In this document: piece by piece, positions 1 to 55,044 of the stretch | Layout of the letters: each line of letters opens with the position of its first letter | How positions within the stretch are numbered: position 1 is the stretch's first letter | Source: Bacilli bacterium | GTDB lineage: Bacteria; Bacillota_I; Bacilli_A; RF39; UBA660 | Length of the DNA: 55,044 nucleotides | Direction of reading: 5' to 3' | Assembly: GCA_017511945.1 (NCBI GenBank) | Contig: JAFWHR010000008.1 | Coordinates: 1-55,044, forward strand | Program-made: the position numbers and the translations under genes | The notes under the pieces: generated by a model | Database searches by the model: none | Seen by the model: the letters and a program-made list of their open reading frames with translations, nothing else | What the model was told of the DNA's origin: nothing

Positions 1-2
1 AA

Positions 3-98
3 AGCTGTAATAAAATAGATACAAATCCACAGTGCGTAAATATTATATCTCATTTCAGATGTAATAAAAATATTAGTAGAAAGGAGAATCTAATATAG
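3..98 (+). CDS. Possible C-terminal tail of an upstream gene (partial)
   Basis: An open frame enters from the left edge and ends at TAG 96-98, encoding about 31 residues with three cysteines (SCNK..PQCVN..FRCNK). No start lies inside the window, so this could be the end of a real gene or chance. I do not recognise it. A small inverted repeat (GTGATT 98-103, AATCAC 114-119) follows before murG. Confidence 0.25.
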   Translation, partial: SCNKIDTNPQCVNIISHFRCNKNISRKENLI

Positions 99-143
99 TG
101 ATTAATAAAAAAAAATCACATAATTAGATTATACGTGATATGA

Positions 144-1226
144 GTGAAAGTAGTAATCAGTGCAGGTGGAACTGGAGGTCACATCTATCCAGCACTTGCA
201 ATTATTAATAAAATAAAAGAAAGAGAACCAGATAGTGAGTTTTTATATATAGGAACCCATAACAGAATGGAAAAAGACATTATACCTACTAAAGGCATAC
301 CATTTAAATCTATCGAGATGTATGGATTTAATAAAAACATATTTAAAAACTTTAAAACAGTTAAGTGTTTAATTAAATCTTTTAAAGATACTAAAAAGAT
401 GATTAAAGATTTTAATCCCGATATAGTTATCGGTGTTGGAGGTTACGTTACCGTACCGGTTATTGTAAGTGCGAAAAAACTAGGGTATAAAACATTTTTA
501 CACGAACAAAACAGCTTACCTGGAAAGAGTAACAAATTTCTAATTAAATACTGTGATTTAATAGGAGCATCTTTTAAATCCTCTTTAGAATATTTGCCAA
601 AGGATAAAACAATTTTGACCGGTAACCCATGTTCGGAAGATGCCTTAAGTAAAAAAGAGGTTAATAAGTCAGATTTAAAACTTTCCAATAGTAAAAAATT
701 AGTTCTAATTGTAATGGGTTCATTAGGCGCGGGAAGAGTTTCAGATTATTTAAAAAAAGAACTTCAGAAATTCGAAGGAAAACAATATGAAATTTTATTT
801 GTAACGGGTAAAAGTTCATATGAAAGTGTCATCAAAAATAAATACCCTGATAACGTTAAAATTATTCCATTTTACGAGGGACTACCTAGTTTAATGAAAA
901 AAACAGATTTAATGGTAACGAGAGCAGGGGCTTCTACTTTATCTGAAATAATAGCTTTGAAAGTTCCTTCATTAATCATACCATCACCATTTGTTGCTAA
1001 TAATCATCAATATATTAATGCTTTGGATTTGGTAAAAGCGAAAGCAGGTGTCATGTTAGAAGAGAAAGATTTAACAGATGGTGCATTATTTGATAAAATT
1101 GATAATCTTATAAAAGATGATAAAAAATTAAATGAAATGAAAAATAATCTATCTAAACTTAATATTGATGGTAGTGCAGATATAATATACGATAATATAA
1201 AGAGGTTAGTAGATGAAAATAGATAA
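144..1226 (+). CDS. murG: UDP-N-acetylglucosamine--(pentapeptide) pyrophosphoryl-undecaprenol GlcNAc transferase
   Basis: MurG adds GlcNAc to lipid I to make lipid II on the cytoplasmic face of the membrane. The 360 residues match the family length. Visible are the N-terminal glycine-rich loop GGTGGHIYPA (residues 8-17), the second G-loop GVGGYVTVPV near 97, the MGSLGAG loop near 191 and the C-terminal UDP-GlcNAc site TRAGASTLSE plus NNHQYINA. The start is GTG 144; the ATG at 140 is in another frame. Its last 14 nt overlap murB, implying translational coupling. This is the first gene of the wall/division cluster running to ftsZ. Confidence 0.95.
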   Translation: MKVVISAGGTGGHIYPALAIINKIKEREPDSEFLYIGTHNRMEKDIIPTKGIPFKSIEMYGFNKNIFKNFKTVKCLIKSFKDTKKMIKDFNPDIVIGVGGYVTVPVIVSAKKLGYKTFLHEQNSLPGKSNKFLIKYCDLIGASFKSSLEYLPKDKTILTGNPCSEDALSKKEVNKSDLKLSNSKKLVLIVMGSLGAGRVSDYLKKELQKFEGKQYEILFVTGKSSYESVIKNKYPDNVKIIPFYEGLPSLMKKTDLMVTRAGASTLSEIIALKVPSLIIPSPFVANNHQYINALDLVKAKAGVMLEEKDLTDGALFDKIDNLIKDDKKLNEMKNNLSKLNIDGSADIIYDNIKRLVDENR

Positions 1227-2049
1227 AGTTAGTATTAAAGACTATACAACTTATAAACTGACAGGGAAGATGAAATTATTTGTTCCAAAAGATATTTCGG
1301 AGTTAAAAGAAATTTTAAAAAAAGATAGATGTAAAATAATTGGTAATGGTTCTAATTTGATAATAGATAAGTCATATGATAAAACATTAGTTAAATTACA
1401 ACATTTTGATGACATAAATATATGTGGTAATATAGTAGATGTAGGTTCAGGCTATAGTTTATCTAAACTATCTAGAAAATGTGCAGATAATGCTCTTTCA
1501 GGATTAGAGTTTGCCTGTGGCATTCCAGGAACAGTAGGCGGTGCTATATACATGAACGCTGGTGCTTACGGTCATGAGATATTTGACGTTTTAAATAGCA
1601 TCACCGTATTAGATGAAAAATTACAAATAATTGAAATATGTAAAAAAGATCTAAAGAGTAGTTATAGAAATTCATTGCTGAAAGATAATAATTACATATG
1701 TCTAAAAGCACAGTTTAAACTTGATTCTAAAAAATCTGAAATAATAAAAAGAGATATCATTAATATCATGGAAGATAGAAGGAAAAAACAGCCTTTAGAA
1801 TATCCATCAGCTGGCTCAGTTTTTAAAAATCCAAAAGGTTATTCAGCTGGAAGATTAATAGAAAAATCTGGTCTTAAAGGACTCAGTGTTAACGATGCTT
1901 CTATTTCAGAAAAACATGCAAATTTCATAATCAATAAAGGAAATGCCAGCAGTGATGATGTCATAAAATTGATTAACATTATTAAAGATAAAATAAAAAA
2001 AGAATATGGAATAGATTTAGAACTTGAACAAGAAATATTAAAAGGGTGA
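1213..2049 (+). CDS. murB: UDP-N-acetylenolpyruvoylglucosamine reductase
   Basis: MurB is the FAD enzyme that reduces UDP-GlcNAc-enolpyruvate to UDP-MurNAc with NADPH. The 278 residues contain the FAD-binding IGNGSNLII and GIPGTVGGAIYMNAGAYG segments, the YRNS arginine motif, the catalytic-serine segment SAGSVFKNP, EKHANFIIN and a conserved glutamate region near the end (LELEQEIL). The short form is typical of type II MurB of Bacillota. It starts inside murG and ends in TGA four bases before ftsQ, so murG-murB-ftsQ are one operon. Confidence 0.95.
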   Translation: MKIDKVSIKDYTTYKLTGKMKLFVPKDISELKEILKKDRCKIIGNGSNLIIDKSYDKTLVKLQHFDDINICGNIVDVGSGYSLSKLSRKCADNALSGLEFACGIPGTVGGAIYMNAGAYGHEIFDVLNSITVLDEKLQIIEICKKDLKSSYRNSLLKDNNYICLKAQFKLDSKKSEIIKRDIINIMEDRRKKQPLEYPSAGSVFKNPKGYSAGRLIEKSGLKGLSVNDASISEKHANFIINKGNASSDDVIKLINIIKDKIKKEYGIDLELEQEILKG

Positions 2050-2053
2050 ATAT

Positions 2054-2722
2054 ATGGCTAAGAGAAAAAAGAGAAAGATTAAGACTAAAAGTATTATTGT
2101 TTTGTTTTCTTTAATAACATTAGTTTTACTAAGTCTAGCTTTTTTGACAGACATAAAAATAAACAATGTAATAGTTAAGGGAAATAAACTGTATACTGAT
2201 GAGGAGATTATCACATTAGCAGGGTTAGATAAATACCCCAGCAGTTTAAGTAACTTATCTCTATCTATTAAGAGAACTTTAGAAAAAGATAAATATATAA
2301 AAGTGGCAAATGTCTATAAGAGTTCTATTGATAAAGTAGTTATAGATGTAAAAGAAAACATGCCATTAATATATTATTTACCCAGTAAAAAAACAGTTCT
2401 TATGGATAAGACTGAGACAGACGATAACTTTCCAGTTCCAACTTTAATTAATTATGTACCAGATAAAATATATTCATCATTATTAAATGAAATATCTGAA
2501 TTAGATTATAGAATAGTTAAGAGAATATCAGAGATAAAATATGATCCAAATGATGTAGATGATGAGAGATTTTTACTTACGATGAATGATGGAAATTATG
2601 TGTATTTAACTATAGAAAAGTTTAATAAAATAGATAAATATTTAGAGATAATCAAGTCGTTTGACAATAAAAAAGGAACTCTTTATTTGGATTCTGGTGA
2701 ATACTTTGAGGTTAGACAGTAA
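2054..2722 (+). CDS. ftsQ: Cell division protein FtsQ/DivIB
   Basis: This is a bitopic divisome protein that links FtsL/FtsB to septal peptidoglycan synthesis. It has a short Lys/Arg-rich cytoplasmic N-terminus, one membrane helix (about residues 13-31) and a POTRA domain (IKINNVIVKGNKLYTDEEI onward) followed by the FtsQ/DivIB beta domain. At 222 residues it is shorter than B. subtilis DivIB. Position between murB and ftsA is the classical division-cluster order and supports the call despite low sequence conservation. Confidence 0.85.
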   Translation: MAKRKKRKIKTKSIIVLFSLITLVLLSLAFLTDIKINNVIVKGNKLYTDEEIITLAGLDKYPSSLSNLSLSIKRTLEKDKYIKVANVYKSSIDKVVIDVKENMPLIYYLPSKKTVLMDKTETDDNFPVPTLINYVPDKIYSSLLNEISELDYRIVKRISEIKYDPNDVDDERFLLTMNDGNYVYLTIEKFNKIDKYLEIIKSFDNKKGTLYLDSGEYFEVRQ

Positions 2723-2750
2723 AAAATTATCAGTTTTATTTACATTTTTC

Positions 2751-2779
2751 TTTAATTTTTAAAAAAAATATAGTATAAT
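2751..2779 (+). promoter_or_regulatory. Probable sigma-A promoter for ftsA-ftsZ
   Basis: A perfect TATAAT (2774-2779) lies 17 bp after a weak TTTAAT (2751-2756) in the 83-bp gap before ftsA. A good ribosome site (AGGAGGAG) follows. The -35 is poor, so confidence is moderate. Confidence 0.4.
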
Positions 2780-2805
2780 CAAGTATAGACCATAGGAGGA
2801 GATTT

Positions 2806-4032
2806 ATGGAGCACGTATATGCAAGTGTAGATATTGGCAGTGACAGTATAAAAGTTACAGTTTGTGAATTATATAGAGGTCATCTTTATTTACTAGCAGC
2901 TACATCCGTACCTTCTAAAGGTGTTAAAAAGGGACTGATTACTGAGCCTAAAGGGGCTAAAGAATCTATATCAAAAGCTATAAGAAAAACTGAAGAGATG
3001 CTTGGAGTTAAGATAAAAAAAGTTTTAGTATCCATACCTAATCACTTTTTAAATTACAAATTTGTAAGTGGAAAATGTGATGTAAAAGGAGATATAATAA
3101 GTGGTGCAGATATGGCAAATTCTTATAGAGATGGAATTAAAAAAAGCATACTACCTAATGAGGAATTTGTAACTGCAATACCTACAGTGTTTAAAATAGA
3201 TGGAAAGGGTATAGTTAAAGATCCTAAAAAACTTCCAGGTAGTACTCTTGAAGGTAGAGCCTTAATGGTTACATCACCTAAGAAAAATGTGTATTCTACC
3301 GCTGGTATTATAGAAGAGGTTGGGCTTGAACTTACCGATATATGTGCGCCAAGTGTATCAGATTTAAACATGTTTAAAAATGAAAAATTTCAAAGAGGCA
3401 TAAGTGCGATTATCAATATCGGATCTGATATGACAAGCTTACATCTATATAACAAAGGACTTCCAGCAGCAACGAAGATTATTGGACTTGGTGGTAAAGA
3501 TATAGATAAAGAGTTATGTTACAAATATAGAATTAGTTTAGGTGATGCGAGAAAAATAAAAGAAAAATTTGCATCAGCCAACATTAATGCTTCTAGTAAT
3601 CATGAGATATATGAAGCTAAAAACATCGAGGGAAAAACCGTTAAGATTTCACAGAAAAAAGCTTCAAAAATAATTATCAAAAAGTTAGAAGAAATATTGG
3701 AATGTTCAAAAAATGAACTAGAAGACTTAACAAATAAACCAATTTTGTATATAATGGTAACAGGTGGAGTAAGTAATATGGCAGATTTTAATTATTTACT
3801 CAAACAGATAATGCCTATGGCTAGAGTTGGAAAGATAGAATTAGTAGGGGTTAGAGACAACAAGTATTCAACTGCTTTAGGAAATATTATCTACTATTTA
3901 GAAATGCTGAAATTAAATGGAAAAAATTATTCGATGTTTAGTGAGGATGACATGGACAGACTGTCTTCACCTACATCTTTAAATGAAAACACAGTTTTAG
4001 GAAAAGTATTCTCTTACTTTTTCGATGAATAG
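2806..4032 (+). CDS. ftsA: Cell division protein FtsA
   Basis: FtsA is the actin-like ATPase that tethers FtsZ to the membrane and recruits later divisome proteins. The 408 residues carry the phosphate-1 loop ASVDIGSDSIKV (6-17), an SHS2/1C region, the phosphate-2 segment INIGSDMTSL (around 204) and the adenosine motif VTGGVSNM near 325. The C-terminus (LGKVFSYFFDE) is a short amphipathic stretch, as expected for the membrane-targeting helix. ftsZ follows 13 bp later behind AGGAGG. Confidence 0.95.
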   Translation: MEHVYASVDIGSDSIKVTVCELYRGHLYLLAATSVPSKGVKKGLITEPKGAKESISKAIRKTEEMLGVKIKKVLVSIPNHFLNYKFVSGKCDVKGDIISGADMANSYRDGIKKSILPNEEFVTAIPTVFKIDGKGIVKDPKKLPGSTLEGRALMVTSPKKNVYSTAGIIEEVGLELTDICAPSVSDLNMFKNEKFQRGISAIINIGSDMTSLHLYNKGLPAATKIIGLGGKDIDKELCYKYRISLGDARKIKEKFASANINASSNHEIYEAKNIEGKTVKISQKKASKIIIKKLEEILECSKNELEDLTNKPILYIMVTGGVSNMADFNYLLKQIMPMARVGKIELVGVRDNKYSTALGNIIYYLEMLKLNGKNYSMFSEDDMDRLSSPTSLNENTVLGKVFSYFFDE

Positions 4033-4045
4033 GAGGAATTATTAG

Positions 4046-5089
4046 ATGATGGGATTAGAAATGGACCAACTTGCAAAAATAAAAGTAATAGGAATAGGTG
4101 GCGGAGGCTGTAATGCCGTAAATAGAATGACGGAATCTGTAGAAGGAGTAGAATTTATCGTTGCAAATACAGATGCCCAAGTACTTAACAACTCTCTTGC
4201 TGAAAACAAGATACAAATAGGAGTAGAACTTACTAATGGACTTGGAGCAGGAGCTAATCCTCAAATAGGAAAAGAGGCAGCACTAGAATCTAAAGAAGAG
4301 TTAGAACAGGCTCTTAAAGGGGCTGATATGGTATTTATCACTTGCGGAATGGGTGGAGGAACTGGAACAGGGGCAGCGCCAGTTATAGCTGATATTGCTC
4401 AAAGTTCAGGTGCTTTAACTATTGGTATAGTTACTAAACCGTTTTCTTTTGAAGGTAAGAAGAGAATGCAACAAGCTCTAGCAGGAATAGATGAATTAAA
4501 AAAACATGTAGATACTCTAATAGTCGTTCCAAATGATAGACTTAGAGAAATTATAGATAAATCAACACCACTTTTAGATTCATTTAAAGAAGTTGATAAT
4601 GTTCTTAGAAGGGGAGTACAATCAATATCAGATTTAATAGCTTGTCCAGGACTTATCAATTTGGATTTTGCCGATGTTAAGACAGTTATGGAAAAAAGAG
4701 GAAATGCATTAATCGGAATTGGAGCAGGAGTTGGAGAAGATAGAGCGATTGAAGCAGCTAACCAAGCAGTATTAAGTCCACTTTTAGAAACTTCAATTGA
4801 TGGAGCAACAGATGCGATTATAAATGTAACCGGGGGACCAAACTTAACTTTATTTGAAGTTGAAGAAGCTGTTGAAGCTATTAGAAAATCAGCAAATACT
4901 GATATAAATACTATATTTGGTGCGGTTATTAACGAAAACTTTACTGATGAATTAATTGTTACTGTAATTGCAACAGGTTTTGAAGATGAAAAAGAAAAAG
5001 AATCTAATGAAGAAGTTGATCCTCTTGCTAGCTTAGATGATGAGGATACCGTGATTCCATCATTCTTAAGAAGAAGAAGCAATTACTAA
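4046..5089 (+). CDS. ftsZ: Cell division GTPase FtsZ
   Basis: FtsZ is the tubulin-like GTPase that forms the Z ring. The tubulin signature [10 protein letters not shown] is present near residue 104, and the N-terminal [13 protein letters not shown] nucleotide loop is intact. The C-terminal linker is very short and acidic, and ends in the conserved peptide [11 protein letters not shown] that binds FtsA and other partners. At 347 residues it is compact because of the short linker. A terminator overlaps its stop codon, closing the division cluster. Confidence 0.97.
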
Positions 5090-5113
5090 AGCGAGATAAA
5101 ATCTTGCTTTTTT
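5088..5113 (+). terminator. Intrinsic terminator after ftsZ
   Basis: Stem AAAGCGAGAT (5088-5097) pairs with ATCTTGCTTT (5101-5110) with one G-U pair and an AAA loop, followed by T residues. It begins within the ftsZ stop codon. Confidence 0.75.
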
Positions 5114-5139
5114 CAAATTAATATTTAAGGAGAATAAGT

Positions 5140-5661
5140 ATGAATGAAAAATTAAAAGAACTATATATTAAATATTTTATAAACTATATAAATGAAAAAG
5201 TAGACTTTAGTAAATATGAATCTATGATAGAAAAATCAAATTTATTTTTTTCACCATCAAATTCTATTGATAAAAATATGAAATCAAATTATTACAGTTT
5301 ATTAAACCAATTTTATTTTGATAAACTAGATGATAAGGATAAAGAGATATTATTATCAAAAGATGTTACTAGTAGTGATATTAAAAGGATAATTGAAAAA
5401 TCATATAAAGAAGTTTTGAAAAAGGGTGATATGGAATATGTGATGTATAATCCACCGATACCCAACCACCGAGTTAAAAATGGTTCGTTAGTTTTTGAAT
5501 TTGTATACGGAAAAAACAGTGAGAAATTAAATGATGAACAATATACAGCTAACATGATTAAGCAAAGAGAATTTATTAGTAAAACAAATGAATTATTAAA
5601 GCGTGATATAGAAGAAAAAATTGGTATATCTTGTGAAATTTTTGTAGAGAAGAGAGTGTAG
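5140..5661 (+). CDS. Hypothetical protein paired with downstream cysteine peptidase
   Basis: This 173-residue protein has no family I recognise. It has no signal peptide or membrane segment and is rich in Lys, Glu, Asn and Tyr. Its N-terminal two thirds look helical; the C-terminal third, from MYNPPIPNH on, looks like an alpha/beta domain. It has its own ribosome site (AAGGAGAA) just past the ftsZ terminator and is separated by two bases from the peptidase-like gene, so the two are almost certainly co-translated. An inhibitor, chaperone or adaptor for that peptidase is conceivable but untested. Confidence 0.6.
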   Translation: MNEKLKELYIKYFINYINEKVDFSKYESMIEKSNLFFSPSNSIDKNMKSNYYSLLNQFYFDKLDDKDKEILLSKDVTSSDIKRIIEKSYKEVLKKGDMEYVMYNPPIPNHRVKNGSLVFEFVYGKNSEKLNDEQYTANMIKQREFISKTNELLKRDIEEKIGISCEIFVEKRV

Positions 5662-5663
5662 AA

Positions 5664-6854
5664 ATGGATGTAATTAAGAAAGTTTCAGATTCAATTTTAA
5701 ATTTTAAGAAAAATAATAATCTTCCTAAAAATGGTAATATGAAAACTCAAAATATTCAAAGCACAAATATTCGACCTATTAATTATAGTATTAATCAAAG
5801 TAAACAGACAAGTTCAGAAACGATAAATAATGAATATGAGATTATGGGAAACAAAGTAAATTTACCATATAAAGATTGGATATTTGGGCCTGAAGCTATT
5901 AAATCAGGACAATTTGGAGGTAATCAAAGTTCATTAGTGGAAAATTCAGCAAAGTACATCAATGATCCAAAAATAAAAGAAATTGTGTCTAAATATTATC
6001 AAGATGTGGATGCTGAAGACTTAGAATTATTATTTAATAAGATGGAGAGCGTTGGGTGTGGGTATATATCAGTTATAAATAGTATATTATTTGAGTATGG
6101 ATATTTTCAAGATAAACACTCTGCTGCTGATTTTAGTAATAGATTTGGTTTTCCAATAGAAAGTTCCGAAAATGGATATAATTTCGATTACTTATTTTTA
6201 GACTTCTTTTTATACTATGCTAAAGAATTTAAAGGTTTTAAAACCATAGAAGAAGTTTACGGAAATGTTAAAGAAGAACGTGAACAGACTGGTGGTGGAG
6301 ATAGTGCACTTAATCACAATGAATTTAATAAAACTGGAATGAATGGAGTTATCTTTGATGAACTTGAGAAGGTTATGAAAGATTATTTACGTTCTAAGGG
6401 TATCAGTATTAATACAGTATTGGGGAGAATACCAATGACAAGAGAAGAGAAAATAAAAAAAATTGAAGAGGACAAGAAAAAAGGAATTGAATGGAATGAG
6501 GAATTAGTATTAAAAGATGATTATATCATGTATAAAGATATAGAGCAAGCAGATGTAGAGAAGTGGATAGAAGCTTCAATAAATGATATAAGTTTAGTCA
6601 TGATTGTATCGGCCGGAGACCCAACTAACTTTACTTTATATTATCCTGAAGATATAGACGGCAATGGCAAACTAGATGATGTATATAGTGGAGATGTTGG
6701 AGCTCATGCCATGACAGTAGTGGGTCTTACTGATGATCCAACTAAAGTAGTTGTATCCTCTTGGGGAAGGGAGCTTGTTATGGATATAGCTGACATTGAT
6801 GATTATGTAGTAATAGACTATGCTGATTTTAATGGAGTTAAAAGCAGTTTGTAA
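5664..6854 (+). CDS. Papain/C39-like cysteine peptidase domain protein with EF-hand-like loop
   Basis: The protein has 396 residues. Residues 1-60 are an Asn/Gln/Ser-rich, probably disordered leader with no signal peptide. The rest has the order expected of a papain-fold (C39-like) peptidase: Cys132 in VGCGYISVINS, His348 in GAHAMTVVGL, and SSWG at 365-368 where papain-type enzymes often have NSWG. Just before the histidine, D330-D339 reads DIDGNGKLDD, an EF-hand/dockerin-like calcium loop. It is co-translated with the 173-residue gene upstream. Substrate and localisation are unknown; the fold assignment is from motifs only. Confidence 0.55.
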   Translation: MDVIKKVSDSILNFKKNNNLPKNGNMKTQNIQSTNIRPINYSINQSKQTSSETINNEYEIMGNKVNLPYKDWIFGPEAIKSGQFGGNQSSLVENSAKYINDPKIKEIVSKYYQDVDAEDLELLFNKMESVGCGYISVINSILFEYGYFQDKHSAADFSNRFGFPIESSENGYNFDYLFLDFFLYYAKEFKGFKTIEEVYGNVKEEREQTGGGDSALNHNEFNKTGMNGVIFDELEKVMKDYLRSKGISINTVLGRIPMTREEKIKKIEEDKKKGIEWNEELVLKDDYIMYKDIEQADVEKWIEASINDISLVMIVSAGDPTNFTLYYPEDIDGNGKLDDVYSGDVGAHAMTVVGLTDDPTKVVVSSWGRELVMDIADIDDYVVIDYADFNGVKSSL

Positions 6855-6896
6855 AAGATTTTATGTAAACAATAATGTATATTTGTAAATTTATAT

Positions 6897-6925
6897 TGAC
6901 ATGCATTCATATGTTCGCTATACTA
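6897..6925 (+). promoter_or_regulatory. Sigma-A promoter for yqzL-recO
   Basis: TTGACA (6897-6902), a 17-bp spacer and TATACT (6920-6925) form a near-consensus promoter. The expected start is near 6932, about 55 bases before yqzL. Confidence 0.8.
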
Positions 6926-6986
6926 CTTATAGATAATTTGAATAAAAATATGTATAAATTATCAATATAATAGTAGAGGTGGAAAT

Positions 6987-7076
6987 ATGGAAAAACAAGA
7001 TTTATGGAATTTATTTAAAATGACTGGTAAAATAGAGTACTATTTAGAATATAAAAAAATTGATAAAAGAGGTTAG
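6987..7076 (+). CDS. yqzL: YqzL family small protein
   Basis: This 29-residue ORF (MEKQDLWNLFKMTGKIEYYL and so on) resembles YqzL, the tiny protein encoded immediately before recO in many Bacillota; the W..F..TG.I..YL..K pattern is the family hallmark. It is shorter than B. subtilis YqzL (about 47 aa), lacking the C-terminal tail. It follows a strong promoter, has the ribosome site GAGGTGG, and its stop lies two bases before the recO ATG. Function is unknown in the family. Confidence 0.75.
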   Translation: MEKQDLWNLFKMTGKIEYYLEYKKIDKRG

Positions 7077-7077
7077 T

Positions 7078-7818
7078 ATGAACATAGAAGAAGTAGAAGG
7101 TATTGTCTTATCTGAGATGAATTATAAAGAAACTAGTAAAATAATTAATATAATTACAAAAAAATATGGATTAATCGGAGTGATTGCAAAAGGGTGCAGA
7201 AGTTTAAAAAGTCCACTTAGAAGTGTCACATCTAAACTTACATATGGAAATTTTATAGTTTATTATAAAGAGGGCAAGCTTTCTACTTTAAAAGAAGTAA
7301 GTGTCATTAATCCATTTAATAATATTAAAAAAGACATATCGAGAATCAGTTATTCAGCCTATATTTTAGAACTTTCTGAAGGGGTTATTAAACAGAGTAA
7401 AAATACTAAAATATTTGATTTATTAATAAGTTCACTTCTTAAAATAGATGAGGGATTTGATCCTTTAATAATAATGAATATACTTGAACTTAAATATCTA
7501 GATTTTCTCGGAGTTATGCCTGTTTTGGATGGATGCAGTATGTGTGGCAAAAAAAATGGTATTGTAACTCTATCTAGTTATAGGGGAGGATACGTATGTG
7601 ATAAATGTTACACTAATGAAAAAATAGTATCTGAAAAGACTATTAAATTGATTAGAATGTTTTACTATGTTGACATATCTAAAATAAGTAAACTGGATAT
7701 AAGTAGTAAATCAAAAAATGAAATTAACATGTTTTTAGATGATTATTATAGTAGATATACTGGGTTATTTTTAAAAAGTAAATCATTTATCAAAAGTTTA
7801 CAAAAATTAAACTATTGA
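7078..7818 (+). CDS. recO: DNA repair protein RecO
   Basis: RecO helps load RecA on SSB-coated single-stranded DNA and anneals strands in the RecFOR pathway. The 246-residue protein has the N-terminal OB fold (EGIVLSEMNYKETSKI, then KYGLIGVIAKG) and a C-terminal four-cysteine zinc site, CSMCG and CDKC. I chose ATG 7078, behind AGAGGTT, rather than the in-frame TTG at 7060, because it matches the family N-terminus. Its TGA stop lies inside the -35 element of the glyS promoter. Confidence 0.92.
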   Translation: MNIEEVEGIVLSEMNYKETSKIINIITKKYGLIGVIAKGCRSLKSPLRSVTSKLTYGNFIVYYKEGKLSTLKEVSVINPFNNIKKDISRISYSAYILELSEGVIKQSKNTKIFDLLISSLLKIDEGFDPLIIMNILELKYLDFLGVMPVLDGCSMCGKKNGIVTLSSYRGGYVCDKCYTNEKIVSEKTIKLIRMFYYVDISKISKLDISSKSKNEINMFLDDYYSRYTGLFLKSKSFIKSLQKLNY

Positions 7819-7843
7819 CATTAGTTAGATAAGTAAATATAAT
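7815..7843 (+). promoter_or_regulatory. Sigma-A promoter for T-box-glyS
   Basis: Consensus TTGACA (7815-7820), a 17-bp spacer and consensus TATAAT (7838-7843). The predicted start is near 7850. The -35 overlaps the recO stop codon. Confidence 0.85.
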
Positions 7844-7848
7844 TAGAT

Positions 7849-7977
7849 ATATAAAAACGAAGACGGGCTTGGAAACCTATCAGTTATATGTTTAAAAGAG
7901 ATTCTTAAGAATAAATAGAGTGGAACCGCGGATTTAATAATTCGTCTCTAAATACTTTAGAATCTTTTTATTTTTTT
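7849..7977 (+). promoter_or_regulatory. T-box leader (glycyl-tRNA sensor) of glyS, unusually short
   Basis: The invariant T-box sequence TGGAACCGCGG is at 7921-7931. The antiterminator base can form from AGAG (7917-7920) and CTCT (7946-7949). A competing hairpin CTAAA/TTTAG (7948-7960), or a longer helix joining 7894-7909 with 7955-7968, is followed by a T-rich tract, as in transcription-attenuating T-boxes. Upstream, ATATAA (7849-7854) can pair with TTATAT (7884-7889) as stem I. Only about 70 nt separate the likely start site from the T-box, so stem I is much shorter than the usual form. The specifier triplet is not certain; GGC 7866-7868 is a candidate. Confidence 0.85.
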
Positions 7978-7993
7978 AGAAAGGATGATAAAT

Positions 7994-9364
7994 ATGGAAA
8001 AAGTTACAATGGAAAAGATAGTAAGTGTGTGTAAGCAATATGGATTTATATTTAGGGGTAGTGAAATATACGGGGGTCTTGCCAATACTTGGGATTATGG
8101 ACCACTTGGTTCAAGATTAAAAAATAACGTAAAAGACACATGGAGGAAGAGATTTATTCAAGAAAATGATAACAGTTTTGAAATTGATGCAGATATACTA
8201 ATGCATCCAAAAGTATGGGAAGCATCAGGTCATATATCAAGTTTTTCAGATCCCTTAATTGACTGTAAAGGATGTAAGAGTAGATTTAGAGCCGATAAAC
8301 TAATAGAAGAATTTACCGATGAGATAAATCCAGATACATTGTCAGATGAAGAAATGGTTAAATATATTAAAGATAATAATATAAAATGTCCAAAATGTGG
8401 CAAATGTGATTATACTGATATTAGACAGTTTAATTTGATGTTTGAAACATATAGGGGAGTTATTAAAAATGATTCTGATGTTGTCTATCTAAGACCAGAA
8501 ACGGCTCAAGGGGAGTTTATTAATTTTATAAATGTACAAAGAACCATGAGAGCAAAACTACCTTTTGGAATTGGTCAAATTGGAAAAGCCTTTAGAAATG
8601 AAATAACACCAGGTAATTTTATATTTAGAACAATTGAGTTTGAACAGATGGAACACCAACTATTTTGTAAAAAAGGAACAGATAATGACTTTTACGAATT
8701 TTATAAAGATTATGCAATGAATTATTTAAAAGATTTGGGTTTAAACCCTGAAAAGTTAAGATTTAAAGATCATGAAAAATTGGCTCATTACGCTAAAGGA
8801 GCCTGTGACATTCAGTACTTTTATCCACAGGGATGGGATGAACTTTGGGGAACTCATAATAGAACAGATTATGATCTATCAAAACATGAGGAATACTCTG
8901 GAGAGTCTTTAGAATATTTAGATCCAGAAGATAATAAGAAATACATTCCATATGTGGTTGAAAGTTCCGTAGGTTGTGATAGATTAGTTCTTGCCATACT
9001 ATGTGATTCATATAAAGAAGAATTATTAGAAGATGGAACTACTAGAGAAGTAATGAGTTTTCATCCAGCTATCGCACCTTATAAAGTAGCGGTTTTACCT
9101 TTAGTTAAAAAATATCACAGTGAAAAAGCTAAAGAGATCTATAAAGAATTATCAAAAGAATTCATGTGTACATATGATGAGACAGGTAATATAGGAAAAA
9201 GATATAGAAGGCAAGATGTTGCTGGAACGCCTTACTGCATAACCATTGATGATGAGACTATTAATAATAAAACAGTAACTATTAGAGATAGGGATACGAT
9301 GAAGCAAATTACTATTAAACTAGAAGATGTAATTAACTATATAAATAATAAAATTAAGTTTTAA
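7994..9364 (+). CDS. glyS: Glycyl-tRNA synthetase (single-chain, class II)
   Basis: This enzyme charges tRNA-Gly. At 456 residues it is the homodimeric alpha2 type, not GlyQ/GlyS. Visible are the motif GGLANTWDYGPLG near the N-terminus, a zinc site (CKGCKSRF and CPKCGKC), class II motif 2 (FRNEITPGNFIFRTIEFEQMEH), motif 3 (ESSVGCDRLVLAIL) and a C-terminal anticodon-binding domain (APYKVAVLPL). I chose ATG 7994, 8 nt after AAGGA; an ATG at 7985 would overlap that ribosome site. It is controlled by the T-box immediately upstream. Confidence 0.96.
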   Translation: MEKVTMEKIVSVCKQYGFIFRGSEIYGGLANTWDYGPLGSRLKNNVKDTWRKRFIQENDNSFEIDADILMHPKVWEASGHISSFSDPLIDCKGCKSRFRADKLIEEFTDEINPDTLSDEEMVKYIKDNNIKCPKCGKCDYTDIRQFNLMFETYRGVIKNDSDVVYLRPETAQGEFINFINVQRTMRAKLPFGIGQIGKAFRNEITPGNFIFRTIEFEQMEHQLFCKKGTDNDFYEFYKDYAMNYLKDLGLNPEKLRFKDHEKLAHYAKGACDIQYFYPQGWDELWGTHNRTDYDLSKHEEYSGESLEYLDPEDNKKYIPYVVESSVGCDRLVLAILCDSYKEELLEDGTTREVMSFHPAIAPYKVAVLPLVKKYHSEKAKEIYKELSKEFMCTYDETGNIGKRYRRQDVAGTPYCITIDDETINNKTVTIRDRDTMKQITIKLEDVINYINNKIKF

Positions 9365-9365
9365 A

Positions 9366-9396
9366 AATTATGTGTTTAGCGCACATGATTTTTTTT
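9366..9396 (+). terminator. Intrinsic terminator after glyS
   Basis: Stem AATTATGTG (9366-9374) with CACATGATT (9382-9390), one G-U pair, 7-nt loop, then a run of T to 9396. Confidence 0.8.
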
Positions 9397-9399
9397 ATT

Positions 9400-9620
9400 C
9401 TATTTATTAGTTTAATATACATAATTATTCATATTTGTACCCAGTAGTATAAGAATATAATAATAATTGTATACAAGTTCACATAATAAAAAATGCTTAA
9501 AAATGTGTAATTATGAAGCAAAATCATTAGTTTATTATGAGTCTGAATGGATGATTCTAAAATGTAAAAAATTGTAAAAAAATAATCATAAAAATAATTT
9601 ATCAAAAATATGACTTGTCT
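9400..9620. other. AT-rich intergenic stretch with no recognisable gene
   Basis: Between the glyS terminator and the promoter of the surface-protein gene I see only AT-rich sequence with frequent stops in all frames. I find no clear hairpin, RNA gene or operator. A long regulatory region for the surface protein is possible. Confidence 0.4.
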
Positions 9621-9625
9621 TTTTT

Positions 9626-9654
9626 TTGCTTGTTTGCTAAACTTGTATTATAAG
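9626..9654 (+). promoter_or_regulatory. Probable promoter of the TasA-like surface protein gene
   Basis: TTGCTT (9626-9631), 17-bp spacer, TATAAG (9649-9654). About 70 nt of leader follow, ending in a strong ribosome site (AATGGAGG). Confidence 0.5.
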
Positions 9655-9726
9655 GTAGGAGATAACAAAAAAACTACTTAAAGTAGAAGTGTTATCTAAA
9701 ACTTTTAGAAAGAATGGAGGAAAAAT

Positions 9727-10719
9727 ATGAGAAAAAGTGAAAGGGATAAGAGGACTTATCTCATAATAGGACTATGTGCGGTTCTAGTAGTAATGGTAGT
9801 GGGATTTGCCGCATTTAGTAGCCAACTACAAATCAATGGTACATCTGAGATATCAAGTAACTGGGATGTACATATAAAAGATAATGGAGTAACTTATAAA
9901 AATGCGGTTGATGCAACAAGTACTTTAGCAGAGAAGACAAGTAATTTAGTTGCAACATTTGCGTGCAGCCTAATAACACCAGGAAAGTCAACTATATCAT
10001 ATGATGTAGTAGTAGAAAACAAAGGGACTTTGAATGCAAAACTTGATAGCATAAATTTAACGGGAGGAAATAGCGCAATATCAGTAGTAACTTCTCCAAC
10101 AAATGCGTCACTAAGTACTTCACCTATAGTACTTGCACCTAATGATGAGACCACAATAACAGTAACAGTATTATATAATGATATTAATACTCAGCCAACA
10201 GGATCAGGACTAACAACAAATATAACAGCACAATTAAACTTCTCACAGACAAATGATTCACCAGCTCCTGTCACACCAACACGTACAATAGACCAGACAT
10301 TTGTACCACAGTATTATGAATATCATAGAGGAGGTAATGTTACTGTAGGACAGGCTGCTGATACAACGGGTTGGGTACAAGATTCAACAGAACTTACAGG
10401 AAGAAATTACTTTTTAGGACACGATGTTGAAGGAGGAAATGTAACTGCTAATTATGCATGCTTTGTAATAAATGATACTCAGTACTGTATGAAAGCAAGT
10501 TCTGATGGATCTACATTTAATGCTAATAAGGGTCTTTTAGGAACTTTAAAAGATGCAGGAACGATAACTTGCAGCAGTTTCAATGATTCTGGCGCTTTAT
10601 GTAGTGGCGGCGGCCTTGGAGATTTGAATGCTTTTTCAGGTGGGGATGCTGAAACTGCTTCTACTGGCAGCGTGCGTTGTATTGCCTATGGCGACGGCTA
10701 TTCGGAATGCACTGAGTAG
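9727..10719 (+). CDS. TasA/camelysin-like secreted surface protein with cysteine-rich C-terminal domain
   Basis: The 330 residues start with a charged N-terminus and one hydrophobic segment (about 11-30) ending FAAFSSQLQINGTSEI, similar to the start of TasA/CalY-type fibre proteins exported through SipW-type signal peptidases. A beta-rich, Thr/Asn-rich domain follows (about 35-180). The second half (from about 195) is a different Gly/Asn-rich domain with six cysteines, starting near FVPQYYEYHRGGN, with cysteines concentrated near the end (YACF, YCMK, ITCSS, ALCSGGG, VRCIAYGDGY, ECTE). The last 43 codons are far richer in G+C than the rest. It is monocistronic. The surface location is inferred. 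Confidence 0.65.
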   Translation: MRKSERDKRTYLIIGLCAVLVVMVVGFAAFSSQLQINGTSEISSNWDVHIKDNGVTYKNAVDATSTLAEKTSNLVATFACSLITPGKSTISYDVVVENKGTLNAKLDSINLTGGNSAISVVTSPTNASLSTSPIVLAPNDETTITVTVLYNDINTQPTGSGLTTNITAQLNFSQTNDSPAPVTPTRTIDQTFVPQYYEYHRGGNVTVGQAADTTGWVQDSTELTGRNYFLGHDVEGGNVTANYACFVINDTQYCMKASSDGSTFNANKGLLGTLKDAGTITCSSFNDSGALCSGGGLGDLNAFSGGDAETASTGSVRCIAYGDGYSECTE

Positions 10720-10740
10720 TAGTCCAGTTTCGCGCCGTTT
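10591..10740 (+). other. GC-rich island at the 3' end of the surface-protein gene
   Basis: 79 of these 150 bases are G or C, against roughly one third in the preceding part of the same gene. The island covers the last 43 codons and about 20 bases after the stop, ending near TTTCGCGCCG. Codons such as GGC, GCC, GTG, CGT, GAC and TGC are common here and rare nearby. This composition is seen directly; its cause is discussed in the findings. Confidence 0.8.
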
Positions 10741-10828
10741 CTAAGAATCTAAGATCCTATATTTGTGTAATAAATATACTAAATTAAGAAAAGAATTATT
10801 AGATATATAATAAACATAATAAGAAGAA

Positions 10829-10853
10829 GCGTCATTCACTTTAGTGAATGCGC
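10829..10853. repeat. Strong inverted repeat / possible RNA hairpin
   Basis: GCG (29-31), one bulged T, then CATTCACT (10833-10840) pair with AGTGAATG (10843-10850) and CGC (10851-10853). It begins a 100-nt non-coding segment, relatively G-rich around 10854-10890, that ends in a second hairpin. It could be the end of the surface-protein transcript or the 5' hairpin of a small RNA. Confidence 0.5.
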
Positions 10854-10901
10854 AAGGGGCCGAATGAAATGTAGGAATGGCAACTTCGAATAAAATGTGA
10901 T

Positions 10902-10929
10902 AAAAGATCCATAGAACTATGGGTCTTTT
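10902..10929 (+). terminator. Terminator-like hairpin upstream of uvrC
   Basis: AAAAGATCCATA (10902-10913) pairs with TATGGGTCTTTT (10918-10929), 12 bp with one G-U pair and a GAAC loop. The T-tract is inside the stem and short, so efficiency is uncertain. uvrC has its own -10 (TATAAT 10949-10954) just downstream. Confidence 0.55.
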
Positions 10930-10976
10930 AAAATGTAAGAAAAAAGTATATAATTATTTTCAAAGAGGTCGATATT

Positions 10977-12737
10977 ATGATATTAGAAAAGTTAAAGTTA
11001 GTTCCACACGAACCTGGATGTTATTTGATGAAAAACTCTAACGGAGTGATTATATATGTCGGTAAAGCTAAAGATTTAAGAAATAGATTAAACTCTTACT
11101 TTCACTCATCACATACTGGGAAGACAGCTAAATTAGTATCTGAGATCAGAGATTTTGATTATATAGTAGTATCATCTGAAACGGAATCTTTAATACTAGA
11201 AATTAATTTAATTAAAAAACATGATCCAAAATATAACATATTATTAAGAGATGATAAGAGTTATCCATATATTGAGTTAACTATAGAAAAAGTTCCAAGA
11301 CTTCAAATAGTTAGAAATGTCCATAGAAAGAAAAAGAAAACCAGATTATTTGGACCTTATCCAAATGTATCAGCAGCTAAATCTACTGTAAATCTACTAA
11401 ATAGACTGTATCCATTAAGAAAATGTAGGACTTATCAAAAAAGACCTTGTCTATATTTTCACATTGGCCAGTGCTTAGGTTATTGTACAAATGATGTGGA
11501 TGAAAATAAAATTAAGAATATGGAAAATGAAATAGTTAGATTTTTAAAAGGTGATGATAAGATTGTTACTGATAAATTAAAAAGAGAAATTGAAATAGAA
11601 AGTAACAATTTGAGATATGAAAAAGCTTTAGAATTAAAAGAGATGCTTGATTATATAAATGCAGTTATGGTTAAACAAAAAATTGAGACCAATGATGATA
11701 TAGATAGAGATGTATTTGGATTTTACAATGATGGAGTATATTTAAGTGTATTTGTATTTTTTATAAGAGGAAGTAAGATAAAAGGTCATCATCATCAGAT
11801 AATCCCTCTTATAGATACTGAAGGTGAAGAATTAACGAGATATATTGCTAAATTTTATGATAAAGCGCTTATTCCAAAAGAGGTATTAGTTCCGAATATT
11901 GTAGATGAAAAACTATTATCAGATTATTTCAATATAACCGTTAAAGTTCCTGTTAGAGGTGTTAAAAGAAAAATTGTTTTAATGGCCTGTGACAATGCAA
12001 AAAAGCAACTTGAAGATAAGATAGAACTTATAAACAAAGATGAAATGATGACTAGTAAAGCTAATGAAGAACTTAGGGAAATATTAAATCTAGACAGATT
12101 AGATAGAATTGAACTATTTGATAATGCTCATCTATTTGGAACTTATAACGTATCTGGAATGGTCGTATTTAAAGATGGAAGACCAGCTAAAAATGAATAT
12201 AGAAAATACAAATTATCTGTAGATAAAAACGATGATTATGGATCAATGAGAGAAGTAATTTACAGAAGATATTTTAGAGTTCTTAAAGATAATTTAGTAA
12301 AACCTGATTTAATTATCGTTGATGGCGGTATAGGACAGATGAATATAGCAAGAGAAGTTTTAGATAGTTTAAGTATAGATATTAATTTAGTGGGATTAAA
12401 AAAAGATGACAAGCACTCGACTAATGCTTTAGTTACTTTTGATAGAGAAATACCTATTGAAAAGAGAAGTAATCTATTTCACTACTTAGAGAGAATGCAA
12501 GATGAGGTACACAACTATACGATTAATTATCATAGGCAAATAAGAAGCAAAGGCCTTTATGCATCGATACTCGATAATGTGGAAGGTATAGGAGCAAAAA
12601 GAAAAGAAAAATTACTAAAAAAGTATAAAACTGTAAATAAATTAAAACAAGCACAACTAGAAGATTTATCTAAAATAGTACCTAGTGATGTTGCTGAAAA
12701 TATTAAAAAAGTATTAGATGAGATAGAGAAAAAATAG
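10977..12737 (+). CDS. uvrC: UvrABC excinuclease subunit C
   Basis: UvrC makes the two incisions in nucleotide excision repair after UvrB loading. The 586 residues show the GIY-YIG 3'-nuclease (GCYLMKNSNGVIIYVGKAK and LRNRLNSYF, residues 14-45), the UVR UvrB-binding motif near 200, the RNase H-like 5'-nuclease domain (LIIVDGGIGQMNIA) and C-terminal helix-hairpin-helix motifs (DNVEGIGAKRKEKLL). Length is typical. The start ATG 10977 follows AGAGGTCG. Confidence 0.96.
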   Translation: MILEKLKLVPHEPGCYLMKNSNGVIIYVGKAKDLRNRLNSYFHSSHTGKTAKLVSEIRDFDYIVVSSETESLILEINLIKKHDPKYNILLRDDKSYPYIELTIEKVPRLQIVRNVHRKKKKTRLFGPYPNVSAAKSTVNLLNRLYPLRKCRTYQKRPCLYFHIGQCLGYCTNDVDENKIKNMENEIVRFLKGDDKIVTDKLKREIEIESNNLRYEKALELKEMLDYINAVMVKQKIETNDDIDRDVFGFYNDGVYLSVFVFFIRGSKIKGHHHQIIPLIDTEGEELTRYIAKFYDKALIPKEVLVPNIVDEKLLSDYFNITVKVPVRGVKRKIVLMACDNAKKQLEDKIELINKDEMMTSKANEELREILNLDRLDRIELFDNAHLFGTYNVSGMVVFKDGRPAKNEYRKYKLSVDKNDDYGSMREVIYRRYFRVLKDNLVKPDLIIVDGGIGQMNIAREVLDSLSIDINLVGLKKDDKHSTNALVTFDREIPIEKRSNLFHYLERMQDEVHNYTINYHRQIRSKGLYASILDNVEGIGAKRKEKLLKKYKTVNKLKQAQLEDLSKIVPSDVAENIKKVLDEIEKK

Positions 12738-12833
12738 TCAGCTCTATTCAAAACTATGCTTGATAAAAATGTAGATGTTAAAGATATCTCATATTACACA
12801 GGGCTTTCAGAAAATGAAATACTAAAGATGTAG
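12738..12833 (+). pseudogene. C-terminal remnant of a PD-(D/E)XK (Rpn-type) nuclease/transposase gene
   Basis: Directly after the uvrC stop, in the same frame, lies SALFKTMLDKNVDVKDISYY followed by TGLSENEILKM and a stop. This matches the C-terminal tail of the next gene (LYLENVDINTISKVTGLSVK). No start or upstream domain remains, so it is a decayed fragment of a second family member. Confidence 0.7.
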
Positions 12834-12853
12834 ATTATTATCTACACTTTTTT
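12829..12853 (+). terminator. Intrinsic terminator after uvrC and the remnant
   Basis: TGTAGAT (12829-12835) pairs with ATCTACA (12840-12846), TATT loop, then CTTTTTT. Confidence 0.75.
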
Positions 12854-12961
12854 AATAATTTCTACTGTAAAAAAAAGGAAATCAACATATTTGTGTCGAA
12901 TGTTATATATAGAGAATACTTTTAAAGTGTTTTCAAAATATACAGAAAGGACCGATATAAA

Positions 12962-13879
12962 ATGAATGAAAAAATTTATAGTAAAACAGTAGATGAAATT
13001 ATTAAAAATTTAGAAGAAAGAGAAGAAGTTATAAATGCCTTAAATGATAGAGTGTTTAAAAGTTTATTTTTAGATGAATCTTTAAGAGGAATACTATCTT
13101 ACATAATATCTTATGTAACCGAGATAGATAAAGATTATATCTATGAAAACATGTATGTTACAGACTCTTATGAAAGTGTGCATAACATAAAAGAAAGAGA
13201 AAATACTCACGATCTAAAAGTAGAGGTTGGAAGTAATGTGATTACTTTAGAGATGAATCAGTTTAATGATAGAGAAACTAGATTTAGAAACTCCGCTCAC
13301 TTCCATGAGTCTATAATTAAGAAGTTAGAAAGAGCAAAGAAAAAAGAAGATATAGGAAGAGTAATACAAATATCGTTTGATGGAAAAGTAGGTTATTCAT
13401 CTGATTTAATATCCAGTATAATGATGATGGACCTAAAGCGTCACATAATAGATACTTCAGAGGAAAACTTCATAAAATATAAAATAAATCTTTCAAAACT
13501 TAGAAAAATAGATTATAATGTAAGTAATCTTTCGAGATTTGAGAGGATACTACTTATAATGATGGAAAATAAAAAAAGAAAACTTAAAAGTCTCGCAAAA
13601 GGAGATAAGGAGTTAGAGACTATGGTAAAGAAAATAGAAGATATGTCAAAAGATCCTAATATGGTAAGATATATAAAAGATGAGAATTTAAGAAGGATAG
13701 CTTATGAGATGGATATGGAAGAGTCAAATAAAAAAGGTCATGAAACTGGATATAGTGAAGGTCATGAGCAGGCAAAAATAGAAGTTGTTAAGAATTTATA
13801 TTTAGAAAATGTAGACATCAACACTATATCTAAAGTAACTGGATTATCTGTAAAAGAGATAGAAGAGATTGTAAAATAG
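12962..13879 (+). CDS. PD-(D/E)XK nuclease family putative transposase (Rpn-type)
   Basis: The 305-residue protein belongs to the Rpn/PF12784-like family often annotated as recombination-promoting nuclease. The N-terminal part (DRVFKSLFLDESLRGILSYI) and the core HDLKVEVGSNVITLEMNQF, which supplies the Asp...Glu-x-Asn of a PD-(D/E)XK site, are intact. A charged helical linker and an HTH-like tail (VDINTISKVTGLSVKEIEEI) complete it. It has its own ribosome site (AGAAAGGA) and terminator. In this family activity has been shown for RecA-independent recombination in E. coli; whether it moves itself is unclear. Confidence 0.8.
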   Translation: MNEKIYSKTVDEIIKNLEEREEVINALNDRVFKSLFLDESLRGILSYIISYVTEIDKDYIYENMYVTDSYESVHNIKERENTHDLKVEVGSNVITLEMNQFNDRETRFRNSAHFHESIIKKLERAKKKEDIGRVIQISFDGKVGYSSDLISSIMMMDLKRHIIDTSEENFIKYKINLSKLRKIDYNVSNLSRFERILLIMMENKKRKLKSLAKGDKELETMVKKIEDMSKDPNMVRYIKDENLRRIAYEMDMEESNKKGHETGYSEGHEQAKIEVVKNLYLENVDINTISKVTGLSVKEIEEIVK

Positions 13880-13882
13880 TTT

Positions 13883-13908
13883 AAAGAGTTATTTAGCTCT
13901 TTTTTTTC
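13883..13908 (+). terminator. Intrinsic terminator after the Rpn-type gene
   Basis: AAAGAGTT (13883-13890) pairs with AGCTCTTT (13895-13902), including one G-U pair, followed by six T. Confidence 0.75.
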
Positions 13909-13976
13909 TTATAATAATTTTTAAATTTACTTCCACCTATAAAACCGTTTTGAAAAAATATATGTGTTTAAGTCTC

Positions 13977-14005
13977 TTTACAATTTGTTCATAATTTGAT
14001 ATATT
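13977..14005 (+). promoter_or_regulatory. Sigma-A promoter for the 14.0-15.8 kb operon
   Basis: TTTACA (13977-13982), 17-bp spacer, TATATT (14000-14005); start expected near 14012, then the first ATG at 14034. Confidence 0.65.
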
Positions 14006-14033
14006 TGATTAGTAGAACATGGGAGTATGATTT

Positions 14034-14600
14034 ATGAAGAAGAGTTTGAAAATAATAGGTATTATGGTTATAATTATAGGAATATTAATAGGATGTGCTA
14101 CTATATGGGTAAATGGTCTTATGGAAGATCAAAAAAAGACTAAGAAAACCATGAAAATAGTGTTAAAATCATATGATAATTTTAATAATAGAGTAGAGGA
14201 GTTTTCTTCAATCAGAAATGAATATTATCAATATAAAGAAGATTTATATTTAGAATCGTTAGGTTCTAAAACAGCTGACTGGGATAAGTTTATGGATGAG
14301 TATGCAGATACAATTAGAGAAGTTGAAAAGGCATCAAAAAACTTAAAATCCAACTGCAAAATTAAATATGGAGATGTAAATACAAATAGTAAATGTACAG
14401 CTTTTAAAGCAAATTATGAGGCTGCTATGAACTATTATATAAGTGATGTTAAAATATATAATAAACTAGTTGATGAATATGATGAGTGGAATAAAGATGG
14501 AAAATATCCAAAACTGAAAAAAGGAACTTTTCCTGTTTATAAAAAGTACATTGACTTTGATGATGATGGTGAAAAATTTGGCAGTGAGGTAGAAAAATGA
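14034..14600 (+). CDS. Membrane-anchored or lipoprotein of unknown function
   Basis: The N-terminus (MKKSLKIIGIMVIIIGILIG, then Cys21) could be a lipobox (LIGC) or an uncleaved anchor, since the sequence after the cysteine is still hydrophobic (ATIWVNGLM). The remaining 150 residues are charged, helical and Tyr-rich, with a disulphide-capable pair (SNCKIKYG and NSKCTAF). I do not recognise the family. It overlaps the following phosphodiester-glycosidase gene by 4 nt, so the two probably act together outside the membrane. Confidence 0.65.
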   Translation: MKKSLKIIGIMVIIIGILIGCATIWVNGLMEDQKKTKKTMKIVLKSYDNFNNRVEEFSSIRNEYYQYKEDLYLESLGSKTADWDKFMDEYADTIREVEKASKNLKSNCKIKYGDVNTNSKCTAFKANYEAAMNYYISDVKIYNKLVDEYDEWNKDGKYPKLKKGTFPVYKKYIDFDDDGEKFGSEVEK

Positions 14601-15820
14601 GCAAAAAAAAATATAAAATGATAGATGATGAAGAGTTAAATACTATGACGCGAAGCAGTCGAATTCCTAAAAAGTATAGACAGTCTAAATATGATGAAAA
14701 CTCTGAATTTGAAAAGTTTAAATCAAAACTATATGAGCAGTATAAAGATGAAGAAAAAGAAATTAAATTAGAAAAACCAAAGAAAAACAAATTAAAACTT
14801 TGGCAAAAAATATTAGTCGGTGTAATTTGTATATTTTTACTAATAGGTTCTTCCTTTGCCTTTCTTCTTTATGGTCCATATCCTAATTTTAGAGAGTGGC
14901 TCATAACGACGGCTATGACGACTATGAATCATCAGTATTTAGCTAAGTGGTTTTATAGTGATAAAACGATAGATAAAGTTCTCAAAAAGAACTATGTTAA
15001 AGAGTCTGGCGAAGGGACTAATACTAATTTAGTTACTTTTGTTGATTATAGTAATTCAAAAATACTATACAAAAACAAATATGAAAAAGAGATATTAACT
15101 AAAGATAAAGATAACGATTTATATAAACTTGTCAACATAAATGAAGGCTCTATGAGAGGGTATCTCATAGTAATATATGATCCATCTAAAGTTAAAATGG
15201 AAACAGCATCCACCATGGGAAGTAAAGGTGAGATGCTTGTAGATATTGCTAAACGAACTGACAGTGTAGTTGCAATGAACGCAAGTGGTTTTATAGATCC
15301 TAATTACAACAGTAATGGAGGAAGACCATATGGTGCAGTTATTAAAGATGGCAAAATCGTAAGTAATTTAGAGAAGGCAAATGTCGGAGGAGGTATTGTC
15401 GGTTTTACAAATGAAAACGTGCTAATTTTAGGAAAGATGAGCGGGGAAGAGGCAATTAAAAAAGGCGTAAGAGATGCGATGGAATTTGGACCATATTTAA
15501 TTGTTAATGGAACCCCTTCATTTATCAAAGGAAATGGAGGTTGGGGTACGGCTCCAAGAAGTGCGATTGGTCAAAGACAAGATGGAATAGTATTGTTTCT
15601 AGTTATGGATGGAAGAGATTATTCACATGGGGTTGATGGAGTTGGAATGGTAGAACTTACTGAACTTTTGATGAGATATGGTGCATATAACGCTTCAAAT
15701 TTAGATGGTGGAACCTCTTCTGGACTTGTCATTAATGGACAGCTTATCAATAAACCTGTAAATGGAAGTGGAGAAAATAGAACGAGAGAAATACCTGATG
15801 CATGGGTAGTAAAAAAATAA
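14597..15820 (+). CDS. Membrane-anchored phosphodiester glycosidase (NAGPA) domain protein
   Basis: A basic cytoplasmic region (1-70) with many Lys/Glu, one membrane helix (about 71-92) and an extracellular NAGPA domain (about 150-405). The domain is recognisable from VVAMNASGFIDP, RPYGAVIKDG, GPYLIVNGTPS, APRSAIGQRQDG, LVMDGRDYSHGVD and NLDGGTSSGLVINGQLIN. Family members cleave GlcNAc-phosphodiesters or related linkages on surface polymers; some sit in exopolysaccharide or teichoic-acid loci. The substrate here is unknown. It overlaps the upstream anchored-protein gene by ATGA. Confidence 0.85.
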   Translation: MSKKKYKMIDDEELNTMTRSSRIPKKYRQSKYDENSEFEKFKSKLYEQYKDEEKEIKLEKPKKNKLKLWQKILVGVICIFLLIGSSFAFLLYGPYPNFREWLITTAMTTMNHQYLAKWFYSDKTIDKVLKKNYVKESGEGTNTNLVTFVDYSNSKILYKNKYEKEILTKDKDNDLYKLVNINEGSMRGYLIVIYDPSKVKMETASTMGSKGEMLVDIAKRTDSVVAMNASGFIDPNYNSNGGRPYGAVIKDGKIVSNLEKANVGGGIVGFTNENVLILGKMSGEEAIKKGVRDAMEFGPYLIVNGTPSFIKGNGGWGTAPRSAIGQRQDGIVLFLVMDGRDYSHGVDGVGMVELTELLMRYGAYNASNLDGGTSSGLVINGQLINKPVNGSGENRTREIPDAWVVKK

Positions 15821-15837
15821 TTTTATATAAATATTTT

Positions 15838-15865
15838 GAGTAAAAGGATACTTTTACTCCTTTTT
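15838..15865 (+). terminator. Intrinsic terminator
   Basis: Perfect 9-bp stem GAGTAAAAG (15838-15846) / CTTTTACTC (15851-15859), GATA loop, then CTTTTT. An extended -10 (TGATATAAT, 15867-15875) for the Xer gene follows at once. Confidence 0.85.
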
Positions 15866-15893
15866 ATGATATAATCTTTATGGTGGAAGGTAT

Positions 15894-16748
15894 ATGAAAT
15901 ATGTATATGATTTTTTAGATACATTAAAAAGCCAGAAGGGTTTTTCTTCTCACACAATTAAAAATTACAAAAACGATCTCATAAGTTTTTGTGAATTTGC
16001 AAAAGATAGAAATGTAGATGTAAAACTTATTAGGGAATATTTAAAAAAATTGGATGAAAATTATAAAAGTTCATCTATTTCTAGAAAAGTAAGTTCACTA
16101 AAAAGTTATTTTAAATATTTGGAAAGTGAAAATATAATAGATGAAAATCCTTTAAGTATAATAGGAAATCCTAAGATAGAAAAAACGCTTCCTAAATATT
16201 TAAATTATGAAGATGTAGAAAAAATTTTAAATGTACCTGATATTAATAAAAAAGATGGACTTAGAGATGCTTTAATAATTGAACTGTTATATTCATCTGG
16301 GCTTAGAGTATCTGAACTTGTAAACATAAAAATAAAAGACATAAATTTTAAAGAAAGAAAAATACTAATACTTGGAAAAGGTAATAAAGAAAGGTATGCC
16401 TATTATGGAACTAGATGTGAGAGGTTATTAAACAATTATTTAAAGAAGCATAAGGAAGAGTATTTGTTTATCAATAAACATGGAAATAAATTAAACGATA
16501 GAACTGTCAGAAAGATAGTTGATGAAGTATCAAAAAAGGCAGATATTAACATTCATGTTACACCACATACACTAAGGCATACATATGCTACTCATTTGTT
16601 AAACGATGGAGCAGATTTAAAAAGTGTCAGTGATTTACTCGGACATGAAAATTTATCTACAACTCAGATATATACACATATATCAAACGAAAGATTAAGA
16701 GAAGTTTATTTAAAAGCTCATCCAAGAGCTAGAAAGAAGGGGCTATAG
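15894..16748 (+). CDS. Tyrosine recombinase XerC/XerD type
   Basis: The 284 residues have the N-terminal SAM-like DNA-binding domain and the catalytic domain with Arg in SSGLRVSELVNIKI, the HTLRHTYATHLL box, LLGHENLSTTQIYTH and the nucleophilic Tyr in that last motif. The C-terminus HPRA is typical of chromosomal Xer proteins that resolve chromosome dimers at dif. XerC and XerD cannot be told apart by eye. It sits behind an extended -10 promoter and abuts ppdK with no gap. Confidence 0.9.
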   Translation: MKYVYDFLDTLKSQKGFSSHTIKNYKNDLISFCEFAKDRNVDVKLIREYLKKLDENYKSSSISRKVSSLKSYFKYLESENIIDENPLSIIGNPKIEKTLPKYLNYEDVEKILNVPDINKKDGLRDALIIELLYSSGLRVSELVNIKIKDINFKERKILILGKGNKERYAYYGTRCERLLNNYLKKHKEEYLFINKHGNKLNDRTVRKIVDEVSKKADINIHVTPHTLRHTYATHLLNDGADLKSVSDLLGHENLSTTQIYTHISNERLREVYLKAHPRARKKGL

Positions 16749-19361
16749 ATGAAATACGTATATTTATTTAATGAAGGAAACAAAGATATGAGATGGCTTT
16801 TGGGAGGTAAAGGAGCAAACCTTGCTGAGATGACTAACATGAATCTTCCAGTACCATTTGGTCTTACTGTAACAACTAGTGCTTGTAAAAAATACTATGA
16901 AGATGGTGAAAGAATATCCAATCATATAATTGATGAAATAAAAGAGGGAATAAAAAAAATTGAATTAAAGACAGGTAAAAAACTTGGAGATACTCAAAAT
17001 CCTTTATTACTTTCTGTCAGAAGTGGGTCACCGGTTAGCATGCCAGGGATGATGGATACTATATTAAATGTAGGTTTAAATGATGAAATTGCATCCTCTC
17101 TAGCAAAAGATGAATCTACAACTAGATTTATATATGATTCATATAGAAGACTTATTATGATGTTTGCCGATGTAGTAAGAGGTAAAGGAAAAGATGAATT
17201 TGAAGAGGTATTAAATAAATATAAAGATAAAAGAAAAACTAAAAATGATTTAGATTTAGATGCAAAAGACATGTTTAATATAACAGTCGAATCTAAAAAA
17301 GTATATAGAAAATTAACTGGAGAATCATTTCCGGAAGATGCATATACTCAAATAATTGAAGCGGTAAAGGCTGTATTTAGATCATGGAATAACGATAGAG
17401 CTAAAATATATAGAAGCATTAATGGAATAAGTGAAAACTTAGGAACAGCTGTAAACATTCAAGAGATGGTTTATGGAAATCTATCTGACGATTCTCTAAC
17501 AGGTGTTGCTTTTTCAAGAAATCCATCTGATGGAAAGAATGAGTTCTATGGAGAATTTTTAGAAAAAGCCCAAGGAGAAGATATTGTTGCTGGTGTTAGA
17601 ACTCCTAGACCAATTGATGAACTAATAGAATTTGGTAAAGATATATATATTGAACTTAAGGGATATTCTAAAATACTTGAAAATCACTATAGAGATATGC
17701 AAGATATGGAATTTACTGTTGAAAAAGGTCACTTATATTTGCTTCAAACTAGAGATGCAAAGAGAACTTCACTTGCCAGTATAAACTGTGCGGTCGATAT
17801 GGCATGTGAAGGATTAATTGATAAAAAAGAAGCAATTAAAAGAGTAAACCCTGAAGATTTAAACAACCTCATGCATAAGACATTTAAAACTGATCACTTA
17901 GATAATATTAAGCCTATAACTAAAGGTCTTCCAGCCTCTCCTGGAGCTGCTAAAGGAAAAGTATATCTATCTTTAGAAGACGCCGTTAGAAATGCTAAAA
18001 AGGGTGAGAGTACTATACTTCTTAGAACAGAGACTTCCCCAGAAGATATAGAAGCCATGAAATATGCACAAGGAATAGTTACAATTCACGGTGGAATGAC
18101 ATCACATGCAGCTGTAGTTGCCCGTGGTATGGGTAAATGCTGCGTATGTGGATGTAGTAATATAATTATCGATGAAAAAAACAAACTATTTAAAGTTGAT
18201 GGAAAAACGTATGAAGAGGGTAGTTTAATATCAGTAGATGGAACGTCAGGAAATATCTATGAAGGACTTCTCCCAACACAAAATCCTAATTTAACCGGTA
18301 AATTTTTAACCATATTAAAGTGGGCAAAAGAAGTTAAAAAAATAGAAGTTAGAGCAAATGCCGATACTGGAAATGACGCCGATGTAGCCATTAATTTTGG
18401 TGCCGAAGGAATTGGACTATGTAGAACCGAGCACATGTTTTTTGAAAAAGATAAAATATTTGCAATGAGAAAATTAATAGTTTCAGAGAAAAAAGAAGAT
18501 AGAAATAAAGCTCTAAGGGAACTTCTTCCAATGCAAATGAAAGACTTTGAATCTCTATTTAAAGCGGCAAATGGTAAAGTATTAACCATAAGACTTTTAG
18601 ATCCACCACTTCATGAATTTTTGCCTAAAACAGATGAGGATATATATGAGTTATCTAACAGTTTAAAAGTAGACATGAAAGGTCTTAAAAAGACTATTGA
18701 TTCAATGAAAGAATTCAATCCAATGATGGGACTTAGGGGTTGCAGACTTGGAATAATACATCCAGAAATTGTCTCTATGCAAGCTGAGGCGATATTTAGG
18801 GCGGCAGTAAATGTCCATAGAGAAGGAATAGCAGTTAAACCAGAGATTATGGTACCTCTAGTTGGAGATGAAAATGAAATTAAATACATTAAAAATATTA
18901 TTATTAATGTAGCAGATGTGATACTAAATGGAGAAAGTATTAATTATAAAATTGGAACGATGATAGAAGTACCTAGAAGTGCAGTACTTGCAGGTGAGAT
19001 AGCTCCTAACGTCGATTTCTTCAGTTTTGGAACTAATGACTTAACTCAGATGACTTTTGGCTTTTCAAGAGATGATGCTTCATCATTTATAAATGAATAT
19101 TACGATAAAAAAATACTACCATTTGATCCTTTTAAAACGATTGATATAAATGGTGTAGGAAGACTAGTTCAAGTAGCCATGAAATTATCTAAAAAAACAA
19201 ATCCAAATATAGAATTTGGTGTCTGCGGAGAACATGGTGGTGATGAGAAGAGTATTGAATTTTTCAGTTCAATTGGAGTTGATTACGTATCATGCTCACC
19301 ATATAGAGTTCCATCAAGTATACTAGCAGCAGCGAGGGCAACACTAGATGCAGATAAGTGA
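16749..19361 (+). CDS. ppdK: Pyruvate, phosphate dikinase
   Basis: PPDK interconverts pyruvate + ATP + Pi and PEP + AMP + PPi; in fermenters it often runs toward ATP in PPi-linked glycolysis. The 870 residues show the ATP-grasp N-domain (GGKGANLAEM; RSGSPVSMPGMMDTILN), the swivelling phosphohistidine domain (GGMTSHAAVVARGMGKCCV) and the PEP/pyruvate barrel (GAEGIGLCRTEHMF, FSFGTNDLTQMTFGFSRDD, GVCGEHGGD). The start codon directly follows the Xer stop. The Smr gene overlaps its 3' end by 14 nt. Confidence 0.97.
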   Translation: MKYVYLFNEGNKDMRWLLGGKGANLAEMTNMNLPVPFGLTVTTSACKKYYEDGERISNHIIDEIKEGIKKIELKTGKKLGDTQNPLLLSVRSGSPVSMPGMMDTILNVGLNDEIASSLAKDESTTRFIYDSYRRLIMMFADVVRGKGKDEFEEVLNKYKDKRKTKNDLDLDAKDMFNITVESKKVYRKLTGESFPEDAYTQIIEAVKAVFRSWNNDRAKIYRSINGISENLGTAVNIQEMVYGNLSDDSLTGVAFSRNPSDGKNEFYGEFLEKAQGEDIVAGVRTPRPIDELIEFGKDIYIELKGYSKILENHYRDMQDMEFTVEKGHLYLLQTRDAKRTSLASINCAVDMACEGLIDKKEAIKRVNPEDLNNLMHKTFKTDHLDNIKPITKGLPASPGAAKGKVYLSLEDAVRNAKKGESTILLRTETSPEDIEAMKYAQGIVTIHGGMTSHAAVVARGMGKCCVCGCSNIIIDEKNKLFKVDGKTYEEGSLISVDGTSGNIYEGLLPTQNPNLTGKFLTILKWAKEVKKIEVRANADTGNDADVAINFGAEGIGLCRTEHMFFEKDKIFAMRKLIVSEKKEDRNKALRELLPMQMKDFESLFKAANGKVLTIRLLDPPLHEFLPKTDEDIYELSNSLKVDMKGLKKTIDSMKEFNPMMGLRGCRLGIIHPEIVSMQAEAIFRAAVNVHREGIAVKPEIMVPLVGDENEIKYIKNIIINVADVILNGESINYKIGTMIEVPRSAVLAGEIAPNVDFFSFGTNDLTQMTFGFSRDDASSFINEYYDKKILPFDPFKTIDINGVGRLVQVAMKLSKKTNPNIEFGVCGEHGGDEKSIEFFSSIGVDYVSCSPYRVPSSILAAARATLDADK

Positions 19362-19620
19362 TATTATTTTCCCAAATTCTCTACCTAAATTAGATTTACA
19401 TGGGTATGATAGAGACTCAGCTAGAGTGATGATTGAAGATTTCATTTTAGATAATGTTAAAATGAAAAATGAATTTATAATAATCATTCACGGAATAGGC
19501 GAGGGAATACTTAGAAAAACTACTTTAGAATGTCTTTCTAGAAATAAAGATGTTGCCGATTATAAAAGTTCCTACAACAATAGAGGAAGTGTTATTGTAA
19601 AATTACAAATAAAGCATTAG
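19348..19620 (+). CDS. Small Smr domain protein
   Basis: A 90-residue stand-alone Smr domain: LDLHGYDRDSARVMIEDFI gives the LDLHG motif and IIHGIGEGILRKTTLE the HGxGxG motif. Smr domains occur at the C-terminus of MutS2 and alone, and have nicking or RNA-cleaving activity in characterised members. No MutS2 body is attached. It starts inside ppdK and is probably co-translated with it; a functional link to PPDK is not obvious. Confidence 0.85.
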   Translation: MQISDIIFPNSLPKLDLHGYDRDSARVMIEDFILDNVKMKNEFIIIIHGIGEGILRKTTLECLSRNKDVADYKSSYNNRGSVIVKLQIKH

Positions 19621-19640
19621 TTTTTTACTAATACTTTTCT
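19616..19640 (+). terminator. Weak terminator-like hairpin after the Smr gene
   Basis: ATTAGT (19616-19621) pairs with ACTAAT (19627-19632) around a T-rich loop, followed by ACTTTTCTTT. Confidence 0.4.
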
Positions 19641-19763
19641 TTGTACAATAGGAAAGTCATACTAAATTTTTGAATATCCTCTTGACAAACATATGTAATA
19701 GTAGTTTGTATGTAGAGGAAATATAAAAGGACTAAAACTTCTTACAATATAAAATGAATTATG

Positions 19764-19859
19764 TAGGGATGGAACGACCCGAATTTACGCCAGTGAAGAC
19801 TTAGGATACGAAGTCTATGAAACTGGAAGCCCATTAACTTTAGATAATGGGTAGTTCAC
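19764..19859 (+). ncRNA. Structured non-coding RNA candidate
   Basis: The segment has no ORF and can fold into GGG/CCC (19766-19768, 19778-19780); CCAGT (19790-19794) with ACTGG (19822-19826) enclosing GACTT (19798-19802) / AAGTC (19811-19815); and CCCATTA (19830-19836) / TAATGGG (19845-19851). GTGAA (19793-19797) can also pair with TTCAC (19855-19859) as a pseudoknot-like closure. A TTGACA at 19682-19687 may belong to its promoter, although the -10 is poor. The layout reminds me of the raiA-type RNA class, but I cannot confirm that. It may be free-standing or a leader for the 19974 gene. Confidence 0.55.
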
Positions 19860-19973
19860 CACTTATATCTAAAAGAACAACTAATAAATATCAGTTCTGT
19901 ATATAATATAAATATATCTAGATAATTATTACGATTTTTGCTACAATGTATACGCAAGGGAGGTAATTGGCAA

Positions 19974-20450
19974 ATGAAAAATCAAATTGAATTTTATAAT
20001 GCGAGAAATGAAATTAACAAAGAAAGAAAAGAATTAAAAAAGCAATTACAAGCTACAGAAAATAATTTAGCTAATCTTCAAACTGAATGTTCCCATAAGA
20101 TTGTTTTAGCATTTGATGATTACATGCCTCATAAGATAGGAAGAATAATTGAATGTTTTTGTCCTGCCTGTGGAAAAAGAGAAGATATATATCCTAGTCA
20201 TGAAATTGAAAAAAGTTCTTTTAAGAATTCTAAATTAATAGATTTAACAAAATTATCAATAAGTACATTTAATGAGTATTTTTTCAATATTATGGAACAT
20301 ATTTTTAGTAATTATGAAATCTATTATAATGATGATATTTCAGAAAATGAAATAGCCAAAACAATACTTAGTTTAGTGGAAACAGAGAAAAAATCAGAAA
20401 CACAACCAAAAGTTAAAAAACTTGTTCCCAATGAAAGAAAAGATGGTTAA
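19974..20450 (+). CDS. Hypothetical coiled-coil / zinc-ribbon-like protein
   Basis: The first 40 residues are a charged coiled coil (RNEINKERKELKKQLQATEN). Cys39/His41 and Cys61/63/66 (ECSH and CFCPACGK) look like a four-ligand zinc site. The rest is acidic and helical with no family I recognise. ATG 19974 follows AGGGAGGT at good spacing; an earlier in-frame TTG at 19938 has no ribosome site. It converges with a broken minus-strand ORF that overlaps its stop. Confidence 0.6.
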   Translation: MKNQIEFYNARNEINKERKELKKQLQATENNLANLQTECSHKIVLAFDDYMPHKIGRIIECFCPACGKREDIYPSHEIEKSSFKNSKLIDLTKLSISTFNEYFFNIMEHIFSNYEIYYNDDISENEIAKTILSLVETEKKSETQPKVKKLVPNERKDG

Positions 20451-20677
20451 CGTTCATAATCATCTTTTTCTTTGCATAAATCTAATTTTTCAAATATATC
20501 TCCAATTGATTCTTCGGTATAATCTTCCTTAATATTATTTTTACATACATTACAACCTTAGTAATAATAAGTTCTATCAAATTTCTTTTTAAGTGCTTCT
20601 TCAATATTTGAAACTATTTTAATTATCTTTACCATTAAATCATTTATTTCTTTCACGCAACAAAAAATCAATTCCAT
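20447..20677 (-). pseudogene. Broken small ORF with one in-frame TAA
   Basis: On the minus strand, reading from ATG 20677, the frame runs MELIFCCVKEINDLMVKIIK and on to TYYY, meets a TAA, then continues GCNVCKNN to CKEKDDYER and a final TAA at 20447. The second half (36 codons, with a CxxC) remains open after the stop, which suggests a gene of about 76 residues disrupted by a nonsense change. The ATG lies in the tRNA terminator loop, so the start could instead be GTG 20656. Function unknown. Confidence 0.35.
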
Positions 20678-20690
20678 TTCTAGAATTGAT
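20661..20690 (-). terminator. Terminator of tRNA-Thr
   Basis: Read on the minus strand, ATCAATTC (20690-20683) pairs with GAATTGAT (20674-20667), then a run of T (20666-20662). Confidence 0.8.
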
Positions 20691-20731
20691 ATTATTAGTT
20701 AATTGAACCAAAGTTCAAACAGATTCTTTAA

Positions 20732-20807
20732 TGGTGCTGGATATAGGACTTGAACCTATGACCTACTGATTACGAGACAGTTGCTCTACCAACTGAGCTA
20801 ATCCAGC
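20732..20807 (-). tRNA. tRNA-Thr (anticodon CGT)
   Basis: The minus strand folds as a standard cloverleaf: acceptor GCTGGAT/ATCCAGC, D arm GCTC...GAGC, anticodon loop CTCGTAA (CGT reads ACG, threonine), T arm ATAGG-TTCAAGT-CCTAT, discriminator A and an encoded CCA at 20734-20732. The last pair of the anticodon stem is a T-T mismatch. Confidence 0.93.
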
Positions 20808-20891
20808 AATACATACATTATATATTATTTTAAAAAAAATTCCTAGTCTTTATTATATAAATAGTGTATAATTTTAAATAAGGTGATAAAG

Positions 20892-22658
20892 TTGTCAGTA
20901 ATAAAAGTAATGGATGAATTATTATCAAACAAAATTGCTGCAGGTGAAGTAGTTGAGAGATGTGCATCAGTTGTAAAAGAACTAGTAGAAAATAGTATAG
21001 ATGCATCATCTACAGAGATAAAAGTATATTTAGAAGACTCAGGAACCAAATCAATTGAAGTTATAGATAATGGAAAAGGTATGGATAAAGATGATGCTGT
21101 ATTAGCTTTTTCTAGACATGCAACAAGTAAAATTAAAGATGAAGATGACCTATATAGACTTGATACATTAGGTTTTAGAGGAGAAGCGCTCGCATCAATC
21201 GCATCAGTAAGTAAAGTAAACCTCAAAACGTGTGAGGGTGATATTGGAACCCATGTAATAATAAATGGTGGTAAGATAATAGAGGTGTCAAAAGGTGATT
21301 CTAGAAAAGGGACAAGTATAAAAGTATCAGAGCTATTTTATAATACTCCAGCAAGACTTAAACACATGAAAAGCTTATATACTGAACTTTCAAGTATAAC
21401 AGATTATATGAATAAACTTGCACTATCACATCCAAATATTAGATTCATATTAAAAAACAATGATAATGTTATTCTAAGAACTGATGGAAGAGGTAATCTT
21501 TTAAAAGTAATCCAAAGTATATATGGAAATGACGTTGTAAGAAAAATGGTTAGTGTTCATGCTGAAAATGACGATTATGAGATAGATGGTTATATAACAT
21601 TACCAGAAGTACATAGATCAAGTAGAAATAATATGGTAACAATTGTAAATGGTAGAGTAGTTAGAAATCAAGATATAAATAGAACTATAAATGAAGCATA
21701 CCACTCGTATAAACCAGATAACAGATACCCAATAACAGTTTTAAACATTAGTGTAGATCCAAGTGTTATTGACGTTAACATTCATCCAACTAAGATGGAT
21801 ATAAAATTTAGTAAAATGGACAGTTTACTAGACCTTATAAGGATTATGGTAATATCCAAAATAAGTTCTAAAAATTTAATACCTAAAGCATTTTTAAAAG
21901 AAGAAAAGCCAAAAGAAGAAAAACCTATATATATAGAGCAGTATATTAAACTAGATTCAAATGAGTCCAAAGTAGAAGAGATAGATCTGCCTGATGAAGA
22001 GATAATGATAAATGATGATTTTAGTATCGTATCAGATGAAGAAGAGTATAAAACAGAAAAACTCATGCCACAGATGTATCCAGTCGGACTAGTCCATGGA
22101 ACTTACATTATACTTGAAAATGAAAATGGAATGTATTTAATGGATCTTCATGCTGCCAAAGAACGGTGTAATTATGAAAAGTTTAAATATGAAATGGGAA
22201 AACCTATTGTAGCAAGTACACCTATGCTTTTTCCTATTACTATAGAACTTTCAAACAGTGATTATATACTATTAAAAAAACATCTAAATTTACTTACAGA
22301 TTTAAAGTTTAAAGTAGAGGAATTTGGAATTAATTCTATAGTAGTTAAAGAACATCCTACCTGGCTTCCTACTAAAAATTTAGAAGATTCTATTAGAACT
22401 ATAATAGACGTTATAATTAGAGAAAAAGAGTTTAGCATAGAAAAATTTAATGAGAAAGTTGCAACTATGATGAGCTGTAAACATGCCGTTAGAGCAAACA
22501 CTCATCTCACCCAAGAGGATATGGAAGCTTTAGTAGAAGATCTTAGAAAATGTAAAAATCCTTTTAACTGCCCACACGGAAGACCAACTACAGTATTTTA
22601 TTCAAAATATGATTTGGAAAAGCTGTTTAAAAGAAGTGGCTTTGATACTAAAAAATAG
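20892..22658 (+). CDS. mutL: DNA mismatch repair protein MutL
   Basis: MutL couples mismatch recognition to strand removal. The 588 residues contain the GHKL ATPase (NKIAAGEVV, DNGKGMDKDD, ATSKI, TLGFRGEALASIASVS, GTSIKVSELFYNTPARLK) and the C-terminal endonuclease domain. The metal motif DLHAAKERCNYE fits the DxHAxxExxxxE pattern, and CPHGRPT is also present, so it should be a nicking-type MutL. I place the start at TTG 20892 (SVIKVMDELLSNKIAAGE), 4 nt after AGGTGAT; the GTG at 20883 lies within that ribosome site. Confidence 0.95.
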   Translation: MSVIKVMDELLSNKIAAGEVVERCASVVKELVENSIDASSTEIKVYLEDSGTKSIEVIDNGKGMDKDDAVLAFSRHATSKIKDEDDLYRLDTLGFRGEALASIASVSKVNLKTCEGDIGTHVIINGGKIIEVSKGDSRKGTSIKVSELFYNTPARLKHMKSLYTELSSITDYMNKLALSHPNIRFILKNNDNVILRTDGRGNLLKVIQSIYGNDVVRKMVSVHAENDDYEIDGYITLPEVHRSSRNNMVTIVNGRVVRNQDINRTINEAYHSYKPDNRYPITVLNISVDPSVIDVNIHPTKMDIKFSKMDSLLDLIRIMVISKISSKNLIPKAFLKEEKPKEEKPIYIEQYIKLDSNESKVEEIDLPDEEIMINDDFSIVSDEEEYKTEKLMPQMYPVGLVHGTYIILENENGMYLMDLHAAKERCNYEKFKYEMGKPIVASTPMLFPITIELSNSDYILLKKHLNLLTDLKFKVEEFGINSIVVKEHPTWLPTKNLEDSIRTIIDVIIREKEFSIEKFNEKVATMMSCKHAVRANTHLTQEDMEALVEDLRKCKNPFNCPHGRPTTVFYSKYDLEKLFKRSGFDTKK

Positions 22659-22669
22659 GGGAGAGAAAT

Positions 22670-24493
22670 ATGGAAGAAGAGAGAAAATGGATAGATGTTA
22701 TACTAAATACTAGTGACATATACAAATATGTACAAAGAAGAACATCTGAAAATGATAAAAAGAGAAAAAGAGTTCTGGATTATTTAAATCTACTTAAAAA
22801 AAATGAATCCATCTGTCTAAAAAATAGAGGCAGTAGATTTGAAAATCTTTATAGAAATATATTTTTTTACAGAAAATATGTAATTAAAGAAAAAGATATA
22901 CCAGAAAGTTATTTTGCGGGACTTATAAATGCCGCTAAAGAAGAAGGTAGAGTTTTAGAATTTACAGATGAAGATAAAAAAGAGATAAAAACAAGTATCA
23001 TATATGATCAAAAAAGAACAATAGATGAGTGGATTGACTATTTCACCTATGGGAATGGAAGATTTTATGAGATGTATAAACAGTTTTGGGCATTTCAAGG
23101 ACTTCAAAAGCTTGGTGATTTTGATAAGAAGACTTTAACCTTTGGTAAAAAAAATAAAAACACTGTTAATCCAATTCCACATTTAGATGAAGCAGCATTA
23201 GAAAGTACCATCAGTTTAATGGAGAGATATATTAAAGATGGAATAGTAGTAGATGATATTAAAAATGGTTTCACATCATACAATTTCAAATCTCTATATG
23301 AATATTCTCTTAGAGAAGTAATGAAAAGAAGAAATAATAAAACAAAAGAGGGAATATGGAAAAAATATGAAAAAAACTCCGATTATAAATTATTGGTAAA
23401 AGACATCAGAGGTAAATATACAGGATGGTGCACAGAAAGAGATACTTGGGCTAAAGACTATTTATCAAAAAGCGATTTTCATATTTTTTATACTAAAGAT
23501 AGTGAGGGTAAATATACAAATCCTAGAATAACTATTAGAGTAATAGATAATGAAGTAGTAGAAATAAGAGGAATTGATCCAAATCAAAATGTTGAGTTTG
23601 ACATGTTTGATAAACTACACGAAAAAATGAAAGAGTTCGATTTTAGTGAAGATTTTTTTGAAAAAGAAGTTAATATGAAGTATTTGACACTTATATATAA
23701 AAAGAGTAAAAAAGGTATAGAACTTGATAGAGAAGAGCTTAAATTTCTGTATCAGATTGATAAAGTCATTAATGGCTTTGGAAATGATATTGACCCGAGA
23801 ATTAATGATATAATAAAAACTAGAGACATAAAAAAAGATCTATCTATAATTTTTGATGTTTCTAAAGATGAAGTTGCACTAGCAAAAGAAGAATTAAATG
23901 ATAATACCAAAGTATTTTTTGGTACTCTAGATTATTACATGGATACAGATTTAATATTGACATGTAATGACGAAGAATATAAAGTTGATAAAGTAATTAT
24001 ACCAAAGTATATTGTCGGAAGTATGTTTTTAAATGTCCCGTATGAAAATGTTGAAATGCCAAAGTTGGTTACCGGAAGTTTTGGAGTTTTTTGCCCTAAA
24101 CTATTAAATAAACTTTCCCTTCCAAAAGTAGGAGTTCACCTTTCAGTTTATAAACTTGAAGATGCCCTTGAGATAGAAGTGGGTGATCATCCAATTTATG
24201 ATATTAATTTTTATGATTTAGTTAACTGTGGAAAAATTAAACTTCCCAGCACTATAAAGGGAACTGTTAAATTTGAAAAACTTCTCAGTTTAGATGAAAT
24301 TCATTTTCCTAAAAAGATGAGAAGAAGCATATATATGCCACAGCTTTATTCATGCGATGATCTTCTCCTTCCAAAAGTAATAAAAGAAAATTTAGTAATT
24401 CCTAATTTAAAAACAAATGCACCACTACCCGATAAAGTAGGTGGTATAATGAAAGTTGAAAACAGTTTAAAAGAAAGAAGTGTGATAAAATGA
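22670..24493 (+). CDS. Large unknown protein with C-terminal beta-solenoid-like repeats
   Basis: The 607 residues fall into three parts. Residues 1-220 are charged and helical. Residues about 240-320 form a compact domain with TGWCTERDTWAKDYLSKSDF, then IFYTKDSEG, PRITIRVIDNEVVEIRGI and DPNQN. The C-terminal 170 residues repeat short units around a Leu-Pro-x step (PKLVTGSFGV, LPKVGVHLSVYKL, LPSTIKGTVKFEKL, FPKKMRRSIYMPQL, LPKVIKENLVIPNL, LPDKVGGIMKVENS), resembling a beta-solenoid. No membrane or export signal. It sits 11 bp after mutL and overlaps the cysteine desulfurase by ATGA. The middle domain recalls proteins of phage or plasmid origin, but I cannot name it. Confidence 0.6.
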   Translation: MEEERKWIDVILNTSDIYKYVQRRTSENDKKRKRVLDYLNLLKKNESICLKNRGSRFENLYRNIFFYRKYVIKEKDIPESYFAGLINAAKEEGRVLEFTDEDKKEIKTSIIYDQKRTIDEWIDYFTYGNGRFYEMYKQFWAFQGLQKLGDFDKKTLTFGKKNKNTVNPIPHLDEAALESTISLMERYIKDGIVVDDIKNGFTSYNFKSLYEYSLREVMKRRNNKTKEGIWKKYEKNSDYKLLVKDIRGKYTGWCTERDTWAKDYLSKSDFHIFYTKDSEGKYTNPRITIRVIDNEVVEIRGIDPNQNVEFDMFDKLHEKMKEFDFSEDFFEKEVNMKYLTLIYKKSKKGIELDREELKFLYQIDKVINGFGNDIDPRINDIIKTRDIKKDLSIIFDVSKDEVALAKEELNDNTKVFFGTLDYYMDTDLILTCNDEEYKVDKVIIPKYIVGSMFLNVPYENVEMPKLVTGSFGVFCPKLLNKLSLPKVGVHLSVYKLEDALEIEVGDHPIYDINFYDLVNCGKIKLPSTIKGTVKFEKLLSLDEIHFPKKMRRSIYMPQLYSCDDLLLPKVIKENLVIPNLKTNAPLPDKVGGIMKVENSLKERSVIK

Positions 24494-25596
24494 CATATTT
24501 GGATTATAGTGCGACAACACCTGTCGATAGCGAAGTGTTAGATTCGTTTATAAAAAGTGTAGAATACTTTGCCAATCCCAATTCTCTTCATAAAATAGGA
24601 GTAGAAGCAAAAAAACTAATAGATGCATCGACTGAACAGATTGCGAGATTAATCAATGTAAAACCATCAGAGATAATATATACATCAGGTGCATCAGAAT
24701 CAAACAATACTGTAATTAAAGGAATGGATAAATACAAAAATAGAGGATATAAAATAATAACTACAGAACTTGAACATTCATCAATTTATGGACCTTTAAA
24801 TTACCTTACAGAAAGAGGCTTTGAAGTGCAGTTTGTTCCTTTGAAAAACGGAATAGTTGACATTAAAAAATTAGAGAGCATGCTTGATGAAACAGTTTTA
24901 GTAACAATAAGTATGGTAAATAGTGAAACTGGAATTAGACAGCCCATAGAAGAGATAGGAAAGATGCTTAAAAAATATCCAAAAGTATTATTCCACACCG
25001 ACATTACTCAAGCCTTAGGAAAGATTAAGTTTGATTTAAAAGATGTCGATTTCGCCTCTTTTTCAGCTCATAAATTTTTTGGATTAAAAGGTATAGGAGG
25101 ACTTTATAAAAAAGAAAGTATCAATCTATATCCACTGATAAATGGAGGGAAAAGTACGACTAAATTTAGGAGTGGAACACCAGCAACACCTCTAATTGTC
25201 TCAACAGCTAAAGCACTTAGATTATCTTATGAGAATATGGATGAAGATTTAAAGAAAGTTAAAAACCTTAATGAATATTTATGTACGAAACTTTCTAAAT
25301 ATTCAAAAGTAGTAATCAACAGTAATGAAAACTCTATAAAACAAGTTTTAAACTTTAGTGTATTAGGAGTTAAACCTGAAGTATTTATGCATTCGTTAGA
25401 AGAAGATGACGTATACATATCTACTCAAAGTGCCTGCTCATTAGGTGATTACTCTAAAGCAGTATATGCCCTAACAAATGATATGAAAAGAGCATCATCT
25501 TCCCTAAGGGTAAGCATATCTAGAAAAACGACTAAAAAAGATATTGATAACTTTTTAAAAGCCTTTGATAGAAGTTATAATAAACTATGTAACTGA
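24490..25596 (+). CDS. Cysteine desulfurase (NifS/IscS family)
   Basis: This PLP enzyme removes sulphur from cysteine for Fe-S clusters or tRNA thiolation. In 368 residues, the PLP lysine is Lys195 in FSAHKFFGLKG, the catalytic persulphide cysteine is Cys316 in STQSACSLGD, and TELEHSS, NSETGIRQP and RSGTPATP are conserved. No IscU or ThiI gene follows, so the acceptor is not shown by context. It overlaps the upstream unknown gene by 4 nt. Confidence 0.92.
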   Translation: MTYLDYSATTPVDSEVLDSFIKSVEYFANPNSLHKIGVEAKKLIDASTEQIARLINVKPSEIIYTSGASESNNTVIKGMDKYKNRGYKIITTELEHSSIYGPLNYLTERGFEVQFVPLKNGIVDIKKLESMLDETVLVTISMVNSETGIRQPIEEIGKMLKKYPKVLFHTDITQALGKIKFDLKDVDFASFSAHKFFGLKGIGGLYKKESINLYPLINGGKSTTKFRSGTPATPLIVSTAKALRLSYENMDEDLKKVKNLNEYLCTKLSKYSKVVINSNENSIKQVLNFSVLGVKPEVFMHSLEEDDVYISTQSACSLGDYSKAVYALTNDMKRASSSLRVSISRKTTKKDIDNFLKAFDRSYNKLCN

Positions 25597-25662
25597 AGTT
25601 TATTATGAAAAAAATACAAACACATAAAAAATAATGTATCTAAGAATGAAAGGAAGTAAGAT

Positions 25663-27138
25663 ATGAATAATAGTGACATATCAAACAAATTAGAAATACA
25701 TAAATGCGTATTATGTTATGATGCTCCATGTAGTCAAATATATAAAAATATTAATCCCGAAAGAATTATTAGAGCTATAAAGTTTGAAAATCAAAAAGGT
25801 GCACGCATGCTAATTGATAATAAAGATACTTGCCTTATAAAAAAAGAAAATTGTACTATAGTATGTCCACGAAATGTAAACATAGATAAAATAATAAAAA
25901 ATCTGATAGAAAGCACAGATAAACTAGATAATTTTAACAACATAGATTTAACTACATATATATGTGGTGTTAAACTTGAAAACCCCTTTTTACTTTCATC
26001 TTCTGTAATAGGAAGCAGATATGAGATGTGCAAAAGAGCTTTGTCACAAGGATGGGCAGGCGTTGTTTTAAAAACTATCTGCATGATGCCTATCGATGAA
26101 TCATCTCCGAGATTTTCAGCGCTAAAAGATTGGGATGAATCTTTTATAGGTTTTAAAAACATAGAACAATTATCCGAGTATTCTTTAGAAGAAAACATGG
26201 AAACTATTAGAAAATTAAAAAGAGAATTTCCAAGCAAAGTGATAATCGCCTCAATTATGGGAAGAGATGAAGAAGAATGGGAATACCTAGCTAAAGAAGT
26301 GACTAAAGCTGGAGCAGATTTAATAGAACTTAATTTTTCTTGTCCAAATATGAAACATAAAAAAACTGGATCCGACGTTGGTCAAAATCCATATGATGTA
26401 GAAAAGTATACTAAAGTTGTAAGAAATAGTACTGACATACCAATTTTAGCTAAAATGACACCTAATATTACTGATATGAAAATTCCAGCTTTAGCTGCAA
26501 AAAAAGGAGGGGCAAATGGTATTTCAGCTATCAACACGATAAAAAGTATTACAAATGTCAATTTAGAAAACTTAGTTCCAGAGCCAGATGTAAATGGAAA
26601 ATCTTCACTTGGAGGATACTCAGGCCGTGCAGTAAAGCCAATTTCTCTAAGATATATTGCCGAAATGACAAACTGCGAAGAGTTAAATGATATGGCATAT
26701 AGTGGTATTGGAGGTATATACACATGGAAAGATGCAGTAGAGTATTTATCACTTGGATGCACAAGCGTACAATTAACGACAGCAGTAATGGAATATGGAT
26801 ACAGAATAATAGATGATTTAATTATGGGACTAAAAATATATATGAAAGAAAAAAACTACACATCCATAAGTGATTTTGTAGGTTTATCTAAGAATAATTT
26901 AGTCAATAATGATTTACTTGATAAAGTTTCAATCGAGTATCCAAAAGTTAATTACGATAAATGTATTGGATGCGGTAGGTGCTTTATATCTTGTAAAGAT
27001 GGAGGACATGATGCTATTAAATTTGATGATAATAGAAGACCAATATTTGATTTAAAAAAATGCGTAGGATGTCAATTATGTAGATTAGTCTGTCCAAACA
27101 GTGCCATCTCCAAAGCAATTAAACGAATAAATAAATAG
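25663..27138 (+). CDS. Dihydropyrimidine/dihydroorotate dehydrogenase-like flavoprotein with N-terminal PreT-type and C-terminal ferredoxin domains
   Basis: The 491 residues divide into: an N-terminal cysteine cluster (CVLCYDAPC; then TCLIKKENCTIVCP) like the Fe-S cap of PreT/GltD; an FMN barrel like PreA/PyrD (GVKLENPFLLSSSVIGS, ELNFSCPNMKHKKTG, PILAKMTPNI, GGIYTWKDAVEYLSLG); and two [4Fe-4S] motifs (CIGCGRCFISC and CVGCQLCRLVCP). In E. coli these parts are on PreT and PreA; here the PreT cap is joined directly to PreA without the flavin/NAD domain. Pyrimidine reduction is likely but unproven. Confidence 0.8.
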   Translation: MNNSDISNKLEIHKCVLCYDAPCSQIYKNINPERIIRAIKFENQKGARMLIDNKDTCLIKKENCTIVCPRNVNIDKIIKNLIESTDKLDNFNNIDLTTYICGVKLENPFLLSSSVIGSRYEMCKRALSQGWAGVVLKTICMMPIDESSPRFSALKDWDESFIGFKNIEQLSEYSLEENMETIRKLKREFPSKVIIASIMGRDEEEWEYLAKEVTKAGADLIELNFSCPNMKHKKTGSDVGQNPYDVEKYTKVVRNSTDIPILAKMTPNITDMKIPALAAKKGGANGISAINTIKSITNVNLENLVPEPDVNGKSSLGGYSGRAVKPISLRYIAEMTNCEELNDMAYSGIGGIYTWKDAVEYLSLGCTSVQLTTAVMEYGYRIIDDLIMGLKIYMKEKNYTSISDFVGLSKNNLVNNDLLDKVSIEYPKVNYDKCIGCGRCFISCKDGGHDAIKFDDNRRPIFDLKKCVGCQLCRLVCPNSAISKAIKRINK

Positions 27139-27168
27139 TCTTGCTCTACTAGGTAATATAAAATCAAA

Positions 27169-27192
27169 TAGATGTTTTTTGCAAAAAACATC
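27169..27192. terminator. Perfect 11-bp inverted repeat, possible terminator
   Basis: AGATGTTTTTT (27169-27179) and AAAAAACATCT (27182-27192) are exact complements around GC. It lies 31 bp after the flavoprotein stop. There is no 3' T-tract, so it may be a weak terminator or a binding site. Confidence 0.45.
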
Positions 27193-27326
27193 TCAAGTTA
27201 AGTTTTTAATAAAAATAATTATCATATATTAGATATAAACCCTAATCATAATTTAATAGAAAGATTCCAAATTTATGGAGTTTTCTTTTATATGTGTTAA
27301 ATTTTTAAAAATAATATTGCATAGTC

Positions 27327-27355
27327 TTGAAGCACGAACAAAAGTATGGTAAAAT
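27327..27355 (+). promoter_or_regulatory. Promoter of the Bro-N gene
   Basis: TTGAAG (27327-27332), 17-bp spacer ending TGG, TAAAAT (27350-27355): an extended -10 promoter. Confidence 0.65.
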
Positions 27356-27377
27356 ATACAACCAAGGAGGTAAAAAA

Positions 27378-28229
27378 ATGAATCAAGATAAAATGCATTT
27401 AGTAAACAAATTATTTAATAATGAAACAATAAGAACTGTATGGGATAAAGAAAAGGAGAAATACTTTATAAGTGTTGTTGATATTGTTAGTGTTATTTCG
27501 GAAAGTAAAGATGGAAGAAAGTATTGGAATAAACTTAAACAAAGGTTGAAACAAGAAGGAAATGAAACGGTGACAAATTGTCACCAGTTGAAACTTAAAG
27601 CTACTGATGGCAAATATCGTATGACAGATGTTGTTGATATTGAGGGAATGTTTAGAATTATTGAATCAATACCAAGTAAAAACGCAGAACCTATTAAACA
27701 GTGGCTTGCAAAGTTAGGAAGTGAGAGAATAGATGAAACTTTTGATCCTTCACTTGCCACACAAAGGTCGATAGACTTATATAGGTCAAAAGGCTATGAC
27801 GAAAAATGGATTGCTAAACGAATAAAAGGCATTCAAGATAGAAAACAACTTACTGATGTGTGGAAAGAAGGTGGAATATCTGAATCAAGAGAATATGCAA
27901 TTTTAACAAATGAAATTTATAAAAAATGGTCTGGTATGACAGCTAAGCAATATAAATCTTTTAAAGGTCTTAGGAAAGAGTCTTTAAGAGATAACATGAC
28001 AGATGTTGAGGTTGCACTCGCAGATTTAGGAGAACTTGCAACTAGAGAAATTGCGAAAAAGAAAAAGCCAAAAGGTTTAAATGAAAATATAGATATTGCA
28101 AAACGCGGCGGAAGGATTGCTGGTAATGCAAGAAAATCTTTAGAAGATGAAATAGGTGAAAGTGTAGTTACTAGTAAAAATGCACTTAATTATGAATATG
28201 CAGATGAAAAACAAATTGAGATGAATTAA
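27378..28229 (+). CDS. Bro-N domain protein (phage antirepressor-like)
   Basis: The 283 residues begin with a Bro-N domain (IRTVWDKEKEKYFISVVDIV, GRKYWNKLKQRLKQEG, YRMTDVVDIEGMFRIIESIP, KQWLAKLGSERIDE), as in phage and bacterial antirepressors. The second half (YRSKGYDEKWIAKRIKGIQDR onward) is the helical extension common in stand-alone bacterial members. ATG 27378 follows AAGGAGG. It has its own promoter and terminator and no other phage gene nearby, so it is a solitary mobile-origin gene or a domesticated regulator. Confidence 0.8.
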   Translation: MNQDKMHLVNKLFNNETIRTVWDKEKEKYFISVVDIVSVISESKDGRKYWNKLKQRLKQEGNETVTNCHQLKLKATDGKYRMTDVVDIEGMFRIIESIPSKNAEPIKQWLAKLGSERIDETFDPSLATQRSIDLYRSKGYDEKWIAKRIKGIQDRKQLTDVWKEGGISESREYAILTNEIYKKWSGMTAKQYKSFKGLRKESLRDNMTDVEVALADLGELATREIAKKKKPKGLNENIDIAKRGGRIAGNARKSLEDEIGESVVTSKNALNYEYADEKQIEMN

Positions 28230-28250
28230 AATATAAGAGATACTTAAAAA

Positions 28251-28283
28251 AGTAAAAAGAAAGAGTTTTTTTTACTATTTTTT
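28251..28283 (+). terminator. Intrinsic terminator after the Bro-N gene
   Basis: AGTAAAAA (28251-28258) pairs with TTTTTACT (28269-28276), followed by ATTTTTT. Confidence 0.65.
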
Positions 28284-28341
28284 CTTTTTCTACTGATTTT
28301 AAAACAAAAATAATGTATAATTATCTAAAGGTGATGAAAAT

Positions 28342-29649
28342 ATGTTTGAAAATTTATCAGATAGACTAACAGGAGCGTTAAATAAAATAAAAGGTTATGG
28401 TAAGATAACAGAGAGTAATATTGGTGACATAACTAGAGATATTAGACTTGCCTTACTTGAAGCAGATGTAAACTATAAAGTAGTTAAAGAATTTATAAAT
28501 AATGTTAAAGAAAAAGCTTTAGGTGAAGAAGTTAAAAAAAGTTTAAAACCAGGTGAAATGTTCGCTAAAATCGTTAAAGACGAACTTGTAGATTTACTTG
28601 GAAAGGAAAATGAACCATTAATCATAGTTAAACCTATGACAATACTCATGATGACAGGTCTTCAAGGTAGTGGAAAAACTACAACTACCGGAAAACTTGC
28701 ACTACTTCTCAGAAAAAAGTATGGACTAAAACCTCTAATGGTAGCCTGTGATGTGTATAGACCTGCTGCAATTGATCAGTTAAAACAACTTGGAAAAGAG
28801 TTAAACATTGAAGTTTATTCAGAGGGAAAAGGTGATGCAGTTCAAATTGCGAAAAATGCAGTAGAGTATGCCAAAGAAAATGGATACAACTATGTACTAA
28901 TTGATACAGCCGGAAGACTACACATAGATGATGAACTTATGGATGAGTTAGATGATATAAATAATGAAGTTCATCCTAATGAAATACTTTTAGTACTAGA
29001 TAGTATGATGGGACAAGACGCAATAAACGTGATTAAAGGATTTGATGAAAGGCTTCCTTTAACTGGATCAATACTTACTAAATTAGATGGAGATACTAAA
29101 GGTGGAGCAGCCCTTTCTATAAGACATTTAACAGATATTCCAATTAAATTTATAGGTGTATCCGAAAAGATGGATGGACTTGAAAACTTCTATCCAGATA
29201 GAATGGCCAGTAGAATTTTAGATGAAGGCGATCTTGTAGGAATGATTGAAAAAGCAGAAAGCGTAATTGATGAACAGTCAGCCATTAAAACAGCTAAAAA
29301 GATGCAGAAAGGGAAATTTGATCTAGAGGATTTTTTAGAGCAGTTAAATCAGATTAAAAAACTAGGACCTCTTGAAAACCTAATAAAATTAATTCCAGGT
29401 GCGAAAAAAATGGGATTAAACAAAGTTAATATAGATCCAAAACAGATGGCCCATATAGAGGCTATAATACTCTCTATGACACCTGATGAGAGGAGTAATC
29501 CATCTATTTTAAAAGCAAGTAGAAAAAGGCGAATAGCCAAAGGATGTGGAAGAAGTGTTGAAGAGGTTAATAAACTTTTAAAACAGTTTGAGCAGATGAA
29601 AGTTATGATGAAGCAGATGAACAAAGGAAATTTTAAAATACCATTTTAA
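28342..29649 (+). CDS. ffh: Signal recognition particle protein Ffh (SRP54)
   Basis: Ffh binds signal sequences and 4.5S/scRNA and delivers ribosomes to FtsY at the membrane. The 435 residues have the N-domain, the G-domain (GLQGSGKTTTTGKLA, DVYRPAAIDQLK, DTAGRLHID, TKLDGDTKGGAALS) and the methionine-rich M-domain with RRIAKGCGRSVEEVN, the SRP-RNA-binding motif, and Met-rich C-terminus. A TATAAT at 28316-28321 and ribosome site AAAGGTGAT precede it. No ylxM is found next to it. Confidence 0.97.
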   Translation: MFENLSDRLTGALNKIKGYGKITESNIGDITRDIRLALLEADVNYKVVKEFINNVKEKALGEEVKKSLKPGEMFAKIVKDELVDLLGKENEPLIIVKPMTILMMTGLQGSGKTTTTGKLALLLRKKYGLKPLMVACDVYRPAAIDQLKQLGKELNIEVYSEGKGDAVQIAKNAVEYAKENGYNYVLIDTAGRLHIDDELMDELDDINNEVHPNEILLVLDSMMGQDAINVIKGFDERLPLTGSILTKLDGDTKGGAALSIRHLTDIPIKFIGVSEKMDGLENFYPDRMASRILDEGDLVGMIEKAESVIDEQSAIKTAKKMQKGKFDLEDFLEQLNQIKKLGPLENLIKLIPGAKKMGLNKVNIDPKQMAHIEAIILSMTPDERSNPSILKASRKRRIAKGCGRSVEEVNKLLKQFEQMKVMMKQMNKGNFKIPF

Positions 29650-29650
29650 A

Positions 29651-29675
29651 AACATATCGAATAATATGTTTTTTT
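29651..29675. terminator. Bidirectional terminator between ffh and the convergent flippase gene
   Basis: AACATAT (29651-29657) pairs with ATATGTT (29664-29670), flanked by A on the left and T on the right, so it can serve both strands. Confidence 0.7.
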
Positions 29676-30960
29676 AAATATATTTTTTTATACACAAATA
29701 CTGATGAATAGTAACATATACTATATTTACGCTAGTTGCTATTATAAGACCCCACATTCCAATATTTAAAAGTGATAAAACTAAAAGTAGAATTGTTCTA
29801 ATGATAGTTCCTTCTAAAGTTCCCTTCATCGCGTTTTTTGCCTTTCCCATAGCTTGAAGAGTAGATGTTAGAGGTGACTGTATGTAGTGGAAAAGAACTA
29901 TAGGAGCTAGAACTTTTAAATAATTAATACCTTCAGACGTATTGTAAATTAATTTCATTGGAATACCTGGCATTATTTCAAATATTATAGTAGCAGGTAT
30001 TCCTATCAAAAGTGAGAAAAAAATAGCCTTCTTAAGTTTAATTCTCACATCTTTATAATTCTTCTTTGAATAAGATCTACTAATTTGTGGTATTAAAGCC
30101 TCAGAAATACCAAGGGTAAAAAATGATGGAAGTAGTATTAAAGGCAGAACATATCCACTTATAATCCCATATTGATTTACAATGAAACTACTCGAGTACC
30201 CACATTTAGCTAAAGCAAAAGATAAAATAATCGGTTCTAAAAAAAATCCTACTGATCCTATGATTCTACTTGCTGTTGTAGGGATTCCTATAGAAAATAC
30301 ATCTTTTATATTTACAATATCTGGTTTAATGTCCTTTTTAGATAGTTTAAAATTTTTAGGAATAAAAAATAATAATATTAAGATAGAAGTAAGTTCGCTT
30401 ACTATGTTTACTAAAACGACAAAACATACTCCATATTCTAATCCCTTATTTACAAAATATGAACACCCAAAAAATATGATTAACAGTCTAACTAAATCTT
30501 CAGTTACATTTGATATTGCATGGGGAACCATCTTCTCTTTCCCAAAAAAATATCCCCTTATAATACTGGAAATGCTTATAAAAGGTAAGACAAATCCGAT
30601 AGATATTAAGGCGTAGTATGATCTAGGTTCTCTTAAGAGATTATTTGATATGTATTTTCCACTAAAGATAAGTATAGCTATTATTATTATGTTAAATAAA
30701 AGAGATACGGGAATTACAGAGAAAACTAAATTTTTATTGTTTTTAGTATTTTCAGCGACAAATTTACTAATTGCTGTTGGAAAACCCAATTGACTTACAG
30801 CCATAAGTAAAGTAAATGTTGGCATGATCATCATGTATATTCCCATACCTTCAGTACCTAGTTTTCTTGCCATAACAACTTTAATAAACATACTTATTAT
30901 TTTAGTTAGAAGACCACCTATTGATAGTATTAATACAGACTTTGCAAATTTACTTTTCAT
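29674..30960 (-). CDS. MurJ/SpoVB-type polysaccharide (lipid II) flippase
   Basis: A 428-residue protein with about 12-14 membrane helices of the MATE/MOP superfamily. The start (SVLILSIGGLLTKIISMFIK then RKLGTEGMGIYMMI) and SIGIPTTASRIIGSVGFFLE are typical of the SpoVB/YtgP branch. B. subtilis SpoVB is needed for the spore cortex, whereas YtgP/MurJ flips lipid II in growing cells; the sequence alone does not decide between them. It is transcribed toward ffh and divergently from ackA. Confidence 0.82.
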   Translation of the reverse strand: MKSKFAKSVLILSIGGLLTKIISMFIKVVMARKLGTEGMGIYMMIMPTFTLLMAVSQLGFPTAISKFVAENTKNNKNLVFSVIPVSLLFNIIIIAILIFSGKYISNNLLREPRSYYALISIGFVLPFISISSIIRGYFFGKEKMVPHAISNVTEDLVRLLIIFFGCSYFVNKGLEYGVCFVVLVNIVSELTSILILLFFIPKNFKLSKKDIKPDIVNIKDVFSIGIPTTASRIIGSVGFFLEPIILSFALAKCGYSSSFIVNQYGIISGYVLPLILLPSFFTLGISEALIPQISRSYSKKNYKDVRIKLKKAIFFSLLIGIPATIIFEIMPGIPMKLIYNTSEGINYLKVLAPIVLFHYIQSPLTSTLQAMGKAKNAMKGTLEGTIIRTILLLVLSLLNIGMWGLIIATSVNIVYVTIHQYLCIKKYI

Positions 30961-30982
30961 ATTAAAGTTTATGTTTTACATA

Positions 30983-31011
30983 TGGACTTATTAATAAACA
31001 TTTGCTAAAAT
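30983..31011 (+). promoter_or_regulatory. Probable promoter of ackA
   Basis: TGGACT (30983-30988), 17-bp spacer, TAAAAT (31006-31011) with a TG-like extension (TTGC). Lies in the 69-bp divergent gap. Confidence 0.45.
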
Positions 31012-31029
31012 TATTATGGAGGTTTAATT

Positions 31030-32229
31030 ATGAAAGATAAATATTTAATAATCAATGCTGGAAGTTCCTCTTTAAAGTTTTCACTTTATGAGATGCCAAG
31101 CACTAAAGAGATAGTAAATGGTTACATTCAAAAAATAGGGGATAGTGACAGTTTTTATACTTTAAAATATAAAGGACAAAAGGTCGACAAAGAAAGAGAA
31201 ATTAAAAACCATAAACAGGCAGTTGAAGTTATGCTTGAAGAGTTAAAGGAAAACAAATTTATAACATCTATAGATGAGATTAAAGGTGTAGGTCATAGAG
31301 TACTTCATGGAGGAGAGTACTACTCATCATCAACACTAATTGATGAAGAAGTATTAAAAAACATTAAATCACTTACCAAATTAGGTCCACTTCACCATCC
31401 AGGAGAGATTGCGGGAATTGAGGGAATGATGGAAGTGTTAGAAAATGTTCCACAAGTTGCCGTATTTGATACAGCTTTTCATCAGACTATGCCTAAAAAA
31501 AACTATTTGTATGCAGTTCCATATTCATGGTATAAAGAAAATGGAGTTAGAAAATACGGATTTCACGGAACAAGTCACAATTACATAACCAATAAGATGA
31601 AAGATCATTTAAAAAAGGATGATGTAAATTTAATAATATGTCATATAGGCTCAGGAGCATCAATCGCTTGTATTAAAGGTGGTGTTTGTTATGACACTAC
31701 CATGGGACTAACTCCGCTTGATGGACTTATTATGGGAACGAGATCAGGTTCAATAGATCCATCAATACTTGAGTATATTTCTAAAGAAAGGGGAATATCT
31801 TTAGAAAAAATTACTGAAGAGTTAAACAAAAAAAGTGGATTAATAGGACTTGCTGGTAAAAATGACTTTAGAGACTTATCAAAAGCATCTCAAAAAGGAG
31901 ATGAAAAAGCAACTCTTGCTTTAAATATGTTTTATAATTCAGTAACTAAATACATAGCTCAGTATTATTTTGAATTAGAGTCAGAAGTAGATGCTTTAGT
32001 ATTTACTGCTGGTATTGGCGAGAATGCTTACATATTTAGAGAAAATATCATGAATAGAATTTCTAAAGCAACAGGAGTTAAACTAGATAAAGAGGTAAAT
32101 GAATCAATCCCTTCTAAATTAGAAAAAGGAATAATTTCAACTGAAGACTCATCATTTGAAGTTATTGTCGAACCTACAAATGAAGAGTATATGATTTTAA
32201 TGGATACATATAACGTATCAAGAGGATAA
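31030..32229 (+). CDS. ackA: Acetate kinase
   Basis: Acetate kinase makes ATP from acetyl phosphate and ADP. The 399 residues show NAGSSSLKFSLYEM at the N-terminus, GHRVLHGGEYYSSS, FDTAFHQTMP, RKYGFHGTSHNYI, the adenosine-binding HIGSGASIACIKGG, DTTMGLTPLDGLIMGTRSG and FTAGIGENAYIFRENI. Length is typical. No pta is adjacent. A nucleotidyltransferase gene starts two bases after its stop, apparently in the same operon. Confidence 0.97.
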   Translation: MKDKYLIINAGSSSLKFSLYEMPSTKEIVNGYIQKIGDSDSFYTLKYKGQKVDKEREIKNHKQAVEVMLEELKENKFITSIDEIKGVGHRVLHGGEYYSSSTLIDEEVLKNIKSLTKLGPLHHPGEIAGIEGMMEVLENVPQVAVFDTAFHQTMPKKNYLYAVPYSWYKENGVRKYGFHGTSHNYITNKMKDHLKKDDVNLIICHIGSGASIACIKGGVCYDTTMGLTPLDGLIMGTRSGSIDPSILEYISKERGISLEKITEELNKKSGLIGLAGKNDFRDLSKASQKGDEKATLALNMFYNSVTKYIAQYYFELESEVDALVFTAGIGENAYIFRENIMNRISKATGVKLDKEVNESIPSKLEKGIISTEDSSFEVIVEPTNEEYMILMDTYNVSRG

Positions 32230-32231
32230 AT

Positions 32232-33101
32232 ATGGATTTAGTTATACTTGCAGCTGGCATGGGTAGTAGATTTGGAGGACTTAAACAAATAAAGGAAGTA
32301 GGTCCAAATGGTGAGATGATAATAGACTATTCCATATATGATGCCATTAAAGCAGGATTTAATAGAGTAATATTTATAATAAAAAAAGAAAACTTAAAAT
32401 ATTTTAAATTAGTAGAAAACAAAATAAAAAAATATGTTAAAGTAGAGTATGCTTTTCAAAATAATGATAATGTTCCAAATAAATATGACAAATTAAAATA
32501 TAGAGATAAACCACTTGGAACTGCCCATGCTCTTTTATGTGCGAAAGATTTAATTAAAGATAAATTCATGGTTATAAATGCCGATGATTTTTATGGAAAA
32601 GAGTCATATGAAATAGGATATAATTATTTAAAAAAAAGTAATGATTATGGACTAATAGGTTATTTAGCTAAGAATACTTTATCTGAAAATGGCAAAGTTA
32701 AAAGGGGAATTTGTGAAGTTAAAAATGGGAAATTAGTAAATATAACTGAAAGTTCTTTAGAGAAAAAAGAAGGTAAGATAATATGTACACCAGATAATTC
32801 AGACGAGAAAAAAACATTAAAAGATGATACACTTGTTTCTATGAATATGCTACTTCTAGATAAAACTATTTTTAAATATATTGAAAAAGAGTTTAAAGTA
32901 TTTTTACTTAAAAATGATTTAAATTCCGAATTTTATATACCAGATGTTTTATTAAAAGTTATATCAAATAGAACATGTAAAGTTATTAAAACTCCATCGA
33001 TATGGCACGGAGTAACTTATAGAGAAGATTTAGAAGATGTTAAAAACAATATATTAAATCTAGTAAAAACTAATATATATCCTACAAACCTTTGGAAATA
33101 A
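32232..33101 (+). CDS. Nucleotidyltransferase (sugar/choline-phosphate type)
   Basis: The 289 residues have the nucleotidyltransferase Rossmann core: ILAAGMGSRFGGLKQIKEVG (nucleotide loop and Lys), DKPLGTAHALLCAKDLI, and VINADDFYGKESY (metal Asp). The closest type is the family of uncharacterised NDP-sugar pyrophosphorylase-like proteins of Bacillota. The substrate is not evident. It is coupled to ackA, which may be only operon convenience. Confidence 0.8.
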   Translation: MDLVILAAGMGSRFGGLKQIKEVGPNGEMIIDYSIYDAIKAGFNRVIFIIKKENLKYFKLVENKIKKYVKVEYAFQNNDNVPNKYDKLKYRDKPLGTAHALLCAKDLIKDKFMVINADDFYGKESYEIGYNYLKKSNDYGLIGYLAKNTLSENGKVKRGICEVKNGKLVNITESSLEKKEGKIICTPDNSDEKKTLKDDTLVSMNMLLLDKTIFKYIEKEFKVFLLKNDLNSEFYIPDVLLKVISNRTCKVIKTPSIWHGVTYREDLEDVKNNILNLVKTNIYPTNLWK

Positions 33102-33118
33102 GAAAAAACTTATTGTAT
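33098..33118 (+). terminator. Weak terminator-like hairpin after the nucleotidyltransferase gene
   Basis: AATAAG/CTTATT (33097-33102, 33109-33114) around an A6 loop, overlapping the stop codon and the tRNA-Glu -35. Confidence 0.35.
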
Positions 33119-33141
33119 TTATTTTTTAGATGTGCTAAAAT
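33113..33141 (+). promoter_or_regulatory. Promoter of tRNA-Glu
   Basis: TTGTAT (33113-33118), 17-bp spacer ending TGC, TAAAAT (33136-33141). Confidence 0.6.
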
Positions 33142-33164
33142 GTAAATGTATTTAAGTTTTATTT

Positions 33165-33241
33165 GGTCTGTTGGTGAAGTGGTTTAACACACCGCCCTCT
33201 CAAGGCGGCATACACGGGTTCAAATCCCGTACAGACTACCA
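33165..33241 (+). tRNA. tRNA-Glu (anticodon CTC)
   Basis: Cloverleaf with acceptor GGTCTGT/ACAGACT (first pair G-U), anticodon stem CCGCC/GGCGG, loop CTCTCAA (anticodon CTC reads GAG), T arm ACGGG-TTCAAAT-CCCGT, discriminator A and encoded CCA. Confidence 0.93.
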
Positions 33242-33253
33242 TTAAGAATTTAC

Positions 33254-33280
33254 AAGTCTTGTTGTTTGAGACTTTTCTTT
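33254..33280 (+). terminator. Terminator of tRNA-Glu
   Basis: AAGTCT (33254-33259) pairs with AGACTT (33269-33274), followed by TTCTTT. A further hairpin (AAAGCC 33288-33293 / GGCTTT 33306-33311) without a T-tract follows. Confidence 0.6.
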
Positions 33281-33396
33281 GTTATATAAAGCCTTTTTGA
33301 GAAGTGGCTTTAACATTTTATAAAGTAATTATAGATATTTTTTAAAATAACGTGGTAATAATTAGTATTACTAAGATGATGATAGGAGATTATTTT

Positions 33397-35073
33397 ATGG
33401 CAAGTATTGAATTTAAAGGTTATGTAGAAGAGGAATCTAATATTAACAAGGAAAATACATTTGTTGTTGAAAATGTTATTGTTGATTCTGAGTATATTAA
33501 ATACTTAAATCATTTAATAAGTGACAAATACATTGAATTATATGATGAAGAAATAAATTCTAAAAAACAACATGGTGAAAATGAAAAGGTCATTTTAGAA
33601 AACATATGGGCTTTATATTATATTATAAAAGATGTATTCTATCATTCATTTAGTAAGTACTCAATCTTTGAAACAGAAGATAATAGAGTTTTAATTGAAA
33701 CTGAAAACTACAGTTTTAGTAGTGAATTAAAACAAATTATGAAGGCATTTGGAAATATAGGTATGTCATCTGTACCTATAAATGATAAGGGAAGACTTAC
33801 AAACGATTGGAAACAGATTCTTGAAGATTTTTTTAAAGATGTAGCAGAAAAGAATAGACCTGATTTAATAGAAAACCTTGTTAGTATAGTTGAACAATTG
33901 AAAAGATTATACGATAAAATAGATATCGCACATGACTTATTTTTTTATAAAGAAGAATTTTTTACTAATTTAGCTGATGTTTGTTCTAAAGAGGTTTTAG
34001 AAAAATATAAAAATGAATATGAATTACTATTATCTCAAAAGCCATGTAATTTAGACAAGATTTATCAATTGTATGAAAAAATTCAGAGTCTAATAGTTGA
34101 CGATTGGAATAACAAAATTACTAATCCAGCCGATTATAAGCCGGGGGACACTTTTAAATTTATATGTTATTCAATTGGAACATTAGATAATTGTAGTAAT
34201 GATAGAGATAACTTCGAACGATTCGTATCCGCATCTTTATTTACCGAAAGGAATCAAAATGCATATGCACGTAAATATGGCTTTATATTAGACCCAAATG
34301 ATATTGTAAGTTCAAGTTCAAAAGATCAATATATTAATAATGCATCATATAATATTTCTTCTTTGTATGCTTCTAGGACCAGAGTTTTACCTGAACTTGA
34401 ATCTATAGAAAAAATTATAAAAGCGCAAGATTTAAATAAGATTATTATGGATAAATTTAAACCAATTGGAATTTTTTGCTTGACTAATGGTACAAAAGAA
34501 TTAAATAGTGATTATGTGGAAGCGCAAAGATTACAAAAGTCATTTCCAAAATTACCAATTGTAGATATTGACACCACTCTATATAAAGAGTTAGATGTAT
34601 CATTAGATGAGAAGAAAAATGTAATAGATAGTATTATAAAACACCTTAATATTTCAAGTTTTGATTATAGTCAGTACATAGATGATTTTTGGATATCTTT
34701 TACTGAACTTAAATTAAGTGGCAATTATAGTTTAAATGACATTACCGATTTATTTAATAAGTTTATATATGATAAATATATTGAAGATATAGCTACAGAA
34801 GAGTTGCAACATTATTCAAGAATGTTTGAACAAGCTTTAAGAGAAGATGAGTTATTCGATAAACGACGAGAAGCGCAAAATCTTCAGGAATGGAAGAATA
34901 AAAAATCATCATATGAATTATATTCTAATTATAAAAAATCAATTATAAAAAGATTGAAACACGAAAATTCAAGGAAAACGTATGAAACATTAATTAAGCT
35001 AAATGAATTACTTAGTAAAATGGAAAAAAATGATAGAGTGCAATATATTAATGACAAGCCAAAAGAAAGATAA
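33397..35073 (+). CDS. Large hypothetical cytosolic protein next to tRNA-Glu
   Basis: The 558 residues have no membrane or export signal. Residues 1-230 and 460-558 are charged and helical (the C-terminus has coiled-coil character, EWKNKKSSYELYSNYKKSII). The middle, from PADYKPGDTFKFICYSIGTL to FCLTNGTKELNSD, looks like a folded alpha/beta domain with NQNAYARKYGFILDPNDI. I do not recognise it. ATG 33397 follows ATAGGAGA; the in-frame GTG at 33352 has no ribosome site. The position after a tRNA, with its own terminator, suggests an acquired gene. Confidence 0.6.
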   Translation: MASIEFKGYVEEESNINKENTFVVENVIVDSEYIKYLNHLISDKYIELYDEEINSKKQHGENEKVILENIWALYYIIKDVFYHSFSKYSIFETEDNRVLIETENYSFSSELKQIMKAFGNIGMSSVPINDKGRLTNDWKQILEDFFKDVAEKNRPDLIENLVSIVEQLKRLYDKIDIAHDLFFYKEEFFTNLADVCSKEVLEKYKNEYELLLSQKPCNLDKIYQLYEKIQSLIVDDWNNKITNPADYKPGDTFKFICYSIGTLDNCSNDRDNFERFVSASLFTERNQNAYARKYGFILDPNDIVSSSSKDQYINNASYNISSLYASRTRVLPELESIEKIIKAQDLNKIIMDKFKPIGIFCLTNGTKELNSDYVEAQRLQKSFPKLPIVDIDTTLYKELDVSLDEKKNVIDSIIKHLNISSFDYSQYIDDFWISFTELKLSGNYSLNDITDLFNKFIYDKYIEDIATEELQHYSRMFEQALREDELFDKRREAQNLQEWKNKKSSYELYSNYKKSIIKRLKHENSRKTYETLIKLNELLSKMEKNDRVQYINDKPKER

Positions 35074-35142
35074 ATGTTTTTAATACATTATTAAATTACT
35101 ATAAAAATGAAGAGACATATTTTATTATAGAACCGTTTTTTT

Positions 35143-35163
35143 AGCCTTTTTAGGCTTTTTTTG
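35143..35163 (+). terminator. Intrinsic terminator
   Basis: AGCCT (35143-35147) / AGGCT (35152-35156) with TTTT loop and a long T-tract; short but GC-rich for this genome. Confidence 0.7.
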
Positions 35164-35212
35164 TATATAATTAATTTAAATGTAAATAATATATTTGAAA
35201 GGAATGATATTT

Positions 35213-35650
35213 ATGGATGAAAATGTTGAGATGCTTGAGTACATATATAAATCTAGTAATGGAGGACACAGTTCAGCAGAAAACTTAATTAAGGCTTTAG
35301 AAAACAAAGATAATAAAATAAAAAAACTATTAGAAGATATTAATAAAGGTTATGAACACTTTGAAAAAGAAAGTCATAAACTTTTAAAAAAATATGACAG
35401 AAAAGTTAAAACAGTTGGTGTAATGGGTAAAATGATGAGTAAAATGGGAATTAATGAAGAAGTTATGAAAGATAATAGTGATTCTAGCATGGCTGACATG
35501 TTAATTCAAGGCCTTACACTTGGAAATTTAGAGATGGATAAGAGAATCGACAATTATGAAGGACAAATTGAAAGAAAAATTATGAAAATAGCCAAAGAAT
35601 ATAGAGATTTTGGAAAGGAATATGTTGAAAAATTAAAGCCATTTTTATAA
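35213..35650 (+). CDS. Hypothetical helical protein, possibly ferritin-like bundle
   Basis: The 145-residue acidic/basic protein is all-helical by inspection: LEYIYKSSNGGHSSAENLIK, DINKGYEHFEKESHKLLKKY, a Met-rich loop (GKMMSKMGINEEVMKD), ADMLIQGLTLGNLEMDKRID and a last helix. Four or five long helices recall PA2169/ferritin-like bundles, but metal ligands are not clear. ATG 35213 follows GAAAGGA. Monocistronic. Confidence 0.55.
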   Translation: MDENVEMLEYIYKSSNGGHSSAENLIKALENKDNKIKKLLEDINKGYEHFEKESHKLLKKYDRKVKTVGVMGKMMSKMGINEEVMKDNSDSSMADMLIQGLTLGNLEMDKRIDNYEGQIERKIMKIAKEYRDFGKEYVEKLKPFL

Positions 35651-35720
35651 ATCTAAGTCATTAATACTTGAACCTATTAAAAAAATAGTTTATAATTATT
35701 TTAGAAAGTAGGGGATGGAT

Positions 35721-36164
35721 ATGGAAAAACTCATGAAAGAACAAAGAATTAAAATAATTCTTGCTGGAATACTAGTAGTATTATTAGCATTAACTCTTTG
35801 GTTTTCATTAAAACCTAAAGACAGTACAAAAAAAATTGCTAAAACAGAAAAAGAGATGTTTGCTCATACTGATAAAGAAATAATAAAGGAAGAACAATTA
35901 GATGATCTTAAGTTTTCAAATGTGACACTTATAACAGAAAATGGTTATACGACATTTTCTTGTGATGTAACAAATTCAAAAGATGAAGAAGTTAACGTTG
36001 AAAATGTTAATATAGAACTTAAAGATAAAGATGGAAATACAGTCATTACACTTTTAGGAAATATTGGTTCATCTTTGAAACCAAATGAAACTAGAGTTAT
36101 TACAGCAAGTGCGAAAGGTGAATTTAAAAACGTTGTATCAAAAACTATTGTACATGTAAGTTAA
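35721..36164 (+). CDS. Membrane-anchored protein with FxLYD-like beta domain
   Basis: The 147-residue protein has one N-terminal membrane helix (ILAGILVVLLALTLWFSL) and an external beta-sandwich (FSNVTLITENGYTTFSCDVT, then VNIELKDKDGNTVI and SLKPNETRVITASAKGE) resembling the FxLYD family. ATG 35721 has better spacing from AGGGG than the ATG at 35715, so I choose it; the difference is two residues. Function unknown. A strong terminator follows. Confidence 0.6.
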   Translation: MEKLMKEQRIKIILAGILVVLLALTLWFSLKPKDSTKKIAKTEKEMFAHTDKEIIKEEQLDDLKFSNVTLITENGYTTFSCDVTNSKDEEVNVENVNIELKDKDGNTVITLLGNIGSSLKPNETRVITASAKGEFKNVVSKTIVHVS

Positions 36165-36193
36165 AGGAAATTCAAAAATAGAATTTCTTTTTT
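36163..36193 (+). terminator. Intrinsic terminator (plus strand)
   Basis: AAAGGAAATTC (36163-36173, one G-U) pairs with GAATTTCTTT (36181-36190 plus one), then a T-tract. Confidence 0.8.
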
Positions 36194-36200
36194 TTACATC

Positions 36201-36228
36201 TAAAAACCCCTATTTATTAATAGGGGTT
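36201..36228 (-). terminator. Intrinsic terminator of the GspE/PilB gene
   Basis: AACCCCTATT (36205-36214) and AATAGGGGTT (36219-36228) form a perfect 10-bp stem with TATT loop; the A-tract at 36202-36206 is the U-tract on the minus strand. It overlaps the end of the gene. Confidence 0.85.
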
Positions 36229-37493
36229 CCTAAACTTAAAACTTCATTCTCATTTTTTTTCATCTTTGAAATGGCGAGTTTTAATTCATCATTATTACTT
36301 ATTTGATCATCATCTTCAAGTTCAATTAATTTAATAATTTCTTCAAAACTAGTTTTTCCTTCTAGTACTTTTTGAAGACCATCTTGAAGCATAGTTGTAG
36401 TATCAGTCTCACCATATACCAGTTGTCTAAACTGCTCTTTAGGTGCATCTTCACTTAATGCATCTCTTATTTGCTGAGATATTTTTAAAACCTCATGAAT
36501 TGGTATTCTTCCTCTATAACCTTCATTACAGTGTTCACAGCCTGCAGGAACGTAAATTTGATCAATATCTTTATTTAAAACAGCTTTAAATACTAATTTT
36601 TCATAATTTGTAGTAGGTCTAACAGTTTTACATTTACAAAGTCTTCTGGCGAGTTTTTGTGATATTACTCCTTCTAAAGCAGATGATAATAAATATTTTT
36701 GTACATCCATGTCAATTAACCTTTCAATAGTATTTAAAGAAGTGTTAGTATGAAGTGTTGATAAAACTAGATGTCCAGTTATAGAAGCTCTAACGGCAAT
36801 TCTTGCTGTTTCAGTATCACGAATCTCACCAATCATTATTATATTTGGATCTTGTCTTAAAATAGACCTTAATGCATTAGCAAAAGTAAGCCCAATCTTA
36901 CTATTTGCTTGAACTTGATTTATTCCAGAAATGTCCATCTCGATAGGATCTTCGACAGTGATAATGTTAGTTTCAGAAGTGTTTAAATATTGAAGAATAG
37001 AGTATAAAGTAGTTGATTTACCAGAACCAGTTGCTCCAGTAACTAAGATAATACCATTAGGAACACTAATCATATCTAAAACTTTTCTATAGTTTTCCTC
37101 ACTAAATCCAAGTTCTTCCAATCCCTCAGAACTCATAGAATAATCTAGAATTCTTATAACTACTTTTTCTCCGCCACTCACAGGAAGAGAAGACACACGA
37201 AGATCAAGCTCAACTCCTTGAAGAGTAGCTTTAATTGCTCCATCTTGAGGAAGCCTAGATTCAGTTATATTCATTCTAGCTATAGTTTTAACTCTTGTGA
37301 TTAAATAGTCCCTCATGTTTAAAGGTACATTCGCATAATCATATAAAACTCCATCAACTCTAATTCTTATAAGCAAGTGATCGGTATATGGATCAAAATG
37401 AATATCACTTGCTCCTCTTTTAGTTGCATCTACAAGTATATCATTTACAATATCTACTATTGGTACCTTTTGAAAATCAAACGTTCTTATCAT
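36210..37493 (-). CDS. Type II secretion / type IV pilus assembly ATPase (GspE/PilB)
   Basis: The 427-residue hexameric ATPase powers pilus or pseudopilus extension. Walker A GATGSGKSTT, Asp box and Walker B (ILRQDPNIIMIGEIRDTETA), the His box (HLVLSTLHTNTS) and a tetracysteine zinc site (CKC and CEHCNEGYRGRIPIHE) are intact. It lacks the usual N-terminal GspE_N/MshEN domain and begins directly with the N2 domain (SDIHFDPYTDHLLIRIRVDG). No GspF, prepilin peptidase or PilT is nearby; it is divergent from two pilin-like genes. Confidence 0.9.
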   Translation of the reverse strand: MIRTFDFQKVPIVDIVNDILVDATKRGASDIHFDPYTDHLLIRIRVDGVLYDYANVPLNMRDYLITRVKTIARMNITESRLPQDGAIKATLQGVELDLRVSSLPVSGGEKVVIRILDYSMSSEGLEELGFSEENYRKVLDMISVPNGIILVTGATGSGKSTTLYSILQYLNTSETNIITVEDPIEMDISGINQVQANSKIGLTFANALRSILRQDPNIIMIGEIRDTETARIAVRASITGHLVLSTLHTNTSLNTIERLIDMDVQKYLLSSALEGVISQKLARRLCKCKTVRPTTNYEKLVFKAVLNKDIDQIYVPAGCEHCNEGYRGRIPIHEVLKISQQIRDALSEDAPKEQFRQLVYGETDTTTMLQDGLQKVLEGKTSFEEIIKLIELEDDDQISNNDELKLAISKMKKNENEVLSLGTPINK

Positions 37494-37586
37494 TTTATCA
37501 GCCCCTTTTACAATTTATACTGGATTTTATTCTAGATATATTATATAATATATTTAGGATAAATTCAATTGAAAAGGTGAAAAAAT

Positions 37587-38798
37587 ATGAAAATGAATAA
37601 TAAGGGCTTTTTATTAGTTGAATCTTTAGTAGTTTCAACGTTTGTCTTGACGGTATTAATGCTTTTATATTTGCAGTTTAACAATTTAATGACAAATCAT
37701 AAAAAAAGTTATACCTATAATAGTGTTGAAAATATATATAACTTAGGATCGATGGCTGACTTTTTAAAAAATACTGGTCAAGATGTAACTTTAAAAACTA
37801 GTTTAGGCTCCCAGCACTACATAGTATTATATAACCGTTCTAATTGCGTTAATCTGCCAAATTCAACTACTATTCCTACATGTAATAATCTAGCGGCAAA
37901 TATGAATTTAAAATATATGATATATACAGACTCGGATATAAGTTCTTTAAAAAATTATGTTAAAAACAGTAATGATGCTTTAAAACAGGACATGAAAGAT
38001 TTTATAACTAAAATGGATGCGACTAAAATAGAGGGAAAGGGAAGATTGATTGCTAAATTTGGTGATTCGGTAAATGAAGTAAGTTCTAATGACAAATTTG
38101 CGACAGTTGCAATCGATACTAATACATCATCAGACTATAATATAAGTAACGTCCTTTACAGTTTTTACAAGTTTAGTGATATGAATGTATGGAAGTATAG
38201 TCAGTCAAATGCAGCAGATAAATCCTTAGATTCTTATGCAAGAGGTAGTTTTACAATTAAAAGTTTTAATGAAGGAAATGGACTTAATGAAATTGAGGTA
38301 AAGACAGTTGGCGTCTGGGAACACGTTTATATTCCTTTAACAACTGAACCGAACAAGAATTACACAATTGCCTTTGATTATCAAGTGTTAGAAAGTTATA
38401 CTAATTTATCAGGTAATGATTCAGTTAAACTTCAGATATTATCTAATATTCCTGTAAATTCAAACTGTGAAAATCTTGAAATTGAAAGTATAGATTTAGG
38501 AAACACTTTAATGAACAATTCACAACCAAAAGAAATAACCTTTACAGCATCTAGTACTACGACCTATTTAACACTAAATTTTGGATGGGCTGCCAATAAT
38601 CAAACAGTTAAAATGAGAATAGGAAACTTTAGAGTTCAAAAACAACTAACTAATGAAACTAATTATGGTAATCAGTTAGGTATTGGTATTCCAAACTTTG
38701 GTGGATGGTATACTGAGAAAAATGGTGGAACAAAGATAGAACCTAATACAAATAGATACACAAAAGAAGATCAAGTGTTATATGCGAGGATGAATTAA
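37587..38798 (+). CDS. Prepilin-like protein with carbohydrate-binding-like domain and C-terminal InlB-type repeat
   Basis: The N-terminus MKMNNKGFLLVESLVVSTFV has the class III prepilin cleavage site (Gly7-Phe8) and Glu at +5, followed by the hydrophobic helix. Residues about 195-350 form a beta-rich domain (VGVWEHVYIPLTTEPNKNYT, ITFTASSTTTYLTLNFG, KMRIGNFRVQK) resembling carbohydrate-binding jelly-rolls. The last 30 residues (FGGWYTEKNGGTKIEP, LYARMN) fit the Listeria-Bacteroides/Flg_new repeat. This looks like a large minor pilin with an adhesive head. The next pilin gene is 13 bp downstream. Confidence 0.75.
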   Translation: MKMNNKGFLLVESLVVSTFVLTVLMLLYLQFNNLMTNHKKSYTYNSVENIYNLGSMADFLKNTGQDVTLKTSLGSQHYIVLYNRSNCVNLPNSTTIPTCNNLAANMNLKYMIYTDSDISSLKNYVKNSNDALKQDMKDFITKMDATKIEGKGRLIAKFGDSVNEVSSNDKFATVAIDTNTSSDYNISNVLYSFYKFSDMNVWKYSQSNAADKSLDSYARGSFTIKSFNEGNGLNEIEVKTVGVWEHVYIPLTTEPNKNYTIAFDYQVLESYTNLSGNDSVKLQILSNIPVNSNCENLEIESIDLGNTLMNNSQPKEITFTASSTTTYLTLNFGWAANNQTVKMRIGNFRVQKQLTNETNYGNQLGIGIPNFGGWYTEKNGGTKIEPNTNRYTKEDQVLYARMN

Positions 38799-38811
38799 AA
38801 GGGGAGAGTAT

Positions 38812-39282
38812 ATGAAAAAAAACAAAGGATTTACAGTAGTTGAACTAATCGCATCTTTTGCTCTTACGATGGTAATAGCCGCGTTTCTATTTGAAGTTTT
38901 AATCGACGTAAAAGATGTATTTGCTGAAACCACCATTAAGACTAATATACAAGAAAAAATGGGGATTATATCTAAAAATATAAAAAATGTACTACCTCCT
39001 ATAGGAAGTAAAGTCATAGGAGCTGGAACTTCTTGGCAAATTAGTAATAATAAAAATGGTAATTTAAATTCCGGTATAGGTCTATCATATGATGAGAGTA
39101 GTGTTACTATTAATAATCAAAAGTTTAGTATGCCAGATTTAGTTAATATTGATATGTCTAAAAGTTCTATAACAAATAATTGTCCAAGTGATTGCTTTTT
39201 AAAAGTTCATTTTGAACTAACAAGTAGTAATCTATCAAAGCCTTACATATATGATGTCGTTTATTATTATTCTAAATACTAA
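38812..39282 (+). CDS. Prepilin-like minor pilin
   Basis: MKKNKGFTVVELIASFALTM carries the prepilin cleavage site (Gly6-Phe7, Glu at +5) and the pilin helix. The head is short and beta-rich, with a cysteine pair near the end (NNCPSDCFLKVHF). The 156 residues suit a minor pseudopilin. It is co-transcribed with the large pilin-like protein and overlaps convergently, by 11 bp, the end of the ylbJ-like gene. Confidence 0.8.
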   Translation: MKKNKGFTVVELIASFALTMVIAAFLFEVLIDVKDVFAETTIKTNIQEKMGIISKNIKNVLPPIGSKVIGAGTSWQISNNKNGNLNSGIGLSYDESSVTINNQKFSMPDLVNIDMSKSSITNNCPSDCFLKVHFELTSSNLSKPYIYDVVYYYSKY

Positions 39283-40240
39283 TCCACACCTCAAAAAACA
39301 AAAGCATCATAATTCCAGAAATTAAACTAGCAAGTATTCTAGAAAATAAAAATGGTAAATATTTAACATCAGTATCAGACAGAATGCTCATTGTTTGAAG
39401 GTGAACTGAAAGCCCACCAAAAGATAGAATCATGACAGTTAAGATAGATTTAAGTCTCAAAGGAATGGCTTCTAAACTTACATATTTAAGACCTTGAGTC
39501 ATTTCAATAAAACCATTTAATAAACTTTGAACAGTACTGTTTAAACTTAAATTGTTATCAATTATAGTTGTTAGAACAAGAGATACACTAATTACTCCTA
39601 ATACTAAAAGAAGAGTATTGATGCTTTCGGTAAGAGAATTTGTAATAATAGTTCCAAAACCTTTATTATTACTGATTCTTTTTTTATGCATCAAGTCTAC
39701 CGCATTTTTAAAATTAGTTTTTTCTTCTTTTTTACTGGGATGATAATTTCTAATTAATATTCCTACTATTATATTGCTTACGTAGTGAATAATGAGTATT
39801 AAAAGAGGAACTTCTTTATTATTTAAAAAAACTCTAACTGTTCCTAAAATGAATAGGGGATTTGTAAAAGACGAAAAACACAAAATTTTAGTTGCCTCAT
39901 ATTTATCTATAGAACCGTTATCGATAAGCTCTTTAGTATATTTGGCGTTAGACGGATTTCCTGATATAATACTCATGAAGAAAATAAATGCACATTTACT
40001 ATTTATTTTAAATATTTTATTCATAGGTTTTTTAAATAAATTACTTATCAGTTCAACAAATCCATAATTTACAAGTAGACTGGATAGTATGAAAAATGGA
40101 AATAGAGAAGGAAATATGTTTTCTTTAAAAATATTTAATGAAAACTTGACGGAAGATAATATGCTTTCTGATTCAGTGAGAATTTCAAAACCTATAAAAA
40201 TTAAAACAATAATAAATAATACACTTTGAATCTTTTTCAT
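39272..40240 (-). CDS. ylbJ: YlbJ-like integral membrane protein
   Basis: The 322-residue protein has about eight membrane helices and the nucleoside-recognition (Gate) domain features of YlbJ: FPSLFPFFILSSLLVNYG, FIFFMSIISGNPSNAKYTKEL and FCSFTNP-like (CFSSFTNPLFILGTVRVFL). In B. subtilis YlbJ is a sigma-E controlled sporulation protein needed for cortex-stage development. The neighbour on the other side is a YlbL-type PDZ-Lon protease, the same association as ylbJ-ylbL in Bacillus, which strengthens the call. Confidence 0.8.
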   Translation of the reverse strand: MKKIQSVLFIIVLIFIGFEILTESESILSSVKFSLNIFKENIFPSLFPFFILSSLLVNYGFVELISNLFKKPMNKIFKINSKCAFIFFMSIISGNPSNAKYTKELIDNGSIDKYEATKILCFSSFTNPLFILGTVRVFLNNKEVPLLILIIHYVSNIIVGILIRNYHPSKKEEKTNFKNAVDLMHKKRISNNKGFGTIITNSLTESINTLLLVLGVISVSLVLTTIIDNNLSLNSTVQSLLNGFIEMTQGLKYVSLEAIPLRLKSILTVMILSFGGLSVHLQTMSILSDTDVKYLPFLFSRILASLISGIMMLLFFEVWISI

Positions 40241-40285
40241 ATCATCACCTTATATTGAATATTAATTATTAGAAAGGACTCTTTT

Positions 40286-41278
40286 ATGAAAATATATGAA
40301 AAAATAATAAACTTTATTAAAAAAAACTATAAAACACTTACCATATATGTTTTACTTATAGCCATTTTTACTATAAACTTGCCTTATTATATCTCCGCAC
40401 CTGGAGGACTATTAGATACAAGTAAAAAGATCAAATCTGATGAAAATTTTAAATTAAATGGATCTTTAAATATGGCTTATGTAACGGAAATACATGCATC
40501 TATTCCCACATATTTATGGTCTTTCATTCAAAAAGATTGGGACTTAGAAAAAGAAAAGGACGCTATTTTAGAAAATGAAAAAGAAGAAGATGTTATGAAG
40601 AGAAACAAGATGCTTTTAACTGAATCAAATAAAGTAGCTCTGCTTGTTGCATATTCACATTCAAATGTAGAATATGAAGTAGTAAACGATAAAGTGTTTA
40701 TCTCATACATTGACAAACAGGCTAAAACTGATTTAAAAATTGGAGATCAAATTTTAGAAGTTGATGGAAAAAAAGTTGTAGATAAAAACTATTTAATGAG
40801 TTATATTAAATCTAAAAATGTAGGTGATAAAGTAGAGTTCAAAGTTAAAGGAGAAAAAAATAAAACAGCAACACTAATAGATGTAGATGGCACACCAAAA
40901 GTTGGTGCGATGATAACTGAAGATTTTGATGTAAAATCAGATAAAAAAGTAAATTTTAACTTTTCATCATCAGAATCTGGTCCATCGGGAGGACTTATGA
41001 TCACTCTAGCACTATATAGTAATTTAAATAAGATAGATCTCACAAAAGGAAAGAAAATTGCAGGAACAGGAACAATTGATATAAATGGAAACGTCGGAGA
41101 AATTAGCGGAGTAAAGTATAAACTTATTGGGGCAGTTAATGAAAAGGCAGATGTATTTTTAGTCCCTGAAGGAAAAAACTATAAAGAAGCTAAAAAGATA
41201 AAAAAAGAAAGAGGATATAAAATAGACATAGTTCCAGTTGAAACTTTTGAAGAGGCTTTAAATTACTTGAATAAATAA
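40286..41278 (+). CDS. Membrane-anchored PDZ-Lon protease (YlbL/SepM-like)
   Basis: The 330 residues have an N-terminal membrane helix (about 18-36), a degenerate PDZ domain (about 130-200; LKIGDQILEVDGKKVVDKNY) and a Lon-type Ser-Lys protease domain with Ser234 in ESGPSGGLM and Lys279 in GVKYKLIGA. B. subtilis YlbL and streptococcal SepM are examples. It acts outside the membrane; the natural substrate here is unknown. Divergent from ylbJ with a 45-bp gap. Confidence 0.88.
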   Translation: MKIYEKIINFIKKNYKTLTIYVLLIAIFTINLPYYISAPGGLLDTSKKIKSDENFKLNGSLNMAYVTEIHASIPTYLWSFIQKDWDLEKEKDAILENEKEEDVMKRNKMLLTESNKVALLVAYSHSNVEYEVVNDKVFISYIDKQAKTDLKIGDQILEVDGKKVVDKNYLMSYIKSKNVGDKVEFKVKGEKNKTATLIDVDGTPKVGAMITEDFDVKSDKKVNFNFSSSESGPSGGLMITLALYSNLNKIDLTKGKKIAGTGTIDINGNVGEISGVKYKLIGAVNEKADVFLVPEGKNYKEAKKIKKERGYKIDIVPVETFEEALNYLNK

Positions 41279-41282
41279 AAAT

Positions 41283-41308
41283 CACATCTGAATTATAGAT
41301 GTGTTTTT
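41283..41308 (+). terminator. Intrinsic terminator after the PDZ-Lon gene
   Basis: CACATCT (41283-41289) pairs with AGATGTG (41297-41303), then TTTTT. Confidence 0.75.
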
Positions 41309-41370
41309 AATAAAAAAGACTATAAAAAAAGGAAAAAGGGTTATAAATGTAGTATATTATATATAGAGAC

Positions 41371-41471
41371 AAAAAAAGAGATAGCACCCCCTGAGGGCTA
41401 TCTCCAATAAAAGAATAAAAAGGGGCTGGCTAGTTTGCACTAGCGCCAATTCAATTTAAATTGAATTGGTG
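41371..41471 (-). ncRNA. Candidate small RNA A (minus strand, upstream of recG)
   Basis: A minus-strand unit of about 100 nt with its own promoter and terminator and no credible ORF. From the start near 41471 it contains a perfect 24-bp palindrome (41447-41470; half-site CCAATTCAATTT), a stem GCTAGT/ACTAGC closed by a GCAA tetraloop, an unpaired pyrimidine stretch, and a terminator stem GAGATAGC/GCTATCTC (41404-41397, 41385-41378) followed by seven U. The terminator loop reads CCTCAGGGGGT, the GC-richest stretch here, complementary to an unpaired segment of candidate RNA B beyond recG. Confidence 0.6.
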
Positions 41472-41477
41472 ATTAAT

Positions 41478-41505
41478 ATTATATTGATTTTTTATAATAA
41501 GTCAA
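41478..41505 (-). promoter_or_regulatory. Promoter of candidate small RNA A
   Basis: On the minus strand TTGACT (41505-41500), a 16-bp spacer and TATAAT (41483-41478). Confidence 0.7.
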
Positions 41506-41544
41506 TAGTTTTTTAAAAAAAAGCAAAAAAAAAGGAGAATCTTT

Positions 41545-43527
41545 ATGAAACTGAGTGAAGTCAAAGGTTTGGGAAAAGCGTCAGAAAAATATTTAAATGA
41601 ACTAGGTATTTTTACCACTTTAGATTTAATTAACTATTATCCTTTTAGATATGAGATAATTGAAAATACAGATGTAAGAAAAATTAAAGATGGAGATAAG
41701 ATAATAATAGGTGGCATATGTGAAAAAACTCCGAATGTATATCACTATAATAAAAGATTAAATAAGATGACCTTTAGACTAAATACTGGTGATTTTATCG
41801 TAAAGGTAGATATTTTTAATAGAGGATATTTAAAAAGTAGACTGTCAATTGGAACAGTAATAACAGTTATAGGAAAATATGATCAAAAGCACTCATCAAT
41901 TACCGCATCGGATATTAAATTTTATCTAATTGAAAAAACAGTCATTGAACCGGTTTACCATTCATCTATTAAAATTAGCTCATCTAAAATATCTAAACTT
42001 ATTAAAACAGTCATAGATAAAGTATATGTAGTAGATTTTGTTCCAGATAGTATAAATGAAAAATATAAGTTTATGAGTAAAAAAGAAGCTTTATATAATA
42101 TCCACTTTCCAAAGAGTAAAAAGTCTTTAAATATGGCTATAGATAAATTAAAATATGAAGAATTATTTATGTTTATGATGAAAATTAATTACATAAAAGA
42201 CAGTAAAAAGATAAATGATGGATTAAAAAGAAAAGTAGATTATGAAAAAGTAGAAAACATAATAGATAATTTACCTTTTAAACTTACTAAAGATCAAAAT
42301 AAATCAGTTAGAGATATATATGAAGATTTAATTAGTAATAATAGAATGAATAGACTTCTTCAGGGAGATGTTGGAAGTGGTAAAACTATAGTTTCTTTTA
42401 TATCTTTATACATAAATTATTTAAGTGGATATCAAGGAGCTTTAATGGCACCAACCGAAATACTCGCTCTCCAGCACTACAATAACATAAAAAAGATATT
42501 TCCAAATTTAAACACTGTATTTTTAAAAGGTAAAATGAAAGCTAAAGAAAAAAGAGAAGTTAAACAAATGATAGAAAGTGGAAAAGCAGATGTAATAATT
42601 GGTACTCACGCATTAATTAGTGAAGATGTGAAATATAAAAATCTAGGTTTTGTCATAACTGATGAGCAACACCGTTTTGGTGTAAATCAAAGAGGAAACT
42701 TAAAAAATAAAGGAAAAACTCCTGATATTCTCTATATGAGTGCGACTCCAATTCCGAGAACTTATGCATTAACTTTATATGGAGATATGGATATATCCAG
42801 CATTAGAACTATGCCAAGTGGAAGAAAAAGCGTTAAAACAATACTTAAAAAAAGTAAAGATATAACAGAAGTTTTATACATGATGTTAGATGAGATTAAA
42901 AAAAATCATCAGATTTACGTAGTCGCACCTTTAGTAAAAGAAAGTGAAAAAATAGATTTAGAAGATACTTATAAACTGGAAGAGAAGATGAAAAAAGCTT
43001 TCGGTAAAATATGTAAAATAGGCGTTATGCATGGAAAGATGAATCCAGAAGAAAAAGAGAAGGTCATGGACGAGTTTAAAAAAGGTAACATTAAAATACT
43101 TGTTTCGACAACCGTTATTGAAGTTGGAGTGGATGTTAAAAATGCGACCATGATAGTCATATTTGATTCATATAGATTTGGTCTATCTGCACTTCACCAA
43201 CTTAGAGGAAGAGTAGGAAGAAATGATTATGATTCTTACTGCATACTAATCAGTGATCTAGAGACTAAAAGACTAAACGTTTTAACTAAGACAAATGATG
43301 GATTTAAAATAAGTGAAGAAGATTTTAAACTTAGAGGTGGTGGAGATATATTTGGAATTAGACAAAGCGGAGACATGAACTTTAAACTTGCAGATGTCAA
43401 AGAAGATTACGATTTACTCTTAAAAATAAAAGAAGACAGTTCTAGATTTATTAGAAGTAGTTTGTTTAATGATTCTAAATACTTACATATTAAAAAAGAA
43501 GTAATTAATTCAGTCAATCAAGATTGA
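41545..43527 (+). CDS. recG: ATP-dependent DNA helicase RecG
   Basis: RecG remodels stalled forks and branched DNA. The 660 residues have the N-terminal OB wedge domain, Walker A (QGDVGSGKTIV), TEILALQHY, the DEQHRFG box, MSATPIPRT, and the helicase C-terminal motifs (VSTTVIEVGVDVKNA, QLRGRVGRND) with the RecG-specific end (FKLRGGGDIFGIRQSG). The start ATG 41545 follows AAAGGAGA. It lies between two small-RNA-like units and away from its frequent neighbours. Confidence 0.96.
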   Translation: MKLSEVKGLGKASEKYLNELGIFTTLDLINYYPFRYEIIENTDVRKIKDGDKIIIGGICEKTPNVYHYNKRLNKMTFRLNTGDFIVKVDIFNRGYLKSRLSIGTVITVIGKYDQKHSSITASDIKFYLIEKTVIEPVYHSSIKISSSKISKLIKTVIDKVYVVDFVPDSINEKYKFMSKKEALYNIHFPKSKKSLNMAIDKLKYEELFMFMMKINYIKDSKKINDGLKRKVDYEKVENIIDNLPFKLTKDQNKSVRDIYEDLISNNRMNRLLQGDVGSGKTIVSFISLYINYLSGYQGALMAPTEILALQHYNNIKKIFPNLNTVFLKGKMKAKEKREVKQMIESGKADVIIGTHALISEDVKYKNLGFVITDEQHRFGVNQRGNLKNKGKTPDILYMSATPIPRTYALTLYGDMDISSIRTMPSGRKSVKTILKKSKDITEVLYMMLDEIKKNHQIYVVAPLVKESEKIDLEDTYKLEEKMKKAFGKICKIGVMHGKMNPEEKEKVMDEFKKGNIKILVSTTVIEVGVDVKNATMIVIFDSYRFGLSALHQLRGRVGRNDYDSYCILISDLETKRLNVLTKTNDGFKISEEDFKLRGGGDIFGIRQSGDMNFKLADVKEDYDLLLKIKEDSSRFIRSSLFNDSKYLHIKKEVINSVNQD

Positions 43528-43561
43528 TGTAAAAAGCACACAAATTTTAACTTTAAAATGG

Positions 43562-43590
43562 TTGACTTTTTGTGTTATTTATTTTATACT
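43562..43590 (+). promoter_or_regulatory. Promoter of candidate small RNA B
   Basis: TTGACT (43562-43567), 17-bp spacer, TATACT (43585-43590). The next ORF begins only at 43736, beyond a terminator, so this promoter drives a non-coding transcript. Confidence 0.75.
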
Positions 43591-43596
43591 TTAATT

Positions 43597-43692
43597 GCAT
43601 AGTAATGCTATGCAGACTACTTACGGCACATAGTGAGTAGTTAACCAAACCCCCTGATGCCCTAGTAATTTTTTTACTAGGGTTCTTTTTTT
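43597..43692 (+). ncRNA. Candidate small RNA B (plus strand, downstream of recG)
   Basis: A unit of about 95 nt with a near-consensus promoter and a strong terminator and no ORF. Predicted parts: hairpin TGCATAG/CTATGCA, hairpin ACTACTTAC/GTGAGTAGT (one G-U pair, 8-nt loop), an unpaired C-rich stretch AACCAAACCCCCTGATG, and terminator CCCTAGTAA (43660-43668) / TTACTAGGG (43674-43682) followed by seven T. The segment ACCCCCTGA (43649-43657) is exactly complementary to the terminator loop of candidate RNA A. Its terminator may also end recG transcripts. Confidence 0.65.
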
Positions 43693-43735
43693 AAAAAAAA
43701 AGTGTTATAATTGTCTTGTGATAGGAGTAGGTTAT

Positions 43736-44389
43736 ATGAAGAAAAAGATAGTAATTTTGTTTTTTTTAACAATACTTATTGTAATATTTGGACTTATGTT
43801 TTTTAAAGAAAACAAATTTAAAAAAGAGTATGAAAGTTTAAATGGGGAAAAAACATCAAATGGTAAAAAGTATATGAAAATAACTATACCTAAAGATAAT
43901 CCTGTTGTTTACTCAAATTATGAGGAAATATTTAAAGTGTTAGATGGAACTGGAATAATATATTTTGGCTTTCCGCAGTGTCCATGGTGTAGGAATGCAG
44001 TACCTGTATTATTAGAATCAGCTATAGAAAATGGTGTAGATAAAATATACTATTTGAACAATTTAGAGGATAGAGATATATTATCTTTGAAAGATGGAAA
44101 AGTAGTGACTGAAAAAGAAGCAAAAGAAGATTATAAGAAACTATTAAAAAAACTTGGTGACAATGCATCTATTTATGAAGGATTAGAAGACGAAAGTATT
44201 AAAAGAATCTATTATCCGGCCGTAGTATTTGTTAAAAATGGTAAGATTATAGATAATGTTACCGGAACAGTAGATTCACAGGAAGATCCTTATGTTCCGC
44301 TTACAAATAGTCAGAAAAAAGAATTAAAAGAAAAATATAATGAAGCAATTAGTGAACTATTAGTTTGTGATGTTAAAGAAAAATGCTAA
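43736..44389 (+). CDS. Membrane-anchored thioredoxin-like protein
   Basis: The 217 residues have an N-terminal membrane helix (about 5-23), a thioredoxin fold with active site FPQCPWC (Cys82, Cys85), the cis-proline region YYPAVVFVKNG, and a C-terminal extension ending CDVKEKC (Cys212, Cys217) that could form a second redox pair. It is likely exported and tethered, acting in thiol exchange outside. ATG 43736 follows AGGAG; an extended -10 (TGTTATAAT, 43703-43711) lies upstream, right after the RNA B terminator. Confidence 0.8.
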   Translation: MKKKIVILFFLTILIVIFGLMFFKENKFKKEYESLNGEKTSNGKKYMKITIPKDNPVVYSNYEEIFKVLDGTGIIYFGFPQCPWCRNAVPVLLESAIENGVDKIYYLNNLEDRDILSLKDGKVVTEKEAKEDYKKLLKKLGDNASIYEGLEDESIKRIYYPAVVFVKNGKIIDNVTGTVDSQEDPYVPLTNSQKKELKEKYNEAISELLVCDVKEKC

Positions 44390-44406
44390 AAATATTTAAA
44401 AATAAG

Positions 44407-44435
44407 TTGTAACTGCCAAAAAACTATGTTATAAT
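44407..44435 (+). promoter_or_regulatory. Promoter of the DUF1292 operon
   Basis: TTGTAA (44407-44412), 17-bp spacer ending TGT, TATAAT (44430-44435), an extended -10 promoter. Confidence 0.75.
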
Positions 44436-44460
44436 GTTGTACAGAATAGGAGGGGTTTTC

Positions 44461-44724
44461 ATGGAGAAAATACAAAAAATTAGAGTAAAAAAGTCTAACG
44501 GTGAAGAAGTAGAAGCAGAAGTACTTTTATGCTTTGAACTTGAAAAGACTGGTAAAAATTACATTTTATATACTTTTAATGAAGTCGATGCTCAAAATAT
44601 GGAGACCATTCATGCATCTGTGATTAGAGAAAATGAAACCGGCTATCAGTTGGATGTAATACCAGAAGATGAATGGAAAAGTGTTAAAGAAGTTATGCGT
44701 GAAATAATTAGGAATGGAGAGTAA
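44461..44724 (+). CDS. DUF1292 family protein (YrzB-like)
   Basis: The 87-residue protein matches the DUF1292 pattern of small acidic proteins in Bacillota: VLLCFELEKTGKNYILYTF, DAQNMETIHASVI, YQLDVIPEDEWKSVKEVM. In many genomes such proteins follow the yrrK/ruvX and yrrL genes; here that context is lost. ATG 44461 follows AGGAGGGG. Function of the family is unknown. A 34-residue ORF follows 4 nt after its stop. Confidence 0.85.
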   Translation: MEKIQKIRVKKSNGEEVEAEVLLCFELEKTGKNYILYTFNEVDAQNMETIHASVIRENETGYQLDVIPEDEWKSVKEVMREIIRNGE

Positions 44725-44728
44725 TTTT

Positions 44729-44833
44729 ATGAAAAATAAAACATTAGAAACTTTAGGTGAGAGAAAAGTTAAAGTTGAAAATAGTCATATAATTAAACTT
44801 AGAACATTTTGGAATAATATTTTGAAAAAGTAA
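44729..44833 (+). CDS. Small 34-residue protein
   Basis: ATG 44729 follows GGAGAG at good spacing, and the ORF (MKNKTLETLGERKVKVENSH to LRTFWNNILKK) ends 11 nt before the next gene, whose ribosome site follows its stop. It is basic, with a hydrophobic C-terminal helix (IIKLRTFWNNIL). Tight packing and a good ribosome site favour a real gene; no family recognised. Confidence 0.5.
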   Translation: MKNKTLETLGERKVKVENSHIIKLRTFWNNILKK

Positions 44834-44844
44834 GGAGTGATAAA

Positions 44845-46305
44845 ATGGAAAACAATATATTAAATGCTCAAGAAGAAGCTATGAAAAAATTAGGTGTTGT
44901 TCTTAAACCAGAATATTCTGAACAATTTAAAATTGATGATACACCTCAAAACACTAATTTAAATGATGAACTTGCAGATATTAGCAGCGTGAATTCAGAA
45001 CCTGTTGTTGTTCCAGAATTTGAATTACCAAAAGTAGAACTTCAAGAAGAAGTGCCTGAGGTTACAATGCCAGAATTTGAACTACCAAAAGAAGAGGTTC
45101 AAGAAGATATGCCTGAGGTTACAATGTCAGATTTTGAACTACCAAAAGAAGAGGCTCAAGAAGATATGCCTGAGGTTACAATGCCAGATTTTGAACTACC
45201 AAAAGAAGAGGTTCAAGAAGAAGTGCCTGAGGTTACAATGCCAGATTTTGAACTACCAAAAGAAGAGGCTCAAGAGGAAGTGCCTGAGGTTACAATGCCA
45301 GAATTTGAACTACCAAAAGAAGAAATTCAAGAAGAAGTGCCTGAAGTTACAATGCCAGATTTTGAACTACCAAAAGAAGAAATTCAAGAAGAAGTGCCTG
45401 AAGTTAGACAGAACGAAGATAAACTTGAGGAGGATGACATGCTCGGTACATATGATAATATAAATAAAGATTTAAATAGTTTAATAAGTTTTGAGACATA
45501 TGATGATTATCTTGTAGAATTTCAAAAACAAAATTATCCAGAAAACCCAGCAGAGTTTTATATTGCAGTTAAAAATGGTGAGAGACTTCCAGAACTATTA
45601 ACTGAAACAGAATTCTATGATGAGAGAAGAAAACAACTAGAAGATATTGAACACGATAAACAGAACGAAAGTATCATTTCACTAACTCAGAAATTACATT
45701 CATGTGAAGGAAAACTTCAAGTTTCTGAAGAACAAAATGCTGAACTTGAAAGAAGAAATAAAAATTTATCTTCTAATTTAAATAGAGAGAGAAGTGAAAA
45801 GCTATCTGCTCAAAATAGAGTGACTGAACTTGAAGATGAACTTAAAAAGAGTAAAACAAGAATTAATACATTAGAAAATACATTAATCAGACAAAAGGAA
45901 AGCGTAAAAGCACAAGGTGAGAAAATTTTTGCTTTGAGAACTACAATTAATAATCAACTAGAAGAGATTAAAAGTGTTAAAGCAATGCTTTCTAATAAAG
46001 ATCTAGAGATAAAATCTTTAAAGGAAGAAAATGAACAGTTAAAAGGAGATAAAAAAGATCTAAAAGCACAAATTAGAGGTTTTGAAACTCAAGTTACAGG
46101 TGCGATTAACAGTATAAAACAAGATGGTTCAAATAAAGAAACAATAGAAACAGGTAAAAAAAAATTGAAAAATCAGAAAACTGAAAGAGAATTGCCTGTA
46201 AATAAGACAAGTCTTTCAAAAAAATCACCCTCAGCAGTTATACTTCCAGGTGATGTTATAGATGCTTTTGAAGAGGTTACAAATACAAAAGGAAAAACTC
46301 GATAA
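44845..46305 (+). CDS. Repeat-containing coiled-coil protein
   Basis: The 486 residues comprise: residues 1-56, a short helical and acidic N-terminus; 57-188, seven acidic 19-residue repeats (consensus PDFELPKEEVQEEVPEVTM); about 195-260, a folded segment (YDDYLVEFQKQNYPENPAEF); and about 265-430, a long coiled coil (KLQVSEEQNAELERRNKNLS onward), then a basic Ser/Lys tail. No signal peptide or membrane helix. The acidic spacer plus coiled coil suggests a cytoskeletal or scaffold role, inferred only from shape. It ends the DUF1292 operon and is followed by a terminator. Confidence 0.75.
   Translation: MENNILNAQEEAMKKLGVVLKPEYSEQFKIDDTPQNTNLNDELADISSVNSEPVVVPEFELPKVELQEEVPEVTMPEFELPKEEVQEDMPEVTMSDFELPKEEAQEDMPEVTMPDFELPKEEVQEEVPEVTMPDFELPKEEAQEEVPEVTMPEFELPKEEIQEEVPEVTMPDFELPKEEIQEEVPEVRQNEDKLEEDDMLGTYDNINKDLNSLISFETYDDYLVEFQKQNYPENPAEFYIAVKNGERLPELLTETEFYDERRKQLEDIEHDKQNESIISLTQKLHSCEGKLQVSEEQNAELERRNKNLSSNLNRERSEKLSAQNRVTELEDELKKSKTRINTLENTLIRQKESVKAQGEKIFALRTTINNQLEEIKSVKAMLSNKDLEIKSLKEENEQLKGDKKDLKAQIRGFETQVTGAINSIKQDGSNKETIETGKKKLKNQKTERELPVNKTSLSKKSPSAVILPGDVIDAFEEVTNTKGKTR
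45013..45408 (+). repeat. Seven tandem 57-bp repeats inside the coiled-coil gene
   Basis: Units begin at CCA GAA TTT GAA... and encode PEFELPK-type 19-mers; the last unit is one codon short. Near-identity at the DNA level, including third positions, points to recent expansion by slippage or recombination, so copy number probably differs between strains. Confidence 0.92.
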
Positions 46306-46329
46306 GGACACTATTATGTGTTCTTTTTT
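46304..46329 (+). terminator. Intrinsic terminator after the coiled-coil gene
   Basis: AAGGACAC (46304-46311) pairs with GTGTTCTT (46318-46325, one G-U), then T residues. Confidence 0.75.
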
Positions 46330-46330
46330 C

Positions 46331-46360
46331 TTGCATATTTTTAAGTAAATATGCTATACT
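46331..46360 (+). promoter_or_regulatory. Promoter of the SPFH gene
   Basis: TTGCAT (46331-46336), 18-bp spacer ending TGC, TATACT (46355-46360), an extended -10 promoter. Confidence 0.65.
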
Positions 46361-46390
46361 TTTTATAGATTGATTTGAAAGGATGATAAT

Positions 46391-47275
46391 ATGATTTTAA
46401 TAATTTTAGTGATTATTGTTTTTGTAATAATATTTTGTAACATCAAGATTGTTCCTCAGTCAGAGTGTTACATTATTGAGAGGCTAGGTTCATACTATGC
46501 AACTTGGAAAAACGGATTACATGTAAAAATACCATTTTTTGATAGAATTGCCGGAATAATTAGTTTAAAAGAAATGGTTAAAGATTTTGCTCCTCAGCCT
46601 GTTATTACTAAGGATAATGTTACAATGCAGATTGATACAGTTGTATATTTTCAAATAACTGATCCTAAATTGTATACTTATGGAGTAGATAATCCTATTA
46701 ATGCAATTGAAAACTTAACTGCAACAACATTAAGAAATATAATTGGTGATTTAGAACTAGATCAGACCCTTACATCTAGAGATATCATAAACTCTAAGAT
46801 GAGATCAATATTAGATGAGGCAACTGATCCATGGGGAATAAAGATCAATAGAGTAGAACTAAAAAATATTTTACCTCCTAAAGATATACAAGAAGCTATG
46901 GAAAAGCAGATGAGAGCTGAAAGAGAAAGAAGAGAGGCTATTCTTAAAGCTGAAGGTGAAAAGAAATCTAGCATATTAATTGCTGAAGGTAAAAAACAGA
47001 GTATGATATTAAATGCTGAAGCTGAAAAGGAAGCAAGAGTAAAAGCTGCGGAAGGTGAGGCAGAGGCGATAATGAAGATCAACGAAGCTGAGGCAGGTGC
47101 AATAAAACTTTTAAAAGAGGCAAATGCGGATAAATCAGTACTTACTCTAAAGAGTTTTGATGCTTTAGAAAGACTCGCTAATGGAAGTTCTACTAAGATA
47201 ATAGTTCCATCTGACCTGCAAAATGTTGCAACCTTAAGTACTACTATCTCAGAGATGTTTAAAGACTCTAAATAG
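46391..47275 (+). CDS. SPFH/band 7 (stomatin/QmcA-like) membrane protein
   Basis: The 294 residues have an N-terminal membrane hairpin (ILVIIVFVIIFCNIKIVPQS), the band 7 domain (ERLGSYYATWKNGLHVKIPF, VTMQIDTVVYFQITDP) and an Ala/Glu-rich helical region (EAEKEARVKAAEGEAEAIMK). Family members assemble membrane microdomains and modulate proteases such as FtsH. No NfeD partner is adjacent. Single-gene unit with its own promoter. Confidence 0.9.
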   Translation: MILIILVIIVFVIIFCNIKIVPQSECYIIERLGSYYATWKNGLHVKIPFFDRIAGIISLKEMVKDFAPQPVITKDNVTMQIDTVVYFQITDPKLYTYGVDNPINAIENLTATTLRNIIGDLELDQTLTSRDIINSKMRSILDEATDPWGIKINRVELKNILPPKDIQEAMEKQMRAERERREAILKAEGEKKSSILIAEGKKQSMILNAEAEKEARVKAAEGEAEAIMKINEAEAGAIKLLKEANADKSVLTLKSFDALERLANGSSTKIIVPSDLQNVATLSTTISEMFKDSK

Positions 47276-47343
47276 AGTTTTTTTCTTTTAATTCATTTTA
47301 CATATTATGATAAATTTCTAATAAAATTATTATAGGTGATATA

Positions 47344-47577
47344 ATGCTTAAAAACATTAGAAGTTTTTGTGCTGATTCAGTGTTTAGAGTTACTGTATTT
47401 GAAGATAAAGTAGATATTATAAATTATATAGAAATTGATCATTTTGACGATACTAATATTTTCATAAGATATTCAGATGGAAGATTAATTATAAAAGGCG
47501 AAATGTTAATAATTTCTAAACTTTTAGATGAGGAAGTTCTTATAACTGGAAAGGTTAAATCGGTAGAGTTTAGATGA
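47344..47577 (+). CDS. yqfC: Sporulation protein YqfC
   Basis: The 77-residue beta-rich protein (VTVFEDKVDIINYIEIDHFD, ILIKG-like IIKGEMLIISKLLDEEVLI) matches YqfC, which is encoded before yqfD in endospore-forming Bacillota and belongs to the sigma-E regulon in B. subtilis. It overlaps the next gene by ATGA. Its presence argues for sporulating ancestry. Confidence 0.82.
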   Translation: MLKNIRSFCADSVFRVTVFEDKVDIINYIEIDHFDDTNIFIRYSDGRLIIKGEMLIISKLLDEEVLITGKVKSVEFR

Positions 47578-48725
47578 TTGAACTTTTTACAAGCAAAGTA
47601 CACTTGAATATCAAAGGAAAAAATATCAACAGATTCATAAAAAAACTTAGGAGTTATAAGATAAGCGTATTAAGTATAAAGTATAAAAACAAAAATGAAG
47701 CAAGCATAATTATATATAAGAAAGATTATGAAAAATTATTAAAAATAAAAAGCATTTATGATGTCACTGAACTTGATGTGTTTGGTTTATTAAAGATTAA
47801 AAAAGTAGTTTTAAAAAATAGACACATATTGTTTTTTGTAATTCTATGTTTTATTTTTTTACTAACACTTACAAATCTCATTTTTAAAGTAGATATAATT
47901 CACTCAAATAAAGATATAAGAAATCTGTTAAATAGTGAACTTAAAAAAAATGGAATTAAAAGATTATCCTTTAAAAAGAGTTATGACAGTTTAAGTAAGA
48001 TAAAGGAAAAAATACTAAATAAATATCCAGATAAAATAGAGTGGCTGGAAATTGAAGAGTTTGGAACTAAGTATATCGTAAGAGCAGAGGAAAGAAAAAT
48101 TCCTAATGATAAAATTGACGATGCTCCTAGAAACATAATTGCTAAAAAGCCAGGGATGATAAAAAAGGTAATTGCCAAAAGAGGAGATATCGTTAAAGAT
48201 ATGGATGACTATGTGGAAAAGGGAGAATTAATAATCAGTGGTGATTTAATATTTAATAATGAAGTTAAAGGAAAGGTTAGATCGGATGGAAAAGTATATG
48301 CAGAAATATGGTATACGACTAAAACTAGTTATCCTTTAGTAATCGATAAAAAGAAATTAACAAAAAATAAAAAGAAAGTATATGCTTTAAAGTTTTTAAA
48401 TAAAACTTTCGAACTATCTTTTAATAAATATAAGCATAAAAAAATAAAAGAAGAAGAAATTTTAAAAAGCGCCATATTACCGATATCACTAGTCAGACAG
48501 AGTCAAAATGAAATAGAGGTTACAAATGAGATACTTACATACGATGAAGCTTTAGAGAGGGCTAAAAGTGAGTCTATTAAAGAGATAAAAAAAGGTTTAA
48601 ATAAAGATGAATATATAATTAGAAACGCCTATTTGAAAAGTCGAGAAAATAATAGTACAATAGAAGTAGAGATGTTTTTTGCAGTTTATGAAGATATAAC
48701 AGATTATCAAGAAATAGGTGATTAA
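47574..48725 (+). CDS. yqfD: Sporulation protein YqfD
   Basis: The 383 residues have an N-terminal domain (KIKKVVLKNRHILFFVIL leads into the single membrane helix at about 86-105) and an external domain with YIVRAEERKIP, NIIAKKPGMIKKVIAKRGD and SDGKVYAEIWYTTKTSYPL, all features of YqfD. In B. subtilis it is part of the yqfC-yqfD-phoH-yqfF-ybeY-dgkA-cdd-era cluster; here phoH, yqfF and cdd are missing and a VanZ-type gene is in their place. Confidence 0.85.
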   Translation: MIELFTSKVHLNIKGKNINRFIKKLRSYKISVLSIKYKNKNEASIIIYKKDYEKLLKIKSIYDVTELDVFGLLKIKKVVLKNRHILFFVILCFIFLLTLTNLIFKVDIIHSNKDIRNLLNSELKKNGIKRLSFKKSYDSLSKIKEKILNKYPDKIEWLEIEEFGTKYIVRAEERKIPNDKIDDAPRNIIAKKPGMIKKVIAKRGDIVKDMDDYVEKGELIISGDLIFNNEVKGKVRSDGKVYAEIWYTTKTSYPLVIDKKKLTKNKKKVYALKFLNKTFELSFNKYKHKKIKEEEILKSAILPISLVRQSQNEIEVTNEILTYDEALERAKSESIKEIKKGLNKDEYIIRNAYLKSRENNSTIEVEMFFAVYEDITDYQEIGD

Positions 48726-48727
48726 TA

Positions 48728-49333
48728 GTGATAAGACAGAGTTTATTAGAGATACTTTCAGAAGTTTGGCCGAGTATACTAATAAGTAGTGTAATTATTG
48801 TAAGTATGCGAATTACTTATATTATTAAAAATAAAGAAGGTTTTGTATTATATAAAGAACTTTTATCTTTTTCTTTTGTAATGTACGTACTTTGTCTATT
48901 CTATGTCGTTACATTTCAAGATGTAGGCTGGAGCACGTCAAACTACATACCTTTTAAAGAGATGTTTAGATATAGTGTAGGAAGTAGACTATTTATAAAA
49001 AATGTTTTAGGAAATATAATAATGTTTATTCCTTATGGTTTTTTTACATCATATTATTTAGATTTAAAAAAGCCTAAATTATGTCTATTTTTAGTTTTAC
49101 TAATATCAATAGCGATAGAGGGAACCCAACTTATAATTGGGAGGGTATTTGATATAGATGATATAATACTAAATATGATGGGGGGCTTTTTAGGATTTTA
49201 CGTTTATAGAAGCATTGATACTATTAATCAGCACTTGCCTTTAGTTTTAAAAAAACCTATAATATATAATATAGTGATAATATTACTAATCGCACTATTT
49301 GCCCTTTACATGCTTAATATGATAGGAGTTTAA
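48728..49333 (+). CDS. VanZ family membrane protein
   Basis: The 201-residue protein has five or six membrane helices and the VanZ-like signature: an early segment VTFQDVGWSTSNYIPF, then NVLGNIIMFIPYGFF, AIEGTQLIIGRVFDIDDIIL and NMMGGFLGFYVYR. VanZ gives low-level teicoplanin resistance in enterococci, but most chromosomal members are uncharacterised. The start is GTG 48728, 5 nt after AGGTGAT. Confidence 0.85.
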   Translation: MIRQSLLEILSEVWPSILISSVIIVSMRITYIIKNKEGFVLYKELLSFSFVMYVLCLFYVVTFQDVGWSTSNYIPFKEMFRYSVGSRLFIKNVLGNIIMFIPYGFFTSYYLDLKKPKLCLFLVLLISIAIEGTQLIIGRVFDIDDIILNMMGGFLGFYVYRSIDTINQHLPLVLKKPIIYNIVIILLIALFALYMLNMIGV

Positions 49334-49336
49334 TAT

Positions 49337-49780
49337 ATGAATAGATTTGAAGTATTTAATGAAACTGATGAAATAATTGATTTAGATGAAGAAAAAAAAC
49401 TGATTGAATATGCACTTGAATTTGAAGGACTAAAAGACGTAGAATTTAATGTCATATTTGTAGATGAAGACACGATTAGAAAGATTAATAGGGAATATAG
49501 AGGAGTAGATAGAGTAACAGATGTTATTAGTTTTGCCCTAGAAGATAATGAAGAAATTAAATTTGACTATGGAAGAATACTTGGAGATATATACATATGC
49601 ACAGAAAGAATGAAGAGTCAAGCTAAAGAATATGGTCACAGTTTAAAAAGAGAGCAGGGATTTTTAACAATCCACGGACTACTTCATCTACTTGGATATG
49701 ACCATAAGACAAAGGAAGAAGAAAAGATTATGTTTGAAAAGCAGGAGTTGATTTTAGATGGCTACGGTCTCAAGAGATAA
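49337..49780 (+). CDS. ybeY: Endoribonuclease YbeY (16S rRNA maturation factor)
   Basis: YbeY is a zinc-dependent RNase involved in 16S 3'-end maturation and ribosome quality control. The 147 residues contain the metal motif HGLLHLLGYDHKTKEE (H3xH5xH), the upstream REYRGVDRVTDVISFALED and LGDIYICTERMKSQAKEYGH. Its 3' end overlaps dgkA by 23 nt. Confidence 0.95.
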   Translation: MNRFEVFNETDEIIDLDEEKKLIEYALEFEGLKDVEFNVIFVDEDTIRKINREYRGVDRVTDVISFALEDNEEIKFDYGRILGDIYICTERMKSQAKEYGHSLKREQGFLTIHGLLHLLGYDHKTKEEEKIMFEKQELILDGYGLKR

Positions 49781-50156
49781 ATTAAAAGTTAGAGGTTTTA
49801 AAAGATTGATAAACAGTTTTAAATACGCTATAGAAGGAATTATATATGCATTTAAATATGAGCAAAACCTATCAGTTCATCTTACCGCAATGGTTATAGT
49901 TATCATATTTGGATTTTTATTCAAAATATCTACCGCTGAATGGTTAGTTTTATTTCTAATAATTGGCCTCGTTATCGCAACAGAACTAATTAATACATCA
50001 ATTGAAGCGACTATTGATTTAATAACAGATAAGACTCATCCACTTGCTAAAATAGCTAAAGATACAGCAGCTGGAGCAGTTTTGATATTTGGTATGACAT
50101 CTATTATAATAGGACTAATTATATTCGTTCCTAAAATAATGGAGGTTTTAAATTGA
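49758..50156 (+). CDS. dgkA: Undecaprenol/diacylglycerol kinase
   Basis: The 132-residue trimeric membrane kinase has three helices and the DgkA motifs FKYEQNLSVHL, ATELINTSIEATIDLI and HPLAKIAKDTAAGAVL. In Gram-positives it phosphorylates undecaprenol, recycling the lipid carrier for wall synthesis. It starts inside ybeY and overlaps era by 4 nt (TTGA). Confidence 0.92.
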   Translation: MATVSRDKLKVRGFKRLINSFKYAIEGIIYAFKYEQNLSVHLTAMVIVIIFGFLFKISTAEWLVLFLIIGLVIATELINTSIEATIDLITDKTHPLAKIAKDTAAGAVLIFGMTSIIIGLIIFVPKIMEVLN

Positions 50157-51040
50157 AAAGTGGTTTTGTAAGTTTTGTTGGAAGACCTAATGTTGGCAAA
50201 TCTACACTGATTAATAGACTTGTAGGTATAAAGCTTTCGATAATATCAGATAAAGCACATACTACGAGAAATGTCATTAAAGGTATTTACAATGATGATG
50301 AAAGTCAAATTGTATTTGTAGATACACCAGGAATACATAAACCTCTAAATAAACTTGGTCAAATACTTAATAAAGGAGCCTACTATTCTATAGATGACGT
50401 TGATATAGTTTGTTTTATAATAGATGCTAAAAAGAAAATTGGAAGAGGAGATAGATTTATCTTAGAAAAGTTAAACAGTATTAAAAAGCCTGTAATACTA
50501 ATAATTAATAAGATTGATGGTCTATCAAATGAGGATATATTTTTAAAGATTAATGAATATAAAGATGAATATAATTTTAAAGAGATAGTACCTATATCAG
50601 CTTTAAAGGGTAATAACACTAGCGAGTTAATTAAGGTTATAAAAAACTATTTACCAGATAGTTCTAAATACTTTGGAGAGGACATGTATACAAATAAGAG
50701 TTTAAAATTTATGGTAAGTGAAATAGTAAGAGAAAAAATATTAAATTTAACTAAAGAGGAGGTCCCTCATTCTACAACTTGTATAACTGAGAAAATGGTG
50801 AAAGATAAAGATAAATACATCATAAATGTTGATATAATAGTAGATAGAGATTCAATTAAAAGAATAATCATTGGCAAAAATGGGAATATGATAAAAAAGA
50901 TAGGCATACTTGCAAGAGAGGATATAGAGAAACTTTTAGATAGTAAAGTATATCTAGATTTATATGTTAAAACCGTTAAAAAGTGGGAAGATAAAGAGAG
51001 TTATTTAAAAGATTTAGAGTTTACTGATTTTATGGAATAA
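50153..51040 (+). CDS. era: GTPase Era
   Basis: Era binds 16S rRNA and assists 30S assembly. The 295 residues have G1 GRPNVGKS (10-17), switch region KAHTTRNVIKGI, G3 DTPGIHKP, G4 NKID, and a C-terminal KH domain (IIIGKNGNMIKKIGILARED). The start is TTG 50153 with GGAGG seven bases upstream. In Bacillus yqzL-recO-glyQS follow era; in this genome they sit about 43 kb away, so the ancestral cluster has been split. Confidence 0.96.
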   Translation: MKSGFVSFVGRPNVGKSTLINRLVGIKLSIISDKAHTTRNVIKGIYNDDESQIVFVDTPGIHKPLNKLGQILNKGAYYSIDDVDIVCFIIDAKKKIGRGDRFILEKLNSIKKPVILIINKIDGLSNEDIFLKINEYKDEYNFKEIVPISALKGNNTSELIKVIKNYLPDSSKYFGEDMYTNKSLKFMVSEIVREKILNLTKEEVPHSTTCITEKMVKDKDKYIINVDIIVDRDSIKRIIIGKNGNMIKKIGILAREDIEKLLDSKVYLDLYVKTVKKWEDKESYLKDLEFTDFME

Positions 51041-51062
51041 CTCTCTTATTATGGAGTGATTT

Positions 51063-52256
51063 ATGAAAAATATATTGAAAATTATAACTATATTTTTATT
51101 ATTTTTTACATTAAATGTTAAAGCATTAGAATTTGATATTACTAGTAAAAATGCTATTTTGTATAATTTAGATAGTAATGAAGTATTATATGAAAAACTG
51201 TCTGATGAAAAAGTCCAAATAGCTTCTTTAACAAAACTCATGACAGCATTAATTACAGTAGAAAATGTAGATGATATTAATAGACAAATAATAATTACTT
51301 CTGAAGATTTAAGAGGACTTACTGAGAATAATCTAGTAACTGCAGGCTTTACATTAGGTCAGAGTGTAACTTATAAAGATCTACTTTATGGTCTTTTACT
51401 GCCATCTGGTGCTGATGCTGCAACAGCATTATCCAGAAATGTATCAGATACATTTATAGATTTGATGAATGAGAAAGCAGTTAAACTAAAGATGAATAGT
51501 ACTCATTTTTCAAATGTAATTGGTCTAGATGATGAAAACAATTATTCTACCGCTAAAGATTTATCTATTTTATATAAAGAGGTTTTAAAAAGTGACATTT
51601 TAAAAGAGATTATCACTTCCAAAGAGTATACAACGTCCGACGGAAGTTTAACTTTTAAAAGTACCATAAGTAGAAATGCGAATAAATATGGAATTGATGT
51701 TCACTACATACTAGGTGGTAAAACAGGAACAACTGATGGAGCAGGACTTTGTCTAGCGTCTATAGCAAGTGAAAATGAAGTTAATTATATGCTCATAACA
51801 CTAGGCGCAATTTATGATAAAAAAGCGCCTCATCATATTGAAGATGCAAAAGTAATTTATGACTATTTTATTCAAAACTATAGCAATCAAAAAATAGTTG
51901 ATAAAACTGTAAGCTATAAAACGTTAAAGACAAAATACTTAAAAGAAGATAAAATAAAATTATATCCCAAAGAAGACATAGTAAAATATCTACCAAATAA
52001 TTACGATAAAAATGATGTTAAATATAAATATGATGGTGTAGAAGAAGTAGATATATTTACAAATAAAAAACTTGGAGAGTTAAAAATATACTATAAAGAT
52101 GAACTCATAAATACTCAAAAAGTAAAACTAAATACAAAAATACACTTTGATTTATTTAAGTTTTTAAAGGGAAATATCATTTATATTTTAGCTATTATAA
52201 CTATTTTATTTATAATTATAAAGATATTATTGAGAAAAAAATCTATTAAAAAATGA
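51063..52256 (+). CDS. dacF: D-alanyl-D-alanine carboxypeptidase (DacF/PBP5-like)
   Basis: The 397 residues have a signal peptide (about 1-20), the SxxK box in ASLTKLMTALI, a second motif in LLPSGADAA, KTG in GGKTGTTDGAGLCLAS, a C-terminal beta domain and a C-terminal membrane helix followed by lysines. It trims the terminal D-Ala of peptidoglycan stem peptides. DacF in Bacillus is sporulation-specific; DacA is vegetative. The sequence alone cannot separate the two here. Confidence 0.88.
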   Translation: MKNILKIITIFLLFFTLNVKALEFDITSKNAILYNLDSNEVLYEKLSDEKVQIASLTKLMTALITVENVDDINRQIIITSEDLRGLTENNLVTAGFTLGQSVTYKDLLYGLLLPSGADAATALSRNVSDTFIDLMNEKAVKLKMNSTHFSNVIGLDDENNYSTAKDLSILYKEVLKSDILKEIITSKEYTTSDGSLTFKSTISRNANKYGIDVHYILGGKTGTTDGAGLCLASIASENEVNYMLITLGAIYDKKAPHHIEDAKVIYDYFIQNYSNQKIVDKTVSYKTLKTKYLKEDKIKLYPKEDIVKYLPNNYDKNDVKYKYDGVEEVDIFTNKKLGELKIYYKDELINTQKVKLNTKIHFDLFKFLKGNIIYILAIITILFIIIKILLRKKSIKK

Positions 52257-52283
52257 TAATTAGAAAATTTAATTATCATTTTT
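52253..52283. terminator. Bidirectional terminator between dacF and the convergent lipoprotein gene
   Basis: ATGATAATTA (52253-52262) pairs perfectly with TAATTATCAT (52270-52279), with A and T flanks; it overlaps the dacF stop. Confidence 0.75.
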
Positions 52284-52297
52284 ATCTTTTATAAAAA

Positions 52298-53155
52298 CTA
52301 TTTGTATAATTCATTTTTAAGTGAATCTAAATTTTTGTTCATCAAGGTAAAGTAATCTTCATTATCATTAACTTCTTCTTCCGATAGATTTTCAAGAGTA
52401 TACCAAGAAAGTGAAGTTATATTATATGTATCCATTAAACTTTTAATAGAACTATTTACTTCTTCGTTATTTTTAACATACACATATTTGATTAACCCTT
52501 TTTTAATTAACCCTTTAACTTCGGCAAGTGTTATATCAAAATTAGAATCATTCTCGTCAAGAACATATACGGTTAATCCATATTTTTCCAAATATTTAAA
52601 AACCTTATTTGATGTAATTATTGCCTTATAACTAGAGCCTTTAACCGCATCCTGATATTTCGCATCTAAACTAGAAATCTCAACTTTAAGATTTTCAAAA
52701 TTTTCCTTAATTTTATTATTTAAGTAATAACTATCTATGTATTCATTTAATCCCTTTTTAATATTAGAAGCCATCATCAAAAAGTTTGAGGGATTTAACC
52801 ATAGTTCTGATATATCATTTACATACTCCATGGATAAAGTGGTATCTATTATTCTTAAATCCTTATTATAGTCCCTCATTTTAGAAATGTATTTTTTCTC
52901 ATTTGATAGACCATTAAAAATGAAAAGATCTGATGATGAATAATCTTTAATCTGTTTATCTGTGAGATTGTATTCATCTATATTTACACCATTTGGGTAG
53001 ATACTTTTGACCTTACTGTATTTTCCGTATAATCTTTTAGTGATATAAAAGGTCGAATAATTAGTAGTATATACATTGATATTTTCCATAGTGTCCATCT
53101 TAATACATCCAGTTAAACATATAATTAAAATGAGTAGAAAACTAATTTTTTTCAT
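52298..53155 (-). CDS. ZnuA-like metal ABC transporter substrate-binding lipoprotein, metal ligands degenerate
   Basis: The 285 residues start with a lipoprotein signal ([17 protein letters not shown]). The fold is recognisable from [19 protein letters not shown], the [17 protein letters not shown] region and the C-terminal half ([12 protein letters not shown]). In typical ZnuA/TroA proteins His residues follow DPH and WLDP motifs; here these read GVNIDEYNL and ELWLNPSNF, without histidines. No permease or ATPase gene is nearby. ATG 53155 is chosen because it gives the lipobox; it overlaps yidD by 14 nt. Confidence 0.65.
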
Positions 53156-53372
53156 GAAATTCCTCCTTAACAACCGGATCATATCCAAAAGAACCAAAGG
53201 GATTACATCTTACAATTCTCTTTATTGACATAATACCTCCTTTAAAAACCCCATATAACGTAATAGCTTCAATCGCATAATTAGAACAAGTTGGAATGTG
53301 CCTACAACTGTTATGCCAAGGACCCGGCAATTTTTGATATAACCTAATTAATTTTATTACCATTTTTTTCAT
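53142..53372 (-). CDS. yidD: Membrane protein insertion efficiency factor YidD
   Basis: The 76-residue protein has the YidD pattern: [51 protein letters not shown]. In most bacteria it is in the rnpA-yidD-yidC cluster near oriC; here it is alone with the lipoprotein gene. Three conserved cysteines are present. Confidence 0.93.
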
Positions 53373-53381
53373 AGTACATTT

Positions 53382-53410
53382 ATTATACTAAAAATGAATA
53401 AAAAAGTAAA
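53382..53410 (-). promoter_or_regulatory. Promoter of yidD
   Basis: Minus-strand TTTACT (53410-53405), 17-bp spacer, TATAAT (53387-53382). Confidence 0.6.
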
Positions 53411-53461
53411 TTAATCTTTTGAAAATGTGCTATAATGGATAGGAAAAAGAGGTGATGAACT

Positions 53462-54127
53462 ATCAAAATATTAGATGAACTTAGAATTACTCCAAATGAT
53501 TTGAATTTGTATAAACAAGCTTTTTATCACACATCTTATGCTAATGAAAATAGAAAACAAAGCTATGAGAGACTTGAATATTTAGGCGATGCAGTATTAG
53601 AATTGCTCATGAGCGAGTATTTATATAATACTTCATCTTCACAAGAAGGAGTGCTTACAAAAAAAAGAGCTCACTACGTTTGTACACTTGCAAATTATGA
53701 GTATTCAAAAAAACTAGGACTAGATAAATACATAAAACTAGGTGTTGGTGAGAAAGCATCTGGAAGCAAAAAAGCAATCATTGCCGATGTATTCGAATCT
53801 TTTTTAGGAGCACTTTATTTAGATAAAGGGTTTGATGTGGTAAAAAAGTTTTTTTACGATAATATAGTGCCACATATAGAAAATAATGAAATAGAATTTT
53901 TTGATGATTATAAATCAAAACTACAAGAATATGTACAGACAGACAAAAAAAGTTTGGAATACATCCTTATAGATGAAAGTGGGCCAGCACATAATAAAAG
54001 TTTTACTATTGAAGTTATGATTGATGGTATAGTTTATGGAAAAGGAAAAGCTGGAAGTAAAAAAAGAGCTGAACAAAAAGCAGCAAAAGATGCTTTAGAA
54101 AAAGCTATAGGAGAGGAGATAAAATAA
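53462..54127 (+). CDS. rnc: Ribonuclease III, apparent AUC start
   Basis: RNase III cleaves double-stranded RNA in rRNA and mRNA processing. The catalytic signature ERLEYLGDAVLELL and the second acidic site (ADVFESFLGALYLD) are intact, and the dsRNA-binding domain ends the protein (GKGKAGSKKRAEQKAAKDAL). The frame has a TGA at 53456-53458 and no ATG/GTG before the fold begins. The ATC at 53462, nine bases after GAGG within the ribosome site AGAGGTGAT, gives the family-like start (M)KILDELRITPNDL, 221 residues. TTG 53501 would lose 13 residues and has no ribosome site. yebC overlaps the stop (TAATG). Confidence 0.9.
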   Translation: MKILDELRITPNDLNLYKQAFYHTSYANENRKQSYERLEYLGDAVLELLMSEYLYNTSSSQEGVLTKKRAHYVCTLANYEYSKKLGLDKYIKLGVGEKASGSKKAIIADVFESFLGALYLDKGFDVVKKFFYDNIVPHIENNEIEFFDDYKSKLQEYVQTDKKSLEYILIDESGPAHNKSFTIEVMIDGIVYGKGKAGSKKRAEQKAAKDALEKAIGEEIK

Positions 54128-54843
54128 TGGGAAGAGCATATGAAGTAAGAAAGGCAAGTATTCAAAAAACAGGGGCAGCAAAAGCTAAAGTATATTCGAT
54201 GTATGCAAGAGAGATATATGCGGCAGCAAAAAATGGTGGAACAGAACTTGAAGGTAATCCAACTTTAAAAAGACTTGTCGATAAGGCAAAGAAAGAGCAG
54301 GTTCCATCAGATATAATTAAAAGAGCAATAGATAAAGTAAATAGTGGAGTAGATGAAACTTATACATCATGTACTTATGAGATATTTGGACCAAACGGTT
54401 CAACGGTAATTGCTCAGTGTTTAACTGATAATGTCAACAGATCAGTAAGTAGTGTAAGAGCAGTTCTCAATAAATGTCATGTTAAAATGGGCTCTCAAGG
54501 TAGTGTAAGTTACATGTATGATCATTTGGCAATAGTGAGTTTTAAAGGTTTAACTGATGAAGAAACTTTAGATTTACTATTAGAAGAGGGTGTTGACCCA
54601 ATTGATATAGAAGTTGAAAATGGAGAAACCGTTGTCTATGGAAACCCAAACGACCTATTTAAGATAAAAGAAATTATTAGTAAGAAATTACCGAAAATAG
54701 AGTTTGATATGGATGAGATAACTATGATTCCAAAAGAAAAAGTAACTTTATCTGGAGAAGATTTAGATACATTTAAAAAATTGATAGAAATGTTAGATGA
54801 AGTTGATGATGTTCAAAATGTATATCACAATGTAGAGTTATAA
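54127..54843 (+). CDS. yebC: YebC/PmpR family protein
   Basis: The 238 residues match YebC: MGRAYEVRKASIQKTGAAKA, IYAAAKNGGTELEGNPTLKR, VPSDIIKRAIDKVNSG, TDNVNRSVSSVRAVLNKCH and the C-terminal VENGETVVYGNPNDL. Members are transcription regulators or, by newer work, translation factors for proline-rich or other stalling motifs. Coupled to rnc by a one-base overlap. Confidence 0.93.
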   Translation: MGRAYEVRKASIQKTGAAKAKVYSMYAREIYAAAKNGGTELEGNPTLKRLVDKAKKEQVPSDIIKRAIDKVNSGVDETYTSCTYEIFGPNGSTVIAQCLTDNVNRSVSSVRAVLNKCHVKMGSQGSVSYMYDHLAIVSFKGLTDEETLDLLLEEGVDPIDIEVENGETVVYGNPNDLFKIKEIISKKLPKIEFDMDEITMIPKEKVTLSGEDLDTFKKLIEMLDEVDDVQNVYHNVEL

Positions 54844-54912
54844 TTATACTGAGAGATATTTTGCTTTTAACAAATTATAAACTTGAAAAGAAAGAGGGCT
54901 AGAATAAAATGT

Positions 54913-54965
54913 AACCTATAAAGTGGACTCTAAAAAAAAGAGAGACCCACTTTATAGGTTTTTAT
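54913..54965 (+). terminator. Long perfect stem terminator, possibly a mobile-element end
   Basis: AACCTATAAAGTGG (54913-54926) pairs exactly with CCACTTTATAGGTT (54947-54960), with an inner CTCT/AGAG pair across an A-tract, followed by TTTATT. Very stable for this genome. It ends the rnc-yebC operon. Confidence 0.75.
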
Positions 54966-55004
54966 TATGTCTTATTGTATAATATAAGAAAGTTGGTGGT
55001 AATA

Positions 55005-55044
55005 ATGTCTAAAATATTATTTACAGATGCTCAAGTAAAGAAAT
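55005..55044 (+). CDS. Start of a putative transposase/HTH protein gene (partial)
   Basis: ATG 55005 after TGGTGG begins MSKILFTDAQVKK, cut by the window end. The opening recalls HTH proteins at the start of IS3-like transposase genes (MSK..FT..Q...L..N), but 13 residues are too few to be sure. Confidence 0.4.
   Translation, partial: MSKILFTDAQVKK

Follow-up and report, generated by a model that had tools for sequence, protein, structure and literature searches.

Two small RNAs with complementary G-rich and C-rich segments in a family of gut Bacilli, often found around recG, and their possible relation as sponge and regulator

The 55,044-nt stretch of DNA analysed here (the window) carries two short units, A and B, which on the evidence of fold and genome comparison are almost certainly genuine small RNAs and represent two separate RNA families. 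A G-rich segment of A is the exact complement of a C-rich segment of B, and direct pairing between the two RNAs is likely. The reading that explains the observations best, and to which we give somewhat better than an even chance, is that B is a C-rich regulatory RNA and A is a sponge for it, with a G-rich loop as the decoy and a seed of its own for other targets. We hold to the same degree, as part of that reading, that each unit is an independent small RNA acting in trans, and that both are old in the family. That sequestration is the purpose of the pairing is an evenly balanced proposal.

Unit A lies on the minus strand (41371..41473) behind a promoter, TTGACT-16 nt-TATAAT (41478..41505, minus strand), that matches the consensus at 11 of 12 positions; unit B lies on the plus strand (43597..43692) behind TTGACT-17 nt-TATACT (43562..43590, plus strand; 10 of 12 matches). 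Fold, conservation and covariation divide A into hairpin 1, hairpin 2, an unpaired C/U-rich linker and a terminator formed by a G+C-rich stem and a T-run, and B into hairpin 1, hairpin 2, a C-rich linker and a terminator with a 10-bp stem-loop (43659..43683, plus strand). Compared with shuffled sequences, the folds have z scores of -4.7 for A and -6.5 for B. The sequence-only reading had described each unit as having a promoter, two hairpins and a terminator with no convincing open reading frame; these features were all confirmed, the only overlapping frames being chance ones of 30-31 aa. Hairpin 1 of A (41444-41471) is a near-perfect DNA palindrome in the window's genome (CCAATTCAATTTAAATTGAATTGG), and because of this near-palindromic DNA the model of A also gives weak matches on the reverse strand.

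Conservation within the two units is concentrated in a few unpaired stretches. The linker of A (41406..41428, minus strand) is 23 nt long and barely varies, reading CAGCCCCUUUUUAUUCUUUUAUU in the genus of the window (Candidatus Coprosoma) and CAACCCCUUUUUAUUCUUU in most other genomes; it is probably the seed for A's own targets. The loop of hairpin 2 is near-invariant as well. Exact matches to the A linker in a public genome collection were all in metagenome-assembled genomes, labelled Bacilli or assigned to related groups of Bacillota; one of these genomes is named Candidatus Coprosoma. The G-rich segment of A, UCAGGGGGU (41386..41394, minus strand), is placed in the terminator loop by sequence and by comparison; this loop, UCAGGGGG, is kept in most genomes while the stem around it varies freely, and the core CAGGGGG is found there in 110 of 145 genomes. 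In B, the linker ACCAA(A)CCCCCUGA hardly changes across the family, and its C-rich segment ACCCCCUGA (43649..43657, plus strand) is the last conserved stretch before a junction with mobile elements. No other evident small RNA of the window's genome carries CCCCCUGA.

Covariance models for A and B were built from members of the genus. In the genus, A was found in 38/44 genomes (E < 1e-15) and B in 32/44, with divergent copies of B recognised by eye in three more. Across the family the searches found A in 105/117 genomes and B in at least 73/117; the latter count is a lower bound because the B model was trained within the genus. A search of genomes sampled across the class placed A in 34 of 37 other genomes of the family and in none from other families. 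The promoters and terminators of both units can be seen in relatives too, including a TTGACA / TATAAT-like pair 5' of A. In alignments of the matches (85 for B and 96 for A, a few chance matches on the reverse strand among them), 95% of stem positions are paired, with covariation above that of all 500 shuffles. Two-sided changes occur in 14/14 pairs of B and 18/26 pairs of A, more than in nearly all shuffles. Control stems slid along the same alignments were 22-54% paired and showed far less covariation than the true stems; alignments that have been fitted to a structure do favour that structure. Rfam gave nothing credible for either RNA at the gathering threshold or at E values up to 5, and no match to RoxS/RsaE, FsrA, RsaI/RsaOG or any other described small RNA family; a search of the literature for Coprosoma small RNAs also returned nothing. 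A and B are two strongly supported RNA families new to these mostly uncultured gut Bacilli, whose genomes are small (that of the window is 910 kb at about 85% completeness). Second copies of A occur elsewhere in three genomes (G020:C6:9-111, G025:C16:15192-15294 and G413:C11:12740-12839); the first two retain both the linker and the G-rich loop, and the third has an ordinary loop. A weak BLAST match of A at C19 was rejected, as it covers AT-rich upstream sequence only.

The perfect 9-nt complementarity noted from the sequence alone holds: UCAGGGGGU of A (read from 41394 to 41386) and ACCCCCUGA of B (43649-43657) are exact complements, and CCCCCTGA occurs at these two places only in the window (0.28 occurrences expected). 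The window's genome as a whole has six copies of UCAGGGGG or its complement. The A segment had been described as exposed in the terminator loop, which is correct for about five of the nine nucleotides; the remainder are paired in the minimum-energy fold, since three G's form the closing pairs at the top of the terminator stem. Opening the segment is predicted to cost about 5.5 kcal/mol, leaving a net energy of about -10.7 kcal/mol for the 9-bp interaction. The further claim that such a match is unlikely to be casual does not stand on one genome, since 28 of 1000 dinucleotide-shuffled A/B pairs contain a match of at least 9 nt; its weight therefore rests on conservation across genomes. Similarly, the energy of the full-length A/B duplex is unexceptional, with 231 of 1000 shuffles as low or lower.

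The behaviour of the two segments was compared in the 101 genomes in which both A and B could be read. The constant parts, CAGGGGG in A and CCCCCUG in B, are exact complements. Of the 101, 82 have an intact A loop, and B has CCCCC-UGA in every one of these (82/82). The remaining 19 have lost or altered the A loop; 16 of them keep an unchanged B, and in three (G031, G388 and G411, from three genera) B has lost the UGA. There is no genome in which B lacks UGA and the A loop is intact, and this joint deviation has a Fisher p of 0.006 without correction for relatedness. When placed on a tree of the genus built from recG, loss of the A loop maps to several branches. Complementarity is retained where A and B are on different contigs (e.g. 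G345, G369 and G417). Covariation was looked for across genomes within the A/B 8-mer and no compensatory substitutions were found, nor does the pairing length of cognate A and B exceed that of permuted pairs (9.05 versus 9.18). G003 and G026 have the next gene immediately behind recG, and the model detects B neither there nor at any other place in these genomes; the A loop is nonetheless intact.

The sequence-only reading had proposed direct pairing of a regulator and its sponge, and the 82/82 agreement and the three joint deviations argue for it; the 16 genomes in which A alone has changed count against pairing as a fixed feature of the pair. The outcome that the sequence-only reading had named as refuting, a change in one segment while the other stays constant, does occur in these 16 genomes, and the A loop is kept where B is absent in G003 and G026; therefore the pairing is not obligate. 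If A were an optional sponge and B had further targets, the A loop could be lost beside an unchanged B. The asymmetry is in line with a sponge whose decoy is dispensable while other targets constrain the seed of the regulator, although a fit of this kind is not proof. Furthermore, the five G's and the CA of the A loop match what the CCCCCUG of B would require, whereas A's own linker calls for four G's only.

We propose the following mechanism on these grounds. B would regulate mRNAs by pairing of its unpaired C-rich linker with G-rich ribosome-binding sites, a mode of action that is possible for this segment, and A would act on a different set of mRNAs with its C/U-rich linker. The decoy in the A terminator loop would form 8-9 bp with the C-rich segment of B and so sequester it. 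Because the B segment would be held by its other targets, the decoy could be lost without any change in B; once it is gone, the UGA of B would be free to drift. Separately, integrating elements attach at the CCCCCTGA end of the B gene and bring with them a new terminator that leaves B whole.

It is clear that the 3' end of B serves as an attachment site for mobile elements. Similarity between copies of B ends immediately after CCCCCTGA and different terminators then follow; in many relatives other terminators replace the stem-loop that B has in the window. This junction can be seen in the B loci of relatives (L096-L125, L230-L247 and L322-L351) and at 43650-43692 of the window. Integrase genes lie at the B junction in G013, G028, G029 and G059, and are of the tyrosine-integrase type in several genomes; in G024, the kind of terminator that B still has in G015 and G033 is present on a different contig. 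Different genera share the same element ends at B: 23 of 99 genomes have at least 50 of the 60 nt after CCCCC in common with another genus, compared with two ordered pairs in an upstream control. Many contigs break right after B. The elements found at B in relatives carry an Eco57I-type methylase or a protein with a RelA/SpoT domain. Other RNA genes, namely tRNA genes and ssrA, are integration sites at which the element joins the 3' part of the gene; a substitute 3' end comes with the element and allows the RNA to keep its function. B resembles these in the 3' joining and the replaced end; it differs in being a C-rich small RNA whose intrinsic terminator is replaced. The gene of a probable regulatory RNA is here an integration hotspot at which incoming DNA repeatedly replaces the terminator. 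A separate 4.1-kb element is present in the window's genome (G000:C5:12528-16648, equivalent to L377:2029-6149) with TTCAGGGGG at both ends; it encodes a fused EcoRI-type adenine and C5-cytosine methyltransferase, and no integrase was seen inside it.

Part of the conservation at the 3' edge of B may reflect, or be exploited by, integrases. This is the main confounder in treating the 9-mer as a feature of the RNA; the A loop is left unexplained by it, as no element has been seen to use A. Taken to its full extent, this would make the shared segment mainly a feature of the DNA, with CCCCCTGAAG as the core site of an integrase family present both in the 3' end of B and in the terminator hairpin of A, and the A/B match a by-product. 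Besides the attachment at B itself, such an explanation can draw on the element flanked by TTCAGGGGG, which lies in another hairpin-like site of the window's genome, and on several members of the genus in which the A terminator reads, on the other strand, CCCCCTGAAGG, the same as the B junction. We nevertheless regard it as quite unlikely: no copy of A that was examined is interrupted or adjoined by an element end, the terminator stem of A is complete and varies by paired changes, and the B segment is also kept where no element is evident, as in the window.

Alternatively, A and B could both be genuine small RNAs that do not pair in the cell; the A loop would bind A's own linker, as a pseudoknot of AGGGG with CCCCU that hides the A seed, or some other partner, and the CCCCCUGA of B would serve mRNA targets only. 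AGGGG and CCCCU in A are indeed complementary (-7.4 kcal/mol before the cost of opening), and both the ability of A to lose its loop beside a constant B and the equally good match of permuted pairs would be natural outcomes. Self-pairing, however, accounts for four G's and the A, but not for the conserved fifth G or the preceding UC, which fit B exactly; the A linker is invariant with or without the loop; and the joint deviation of A and B in three genera would be left over. On balance the absence of pairing appears rather doubtful. The suggestion, made from the sequence alone, of a type I toxin-antitoxin-like pair takes its appeal from two short complementary RNAs in a shared neighbourhood, but has not survived: no frame exceeds 30-31 aa and none encodes a toxin, the units do not overlap and neither is an overlapping antisense to the other, and either unit can be lost without the other, the two often occupying different contigs. 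Such a pair is most improbable.

The regulator and sponge reading may be extended to an ancient, family-wide circuit of two small RNAs, often placed around recG, in which the hub B doubles as a docking site for mobile elements that sometimes carry modification genes; these elements would repeatedly swap the terminator of B and might tune it, and the A loop would set the amount of free B. As a whole this wider picture is rather unlikely. The narrower proposal of pairing between A and B is a concrete one, and natural variants that have lost the loop, G029 and G032 among them, are available for comparison.

There are precedents for a sponge of this type. In Bacillus subtilis, RosA is a stand-alone small RNA whose G-rich regions pair with C-rich regions of RoxS and FsrA, which are the seeds of these two RNAs for mRNAs (PMC8216469). 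RosA/RoxS and A/B appear alike in having a G-rich stretch in one RNA and an unpaired C-rich seed in the other, with the qualification that the A loop is only partly accessible. RosA is about 229 nt long and A about 103 nt, the two are unrelated in sequence and, unlike RosA, A has a single G-rich stretch inside a terminator loop and a C/U-rich seed of its own. In Staphylococcus aureus, RsaI (RsaOG), of about 110 nt, represses mRNAs by pairing with the Shine-Dalgarno region and binds the C-rich RNAs RsaG, RsaD and RsaE with its G-rich regions (PMC9266662, PMC8216469). RsaI is the closest match to the two-part layout of A, a likeness of arrangement with no relation in sequence or in Rfam.

In the window A and B are separated by recG (41545..43527, plus strand), identified by its Pfam RecG domains. 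DNA similarity places A upstream of recG in most genomes of the genus and B downstream of it in many. In the family, A is divergent from recG and within 600 nt of it in 53 of 107 genomes, and a good number have B about 2.2 kb from A at the opposite end of the gene. Other arrangements exist: in G407 a gap of only about 140 nt, without recG in it, separates A from B; in G388 the two converge immediately behind a RecG-like gene; and in other genomes they are on different contigs. The six genus genomes without A (G001, G004, G008, G009, G027 and G061) gave Mfd-like matches only in a RecG search; therefore recG, A and B seem to be jointly missing there. As a candidate functional partner, recG was set aside, and no link is claimed because A is near recG in just 53/107 family genomes.

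Possible mRNA targets were sought in the window's genome. For B, AGGGGG precedes ATG at 18 sites against 14 in the reversed control, and no enriched set was found. For A, AAAAGGGG precedes ATG at seven sites against two. The best of the seven, AAAAGGGGCUG (37499..37509, minus strand), lies in the ribosome-binding region of the gene for a PilB/ComGA-like ATPase, where 11 bp could form with the A linker at a predicted -25.3 kcal/mol; an extension to 11 bp among seven sites has an estimated chance of about 5%. This gene is a lead from one genome only as a putative target of A, and in the loci of relatives that were examined pilB is not near A. The gene belongs to a type IV pilus/competence-like cluster (36210-39282), with the PilB/ComGA-like ATPase on the minus strand and two prepilin-like genes on the plus strand. 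Two start sites in the cluster carry AAAAGGGG, the pilB site and that of the prepilin-like gene at 38812. Elsewhere in the window, 44845-46305 encodes a predicted protein with several near-identical tandem repeats of the PEFELPKEEVQEEVPEVTM type followed by a coiled-coil-like stretch.
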